Shown here piece after piece: positions 1 to 22,688 of a DNA stretch of 22,688 nucleotides; positions within the stretch are counted from its first letter, which is position 1; each line of letters starts with the position of its first letter. Origin of the DNA: a virus. The position numbers were made by a program, and so were the translations under genes. The notes below the pieces were generated by a model. The model did not search any database. It was not told where the DNA came from and worked only from the letters and a program-made list of their open reading frames with translations. The stretch covers positions 1 to 22,688 of IMG/VR virus record IMGVR_UViG_3300021963_000699; one strand, given 5' to 3'.

Positions 1-931
1 CTCCAACTAATTCTGAATTTGGATATATTACTTCATCTGAAGTTGATTCAATTCCCGCCCCAAATTCAAGATATGTCGTATTGTTTGCAGTGACATTTAC
101 AACAAATTTACGAGAAGTTTTTAAACTTTTAATTAATTTTGGTACTTCTGCAGAATATTGTACATAGTCGTTATTAGTAAAATCCGTATTTTCAGTTTCA
201 GTAAATACTAAATCTTGAGCTAAATAATCGACTTCATACCATTTATTGTTATCACTGTCTCTTACATCAATTATATCAACTACATTGTTTTCGGATAATG
301 ATATTTTATAAAATTGTACTGCTGCACCAACAGTAAATGATTCGGTTGTAATTTTTCCCGCAATGACTTTAACTGATTTTTTAAGTAAGAAAAATTGTGG
401 AATACCGTAATCGTCTCTTGAATAAACCGTTACTTCTCTTGGTGAAAATTTACTGTCTAATGAAAAATCCACAGGATCTGTAGTAATAAAACTTACTCCG
501 CTTTCATTTGAAACTTCCATATACTCTCTTATTTTAAGAGCATAATTGTTATCAGGAATATAATTGTTACTTGAATCCTTTGTAGAAGGAATTATTTGAT
601 ATAAATCAATATTTGTAGTTGCAGATTTAGTAGGTTTGGTTTTATAACCAAGATAATTTGCTAATGCTAATACATTTTTACGTTCTTCAGCATATGGCAT
701 TAAACTTTCTTTGAATTGATAATCGGTATAATATGAAAGAACATCCCCAATATAAGATGCCATTTCAATAAACATCATACCTGGTGAAGCATCACTAAAA
801 TCTTTGTAAGTTCTTGGAAAATATGTTTTTGAATACTCAATTAAACTAGCTTTAAAAGATGAAAAATCTCTATTAAGATATTTGATATCTTTTTTAGAAC
901 TATTAAATGACTTTTGTATAATGTCTGCCAT
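1..931 (-). CDS. gp6: Baseplate wedge protein, gp6/J-like (5' part, runs off window)
   Basis: About 310 codons are visible; the start is the ATG at 931-929 and the stop lies outside the window. The translation opens MADIIQKSFNSSKKDIKYLN and continues with RDFSSFKASLIEYSKTYFP, SDASPGMMFIEMASYIGDVL and a run ending ALANYLGYKTKP. This is the N-terminal signature of T4 gp6 / baseplate J-like wedge proteins. In that family the protein forms the ring of the baseplate wedge that holds the tail in its pre-contraction state. It starts 2 nt after the gp25-like stop, so the two are probably co-transcribed and translationally coupled. Family assignment is from sequence resemblance; the C-terminal half cannot be judged. 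Confidence 0.88.
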   Translation of the reverse strand, partial: MADIIQKSFNSSKKDIKYLNRDFSSFKASLIEYSKTYFPRTYKDFSDASPGMMFIEMASYIGDVLSYYTDYQFKESLMPYAEERKNVLALANYLGYKTKPTKSATTNIDLYQIIPSTKDSSNNYIPDNNYALKIREYMEVSNESGVSFITTDPVDFSLDSKFSPREVTVYSRDDYGIPQFFLLKKSVKVIAGKITTESFTVGAAVQFYKISLSENNVVDIIDVRDSDNNKWYEVDYLAQDLVFTETENTDFTNNDYVQYSAEVPKLIKSLKTSRKFVVNVTANNTTYLEFGAGIESTSDEVIYPNSELVG

Positions 932-933
932 AG

Positions 934-1329
934 TTAAATATTATTTTGATTAACTGTCAAATTCAATGTATCTATTTGATTATTAACCGTAAATTGTATT
1001 TTTATATATAATATATAACTATCTGTTAGTTGATTTTTTTCTTGATTTGATAATCCAATATCTATTTTATTTACAATTACACCAGGTACATAATTATTGA
1101 TTTCATCAGTTATAATTTGTTTAATTATGTCAGGAGAATCTTGTAAATTTTGTTCAAATAAATATTCTTGTAATCCAGAACCAAAGTTTGGATTCATTCT
1201 TCGTTCGCCTTTTTTAGTTCTCAATAAATTAGTAATATTGGCTTTTACTTGAGTCAAAGTGTCATAACTTTGTTCAAAATAGCCATTTCTACCAATTTGA
1301 ATCGGTAATGTTAGTCCTATTGGATTCAT
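934..1329 (-). CDS. gp25: Baseplate wedge protein gp25-like
   Basis: A 131-aa protein of the usual gp25 size. The core from about residue 25 to 95 has the family pattern: QVKANITNLLRTKKGERRMNP, then GSGLQEYLFE, then an I-x-x-x-I-x-x-E-I-N-N-Y-V-P-G-V segment, ending in beta strands. Gp25 proteins (also related to the type VI secretion baseplate) sit in the inner baseplate wedge and nucleate sheath assembly. The gene lies between an unknown 159-aa gene and gp6, separated by 1 and 4 nt, which is the usual baseplate neighbourhood. There is no strong Shine-Dalgarno sequence, suggesting coupled translation from the upstream gene. Confidence 0.92.
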   Translation of the reverse strand: MNPIGLTLPIQIGRNGYFEQSYDTLTQVKANITNLLRTKKGERRMNPNFGSGLQEYLFEQNLQDSPDIIKQIITDEINNYVPGVIVNKIDIGLSNQEKNQLTDSYILYIKIQFTVNNQIDTLNLTVNQNNI

Positions 1330-1330
1330 A

Positions 1331-1810
1331 TTATCCCATTGATACCATACCAGAACCTATTGTACCATTTTGTTTCTTTTTATCTACAGCCTTCATTAAA
1401 CTTCTAAAATCTCTTTTAAGAACATCCATTACTTTACCTTGTTCTTCAGTTACAGGAGCAACTGGTTCTGGTTCTGTAACTTCTGCAGATTCATTTATTT
1501 GCATTCCAGAAAATGCTTGAGATTTAAAGCTAGAATCTAGACCTGCCATAGAATCTTCTCTTGGTATTTTAACGACAGTTTGATTCAAAATCTCATTCAA
1601 AACAGGATTACTTGAATATTTTTTAATTTCTTTAGGTTTTTGTACCGATTCTTTAACTACATTCTTTGTAGGAGTTTGAGAATCAATTATAGGAACTTGT
1701 TTGCCGGATAATACTTCAGTAAGTACTTTTGGTATTAAAATAGGTAAAGTTTTATCCAATTCTTCTTTAATTACGGCCCTAATTATCTCTTTTAATTCAT
1801 TACTTTTCAT
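1331..1810 (-). CDS. Unknown baseplate-operon protein, 159 aa
   Basis: Not recognised. The N-terminus (about residues 1-35) is a predicted amphipathic helix rich in Glu, Lys and Ile (ELKEIIRAVIKEELDKTLP). The middle is polar, low-complexity and Pro/Glu-rich (PEPVAPVTEEQ near residue 115). The C-terminus is a basic helix ending in a Gly/Met tail. Its place between the Pro/Gly-rich protein and gp25, in the same orientation with a 1-nt gap to gp25, argues for a structural or chaperone role in tail assembly. That role is inferred from context only. The ATG is preceded by an AT-rich TATATAGTATATG stretch with no Shine-Dalgarno sequence. Confidence 0.75.
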   Translation of the reverse strand: MKSNELKEIIRAVIKEELDKTLPILIPKVLTEVLSGKQVPIIDSQTPTKNVVKESVQKPKEIKKYSSNPVLNEILNQTVVKIPREDSMAGLDSSFKSQAFSGMQINESAEVTEPEPVAPVTEEQGKVMDVLKRDFRSLMKAVDKKKQNGTIGSGMVSMG

Positions 1811-1824
1811 ATACTATATAATTA

Positions 1825-2613
1825 TCATTGAATTTTTGGGATTGTATTATTTATTTTGTTATTTATTTCTTCCGCAGATGGTGGTTTTGGAATTTTTACA
1901 GTTTTTATTCGTTTACCCATACCAGATTTAATCTTTTTTGCTAATGATACACCTCCAATAGCACCTACAGCTCCACCTATACCGGCACCTAAATTTCCTC
2001 CTAATTTATTTCCTATTCCTGCACCTAATCCACCTCCAATGCCACCTCCTACCGCACCAGTTACACCTCCTGATATCGCACCCCCTATAGTTCCGCCTAT
2101 TGCACCTCCAGTTGCTCCACTCATTGCACCTCCAATACCCGCACCTATACCAGAAGAAACCGTTTTTGCAGCAGATGTTATTCCACTTACAGCTTTATTT
2201 AATCCACTTTTAGCACTTGATATCGCTCCTGACAATCTATCAACAGATTTTCCTGTTACTGAACCAGGACTAAAATGTTTTGGATTGAAATTTGGAGCAG
2301 ATAATTTAGGTATATTGGTACTTGGCAATTGTGGAGGAGTTGGTAAAGGAGGTATACTTGGTGTATTTAATCCAGATAAATTTGGTAAACTAGGAGATGG
2401 TAACGAAGGAACACTAGGTATACTAGGTAAATTAGGTACTGAAGGTACAGATGGAGTTGGTATATTAGGAATATTTGGAATTGATGGTTTAGATATATTT
2501 TTAGCAATATCTGCTTTTTTTGAAGTAACAAATTTCAATCCATTAGATGCTTCTGTTGGTGGTCCAGGTAAAGCAGGATCGATATCTTTAAATGATGTAA
2601 GTTTATTTATCAT
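1825..2613 (-). CDS. Pro-repeat / glycine-zipper protein, 262 aa
   Basis: Three blocks are visible. Residues 1-40 are ordinary sequence with a DPALPGPPTEAS motif. Residues about 42-112 are a run of short Pro-x-x-Pro repeats (PNIPNIPTPSVPSVPNLP and variants). Residues about 130-230 are almost entirely Gly, Ala, Ile and Ser in GxxxG spacing (for example GAGIGGAMSGATGGAIGG), resembling glycine-zipper membrane segments. The C-terminus is basic (KRIKTVKIPKPP). The start overlaps the spike-like gene by 4 nt (ATGA), so it is translated with it. A stiff Pro stalk followed by a hydrophobic zipper would suit a protein ejected with the tail tip that inserts into a membrane, but no function is known to me. 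The large plus-strand frame here is a shadow of the repeats. Confidence 0.8.
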   Translation of the reverse strand: MINKLTSFKDIDPALPGPPTEASNGLKFVTSKKADIAKNISKPSIPNIPNIPTPSVPSVPNLPSIPSVPSLPSPSLPNLSGLNTPSIPPLPTPPQLPSTNIPKLSAPNFNPKHFSPGSVTGKSVDRLSGAISSAKSGLNKAVSGITSAAKTVSSGIGAGIGGAMSGATGGAIGGTIGGAISGGVTGAVGGGIGGGLGAGIGNKLGGNLGAGIGGAVGAIGGVSLAKKIKSGMGKRIKTVKIPKPPSAEEINNKINNTIPKIQ

Positions 2614-4271
2614 ACTTCTTCAAATTGTATTTCAACCGGACCTTCTCTTCTTAATTTTCCTTTAAATTCCCCAGGCAATCCTTCACCTGACACAATATTG
2701 ACAGAAACTGGTTCGGTTCCATTTTTCATTCCATTTGGCATCACACCATCTACACCTGGAGCATATCCTCCACCGGTAACAAATACTCTTCGACTCATCA
2801 ATTTATCTAAATTGTCTCTTAAAAACTTCAATTGTTTATCTTGTACAGATTCTTGAGTTTTATCTGGGTTTGGACCAGGAGAATTATTATGAACGTGATT
2901 ATACCAATGTACATGGTCTAGTAACCAATTACATAAATCATATAACCAATCTACTGTTGTTTGTCCCAATAATACAGGTTCATTTGTCTGTCCATATTGA
3001 CCCAAATATATTGCAGGACTATTTAATACTGTTTTATTGTTTGTAGTTAACACAATTTGATCATGAGCATCAACTGTATATTCACTATCAGTAACTACTC
3101 CATATCTTTCTTTGGAAAAATGTAATGATTCTCCAAATCGACTACTTAAAATTAATCTATCGGTATTAATTACTATTTGGTCTCCTTTTAAATTTTCAAT
3201 ATCAAAATTAAAAGATGTTGAACCAATAGGAGAAAATAATGGTTGTTCTTCTTTACCTTGTTGAAACAAAGATTTATAACATGTTGTTTTCCATTTTGAT
3301 TTAGTTAATCCAGATGTAATATAAATTGAACTACCATCATGATTAATATCTTCTTCTATTAATCCGCCAACATTTTTTTGAGAATTAATAATTGATGGAA
3401 TATCTGGCAATTTAGATATACCTGCAATTGGTTTATCTAATGATAATTTTCTTTGTCTATTTCTTATCAATATCATAGGATTTCCGCAACCTTCTGTAGG
3501 TTTATTTACGGTTGGGTCTCCTTTATAATCCGGATAAAATCCTTTATCATTTTCTCTTATACTATCATAAGCAGAAAAACGAATTGATTGTCCGTGACGA
3601 CTTTCAAAAACAGTATCACCTTCATATCTTCTTAATTTTCTTATTTTTGAATTAGCAAGAAAATATGAACCTAGAACACCTTTTACTTGATTATTTGCAA
3701 TTTTTTTATGAGCATTTAATGATGTAGGCCCTTCAACTGGTTCGCTTTTTATAGAATCTTCGCCAACTAAATCAGTATTACCATCATTATTTCCATAAAA
3801 CTTTTCAAGTCTAAAATTAGATTCTTGATTAACAAATCCATTTAAATTTAATTTTCTAGTATAAAATAATTTATCTAAATACTTTACTACAATTACTACT
3901 TCATTTAACAATGGATATTCAACTATTCCAGTAGATTCTATTGGAAATGCCCAAGAGAGTTTTTCCTTTTCAATTCCTTGTTGAGAAAAACAAAGTCTTA
4001 CTTTACAAGCACCAATATAAGTATAATCAATATCTGTATTTAAAGGTTGTTCACCTTTATAATTTTGAGGAATATTTCTAGAATCTACAAAATGACGTTT
4101 ATTTACTATTTCTGGGTGTTTTTCATCTAAAATGACATCTAAAACTATAGCTGGTTCTAATTCATAAAATTCATTTACAGATGGTGAAGAGTTACCACTA
4201 CTAACTGATAACCCTAAATTATTCAATTGTCCAAAACTAACCGGAGAAGATTTTATATTAAAATATGGCAT
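2610..4271 (-). CDS. Baseplate central spike / gp5-like hub protein, lysozyme-less
   Basis: A 553-aa protein. The N-terminal third (about 30-160) carries an OB-fold-like stretch with ELEPAIVLDVILDEKHPEI, YIGACKVRLCF and PLLNEVVIVV segments. The middle contains SRHGQSIRFSA and NPMILIRNRQR, followed by strand-rich sequence with DQIVLTTNNKTVLNSPAIY, as in gp5-type spike beta-helices. Near residue 450 there is a His-rich segment (LLDHVHWYNHVHNN) common in phage hub and spike proteins. I see no lysozyme domain between the OB fold and the helix, unlike T4 gp5. Its likely role is the central needle or hub that pierces the outer membrane. It heads the local baseplate operon (spike, Pro/Gly protein, 159 aa, gp25, gp6). 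Confidence 0.72.
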   Translation of the reverse strand: MPYFNIKSSPVSFGQLNNLGLSVSSGNSSPSVNEFYELEPAIVLDVILDEKHPEIVNKRHFVDSRNIPQNYKGEQPLNTDIDYTYIGACKVRLCFSQQGIEKEKLSWAFPIESTGIVEYPLLNEVVIVVKYLDKLFYTRKLNLNGFVNQESNFRLEKFYGNNDGNTDLVGEDSIKSEPVEGPTSLNAHKKIANNQVKGVLGSYFLANSKIRKLRRYEGDTVFESRHGQSIRFSAYDSIRENDKGFYPDYKGDPTVNKPTEGCGNPMILIRNRQRKLSLDKPIAGISKLPDIPSIINSQKNVGGLIEEDINHDGSSIYITSGLTKSKWKTTCYKSLFQQGKEEQPLFSPIGSTSFNFDIENLKGDQIVINTDRLILSSRFGESLHFSKERYGVVTDSEYTVDAHDQIVLTTNNKTVLNSPAIYLGQYGQTNEPVLLGQTTVDWLYDLCNWLLDHVHWYNHVHNNSPGPNPDKTQESVQDKQLKFLRDNLDKLMSRRVFVTGGGYAPGVDGVMPNGMKNGTEPVSVNIVSGEGLPGEFKGKLRREGPVEIQFEEV

Positions 4272-4272
4272 A

Positions 4273-4635
4273 TTATTTCTTTATTTCTAGTGGAGAATTT
4301 ATATTTTCAGTAATTTTTTCTACTTCAGCCATTAATTGTTTTCTTTCTTCTTCAGACAATCCGCCTACTTCTTCTTCACCTTTATTATTATTACTGACTA
4401 ATCTTTGTACTATGGCAGCTAATTTAACTAATTGTTCATCGTTCCTAACTCCTACATCTAAATAATCTTTAATGAGAGGAACGATGACAATAGCGTCATT
4501 TGGTGTTTTAATCATACTTCTTAAGTCAGATACCAAAATATCAATTTGATCCTTTTTACTTTCAGAATTGATTACAACATCTTTAAGTAAGTTTGAATAT
4601 TTCTTACCTTTATATAATTCAAAATCTAAATCCAT
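4273..4635 (-). CDS. Unknown small baseplate-operon protein, 120 aa
   Basis: Not recognised. The sequence is acidic and mostly helical: a conserved-looking N-terminus (MDLDFELYKGKKYSNLLKDV), a middle segment IVIVPLIKDYLDVGVRNDEQ, and a charged C-terminal helix with a Lys, Gly and Glu spacer. It ends 1 nt before the spike-like gene starts, so it is probably the first gene of that operon and could be a tail chaperone or adaptor. That role is inferred from position only. The start at 4635 is the only reasonable ATG. Confidence 0.75.
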   Translation of the reverse strand: MDLDFELYKGKKYSNLLKDVVINSESKKDQIDILVSDLRSMIKTPNDAIVIVPLIKDYLDVGVRNDEQLVKLAAIVQRLVSNNNKGEEEVGGLSEEERKQLMAEVEKITENINSPLEIKK

Positions 4636-4671
4636 ACCTATAAATAGATATGGATTTGAATAATTACACTA

Positions 4672-5592
4672 TCAATTTAATTTACCTCTATCCAAATAGG
4701 ATTGAGCAATTACTTTTTGATAACTTTTCATCTTATTTATAACTTTAGTAATTTGTTGAGTCTTACAAGATGAAATTTCTCTAATATAGAGATACAATGC
4801 TTTTTTATTAAAAGCATCAATTCTATTACAATTTCTGAATAATTCTATAACCGCATTTGCTATATTCAAATCTCTTTGTTTAGTGAAAATACGACCAACA
4901 TTTTTTTCCCAATAGTCTACCATTAATTTGAGAAATTCATTAGTTTCTACTTCTTTATGGTGAGCATCAACAGTTTGTAAACATACAGATGATTCACTTG
5001 GTGTATCTGCTATATTTACGTGTTGATTATATTTTTTATAATTACCGTTATTGTGGAAAATAAGATAATTTTTAGCAACTATACTGAAATAACTAAATGC
5101 TTTACCTTTACCTTCTTCAAATTTATTCATATTAGAAACTAAATGTGCAACAGTTTCTTTCTGAATTTCAATTGGACTATTATCAAAATAAGTAAATTTA
5201 AATGTATTAAATACATTTTCAACCAATTTTTCAAACGCATTTTTAATATGCGTTTCATAAATATGATTTCTTACATTTTGATCTTCTTCTTTATTGTATT
5301 TTATAATATACATTTCTGTATCTTTTGTAAAATACATTTTCTCCGTTGATTTTTTCTTTGGAGGTTCTGGTTCTACATAAGGTTCTTCAATTATAATTTT
5401 AGGAGTTGTTTTCCTAATAACTTTTTCCTTTTTAAGTGGAATAACTTTTTTCTGTTTTTTGACTTTATTTATAACCATTTTCTTTTTTTGTTTTGTTAAT
5501 TTTAATGAGACTTTTTTATTAAGATTTTTAACAACTTTTTTCTTAATATCTCTTTTTTTTAAAACTTTCATTTTTTTATTTGGTTTTTTCAT
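4672..5592 (-). CDS. gp55: Probable late-transcription sigma factor, gp55-like
   Basis: A 306-aa protein in two parts. Residues 1-85 are dominated by Lys (KKMKVLKKRDIKKKVVKNLN and similar), then a Pro/Glu hinge. Residues about 86-306 resemble T4 gp55-type sigma factors, especially the helix MNKFEEGKGKAFSYFSIVAK (155-174) followed by NYLIF, which matches the region-2 core-binding and DNA-melting pattern (hydrophobic helix, F/Y-S-Y-F, A-x-N). Gp55 replaces the host sigma and directs host RNA polymerase to late promoters of the TATAAATA type. The Lys-rich extension is not in T4 gp55 and could add non-specific DNA or RNA affinity. In-frame ATGs at residues 8, 39 and 86 leave the start uncertain. 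It overlaps the 88-aa gene by 4 nt. Confidence 0.68.
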   Translation of the reverse strand: MKKPNKKMKVLKKRDIKKKVVKNLNKKVSLKLTKQKKKMVINKVKKQKKVIPLKKEKVIRKTTPKIIIEEPYVEPEPPKKKSTEKMYFTKDTEMYIIKYNKEEDQNVRNHIYETHIKNAFEKLVENVFNTFKFTYFDNSPIEIQKETVAHLVSNMNKFEEGKGKAFSYFSIVAKNYLIFHNNGNYKKYNQHVNIADTPSESSVCLQTVDAHHKEVETNEFLKLMVDYWEKNVGRIFTKQRDLNIANAVIELFRNCNRIDAFNKKALYLYIREISSCKTQQITKVINKMKSYQKVIAQSYLDRGKLN

Positions 5593-5855
5593 TTAGATTT
5601 TTCTTTGATAATTTCAATCAATTTTACTATCTCTGAAAAAACAAAACCCACATCATCGTCTTTTTCAAAAATTTGTTTTTCATCGATTTCTTTTAATCTA
5701 CGATGTGTATTTTCTACTAAATTTCTATATTGGAGTGTCCAATTTTCCATTGTTTCAATTAAATCGAATAAATCATTCATTTTAATGAAAAAATAAATGT
5801 TTAAACAAATTGAAATAGTCAAAACCACTGATAATACTATTACTGTAACTAACAT
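5589..5855 (-). CDS. Small single-pass membrane protein, 88 aa
   Basis: Residues 3-24 form one clear transmembrane segment (VTVIVLSVVLTISICLNIYF), followed by a cytoplasmic helical tail of mixed charge with a possible short coiled coil (LFDLIETMENWTLQYRNLVE) and a Lys-rich end. There is no cleavage motif, so it is probably an N-in or N-out anchor rather than a secreted protein. The family is unknown to me. It overlaps the sigma-like gene by 4 nt and starts 3 nt after the acidic 45-aa gene stops, so the three form a tight cluster. Confidence 0.75.
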   Translation of the reverse strand: MLVTVIVLSVVLTISICLNIYFFIKMNDLFDLIETMENWTLQYRNLVENTHRRLKEIDEKQIFEKDDDVGFVFSEIVKLIEIIKEKSK

Positions 5856-5858
5856 AAA

Positions 5859-5996
5859 TTATTCATATTCAGAACCGTCTTCGTCATCAAGATATTCTTC
5901 CATAAATGATATAGCTTCATTTACTAAATCCCAATCTTGTGTTTTTTCAGCTTGTTTTAAAATATGCAATACTTCTTTTATATCAAATTCGTCCAT
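5859..5996 (-). CDS. Small acidic protein, 45 aa
   Basis: ATG at 5996-5994 and TAA at 5861-5859 give a 45-aa protein starting MDEFDIKEVLHILKQAEKTQ and ending in an Asp/Glu-rich tail (EEYLDDEDGSEYE). It is mostly helical and strongly acidic. It lies 3 nt upstream of the 88-aa membrane protein in the same direction, with an ACTATAAAC stretch just before the ATG. No family is recognised. Small acidic phage proteins often bind host enzymes or mimic DNA, but nothing here proves that. Confidence 0.6.
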   Translation of the reverse strand: MDEFDIKEVLHILKQAEKTQDWDLVNEAISFMEEYLDDEDGSEYE

Positions 5997-6080
5997 ATGT
6001 TTATAGTAGTAAACTGATAATTAAATATATAGTAAAATTTTCTAAAATCAAATTAATATTACAATTTTTATTATTTTAAT

Positions 6081-7109
6081 TTAAAAACTAAAATGGTTTG
6101 GTTTATATCCATTATCAACTATTACTTCTTTAATCACTTCTTTTTCTACAGGAATCTCTTTAATTACTTCTTTTTCTATATGAATAGGAACTTCTTTGAT
6201 AATTTCTTTAATTATTTGTCCGTCTTTAACTTCTTGTGTCGCTTCTTCTTTTGCTTGTTCAACTATTTCTTCAACAGTTGGTTCATTTTTTGGTTCTTCT
6301 TTTTTTATAATATCTTTGACGTAAATAACATCTCCTAAAGTAGTATTATAAGCTAATAATAAACAAATTGCAAGAGGATCAAATACTGATATCAAACAAA
6401 TAATAAACCATTTTACTACTTTATTAATATCTACACCAAATTCATCAGCAACAAATTTAAATGTCTGTAAATCTTTTTTACCACTTCCTTGTAGTTTAAT
6501 ATCAGATATCTGTTTATCTAATTTTTGCATTTCATCAATACTTAATTGTATCTTATTATTCTCGTTTTCTATATCTTTTTCACTTTTATCAATAAATTCT
6601 TTTGTTGATTGTTGAATCTGAGCCAATTGAATTGGATTACGACTAATAATAACATTAGTCATACTTTCATTCAATCGTTCTTCTTGTGAAGTTCTTAATT
6701 TTGTTATATTTTCGATTCTTTTCTTGGAATTATTGATTTTATCATCAAACATTTTCTTTTGGTCCTGTATATAAACAATCTTTTCTTCACTCAATTTATT
6801 TTCAATTGCAGACTGTTGATATGCAGATGTTAAGTAACCAAAGATGCCAAGTGATGTGATAAACATCAATGCTAAAACTGCTAAAATTAGATATGTTTTT
6901 AACAAAATTTGAGATTTTTTCCAATATCTATATAAAAATGTAGTTGCCACTAATTTTCCAATTTCAAGTGAACTTGCCATAATCATAGATGCAATTGCAG
7001 ATCCACTGAATAACATTCCTATACCAATTATACTAAAGAATGCAGCACAACTCGCTATAAATAACGATGATAATCCTACAATTCTTTCAAAAGTTAATGG
7101 TGTTTTCAT
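6081..7109 (-). CDS. Multi-pass membrane protein with coiled coil and IKEV repeats, 342 aa
   Basis: The N-terminus has about three hydrophobic segments (about 10-35, 37-58 and 70-92, the last being LILAVLALMFITSLGIFGYL). A long charged coiled coil follows (about 100-205), then a fourth membrane segment (about 228-252, FIICLISVFDPLAICLLLAY). The C-terminal tail (about 260-335) is a Glu/Lys-rich repeat of the pattern K-E-V-I-K-E-I/V-P-V/I. I know no biochemical function; comparable architectures occur in other large T4-like phages. The topology suggests an inner-membrane protein with a large cytoplasmic or periplasmic coiled coil. An ACTATATATT box sits 6 nt upstream of the ATG, so a transcript could be nearly leaderless. 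Confidence 0.75.
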   Translation of the reverse strand: MKTPLTFERIVGLSSLFIASCAAFFSIIGIGMLFSGSAIASMIMASSLEIGKLVATTFLYRYWKKSQILLKTYLILAVLALMFITSLGIFGYLTSAYQQSAIENKLSEEKIVYIQDQKKMFDDKINNSKKRIENITKLRTSQEERLNESMTNVIISRNPIQLAQIQQSTKEFIDKSEKDIENENNKIQLSIDEMQKLDKQISDIKLQGSGKKDLQTFKFVADEFGVDINKVVKWFIICLISVFDPLAICLLLAYNTTLGDVIYVKDIIKKEEPKNEPTVEEIVEQAKEEATQEVKDGQIIKEIIKEVPIHIEKEVIKEIPVEKEVIKEVIVDNGYKPNHFSF

Positions 7110-7114
7110 ATTCT

Positions 7115-7124
7115 AATATATAGT
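7115..7124 (-). promoter_or_regulatory. Candidate phage promoter box (ACTATATATT)
   Basis: On the minus strand ACTATATATT lies just upstream of the 342-aa gene start. The same ACTATATA core recurs before purM and the 45-aa gene. It resembles a -10 or late-promoter box, but AT-rich DNA makes such matches common. Confidence 0.25.
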
Positions 7125-7127
7125 CCG

Positions 7128-7166
7128 AAAATAAAAAACTCTCTACTGTTTATAACAATAGAGAGT
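7128..7166 (-). terminator. Rho-independent terminator of hsp20
   Basis: On the minus strand, ACTCTCTATTGTT pairs with AACAGTAGAGAGT across a short loop (one wobble), followed at once by TTTTTTATTTT. It lies 22 nt after the hsp20 stop and separates hsp20 from the membrane-protein gene. Confidence 0.88.
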
Positions 7167-7188
7167 CATTATATAAATATATAACTTA

Positions 7189-7671
7189 TTATTTAATTGT
7201 AACTTTTCTTACTTCTGGAACCACAGGTTTTACTTTATTTAGTGTAATTTGAAGGATTCCATTCTCAAATGTAGCAGAAACTGTATCTTTTTCAATATTA
7301 TCGCCTAATGTAAAAGATCTACGGAAATTTGAACGTTTTAACTCTCGTCTAATATATTTTCCACCTTCAGTATCCGTTACATTTTTGCTTTTTCCACCAC
7401 TTACTGTGAGTACATTTTGTTGAACTTCAACATTTACATCTGTTTTTGTTAATCCTGGAACTTCTGCTTCAATAACAACTTTATTGTTGAAATCAATTAC
7501 ATCTACTCTTGGATATGAACCTTTTTCAAAAAAGTCTACTCCGAATTCTTGAGTAAATGATGGAACGTTTGCTTTAAAAAATTCATCAAAAATTTGGTCA
7601 AATGGAGTTAAAAACTCATCACGATGAATTGAACGATATAACGGATTATTTTGATATTTTACTACTGACAT
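7189..7671 (-). CDS. hsp20: Small heat-shock protein, Hsp20 / alpha-crystallin family
   Basis: A 160-aa cytoplasmic ATP-independent chaperone that holds unfolding proteins. The alpha-crystallin domain spans about residues 54-148 (PRVDVIDFNNKVVIEAEVPG at its start) and includes the family hallmark NGILQITLNK at 137-146. The C-terminal V-T-I (157-159) is an I/V-x-I/V oligomerisation motif. Length and layout are normal for the family, and T4-like cyanophages carry comparable genes. The start at 7671 has a good ribosome-binding site (AAGAAAGGA). The gene has its own terminator and a structured 5' leader, so it is probably a single-gene unit. It may protect host or virion proteins during assembly. 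Confidence 0.96.
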   Translation of the reverse strand: MSVVKYQNNPLYRSIHRDEFLTPFDQIFDEFFKANVPSFTQEFGVDFFEKGSYPRVDVIDFNNKVVIEAEVPGLTKTDVNVEVQQNVLTVSGGKSKNVTDTEGGKYIRRELKRSNFRRSFTLGDNIEKDTVSATFENGILQITLNKVKPVVPEVRKVTIK

Positions 7672-7687
7672 ATATTTTCCTTTCTTA

Positions 7688-7710
7688 AATGGTCTTTATA
7701 TAGACCCATT
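7688..7710 (-). promoter_or_regulatory. Hairpin in hsp20 leader
   Basis: On the minus strand AATGG(G)TCT pairs with AGACCATT across ATATAA, with one bulged G, ending just upstream of the ribosome-binding site. A second perfect hairpin (GATGAC/GTCATC) lies at 7739-7757. They make the leader structured, but the Shine-Dalgarno bases are not in either stem, so a classic RNA thermometer is not shown. Confidence 0.35.
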
Positions 7711-7799
7711 TTCATGTATTCTTTTTGAGACATACATGGATGACAACTTTAGTCATCTAACCTATATATATTAGTATTTTGACAAAAATTCAAATTTTT

Positions 7800-8723
7800 T
7801 TATTCAATAGGATTTGGAGGTAATAAATGATTTTTTGTATATTCACTTATGTATCTATCACTAAATCGAATTCCTGCATATAACTCATAATCTTCAATCG
7901 TTCTTACGTTTCCAAAACTATAAATTGAGTCTATTAACTTTTCATAACCATCCATTCCAAATATTCTTTTGTGTCTATTAGTAGATTCTACATCTAATTT
8001 ACTCCAATCATTTCCTTCAATAATATGATCATCCCAATGTTTTGGTCTTTTTTCTCTTGTATAATAATGCCATGCAATTATTTTATTTGGATGATATAAA
8101 TCATAACCATGTGTATAAGCCCTAACAGAAATATTTGTTTCCTCACCATAGAAATAATAATAAGGATCGTGTTGTACAACTTTACTAAATTCACCGTCTG
8201 TAAATGCAAAATGACCACTGTAAAACCTTGATGGAATCGGATTTTCAAATTGTTGATTTAGTGGTTCTGGAATAAAAAACATTGGTCCTTCATCCATAAA
8301 CTTTTCAAGATTCATTTTCCACACTTCTTGCAAATATTCTTCTTTATCAGGATCATAATGAGGTAAATATGCAGTAATTAATGGTTTGTCACTTCCTAAT
8401 TCTCTACATTGATTATACATGTTTATTAACTCTTCATCCCAGTTTTGTATAAATCTATGATGTGAATCTAATTGTAATGTATATTCTTCGCCTTTATATT
8501 TTTGTTGTATTAAATTCCTAGCCCAACATACACCTTTACTTTCAACATAAGGAATATCAATATATTCAACCAAATGTTTTATTGGTTCAATACATTCGTT
8601 ATCATCATGTTGCCATGCAATTACAATTCTCAATGATTCTGGATTTTTAGCTTTATTAACCAAATCCAAAACTGTTGGAATTAATTCAGGATCTCTATAA
8701 CTCGCAATTTGAACAAATATCAT
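7800..8723 (-). CDS. Glycosyltransferase, GlcNAc-transferase family (PF11397-like)
   Basis: A 307-aa protein matching the family that includes Skp1 GlcNAc transferase. It starts MIFVQIASYRDPELIPTVLD, followed by KAKNPESLRIVIAWQHDD, GVCWARN (64-70) and the metal-binding LDSHHRF (85-91, D-S-H at 86-88). Later come YSGHFAFTDGEF, YYYFYGEETNISVR and a WHYYTREKRPKHW segment. Such enzymes transfer a sugar, usually GlcNAc, from a UDP donor onto a protein. It starts 7 nt after the Ser/Thr-rich fibre-like gene ends, so virion fibre glycosylation is a reasonable inference. Acceptor and sugar are not determined by sequence. Confidence 0.87.
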   Translation of the reverse strand: MIFVQIASYRDPELIPTVLDLVNKAKNPESLRIVIAWQHDDNECIEPIKHLVEYIDIPYVESKGVCWARNLIQQKYKGEEYTLQLDSHHRFIQNWDEELINMYNQCRELGSDKPLITAYLPHYDPDKEEYLQEVWKMNLEKFMDEGPMFFIPEPLNQQFENPIPSRFYSGHFAFTDGEFSKVVQHDPYYYFYGEETNISVRAYTHGYDLYHPNKIIAWHYYTREKRPKHWDDHIIEGNDWSKLDVESTNRHKRIFGMDGYEKLIDSIYSFGNVRTIEDYELYAGIRFSDRYISEYTKNHLLPPNPIE

Positions 8724-8730
8724 ACATTAC

Positions 8731-10203
8731 TTAATTTTTTGCATACGCTCTCGCATATATATATCTGCTACTAATAGTAGCAGACGAATAATTAAAACTT
8801 GCGCTTAAAACAAGAGGATTATCAGTCTTTTTTGATCCAGTTACAATTCCAAAATATTCCCATATAGGTGTAATACTATCATCGCTACTATCATAAAAAT
8901 ATACTTGCCCCGAATTTCCAGATCCAGATGTAAGAGAAAATAATGTACCGTCTCCGTAACAAAGACTGCCTGTAATTTTTCCATTGCCAGTATTATCTAC
9001 GCATAAATTAGCACGGATTGAAAATTCATCCCAAGTTGTATATCCAGATGGAAGAGATAAACTTAAAATTAAATTAAAATTATTAGTACTTTCAAGGCTT
9101 ACATTTGAAGAAGTAGTAACAAACACAGGAACACGAACATTAACACTACTATTATTAGTCGGAGTATTCATTGCGTAACTAGCAGTTCCATAGAAAGAAA
9201 CTGCGTTAAAATTACTGCCACTATAACCTGCAGCAGTAACTTGTCCGCTACTACTTACACAAAAAGTAGTTGATAAACTTGAACTTCCATATCTAACTTC
9301 AATAGCTTTTTGTACATGGTTAATAACAGGATTTGATGCGTTACTACCACTATAAACGTCAATCAAAAATCTAGTTGTAGTATTTTGTGTACCAGAATCA
9401 ACACCAATATTAAATGTACTATCTTTTGATAATGATTGTACACTTGATAATGGCCAGAAATAAATACCACTAGATTTTACACGCATCATTCTAGTTATAT
9501 CTTGATAAGTGCCAATTACTGTTGGTTGTTTAGATGTAAATAAACTATTACTTGTATAAGTTGACCAGTCTAAACCACCTTTAACTCCTGGTGATAATGT
9601 ATCTTCTCCGTCACCACTGACTACCATAGTCCAACTGTCTGACGAAGTATTATAATTTCTTAATGTCCATGATGAATTATAATGTCCAGACACAATTAAA
9701 AAAGACTGACCAGAATTTGATTGTTCAATATTAAATGCGGTATAACTTGGATCTATATTCTTTAAGAAATATTGCGAAGAACTTAAATAAAATTTAGAAT
9801 CGCCTAAAGTTTTATTTCCTGTCCAAATTGGAACATAATTTGTGGTTCCAGCACCTGACAAATCACCGGCATTTGAATTTAATGCATAACTAGCAGTTTC
9901 AGATCTTGATGCACTTAATGCGTAACTACTACTATTTGAAAAATCAGAATATGATGAACTAATAGCTCTACTTGAACTTATAGCCCAACTACTTGTTCCA
10001 ACAAATTGTGGTGATGTACCTGTACCAGTAATTCTACCTGTCAATGATCCTGTAAAACTTCCTGTCGAAAATAAATTTTGTAATTGTGTCAAACTAGCTC
10101 TATATGTTTTTATAGAACTACTTTGATCAATTGGAAAAAAATCACTGCCAGTTAAACTGGAAATAGGATCTAATTGACTAATTTTTATACTTGTTGTTGG
10201 CAT
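8731..10203 (-). CDS. Repetitive tail-fibre-like virion protein, 490 aa
   Basis: The N-terminus (MPTTSIKISQLDPISSLTGSD, then IDQSSSIKTYRASLTQLQ) looks like an attachment domain. It shares its plan with the neighbouring 378-aa protein. Residues about 45-115 carry Ser/Thr/Gly/Ala repeats (GSFTGSLTGRITGTG, TSSWAISSSRAISSSYS, SSYALSASRSETASYAL) typical of phage fibre shafts. The rest is strand-rich and Ser/Thr-rich with a distinct C-terminal domain ending ARAYAKN. It probably binds the host surface or decorates the virion. Ser/Thr content and the adjacent glycosyltransferase suggest glycosylation. The receptor is unknown. Confidence 0.75.
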   Translation of the reverse strand: MPTTSIKISQLDPISSLTGSDFFPIDQSSSIKTYRASLTQLQNLFSTGSFTGSLTGRITGTGTSPQFVGTSSWAISSSRAISSSYSDFSNSSSYALSASRSETASYALNSNAGDLSGAGTTNYVPIWTGNKTLGDSKFYLSSSQYFLKNIDPSYTAFNIEQSNSGQSFLIVSGHYNSSWTLRNYNTSSDSWTMVVSGDGEDTLSPGVKGGLDWSTYTSNSLFTSKQPTVIGTYQDITRMMRVKSSGIYFWPLSSVQSLSKDSTFNIGVDSGTQNTTTRFLIDVYSGSNASNPVINHVQKAIEVRYGSSSLSTTFCVSSSGQVTAAGYSGSNFNAVSFYGTASYAMNTPTNNSSVNVRVPVFVTTSSNVSLESTNNFNLILSLSLPSGYTTWDEFSIRANLCVDNTGNGKITGSLCYGDGTLFSLTSGSGNSGQVYFYDSSDDSITPIWEYFGIVTGSKKTDNPLVLSASFNYSSATISSRYIYARAYAKN

Positions 10204-10220
10204 ATTATATATTTAATTAA

Positions 10221-11357
10221 TTATTTCCAAACTCTAATCCTATAATTCCATTTAGTTGTATTAACTAAGTTCCATCCACCACCAGTTTTATTTGGTATAT
10301 AGAAATTTCCGCCTGAATTGTTAATGGTTAAGGATACACCCGCATAAGTTGAATTAGTCCACGCAGCAAATAAATTAGAATCATTAACATCTATTTCAGC
10401 ACAATTTACATCAACTTCATCACCAGCTACATATCCTACGACTGAATCACTACTATTACAATATAATGTAGCCCTTATTAATGATGGCGTTACACCAAAT
10501 CCATGTGCTACAGCATAACAATGTGTACCTACTCCACCTTCATTTGCACCAGCTAAGAACTGTCCTACTGTGTTTGAACTAATAGTATTAGAAAATGTAG
10601 ATGATGGAAATTCTGATAGTGATATTGAACTAATATAACTTGCAGTTACAGCATAACTTGCAGAGGTTACAAAACTTGCAGATGTAGCAAAACTTGCAGA
10701 TATCGAATTAGAGGATGAAACGGAAAAACTTGCAGTACCAAAATAACCAACTGCATTTGTTACGCTAGAACTAAAAGTTGTAGAAGATACATTTCCTCCT
10801 ATTGTTAATTTATTATTATTGGTTGTATCCCAAGAAAGATTAGAATTTCCACCAAATGTTCCAGCATTAGAGTTAAATTGTACATTTCCAGTTGCACCAC
10901 CCGGAGATGTTGCTGTACTTATTGCAGATATTTTTACAACATTATTATCACCGGTATCTAAACCAATAATTACATTATCTCCACCCGTAATTTTTTTAAA
11001 TCTTAAATCTACTCCTACTTTATCCGAATATAGTCCATATCCATATGAACCTGTATTTGATGCAGTATTTGATTCTCCTGAACCACCACCACTTGCAGCA
11101 TAAGCTGCAGTTAAAGCATTAACAGCCCAACTGCTTGTTCCTAATAAACTGCCAGTAAATGAACCAGTAAAACTGCCTGTATAATTACCATTAAAAATAG
11201 AAGAAGACTTTGCACTAATAACATAGTCTGCTACATCGATTGCGGTGATCTTCTTTGTTTCTTGATTCGCAACATCTGTAATAAACAACAAGTCATTGGA
11301 TTGAACTTGTGAATCTGTATAAGCAGCTAAATCAGTAATTTTCTTACTAGTGGACAT
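10221..11357 (-). CDS. Repetitive tail-fibre-like virion protein, 378 aa (paralogue)
   Basis: The N-terminus (SKKITDLAAYTDSQVQSNDL then a LFITDVANQETKKITAIDVA stretch) parallels the K-I-S-Q-L and F-F-P-I-D blocks of the 490-aa neighbour. It is followed by the same shaft motif (GSFTGSFTGSLLGTSSWAV) and later FSVSSSNSISASFATSASFV repeats. The C-terminal domain differs (from about residue 270, HCYAVAHGFGVTPSLIRATL, ending RIRVWK) and probably carries the specific function. The pair looks like a duplication with exchange of the C-terminal tip. It lies 17 nt upstream of the 490-aa gene in the same direction. No Shine-Dalgarno sequence is seen before the ATG. Confidence 0.75.
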   Translation of the reverse strand: MSTSKKITDLAAYTDSQVQSNDLLFITDVANQETKKITAIDVADYVISAKSSSIFNGNYTGSFTGSFTGSLLGTSSWAVNALTAAYAASGGGSGESNTASNTGSYGYGLYSDKVGVDLRFKKITGGDNVIIGLDTGDNNVVKISAISTATSPGGATGNVQFNSNAGTFGGNSNLSWDTTNNNKLTIGGNVSSTTFSSSVTNAVGYFGTASFSVSSSNSISASFATSASFVTSASYAVTASYISSISLSEFPSSTFSNTISSNTVGQFLAGANEGGVGTHCYAVAHGFGVTPSLIRATLYCNSSDSVVGYVAGDEVDVNCAEIDVNDSNLFAAWTNSTYAGVSLTINNSGGNFYIPNKTGGGWNLVNTTKWNYRIRVWK

Positions 11358-11379
11358 ATATCTTTAATAGATATATATA

Positions 11380-12171
11380 TCATTGTAGTTTGACATTTTT
11401 TAATTTTTTAACAATATATTTTACTAAACCACTTCTAACTATATCTTCTTCAGTAAATTTAAATGTATAAATGCCATTTTCTTTACTTTCTTCATCATCA
11501 AAAGCATTCATTATTTTTACAAATCCGCTTTTACCATTGATATCACTTTGGTCAGGATCACCTAAAATAAAAACTTTACTAAATTCACCTACTCTTGTAA
11601 TTAAAGTAGTCAATTCTTTAACTGTCATATTTTGAGCTTCATCTGCTACAATACACTTAGCATTCCAATTTAACCCTCTTAAAAATCCTAATGGAATACT
11701 ATCTATTCTGTCTTCTTTTTGTAGTATGTCTATATCTCTTTTTGGCAATAATTCTGACAATTTTTCCAATAAAGGTTGAATATATGGTGCCATTTTTTCA
11801 TCTGCTTCACCAGGTAAAAACCCAATTTTACTATCTGCACTTTCTACCGCACTTCTAATATAAAGTAAATCACTTACTTTCTTTTGGTTTAATAATTTTA
11901 AAGCAGAATATATGCTTATATAAGTTTTACTTGAACCAGCCGGTCCACTAATAAATATCATTTTAGCATCTTTGTTTAATGCTATATTTATAAATTCTTT
12001 TTGTTTTTCTGTTAATTCTCGTTCAAATATTGATAATTCATGTTTTAATTTTGTTCGTTGATATACAATCGGACTTGTATCATTTTTAGGTTCATTACTA
12101 TGATGTTCATTAATTGGGTGATGATTTGTAGTGTCATTTTTTCCTTTTTGTAGATTTTTCTTTTTTTTCAT
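11380..12171 (-). CDS. phoH: PhoH-like ATPase
   Basis: A 263-aa protein. A Lys/His-rich tail (1-45) precedes a P-loop domain with Walker A GPAGSSKT (76-83), Walker B IVADEAQN (174-181) and a GDPDQSD motif (204-210). This is the PhoH family: a P-loop NTPase related to helicase domains, widely carried by marine and large phages, of unsettled function (RNA metabolism and phosphate stress are proposed). The start overlaps the upstream 118-aa gene by 38 nt. There is no other Met before the catalytic domain, so this overlap is probably real. Confidence 0.94.
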   Translation of the reverse strand: MKKKKNLQKGKNDTTNHHPINEHHSNEPKNDTSPIVYQRTKLKHELSIFERELTEKQKEFINIALNKDAKMIFISGPAGSSKTYISIYSALKLLNQKKVSDLLYIRSAVESADSKIGFLPGEADEKMAPYIQPLLEKLSELLPKRDIDILQKEDRIDSIPLGFLRGLNWNAKCIVADEAQNMTVKELTTLITRVGEFSKVFILGDPDQSDINGKSGFVKIMNAFDDEESKENGIYTFKFTEEDIVRSGLVKYIVKKLKNVKLQ

Positions 12172-12490
12172 GAGTAATTTTATCTAAAATTGAATTCAAT
12201 TTGTTTTCAACTGATTTAACCCGTACACATAACTCATACTTTTCCTTTTCAATGTAATAACTGTATACATTCTCTAAATTTTCTTTGAATTGATTTTCAG
12301 GTAATGTAACAACAAAGTCAGAATTTTTAAAACTAAATATTTCAACAAAACTTAACTTTTTATCTATTGCATATTCAATTGAAGAAACAATATGTTCCAT
12401 CATTTGAATTTTATTTGTTTCAATAAACTTATTCATTTCATTGAAATTAGAAGGTAACGTATATAATTTGTGTCTAAATGCTTTTGGCAT
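12134..12490 (-). CDS. Unknown protein upstream of phoH, 118 aa
   Basis: Not recognised. It is a helical, charged protein beginning MPKAFRHKLYTLPSNFNEMN, with a mid-protein FVEIFSFKNSDFVVTLPENQ strand region and a very basic tail (THEKKEKSTKRKK) that lies in the phoH overlap. Regular Lys, Glu and hydrophobic spacing suggests a small domain that may bind nucleic acid or PhoH, inferred from coupling only. It is the first gene after the terminator at 12520-12557, so it probably has its own promoter. Confidence 0.7.
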   Translation of the reverse strand: MPKAFRHKLYTLPSNFNEMNKFIETNKIQMMEHIVSSIEYAIDKKLSFVEIFSFKNSDFVVTLPENQFKENLENVYSYYIEKEKYELCVRVKSVENKLNSILDKITHEKKEKSTKRKK

Positions 12491-12519
12491 ATGAATATAA
12501 ATATCAAAAACAATGTGAC

Positions 12520-12557
12520 AAAAAAGAAAAAACGCTATTAAAATTAATTAATAGCGT
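12520..12557 (-). terminator. Rho-independent terminator
   Basis: On the minus strand ACGCTATTAA pairs perfectly with TTAATAGCGT across a six-base AT loop and is followed by TTTTTTCTTTTTT. It closes the unit containing the 78-aa gene, the 65-aa gene and probably the tmRNA/tRNA array. Confidence 0.88.
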
Positions 12558-12577
12558 CAAATTAAACCTATCTCCTT

Positions 12578-12814
12578 TTAAGAAACCTTATGTTTTGTCT
12601 CATTATACTCAACTAATTCGATTTTTGTACCATCGGGCCATTTCTTAAGAATACCTGTCCAATGATCAAATTCAGTCTTCGCATCATTCTTATTAGTATA
12701 CACTAATTCACTGACTCTTAACCCACTACGAGTAACTACATAATACTTTTGTTCAGTAGTCACATTGTTATCTACACTTACACTATTTTCTTTTTTATTA
12801 GTCCTTTTAGACAT
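12578..12814 (-). CDS. Unknown small protein, 78 aa
   Basis: After a polar N-terminus (MSKRTNKKENSVSVDNN) comes a compact alpha/beta domain: YYVVTRSGLRVSELVYTNKN, DAKTEFDHWTGILKKWPDGT, then IELVEYNETKHKVS. The strand, turn, Trp-containing helix, strand pattern suggests a small folded domain rather than a chance frame. The family is unknown to me. It is the last gene before the terminator. No Shine-Dalgarno sequence is seen. Confidence 0.7.
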   Translation of the reverse strand: MSKRTNKKENSVSVDNNVTTEQKYYVVTRSGLRVSELVYTNKNDAKTEFDHWTGILKKWPDGTKIELVEYNETKHKVS

Positions 12815-12884
12815 ATTAATTATAGTTTAATTGTTAATGTTTGGTTTTATTATACAAATTTATGATAACCAGTCATAAATTAAA

Positions 12885-13082
12885 TCATTCATCATCTCCA
12901 TCATCATCTTTAGATGATGCCAATGGAATTGCACTAGTTTCTTCAACAATAGCTTTAATTTCCGATTCAATCTCTTTCATTTTTTCTTTGTAACCGGCAG
13001 CTACATCCTTGAAATCTTTCTTTACAAAGATTAATTTTTCCGTCAACTCATATACTTTCTTTTCTGCTTCTTGTTTTGTCAT
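12885..13082 (-). CDS. Small coiled-coil protein with acidic tail, 65 aa
   Basis: Residues 1-48 form a continuous charged helix with heptad-like hydrophobics (KVYELTEKLIFVKKDF then AAGYKEKMKEIESEIKAIVE). The end is Asp/Glu-rich (SKDDDGDDE). Its start is 37 nt downstream of the tmRNA 3' end on the same strand, with a TATAGTATATATG stretch at the ATG. The function is unknown; the acidic tail resembles a nucleic-acid mimic or a protein-binding tail. Confidence 0.65.
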   Translation of the reverse strand: MTKQEAEKKVYELTEKLIFVKKDFKDVAAGYKEKMKEIESEIKAIVEETSAIPLASSKDDDGDDE

Positions 13083-13119
13083 ATATACTATATTTTATTG
13101 TTTTATTACTCACCTAAAT

Positions 13120-13502
13120 TGGTGGACATGAAGGGAGTCGAACCCTTGTCTTTAAAACACTATCATAATCAGACTACGTGTGTATACATTTTTTAGTTGT
13201 TAAGAACAATTATATTAAATGTCAAAACTAATTGTTCTAAAGATTTATAAAATACTCAATCAACAACATAAATCAAACTGTTGACTTAGCCTGATAGTTT
13301 ACACCCAATATTATTATCAGACATCATAATATTGAATGCGCAGCCTTAGGCTGCTAATGCTACTGCATCACGGGAAGTGAAGTTGTAGCTGATTACATTA
13401 TCTTCAGCAGTTAATGTTTTAATAGATGTTTATAAGAGGCCAACTATCATCCTCTACACGCCTAACTAGTCAATCGTCTTAAATCGAAACCAGTACATGC
13501 CC
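13120..13502 (-). ncRNA. ssrA: Transfer-messenger RNA (tmRNA)
   Basis: About 383 nt on the minus strand. The 5' end GGGCATG pairs with CATGTCC near the 3' end, followed by A and an encoded CCA. The T-arm AGGG-TTCGACT-CCCT and the conserved 5' block TACTGGTTTCGATTTAAGAC are both present. The tag frame starts at the GCT after TTAACT and reads AEDNVISYNFTSRDAVALAA then TAA. The stop sits in the loop of a GCAGCC/GGCTGC hairpin, as in bacterial tmRNAs. tmRNA releases stalled ribosomes and tags the nascent chain for proteolysis; the ALAA end is the typical degron. It lies 8 nt after the 83-aa gene inside a tRNA array. The partner SmpB is not in this window. Confidence 0.96.
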
Positions 13503-13510
13503 ATAAATTT

Positions 13511-13762
13511 TCAAATATCAAAAAATTGTCTGTATTTAACTATTTCATCCAAACCCACATCTCTTCTTAATTGTGCAAATAATTCTTTTCCTCTTTCAAC
13601 TGAAACAGGCTGATTTCTTTCTTCTCTTTTTATATCTCTAAGAGTATTTTGTATTTCACCACGAATTGTATTTGATAAATGTGGATTATTACTATCCTCT
13701 GCTTTATCTAAAGCATCTTGTAAATCTTTTAATTTATTTTTTAAATCTTGTAATTTATTCAT
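13511..13762 (-). CDS. Unknown helical protein between tmRNA and tRNAs, 83 aa
   Basis: A highly charged helix (MNKLQDLKNKLKDLQDALDK, residues 1-20, heptad-like), then polar sequence with IRGEIQNTLRDIKREERNQP and a compact end (LRRDVGLDEIVKYRQFFDI). It is not recognised. It is embedded in the RNA array, ending 8 nt before the tmRNA and starting 30 nt after tRNA-Gly, so it is probably on the same transcript. A link to the RNAs is possible but unproven. Confidence 0.65.
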   Translation of the reverse strand: MNKLQDLKNKLKDLQDALDKAEDSNNPHLSNTIRGEIQNTLRDIKREERNQPVSVERGKELFAQLRRDVGLDEIVKYRQFFDI

Positions 13763-13792
13763 TACTATAAATATAAAGATTTTTTACTAAAG

Positions 13793-13866
13793 TGGAGCGG
13801 GTAGAGGGAATCGAACCCTCACATCGACCTTGGCAAGGTTGCAGGCTACCACTACATCATACCCGC
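13793..13866 (-). tRNA. tRNA-Gly (GCC)
   Basis: Acceptor GCGGGTA/TACCCGC, discriminator T, CCA encoded. The anticodon loop is TTGCCAA, with one mismatch in its stem. The D-loop GG and T-loop TTCGATT are canonical. It reads GGC/GGU. Confidence 0.93.
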
Positions 13867-13874
13867 TTTAAATT

Positions 13875-13949
13875 TGGTGGACCGTAAGAGAATCGAACTC
13901 TTCCCTAAAGCTTGCAAAGCTCCCGTGCTACCACTATCACCAACAGCCC
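13875..13949 (-). tRNA. tRNA-Ala (TGC)
   Basis: Acceptor GGGCTGT/ACGGTCC with wobbles, A73, CCA encoded. The anticodon loop is TTTGCAA. The T-loop is TTCGATT and the D-loop GG is present, so the elbow is canonical. Confidence 0.92.
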
Positions 13950-13957
13950 ATTTATAT

Positions 13958-14167
13958 TTAAATCTTTTCTACAATAATATTGTCTGTTACTAATTTACCA
14001 AGACAAACTCTTGTATTACATACCATACATATCAAATTATTTGTAATAACACTAATTATAGTTCCTTCAAATATTCCTAACTCTTGAAGTCTTTGGTTAA
14101 CAATATTAACTTGAACTATCCGTCCTTTTTCTCCAGCTTTTAATTCAGTTAATTTGTATGTCTTCAT
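13958..14167 (-). CDS. feoA: FeoA-like protein inside the tRNA array
   Basis: A 69-aa protein starting MKTYKLTELKAGEKGRIVQV. It fits the FeoA SH3-like domain: L-x-x-L-x-x-G-x-x-G-x-I-x-x-I/V, then RLQELGIFEGTIISVI and a final NTRVCLGKLVTDNIIVE where FeoA has G-x-R-I-A-L-G-R-x-x-A-x-x-I-x-V. In bacteria FeoA is a small cytoplasmic partner of the ferrous-iron transporter FeoB. Two Cys (47 and 55-type positions in M-V-C and R-V-C) are atypical additions. A longer frame begins inside tRNA-Pro, but that extension is tRNA sequence, so ATG 14167 is preferred. It sits between tRNA-Ala and tRNA-Pro on the same strand. No FeoB is in the window. Confidence 0.75.
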   Translation of the reverse strand: MKTYKLTELKAGEKGRIVQVNIVNQRLQELGIFEGTIISVITNNLICMVCNTRVCLGKLVTDNIIVEKI

Positions 14168-14195
14168 CAATATACTATATAAATAGTATTTAAAA

Positions 14196-14271
14196 TGGTC
14201 GGAATGACAGGACTCGCACCTGTAACCTCCTAGCTCCAAACCAGGCCGTCTACTATTGACATTACATTCCG
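14196..14271 (-). tRNA. tRNA-Pro (TGG), copy 1, altered elbow
   Basis: Acceptor CGGAATG/CATTCCG (C1-G72 as in bacterial tRNA-Pro), A73, CCA encoded. The anticodon loop is TTTGGAG. The D-loop is AATAGTA (A18 instead of G18) and the T-loop is TGCGAGT (G55 instead of T55), a paired change. A second Pro gene lies at 14734. Confidence 0.88.
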
Positions 14272-14278
14272 ATTAAAT

Positions 14279-14352
14279 TGGCAGGGGATGAGGGAATCGA
14301 ACCCCCACAAGAAGATTCAAAGTCTTCCGCACTACCATTATGCAAATCCCCA
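14279..14352 (-). tRNA. tRNA-Gln (TTG)
   Basis: Starts T1 with GGGGAT/ATCCCC; position 1-72 is T/T. Discriminator G as in E. coli tRNA-Gln, CCA encoded. The anticodon loop is CTTTGAA. The elbow is canonical (GG, TTCGATT). Confidence 0.91.
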
Positions 14353-14376
14353 GTTAAATTACTTTCTTTTTAAATT

Positions 14377-14450
14377 TGGAGCGGGTAGCGGGAATCGAAC
14401 CCGCATAATCAGTTTGGAAGACTGACACTCTACCATTGAGCTATACCCGC
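14377..14450 (-). tRNA. tRNA-Gly (TCC)
   Basis: Acceptor GCGGGTA/TACCCGC is identical to the GCC gene, with discriminator T and CCA encoded. The anticodon loop is CTTCCAA and the elbow is canonical. The two Gly genes probably arose by duplication. Confidence 0.95.
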
Positions 14451-14453
14451 AAA

Positions 14454-14543
14454 TGGCGGTTGGAGAAGGATTTGAACCTTCGGAGGCTTTTACACCTCGG
14501 AGCTTTAGCAAAGCTCTGCGTTAGACCACTCTGCCACCCAACC
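14454..14543 (-). tRNA. tRNA-Ser (GCT)
   Basis: A 90-nt class II tRNA. Acceptor GGTTGGG/TCCAACC, G73, CCA encoded. Anticodon stem GAGCT/AGCTC with loop TTGCTAA; long variable arm CGAGG...CCTC. The T-loop TTCAAAT is canonical. Confidence 0.94.
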
Positions 14544-14550
14544 ATAAAAT

Positions 14551-14642
14551 TGGCGGTTGATGTCCGTACTGCCCGGACCTTTGTCTTTCAACAAACCTAG
14601 TTTTCAAGACTAGTGCAGCCAGCTTATATCTGCCTATCAACC
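14551..14642 (-). tRNA. tRNA-Ser (TGA), altered T-loop
   Basis: A 92-nt class II tRNA. Acceptor GGTTGAT/ATCAACC, G73, CCA encoded. Anticodon stem CTAGT/ACTAG with loop CTTGAAA; variable arm GTTTG...AGAC. T-stem GTCCG/CGGAC is perfect but the loop is GGCAGTA (G54, G55, G58). The D-loop ATATAAGCTGG lacks the usual central GG. Confidence 0.88.
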
Positions 14643-14648
14643 ATAAAT

Positions 14649-14726
14649 TGGTAGCTATGATAGGATTTGAACCTACACTATTCTGTTTCTAAGACAGACG
14701 ACTCCTTCCAGTTGGTCTACATAGCC
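14649..14726 (-). tRNA. tRNA with TAG anticodon (Leu?), short variable loop
   Basis: Acceptor GGCTATG/CATAGCT (G-T at 1-72), A73, CCA encoded. Anticodon stem TCTGT/ACAGA with loop CTTAGAA gives anticodon TAG, which would read CUA (Leu). Bacterial tRNA-Leu has a long variable arm; here it is only about 5 nt (ATAGT). A73 fits Leu, but the charging identity is uncertain. Confidence 0.8.
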
Positions 14727-14733
14727 ATTAAAA

Positions 14734-14807
14734 TGGTCGGCCACGCCAGAATTGAACTGGCTCCACATGCTCCCAAAGCACGGATGCTACCGTAACACCT
14801 GTGACCG
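14734..14807 (-). tRNA. tRNA-Pro (TGG), copy 2
   Basis: Acceptor CGGTCAC/GTGGCCG with C1-G72, A73, CCA encoded. Anticodon loop TTTGGGA, matching bacterial Pro tRNAs. The elbow is canonical (GG, TTCAATT), in contrast to copy 1. Confidence 0.92.
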
Positions 14808-14814
14808 ATTAAAA

Positions 14815-14889
14815 TGGTGGGCGATGAGGGATTCGAACCCCCGACAGCCACGGTGTAAACGTGATGCTCTACCACTGAGCTAACCGCCC
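14815..14889 (-). tRNA. tRNA-Val (TAC)
   Basis: Starts GGGCGGT; A73, CCA encoded. Anticodon loop TTTACAC. D-arm AGCTCAGTGGTAGAGC and T-loop TTCGAAT are canonical. It is the first tRNA after the promoter at 15027-15054. Confidence 0.95.
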
Positions 14890-15026
14890 ATAAAAATCGT
14901 TATTACTTTTAATCCAATTATCGCCAGTTGGGTTCTGTACTTAACATAACACCCAGTGACCGATCAAGTGTTTTAACTTTCGTTGGGGACACCAGATAGA
15001 GTTTCAACCCCGTTCGTTATATTTCA
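14890..15026 (-). other. Leader between tRNA promoter and tRNA-Val, with tRNA-Pro-like fragment
   Basis: About 137 nt with no open frame. On the minus strand it has GGGGTTGAAACTC with a downstream CCCC that can form a weak stem. From 14962 it has ATCGGTCAC...GGTGTTA, the same bases that open tRNA-Pro copy 2. The rest has no T-arm or matching acceptor strand, so it looks like a decayed or truncated tRNA-Pro, or a structured leader. Confidence 0.3.
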
Positions 15027-15054
15027 AATTTACCACAATTTCTTAAACTGTCAA
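15027..15054 (-). promoter_or_regulatory. Sigma70-type promoter of tRNA/tmRNA array
   Basis: On the minus strand TTGACA, 16 bases, TAAATT, with TGG directly before the -10 (extended -10). It points into the tRNA array and is matched almost base for base in layout by the promoter at 21893-21920. Confidence 0.72.
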
Positions 15055-15060
15055 CACATA

Positions 15061-15100
15061 AAATCAAAAACCCGTCATTCTTTTTGTAGAGTGACGGGTT
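15061..15100 (-). terminator. Terminator of beta-helix gene
   Basis: On the minus strand AACCCGTCA pairs perfectly with TGACGGGTT, followed by TTTTTGATTTT. It closes the 455-aa gene and insulates it from the tRNA promoter. The stem is nearly the same as that at 16605-16639. Confidence 0.9.
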
Positions 15101-15223
15101 GGATTTTTTTAGCAAACAACCTCGTCATCAATACCCTACTGGGGATTGACTAGCTTGATTAGGTTGTGATTGTGAAATCATATTATGACAATATATATGA
15201 ACAAAAATTAAAAAACAATAAAA

Positions 15224-16591
15224 TTATTTACATTTAAATATATTTTTAATTCGTTCTGTTATTGTTTTTTGTCTATCTTCTTTTTCTGGAATATATTTGT
15301 TAATATTATTTATCAACTTGATTTCTCCAATTACTGGTTCAGGTGGAACTGGACCTACTGGAGTTGGATTACCATAACAATTACTTTGTGGCCACCATCC
15401 ACCTAAATTCTTAAGCATATTAGCAGGTGATACATTTAAATTGTTTTCTTGAATTACAATATTTTTAAATACAGAAGATAGGTTAGGTAAATCTCTATCC
15501 ATACTATAACCTAAAAATATTCCATCCCAAGGTGCATATTTGCCAGGTTTCCAATTCCATGTTCCTTTACCAGTTGTTATTACATTATTATTTCTTACTA
15601 ATAAATTATGATGATATGCATAGTTTATTGCCCACCATTCACTTCCATATTGTCTTACATAATTTTGTGCGCTTAATCTTATAAAACATGGAACACTTAA
15701 CGCACTATTTTCTTCTACTACTGTATCAATATTTGTTCCTGTATCAACATAATAACACATTCCTTCAAATCCATCGAAATTATTTTTTCTAATTATTGCA
15801 CCTTTTGTATTAGCAACACTAATACCTGCCAATGGAGAAAATTGGGTTTTACCAGCGTCACCTCTAAATGTACATTGTTCAACAATACAACCAGTTGCAA
15901 ATACTTTGCCTGCTAAATGTCCACCTACTTGTACATGTACAATTTGTTCAGTATCATGTTCTGGATATCTATTGTTTCTTCCTGGTGAATGAAAATCACA
16001 TCGTCTTACAGTAGTTCCTTTTACACCATCTTTAGAATTTTTAGACAATAATGATATAATAATAAATGACGTTGCATTATCTTTACCCACATTAAATCCT
16101 TTAAATTCACAATCTTCATATAGTGTATTACTGCCAAATGTAGTACAACCTGCGGTTGTTAATTCATTACCTTTAGCTTCATTTATTTCATTATAATTAC
16201 CGTCAAATGTTATACCTTTAAATATTATATTCTTACAATCAACACTACCATCACCACCAGGTCCAACTGCTTGAACCATAATCAATTGGTTTCCATTCAC
16301 AGCTAAATCTCTTCTACCAGAAAGATGTTTAGATAATTTTAATATCGTTTTTCCTTTACCTTTACCAATTATTTTAACGCCACTTTCATTTTGTTCTGGT
16401 TTCCATCCCCATAATATTCCACTTTTCAAAACTTTTTCAGGATCATTTGAATCTATATTATTACCACCTATGTAATAGGTTCCTTCACTAAGTTCACATA
16501 TATTGTTCTCCATTATACATTTATTAATTGCATATGCAGAATTTATTGTTTCGTCGTTTGGTTTTGCTCCATATTGTTCTGGTTTACTCAT
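15224..16591 (-). CDS. Right-handed beta-helix protein (pectate-lyase-like fold)
   Basis: A 455-aa protein. The start MSKPEQYGAKPNDETINSAY followed by ELSEGTYYIGG matches the opening of the pectate_lyase_3 / tailspike fold (YGA-P-D...A-I...GTYYI). Coils follow with repeated I-x-I/N-N-x-F strands (for example DCKNIIFKGITFDGNYNEI, GAIIRKNNFDGFEG, VIQENNLNVSP). The C-terminus has a Pro-rich linker (PTPVGPVPPEPV, about 410) and a basic tail. There is no signal peptide. Such proteins bind or cleave polysaccharides, often as tailspikes; no catalytic set can be assigned. A good ribosome-binding site (AAGGAAA) and a private terminator make it a self-contained unit. Confidence 0.82.
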   Translation of the reverse strand: MSKPEQYGAKPNDETINSAYAINKCIMENNICELSEGTYYIGGNNIDSNDPEKVLKSGILWGWKPEQNESGVKIIGKGKGKTILKLSKHLSGRRDLAVNGNQLIMVQAVGPGGDGSVDCKNIIFKGITFDGNYNEINEAKGNELTTAGCTTFGSNTLYEDCEFKGFNVGKDNATSFIIISLLSKNSKDGVKGTTVRRCDFHSPGRNNRYPEHDTEQIVHVQVGGHLAGKVFATGCIVEQCTFRGDAGKTQFSPLAGISVANTKGAIIRKNNFDGFEGMCYYVDTGTNIDTVVEENSALSVPCFIRLSAQNYVRQYGSEWWAINYAYHHNLLVRNNNVITTGKGTWNWKPGKYAPWDGIFLGYSMDRDLPNLSSVFKNIVIQENNLNVSPANMLKNLGGWWPQSNCYGNPTPVGPVPPEPVIGEIKLINNINKYIPEKEDRQKTITERIKNIFKCK

Positions 16592-16604
16592 AATTTTCCT
16601 TTTT

Positions 16605-16639
16605 TGTAAATAAAAAAACCCGTCATTTAATGACAGGTT
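16605..16639 (-). terminator. Terminator of Pro/Thr repeat gene
   Basis: On the minus strand AACCTGTCATT pairs with AATGACGGGTT (one wobble), followed by TTTTTTTA. It lies about 20 nt after the 50-aa gene's stop. Confidence 0.88.
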
Positions 16640-16659
16640 CTACTATATTTTTATTTATT

Positions 16660-16812
16660 TTATCTAGTTCCACTTGGTCTTGGAGTACCAGTTGGAGTTC
16701 CACTTGGCTTTGGTGTACCAGTTGGTCTTGGAGTACCAGTTGGTCTTGGAGTACCAGTTGGTCTTGGAGTACCAGTTGGAGTTCCACTAGGTTTTGGCGT
16801 TGGTGTTGGCAT
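16660..16812 (-). CDS. Pro/Thr-rich repeat peptide, 50 aa
   Basis: ATG at 16812-16810 and TAA at 16662-16660. The product is built almost wholly from Thr, Pro and Gly: MPTPTPKPSG then units of TGTPRP and TGTPKPSG, ending in Arg. The DNA repeat unit is 18 bp (GGTACTCCAAGACCAACT). A strong ribosome-binding site (AGAAAGGAAA) precedes the ATG and a terminator follows the stop, so it appears to be expressed. The repetitive opposite-strand frame is a shadow. The role is unknown. A stiff Pro/Thr chain could be a cell-wall-like linker or a glycosylation target. It has neither signal peptide nor membrane segment. Confidence 0.68.
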   Translation of the reverse strand: MPTPTPKPSGTPTGTPRPTGTPRPTGTPRPTGTPKPSGTPTGTPRPSGTR

Positions 16813-16849
16813 AAACTTAATTTCCTTTCTTCAATTATATATATGGTGC

Positions 16850-16887
16850 AAAATAAAAAACCGTCAACTTTTTAAGAGTTAACGGTT
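16850..16887 (-). terminator. Terminator of outer-membrane protein gene
   Basis: On the minus strand AACCGTTAACT pairs with AGTTGACGGTT (one wobble), followed by TTTTTATTTT. It lies about 26 nt after the porin-like stop. Confidence 0.88.
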
Positions 16888-16912
16888 GTAATTGTTTATT
16901 TTAATTTATTGA

Positions 16913-17623
16913 TTAAAATGATAGTCTTAGACCACCAGAATAAACTACATCACCACTAAATTCACGGGTTGCCCAGTTATACTTAGCAGCGCTGAAGTCA
17001 TTGTCATACCATCCAACACTAGCAAATGGAGTCAACACACCAAATGAAAATTCAAATGGACGAGTCAATGTTGCTTTAGCGTTAACAGCGGTATAATCAC
17101 TACTTGCACCATATACCTTACCATATTCTACAGCAGGTGTAATGACAAAACCAAGTGGCAATTTCTGAGCACGTTCAATACCTACGAATGCACCCTTTTG
17201 ATCTAGGTCAATGTCAAATGCACCACGTACATATGGAGTTGCCAACTTATTTGGTAGAGCCAACTTCACACCAAATTCAGTGCTGTTTGGAATACCAAAG
17301 CTACCAGCTTGGTGACGAGTAACAGTAGCATCGGCACGGGCAGAAAATACATCCTTCCATACATCTACTTCCTTGCCAGCACCCAATGTCCAATGTGATT
17401 GATCCAAATCACCATTAGCCAATAGAGTTCCACCCAAATATACATCCGCATACTTTAGGGACTTTACTGCACCAACACCAACGAATGGTGATCCTTCGGA
17501 ACGAGCAACACCATTTACGATGTATTGGTTATTGTAACCAGCTTCCACTGATAGGCTTGAATTATCTCCAGCAGTTACAGTTAAAGCGGTCAATAGTGAC
17601 ACTAATACTAATACTTTCTTCAT
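16913..17623 (-). CDS. Outer-membrane beta-barrel (porin-like) protein
   Basis: A 236-aa protein. MKKVLVLVSLLTALTVTAGD is a typical Sec signal peptide (cleavage after about residue 18). Alternating aromatic and hydrophobic strands follow (SVEAGYNNQYIVNGV, DVYLGGTLLANG, HWTLGAGKEV, FEFSFGVLTPFASVGWYD), ending in GGLRLSF. The terminal Phe is the barrel-assembly signal of Gram-negative outer-membrane proteins. About 10-12 strands could fit. A ribosome-binding site (AAAGGA) precedes the ATG. The gene is visibly richer in G and C than its neighbours, suggesting recent capture from a bacterium. In infection it could alter the host surface, for example permeability or receptor masking. That role is inference. 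Confidence 0.85.
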   Translation of the reverse strand: MKKVLVLVSLLTALTVTAGDNSSLSVEAGYNNQYIVNGVARSEGSPFVGVGAVKSLKYADVYLGGTLLANGDLDQSHWTLGAGKEVDVWKDVFSARADATVTRHQAGSFGIPNSTEFGVKLALPNKLATPYVRGAFDIDLDQKGAFVGIERAQKLPLGFVITPAVEYGKVYGASSDYTAVNAKATLTRPFEFSFGVLTPFASVGWYDNDFSAAKYNWATREFSGDVVYSGGLRLSF

Positions 17624-17818
17624 ATTTTACTATCCTTTATTTATGTTTGTTTTTGTTAACAAATAAACTTCACTCAAAGTCTATTTACCTTAATCATCAT
17701 ATACCGATCTTCAAGAATATCAATTTATTATATAATGATTCTTGAAAATAACTATTACGTCGATTTTATAAAAATTAAATTATTTTCCCAACAATTTTAT
17801 CTATATATTATAAAAATT

Positions 17819-18292
17819 ATGCCATACGAATATAATGCAAAAGTTACAGAAGTCGTTGACGGAGATACAGTTGTAATCGATATTGACCTAGGTTTTGATG
17901 TTGTTTTTGTTAATCAAAAAGTGAGACTTTTAGGTGTAGATACTCCAGAAAGTCGCACGTCAGATAAAACAGAAAAAGTATTTGGATTAGCAAGCAAAGA
18001 CTACGCAAAAAAATTTATTGAATCATGTAAAGATAAAAATGTGATTATTCGTACTCATATTAGTGATGACGTAGACAGTAATGGAAGAGAAAAATTTGGA
18101 CGTTTATTAGGAGAAATTATAAATCCAGATACCAAAAAAATTCTCAACGAAGAATTAATTAATAATGGTTACGCCGTTCGTTATATGGGTGAAAATAAAG
18201 ATAAAGTAAAAGACCAACATCTAAAAAACAGAAAACGCCTTATTGATGAAGGCGTTGTGAAAATGTCTTATAAAGACGCTGGTATACTATAA
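17819..18292 (+). CDS. Thermonuclease (staphylococcal nuclease-like)
   Basis: A 157-aa protein and the only plus-strand gene. Motifs are VVDGDTVVI (12-20, Asp16), RLLGVDTPE (36-44 with Arg36, Asp41, Thr42, Glu44) and EKFGR (91-95, Arg95). These correspond to staphylococcal nuclease Asp21, Arg35, Asp40, Thr41, Glu43 and Arg87, so the full catalytic set is present. It hydrolyses DNA and RNA with Ca2+. There is no signal peptide from this ATG. A longer in-frame start at 17735 adds hydrophobic AT-rich sequence but no cleavage site, so 17819 is preferred. It is convergent with the tyrosinase gene. It could degrade host nucleic acid to feed replication. Confidence 0.93.
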   Translation: MPYEYNAKVTEVVDGDTVVIDIDLGFDVVFVNQKVRLLGVDTPESRTSDKTEKVFGLASKDYAKKFIESCKDKNVIIRTHISDDVDSNGREKFGRLLGEIINPDTKKILNEELINNGYAVRYMGENKDKVKDQHLKNRKRLIDEGVVKMSYKDAGIL

Positions 18293-18299
18293 AATAGTA

Positions 18300-19817
18300 T
18301 TATTCAATTATTGTAAACTTCAAATTCCTAATTGCGAGTTTGAAGTTTTTGTCTTTAATTTTATTCAAAATTAATTTAACCGTCTTTGGATAACCCACAA
18401 ATGTAGTATTCAAATCATTTGTCAATGATTGCTTTCCTGTTCCTATTGTAATTAAAAATTCATGAGATATAGATGTACCTTTATCTGGTTGTCTACCATC
18501 TAAAATATTAACACGACCAATATAATTTCCATTAACATATGCACTTATTTTAAATTTATCGGCATATGAAATTGGACCTGTTTCAATAGTTAATATTGAC
18601 AATTTTGATTTTTGATTTATTAATTCTTTGATTTTATCATTTTCAGGAATATCTAATACAAGTCCATCTGATGTTAATGTTCCTGTTACAGGTATAGTTA
18701 CGGACTTTGGAATATTTGTATTAATACTAGAAACTAATTTTATTGGTTCATCAGAAGGTGGTTGATAAGTTACATTAGTCATTTTAGTAACAATGTCTTT
18801 TACAGTTACTTTTACAGGACTACCATCTATATCAGTATATGTATATTCTTGTTGACCCCAAGGACCATTTACATCTGGCATTTCATTCTTATATAACGAC
18901 CAAATACGGTCAATATTACCATGATGCATAAAGAAAATAGGGTCATTTGCAGCATATCTTAATGTTCCCATCGTTCTATTACCGCCATAACGAGTTCCTA
19001 CCCAATCATGACCATTATTGTGTGGACCTTGTTCTAATAAACCTTGTCCAGTATTTCTATCTGTTACTGACTTACCACCAAAAATTTCAAACGGTGCTTT
19101 CAAAATAGCATTAATATAATCACTACTCATATACCACTTGGTTTCAACGATATGTTGTTTTGAATCTGCACTCACTTCATTGCTTGGGTCCATAGTAGGT
19201 TCCGCAATAGTTGGCTTTCTATTACCGTCATACAGTGCTAAATTATCAAAATCAAGGTTATCCGCACTTACCATATCCTCTTGCGTCAAATCATACCCAA
19301 ATAATGGACTTGCCAATCCAGCTTGTTTACGAATCTTAGTGTTCGGCATTTCTTGATGATTACTCCAATCCCAATATGGATAAGCAAAAGCAACACCATT
19401 CCATCCAAAATTAGTTTTTAAAACATTATCCAAAATTCTTTCCAAAAAATAAATATAACCACGGTGCCATGGTAAAAAGTGCCAACTCCAATGAACTTGG
19501 ACCATAGGAACACCTGAATCAGTGCAGTGATATGCATGTAATTTTGCATAATTTTCCCATTGAATTGGACTGTTTAGTGGTATATTTCTACGCATATATC
19601 CAACTGCACGACACAAATTCTTCAATTCGTCATCACTCAAATCATAAAAACTTTTACGAATTCTTTGTGGTTCATTTGTAAATTTAAATCTTTTACCACC
19701 AACCGCAGGACCACAAGTAGGGTCATTTACAGGTTGTTTAGATGCTGCGTTTAAATTTAATCCAATTGTACTAGTAAGTAAACCAGACTTTAAAAAAGTT
19801 CTTCTTGTCGTATCCAT
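18300..19817 (-). CDS. Tat-exported tyrosinase / polyphenol oxidase
   Basis: A 505-aa type 3 copper protein. The N-terminus has a twin-arginine signal (TTRRTFLKSG) predicting folded export across the inner membrane. CuA ligands are His94 (with Cys98 at the thioether position of plant-type enzymes), His109 and His118 in VHWSWHFLPWHRG. CuB ligands are His266 and His270 in GPHNNGHDWVG and His299 in FFMHHGNIDRIW. The C-terminal part (about 345-505) resembles the beta-rich shielding domain of plant-type polyphenol oxidases. It oxidises phenols to quinones with O2. All six His are intact, so it is probably active. It starts 1 nt after the 57-aa gene's stop. The host or virion role is unknown. Confidence 0.94.
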   Translation of the reverse strand: MDTTRRTFLKSGLLTSTIGLNLNAASKQPVNDPTCGPAVGGKRFKFTNEPQRIRKSFYDLSDDELKNLCRAVGYMRRNIPLNSPIQWENYAKLHAYHCTDSGVPMVQVHWSWHFLPWHRGYIYFLERILDNVLKTNFGWNGVAFAYPYWDWSNHQEMPNTKIRKQAGLASPLFGYDLTQEDMVSADNLDFDNLALYDGNRKPTIAEPTMDPSNEVSADSKQHIVETKWYMSSDYINAILKAPFEIFGGKSVTDRNTGQGLLEQGPHNNGHDWVGTRYGGNRTMGTLRYAANDPIFFMHHGNIDRIWSLYKNEMPDVNGPWGQQEYTYTDIDGSPVKVTVKDIVTKMTNVTYQPPSDEPIKLVSSINTNIPKSVTIPVTGTLTSDGLVLDIPENDKIKELINQKSKLSILTIETGPISYADKFKISAYVNGNYIGRVNILDGRQPDKGTSISHEFLITIGTGKQSLTNDLNTTFVGYPKTVKLILNKIKDKNFKLAIRNLKFTIIE

Positions 19818-19818
19818 A

Positions 19819-19992
19819 TTATTTTATTTTGTAAGTTACCCAACCAGTTCGGTGTTTTTCAATCCAGTCTACCAACGCTTTTTCAAAACCAATGTCTTTT
19901 CCAGCTTTTTCACTTTCAATCCATTTGTGTTTCATTATTTCATTCTTCATGTCAATAAACTTGGAATAAATACACTTCTTGGTCATAGACAT
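19819..19992 (-). CDS. Small conserved-looking protein upstream of tyrosinase, 57 aa
   Basis: From ATG 19992 the product starts MSMTKKCIYSKF and contains KHKWIESEKAGKDIGFEKAL then DWIEKHRTGWVTYKI. The Trp-Ile-Glu-Ser-Glu-Lys-Ala-Gly pattern recalls small bacterial proteins of unknown function. A longer frame would start within the purM terminator hairpin and is unlikely; ATG 19986 is an alternative. Its stop lies 1 nt before the tyrosinase start, so the two are a transcriptional pair, but a functional tie is unproven. Confidence 0.65.
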   Translation of the reverse strand: MSMTKKCIYSKFIDMKNEIMKHKWIESEKAGKDIGFEKALVDWIEKHRTGWVTYKIK

Positions 19993-19999
19993 ATATAGT

Positions 20000-20024
20000 A
20001 AAAAACCCGCCATAAAAGGCGGGT
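20000..20024 (-). terminator. Terminator after purM
   Basis: On the minus strand ACCCGCC pairs with GGCGGGT across TTTTAT, followed by TTTTTTA. It ends the second tRNA-purM transcript, 6 nt after the purM stop. Confidence 0.9.
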
Positions 20025-20029
20025 CAACT

Positions 20030-21052
20030 TTAAATAATTTTTACTTCACATTTTCCACTCTCTACATGTCCAATAATATAAGACTTATAATTTAAACTTT
20101 TACTTTCTTTTAAAAATTTATCCGCATACTTCTTATTCATTATAAATACCATACCAATACCCATATTAAATACATGATACATTTCTTCATCACTAACCTT
20201 ACCACATTTTTGTATAAATTCAAATATTGGTAATACATCCCAACTCTTCTTATCAATTATTACATTTAAATCTTTTGGTAATACTCTGGGAATATTATCA
20301 TAAAATCCACCACCAGTAATATGCGCAATTCCATTTACATACTTCTTAGTCTTGTGTACTAAAGATAAATAACTCATGTGCGGTGTCAATAATTCATCTC
20401 CCAAAACATTGTCAATTTCTTTAACATAGTCTTCTACACCGTATCGCATCTTATCAAACAATATCTTTCTAGCTAAACTATATCCATTAGTATGTAATCC
20501 ACTTGATTCAACTCCAATTACAACATCTCCTTTTGAAATATTTTCACCACTAATCATTTCATCTTTTTCTACTACACCAACAATTGTACCACTCACATCA
20601 TACTCACCCTTCTTATAAAACCCAGGCATTTGTGCTGTTTCTCCACCAATTAATGTACAATAGTTTATTCTACATCCTTTGATAAATCCTTCAATAATAG
20701 ATTCAAATACTTTTGGTTCCAACTTACCCAACCCAATATAATCCAAAAAGAATAATGGTTCCGCACCCAATACAGCAATATCATTCACACAATGATTAAC
20801 CAAATCAAATCCAATAGTATTGTGTTTATTAAACTCAAACGCAATCTTTAACTTGGTTCCAACACCGTCAACACTAGATACCAATATGGGATTTTTATAT
20901 TTCTTAATATCTAAAGCAAAAAGACCGCCAAAACCTCCAACCTTGCCTAACACTTCTTTTCTGTTAGTGGATGAAAGTAATTGCGGTAATTTACTCTTAA
21001 CTTTGTTGCCTAATTCAATGTCTACACCAGCCTTTTGATATTGTTTACTCAT
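20030..21052 (-). CDS. purM: Phosphoribosylformylglycinamidine cyclo-ligase (AIR synthetase)
   Basis: A 340-aa protein from ATG 21052 (MSKQYQKAGVDIELGNKVKS). It catalyses ATP-dependent closure of FGAM to AIR, step five of purine synthesis. Family motifs are intact: SVDGVGTKLKIA (about 60-71), GFDLVNHCVNDI (81-92), IGGETAQMPG (135-144), SSGLHTNGYSLARKI and HITGGGFYDNIPRVLP. The length is standard. A longer frame reads into tRNA-Cys and is rejected. It is downstream of the second tRNA array on the same strand with a short gap, so it is probably co-transcribed. Phages carry such genes to raise purine supply for replication. Confidence 0.96.
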   Translation of the reverse strand: MSKQYQKAGVDIELGNKVKSKLPQLLSSTNRKEVLGKVGGFGGLFALDIKKYKNPILVSSVDGVGTKLKIAFEFNKHNTIGFDLVNHCVNDIAVLGAEPLFFLDYIGLGKLEPKVFESIIEGFIKGCRINYCTLIGGETAQMPGFYKKGEYDVSGTIVGVVEKDEMISGENISKGDVVIGVESSGLHTNGYSLARKILFDKMRYGVEDYVKEIDNVLGDELLTPHMSYLSLVHKTKKYVNGIAHITGGGFYDNIPRVLPKDLNVIIDKKSWDVLPIFEFIQKCGKVSDEEMYHVFNMGIGMVFIMNKKYADKFLKESKSLNYKSYIIGHVESGKCEVKII

Positions 21053-21056
21053 AACG

Positions 21057-21066
21057 TATATATAGT
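21057..21066 (-). promoter_or_regulatory. Candidate promoter box before purM (ACTATATATA)
   Basis: On the minus strand ACTATATATA lies 4 nt before the purM ATG, like the box before the 342-aa gene. This close spacing would give a leaderless transcript; chance in AT-rich DNA is a real alternative. Confidence 0.22.
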
Positions 21067-21076
21067 TTCTATAAAA

Positions 21077-21151
21077 TGGAGTCCCGTGTTGGATTTGCAC
21101 CAACCTAATGCAATTTTGCAGATTGCTGCCTAACTACTCGACCAACGAGAC
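21077..21151 (-). tRNA. tRNA-Cys (GCA), altered elbow
   Basis: Acceptor GTCTCGT/ACGGGAC, T73, CCA encoded. Anticodon stem GCAAT/ATTGC with loop CTGCAAA. D-loop GAGTAGTTA has A18 and the T-loop TGCAAAT has G55, the same paired change as tRNA-Pro copy 1. Confidence 0.92.
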
Positions 21152-21158
21152 ATTAAAT

Positions 21159-21233
21159 TGGAGCCTGTAATTGGATTTGAGCCAATATTTTCCTTCTTAC
21201 GAGGAAGGAATCTTGTCATTAGATGATACAGGC
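21159..21233 (-). tRNA. tRNA-Thr (CGT)
   Basis: Acceptor GCCTGTA/TACAGGC, T73, CCA encoded. Anticodon stem CCTTC/GAAGG with loop CTCGTAA, reading ACG. D-loop AATGACA has A19 and the T-loop CTCAAAT has C54 but keeps C56, so the 19-56 pair is not matched here. Confidence 0.88.
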
Positions 21234-21237
21234 AAAA

Positions 21238-21314
21238 TGGCGCACCCGGAGGGACTCTAACCCCCAACCTTTCCGGTAGAAACGGATGGCTCTATACAAT
21301 TGAGCTACGAGTGC
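21238..21314 (-). tRNA. tRNA-Arg (TCT), altered elbow
   Basis: Acceptor GCACTCG/CGGGTGC, G73, CCA encoded. Anticodon loop TTTCTAC, reading AGA/AGG. D-loop AATTGTATA has T19 and the T-loop TTAGAGT has A56. G19-C56 is thus replaced by T19-A56. Confidence 0.92.
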
Positions 21315-21321
21315 GTTAAAA

Positions 21322-21399
21322 TGGTTGTCCCGATTGGATTTGAACCAACGACCTTTGTGTTATCAACACACTGCTCTAAACCAACTGAGCTACGGGACA
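21322..21399 (-). tRNA. tRNA-Ile (GAT)
   Basis: Acceptor TGTCCCG/CGGGACA, A73, CCA encoded. Anticodon loop TTGATAA. The elbow is canonical (GG, TTCAAAT). The anticodon stem has one mismatch at its base. Confidence 0.93.
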
Positions 21400-21406
21400 A
21401 TTAAAA

Positions 21407-21480
21407 TGGCGGCCATACGGGGTTACGCTCCCCGGACTTCCCTTAGACAGAGGGTTAGGTTACTATTACTTTATATGGCC
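21407..21480 (-). tRNA. tRNA-Asp (GTC), altered elbow
   Basis: Acceptor GGCCATA/TATGGCC perfect, G73 as in bacterial Asp, CCA encoded. Anticodon loop CTGTCTA. D-loop AATAGTA (A18). T-stem CGGGG/CCCCG is perfect with loop AGCGTAA (A54, G55, T58), so two elbow pairs have changed together. Confidence 0.87.
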
Positions 21481-21486
21481 AAAAAA

Positions 21487-21561
21487 TGGTAGGACTCCAC
21501 GGTAACGATCCGTGTTCTACTGGTTAAAAGCCAGTTGCTTCACCATTAAAGCTTGAATCCC
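21487..21561 (-). tRNA. tRNA-Lys (TTT), altered T-loop
   Basis: Acceptor GGGATTC/GAGTCCT with wobbles, A73, CCA encoded. Anticodon stem ACTGG/CCAGT with loop CTTTTAA. The D-loop keeps GG and the T-loop ATCGTTA keeps T55 and C56, but 54/58 is A/T instead of T/A. Confidence 0.91.
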
Positions 21562-21569
21562 ATTGAAAT

Positions 21570-21775
21570 TGGTGCTGTGCTCTCCACGCCGTCTCTGTGT
21601 TTTACTGATTGTACCGGTCAGCAGTCACTTATGGGGCCAGTTACCCATTATCCATTATTAGTGTTCTCGTCAACAGCGACGTTTTTTGTTGCTCCTTCTC
21701 AATGTTTTTTAATCTGTTACGATTGCCTTTGATCTTATCGCCGGATTGTAGTATATGGTGCATCACTAATAAAAA
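21570..21775 (-). other. Unassigned block inside tRNA array
   Basis: About 206 nt between two good tRNAs. Its minus-strand 3' end, GCACAGC then ACCA, is spaced like a tRNA terminus, but I find neither a T-arm nor a matching 5' acceptor. Within it is a 40-codon frame (ATG near 21764, ending GGG TAA near 21650) whose codons end in G or C more often than in phage genes. It contains hairpins ATGGG/CCCAT and AGCAAC/GTCGCT. It could be a decayed tRNA with an insertion, an intron-like remnant or a small RNA. Confidence 0.3.
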
Positions 21776-21853
21776 TGGTGCAAGTGATGGGATTTGAACC
21801 CACAACCTTTCGGGTAAGAGCCGAATACTCTGATCCAGTTGAGTTACACTTGC
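21776..21853 (-). tRNA. tRNA-Lys (CTT)
   Basis: Acceptor GCAAGTG/CACTTGC, A73, CCA encoded. Anticodon stem TTCGG/CCGAA with loop CTCTTAC. The elbow is canonical (GG, TTCAAAT). It is the first tRNA after the second promoter. Confidence 0.92.
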
Positions 21854-21892
21854 ATTAAAATCTGCATCTAATATTGTCAACGAACTATAATC

Positions 21893-21920
21893 ATCTTACC
21901 ACACTTTATTGTTCCGTCAA
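21893..21920 (-). promoter_or_regulatory. Sigma70-type promoter of second tRNA array
   Basis: On the minus strand TTGACG, 16 bases ending TGTGG, TAAGAT (extended -10 TGG). Spacing and the TGTGGTAA block match the promoter at 15027-15054. It lies about 40 nt upstream of tRNA-Lys (CTT). Confidence 0.72.
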
Positions 21921-22104
21921 CAATCTTCTTAAAAAATATTCTGAACAAATCAACTTTATATGAGTGGTAGCTGCACCCACTCTCCGTCTTCCCAAATTTC
22001 TCGTCTGGCCACATCTAAGGGCATCCACTTGGATAGTTGATATCGGAGTATAGAGTTAAAACTCCTTGTTCAAAAAAATGACCCGATAGGTTGGTAACGC
22101 TCTT
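21921..22104 (-). other. Structured intergenic stretch with micro-ORF
   Basis: No ordinary gene is present. On the minus strand there are three simple hairpins (GGAGT/ACTCC, ATCCA/TGGAT, GAGTGG/CCACTC). A 22-codon ATG frame at 22024-21956 contains DVARREIWEDGEWVQ. An AAGGAG sequence lies upstream, but no start codon follows it at the right distance. The stretch is more GC-rich than its surroundings. It could be a small RNA or the tail of a lost gene. Confidence 0.3.
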
Positions 22105-22407
22105 TTATTTCAATTTTGCTTCCAGATCAGGCCAAGTTCCTGATGGATATGATACAAACATAACTGCATTTCCACTAAATGGTTGGAACATCACATATCT
22201 ACCATCATTTCCTATAAAATCTCCAGTTTTTCTTGATACATATGTAGCTTGTTTATCCGTGGGTTTTCTATAAAAATTAAAACTACCTTTTTCACCTGAA
22301 TTAGTTACACCTCTTGTTTGTATGTGGTAATCATACATTGATTTTGCAATTTTGCTAGAAAACGGTAATTCTTTGGCTTCAAACAATAAATCTTTTAATT
22401 TAATCAT
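22105..22407 (-). CDS. Unknown phage protein, 100 aa
   Basis: The product starts MIKLKDLLFEAKELPFSSKI, an opening often seen in small proteins of large T4-like phages. It continues with a basic polar middle (SGEKGSFNFYRKPTDKQATY) and GDFIGNDGRYVMFQPFSGNA, AVMFVSYPSGTWPDLEAKLK. It is a small alpha/beta protein of unknown role. It stands alone between tRNAs, with a TATAAATA box 12 nt before the ATG. The overlapping plus-strand frames read through tRNA genes and are not real. Confidence 0.72.
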   Translation of the reverse strand: MIKLKDLLFEAKELPFSSKIAKSMYDYHIQTRGVTNSGEKGSFNFYRKPTDKQATYVSRKTGDFIGNDGRYVMFQPFSGNAVMFVSYPSGTWPDLEAKLK

Positions 22408-22419
22408 ATACCATATAAA

Positions 22420-22427
22420 TATTTATA
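22420..22427 (-). promoter_or_regulatory. T4-late-type box TATAAATA
   Basis: A perfect match to the T4 late promoter consensus, 12 nt upstream of the 100-aa gene. It lies within the 14-bp palindrome TATAAATATTTATA, so it can be read on either strand. It would suit a gp55-type sigma factor. Confidence 0.38.
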
Positions 22428-22450
22428 TAAATAGGTTTCTTTCTAAAAAA

Positions 22451-22568
22451 TGGTGGGCTACGACTGGACTTTCACCAGTAAACGATACAACCTTTCACTC
22501 AGGAACAAACCCTCCTTCGGTTATATCAGTGGGGTCATCACCGTGTCTTATATTTCCACCACACGCCC
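22451..22568 (-). tRNA. Atypical class II tRNA-like RNA (Leu-type D-arm), 118 nt
   Basis: A 118-nt RNA with A73 and CCA encoded. 5' GGGCGTG pairs with CGT-GCCC if one A is bulged. D-arm GTGGAAATATAAGACAC aligns base for base with bacterial tRNA-Leu, except that G18G19 is A18T19. T-arm ACTGG/CCAGT has loop TGAAAGT (G55, A56), which matches those changes. A 9-bp stem GATATAACC/GGTTGTATC forms a very long variable arm. The best anticodon arm is CGGTG/CACTG with loop ATGACCC (anticodon GAC), but this is weakly supported. It could be a functional odd tRNA, an intron-bearing one or a decayed copy. Confidence 0.5.
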
Positions 22569-22574
22569 ATAAAA

Positions 22575-22650
22575 TGGTCCCAGTTGTTGGTTCCGCCCCA
22601 ACCTCTATTCGTCTTCAGCGAATCGCTTTCACTAGGTTAGCTTAACTGGG
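22575..22650 (-). tRNA. tRNA-Phe (GAA), altered elbow
   Basis: Acceptor CCCAGTT/AACTGGG perfect, A73, CCA encoded. Anticodon stem ATTCG/CGAAT with loop CTGAAGA. D-loop ACCTAGTGA has A18. T-stem GTTGG/CCAAC is perfect with loop GGCGGAA (G54, G55, G58). Confidence 0.88.
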
Positions 22651-22665
22651 ATTATAAATTAAATT

Positions 22666-22688
22666 GACAAGTCAAAGGAATCGAACCT
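22666..22688 (-). tRNA. Partial tRNA at window edge (3' part)
   Basis: On the minus strand a canonical T-loop TTCGATT sits between AGG and CCTTT, followed by a GACTTGT acceptor strand. The next bases are CAAT, so CCA does not appear to be encoded, unlike the other tRNAs here. The anticodon lies outside the window. Confidence 0.5.

Follow-up and report, generated by a model that had tools for sequence, protein, structure and literature searches.

The DNA analysed here, called the window throughout, is a complete IMG/VR viral record of 22,688 bases. It belongs to a large phage with a contractile tail and carries an intact tyrosinase gene. We estimate a probability of roughly 0.65 that the encoded protein is a functional, Tat-exported and latent enzyme of plant PPO-like type, all three properties taken jointly. 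Type-3 copper oxidases have not been described as part of phage biology; in the present case such a gene forms a conserved, phage-specific clade, has an intact catalytic site and is exchanged between phage backbones. Should the enzyme prove active, it would be, as far as our searches show, the first phenol oxidase exported by a phage, and would stand for a chemical strategy of envelope modification or for a viral contribution to the turnover of phenolic carbon.

Table 1 Features of the window (in the last row also of related contigs)
Feature	Position	Strand	Evidence or remark
Baseplate module (gp6-like wedge, gp25-like wedge, hub-like protein)	2..4271	-	PF04965; phrog_219/10646
GlcNAc-type glycosyltransferase	7800-8723	-	PF11397, E=6e-69
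tmRNA gene	13120-13502	-	complete; tag AEDNVISYNFTSRDAVALAA
FeoA-domain protein	13961-14167	-	PF04023, 40.6 bits, cut-off 23
455-aa protein	15224-16591	-	beta-helix/pectate-lyase-like by eye
Exported outer-membrane beta-barrel-like protein, distantly TorF/Gcw_chp-like	16913..17623	-	close to tyrosinase
Staphylococcal-nuclease-like protein (likely start ~17822)	17735..18292	+	PF00565 E=2.9e-13; phrog_452
Tyrosinase (type-3 copper oxidase)	18300..19817	-	intact ORF; PF00264; AlphaFold2 model
C-terminal beta-sandwich, putative latency/shielding domain (aa ~366-505)	18303..18722	-	Foldseek
Catalytic di-copper domain (aa ~40-345)	18783..19700	-	PF00264 at 18885-19562; confident helical core in model
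CuB motif E262-x3-H266-N267-x2-H270-D271 ... H298-H299	18921..19034	-	invariant where covered
CuA motif H94-x3-C98-x10-H109-x8-H118	19464..19538	-	invariant in alignment of 14 distinct phage homologues
Putative twin-arginine signal (MDTTRRTFLKSGLLTSTIGLNLNA)	19746..19817	-	RR motif conserved in phage homologues
55-aa ORF, short DUF4032-like C-terminal motif	19819..19986	-	PF13224 24.8 bits, cut-off 23.8
Candidate phage promoter element ACTATATAT	19991..19999	-	upstream of tyrosinase unit
Intrinsic terminator-like hairpin	20004..20025	-	separates purM from tyrosinase unit
purM-like phage auxiliary gene	20030..21052	-	phrog_1207 E=1.5e-91; upstream of tyrosinase
MIKLKDLL.EA-like leader ORFs	window 22105-22407; G007 27344-28278, 31872-32756; G008 38785-39639; L009 3502-3981		

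Phage location and distribution of the gene

The tyrosinase ORF encodes 505 aa, with its ATG at 19817, its stop at 18300 and no internal stops. The first-pass annotation had called an intact tyrosinase at exactly these coordinates, and PF00264 matched residues 86-311 well above the cut-off (E=7.6e-36, 124.9 bits; cut-off 22.6). Five further phage homologues scored 120-123 bits with the same model. The baseplate module marks the contig as that of a contractile-tailed phage. Furthermore, phoH, the staphylococcal-nuclease-like gene, a phage purM, 14 tRNAs and a tmRNA are located on it, and the 14 tRNAs plus the tmRNA also pass Rfam. The tmRNA gene adjoins the phage tRNAs, and the FeoA-domain protein lies inside the tRNA cluster.

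Homologues of the tyrosinase were detected by three scans in 19 other IMG/VR records. The 20 records including the window contain 14 distinct sequences, which are mutually 42-86% identical. The contigs carrying them have a GC content of 31-51% and reach 297 kb. The longest one (G218) has the baseplate block of the window, and 14 of its genes have homologues there. Phage hallmarks were found on several carriers, namely tail sheath genes (G014 and G015), a baseplate gene (G015) and a tape measure gene (G218), besides DNA polymerase and DnaB-type helicase in G006 and ribonucleotide reductase in G217.

A bacterial gene on a misassembled contig, the case named by the first-pass annotation as refuting a phage gene, would be compatible with one related fragment in a bacterial MAG. 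In this Candidatus Fonsibacter MAG, positions 125-751 of contig L010 (JALRAW010000008.1) match window 19599-20225 over 627 bp at 99.2% identity, covering purM, the terminator, the small ORF and the start of the tyrosinase. However, it is this contig that is chimeric, since the phage stretch is joined to an argC-like one. Misassembly of the window is contradicted by the 19 further viral records with their differing contexts, by this second assembly, and by the 297-kb contig with the same baseplate genes and the hallmark genes on several others; we consider it hardly credible.

The 50,697 phage records of INPHARED gave no match to the window protein, to a distant phage member or to Streptomyces and Nitrosospira queries; phoH was found by the same method in 3,347 of them. 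Neither the PHROG families and the BFVD predicted viral folds nor the literature searched contained a phage tyrosinase, in agreement with the earlier statement that no role in phages is established. The gene apparently represents an undescribed, clade-forming phage family of a known enzyme type. It was not found in 48 related contigs, the closest of which break off in front of the locus, at the tRNA cluster, so that their lack of tyrosinase is uninformative. The only one large enough, a more distant relative of 365 kb (G246), has no tyrosinase, which suggests that the gene is not universal.

Catalytic site, fold and probable export

The roles of the residues were assigned by comparison with the tyrosinase of Verrucomicrobium spinosum (PMC10526336) and with apple PPOs (PMC5562730). 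H94, H109 and H118 were assigned as CuA ligands, and H266, H270 and H299 as CuB ligands. H298 corresponds to the "seventh" histidine, C98 (HA1+4) to the thioether cysteine, E262 to the waterkeeper, and N267 (HB1+1) and D271 to the activity controllers. All these residues are identical in every phage homologue covering the positions; the six copper-binding histidines and the thioether cysteine recognized in the first reading are not only present in the window but invariant in the family. The corresponding residues in V. spinosum are His80/86/95, His258/262/284, Cys84, Glu254 and Asn259/263 (PMC10526336). The combination of Glu with Asn at HB1+1 has been linked to monophenolase activity, by a rule that is not strict (PMC5562730). 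Judged from the residues, E262 and N267 in all members covering them favour monophenolase activity, i.e. a tyrosinase sensu stricto. For Asp as controller residue, as at position 271, we know of no direct precedent, and this is counted against our preferred reading.

An AlphaFold2 model based on an alignment of 20 sequences reached a pTM of 0.82 and a mean pLDDT of 76, with the signal peptide and a few loops being unreliable. It replaced a first, poor model from a thin alignment; even that one had yielded a match to 6elt, which is the C-terminal domain of MdPPO1 after self-cleavage. The best solved folds were those of full-length latent plant PPOs (E about 6e-20 to 2e-17): aurone synthase (4z11-4z14; E=6e-20), apple MdPPO1 (6els) and tomato PPO (6hqi/6hqj). 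Like them, the phage protein consists of a core and a C-terminal beta-sandwich of the latency type, and its thioether cysteine lies four residues after HA1. Unlike them, it carries a putative bacterial-type RR signal in place of a transit peptide and, by alignment, Leu instead of Phe at the plant gatekeeper position, and the identity is only ~20%. PF00264 was the sole Pfam match of the window protein, and PPO1_DWL and PPO1_KFDV were absent from it and from five homologues even at E<=10. Hence, the shielding domain proposed earlier is supported by the fold, not by Pfam. Among the BFVD predicted viral folds only matches of beta-sandwich type were obtained, and no viral protein clearly had the same catalytic fold.

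The next solved fold after the plant PPOs, and the closest bacterial one, was the tyrosinase of Hahella sp. CCB MM4 (8b74; TM 0.52/0.60, E=1.2e-14), which is the product of a cellular gene and ~21% identical. The V. spinosum enzyme (8bbq; PMC10526336) resembles the phage protein in its Tat signal (putative in the phage protein), its core with a C-terminal extension (inhibitory in V. spinosum), the lack of a caddie, the Glu waterkeeper, Asn at HB1+1 and Leu at the gatekeeper position. It differs in its second controller, Asn instead of Asp, and in the Cys-x-His arrangement of the thioether (Cys84-His86). The distance of 2 residues there compares with 11 from C98 to H109, which places the thioether loop of the phage protein nearer to the plant type. 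The sequence match to the V. spinosum enzyme was also weaker than that to plant PPOs (E=1.9e-13 vs 1.4e-26). For the plant enzymes we take the spacing from this cysteine to HA2 to be 17, in the numbering of the sweet potato enzyme, compared with 11 in the phage protein. With the MelC2/MelC1 system of Streptomyces only the PF00264 core is common: MelC2 lacks a C-terminal domain and depends on a caddie, the MelC2 equivalog NF047834 gave 50.7 bits against a cut-off of 450, and no caddie-like gene was noticed by eye in the listed neighbourhoods of the phage tyrosinases.

Regarding export, the twin-arginine signal postulated in the first-pass annotation stood the comparison as a motif. TTRRTFLKSG is present in the window protein, and an RR motif was found in all aligned homologues. 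The Tat profiles PF10518 and TIGR01409 (Pfam, NCBIfam) did not bear it out, as they remained below cut-off in three homologues and did not match the window protein. From its sequence, the phage tyrosinase is probably exported by the Tat pathway. Neither TatC nor an HMA copper chaperone was found on 16 tyrosinase-bearing records searched, most of them fragments; therefore both must come from the host if they are not encoded on unsequenced parts.

Evolution of the phage tyrosinases

In the tree, the phage tyrosinases form one clade with a support of 100/100 on a long branch relative to the available cellular sequences, with the caveat that long branches join in this tree and that the cellular sequences come from some phyla only. 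A GTDB scan with window-derived peptides yielded cellular tyrosinases of at most 28% identity, the chimeric MAG contig excepted. Profile searches for a cellular donor covered about 800 genomes, belonging to the same phyla as Fonsibacter, Streptomyces or the MAG L020, and gave just partial, weak matches. A close bacterial sister, which according to the first-pass annotation would show the donor, was not found in the sampled phyla, and the phage clade stands apart from the cellular tyrosinases covered.

Exchange of the gene between phages is indicated by two observations. Judged by five of their backbone proteins, G007 and G013 are mutually closest or nearly so. In the tyrosinase tree, however, G013 groups with G014 (100/99), and G007 joins the group of the window (100/97). 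In addition, the window and G006 have tyrosinases of 83% identity and only one other gene in common.

The gene is under purifying selection in phage genomes. Simple pairwise omega values (NG86) from four pairs, some of them with high dS, ranged from 0.08 to 0.21 (window/L009 0.08, G013/G014 0.09, window/G006 0.13, fourth pair 0.21).

The catalytic part of the gene had been described as richer in G and C than the C-terminal part, and this was confirmed for the window (35.2% vs 26.7% GC; GC3 0.21 vs 0.13). The recent capture at which the contrast was said to hint was rejected as unsupported. GC3 follows the respective contig, with ~0.65 in the phage of 51% GC and 0.12-0.37 in AT-rich phages. The contrast between the domains is small in G013 (35.5 vs 34.9%) and reversed in G015, and the clade is deep. 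Together with the swaps between phage lineages, the tracking of GC3 supports the view that the tyrosinase is an old resident of phages.

Gene neighbourhood and possible benefit

Directly upstream of the tyrosinase lies the 55-aa ORF, a pairing kept in three phages (window, G013 and L009), and both are probably co-transcribed. The candidate promoter element ACTATATAT precedes this unit and was also found before purM (21058-21066) and before the ORF at 6081-7109 (7116-7124). The pattern ACTATATAT-N4-ATG occurred 3 times compared with 0.03 expected. With the element in front of these other genes too, the tyrosinase unit looks like ordinary phage transcription. The staphylococcal-nuclease-like gene is convergent with it. 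Like purM and phoH on the same contig, the tyrosinase would belong to the accessory cargo of the phage, being an enzyme of host type behind a phage-style promoter element; unlike these two, it is without any phage precedent in PHROG, INPHARED or BFVD.

During infection, the phage would make the tyrosinase from its own promoter, and the Tat system of the host would export it to the periplasm or beyond the infected cell. The enzyme would take its two coppers from the host, a supply of copper and O2 being assumed. With the C-terminal beta-sandwich in place, the active site would be shielded. After displacement or cleavage of this domain, phenols and possibly exposed tyrosines could be oxidized with O2 to o-quinones, which would react with amines, thiols and other phenols.

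The latent zymogen architecture and the promoter-like element of its own would also suit an enzyme with delayed activation, whose quinones damage membranes in the periplasm late in infection or use up O2 and thereby time lysis. No holin, endolysin or spanin genes were seen beside the tyrosinase, though, and phages of this size are expected to carry dedicated lysis genes. We regard such an aid to lysis or killing as improbable.

Our first choice for the benefit, made tentatively and at clearly less than even odds, is that the enzyme remodels or cross-links the infected cell's envelope. For example, inactivation of receptors could prevent superinfection or keep progeny from re-adsorbing to debris. 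This choice rests solely on the predicted export and on the neighbourhood, where genes of exported or outer-membrane proteins occur (Gcw_chp-type barrel, DUF2490 barrel, Ig-domain proteins). The barrel gene is present once per lineage. In 6 of the 7 lineages having it, the 297-kb contig included, its distance from the tyrosinase is about 0.7-5 kb; in the exception, G006, it is 27 kb. As these lineages amount to about two independent synteny blocks, the association is suggestive only. The Pfam cut-off for the barrel family was passed by the G008 copy only. Directly upstream of the tyrosinase and on the same strand, two exported Ig-type proteins are encoded in G008 and a DUF2490 barrel in G007. 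The outer-membrane barrels imply a Gram-negative host. The wider proposal that jumbo-type phages keep a deeply diverged tyrosinase as a secreted "quinone-tanning" enzyme altering the host envelope, so as to exclude superinfection or inactivate receptors, a strategy undescribed before, is rather unlikely to be right.

With a probability only slightly below that of envelope remodelling, we consider it possible that the enzyme serves as an auxiliary function in detoxification or nutrition. Free phenolics, humic or lignin-derived, would be oxidized and polymerized around the infected cell, so that inhibitors of host or virion enzymes are removed. Mobility of the gene between unrelated phage backbones is expected for ecological cargo, and a piece of the phage is fused into the MAG of Fonsibacter, which we take to be a freshwater SAR11 genus; the carrier viruses are probably from fresh water. 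For wetlands, a removal of phenolics by bacterial tyrosinases has been proposed (PMC9454253). On the other hand, such a benefit would be diffuse and slow relative to the lytic cycle, and no linked genes for the degradation of aromatics were seen in the listed neighbourhoods.

Tyrosinases usually yield melanin as their end product. A melanin-like or quinone-tanned coat could protect infected cells or the virions released from them against UV or proteases. The support for this reading is family precedent alone; the enzyme has no head-packaging leader and no consistent association with structural genes. Its probability is as low as that of the lysis aid, and envelope remodelling remains preferred.

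Some further observations concern the host and the accessory genes. A protein with a PEP-CTERM sorting signal (TIGR02595/PF07589 over cut-off) is encoded by G012 at 51369-51713 (L031), and the same protein occurs in L004. It suggests an exosortase-bearing host. Together, the PEP-CTERM and exported Ig-domain proteins (G008/G012) would be compatible with Verrucomicrobiota among others. The glycosyltransferase of the window lies beside tail-fibre-like genes and has a 51% homologue in the 297-kb phage. For the 455-aa protein no Pfam or PHROG match was obtained. An N-terminal MIKLKDLL.EA-like leader is common to unrelated ORFs of the window, G007, G008 and L009. By its resemblance to the capsid-targeting sequences of T4, these ORFs are candidates for head-packaged, co-injected proteins.
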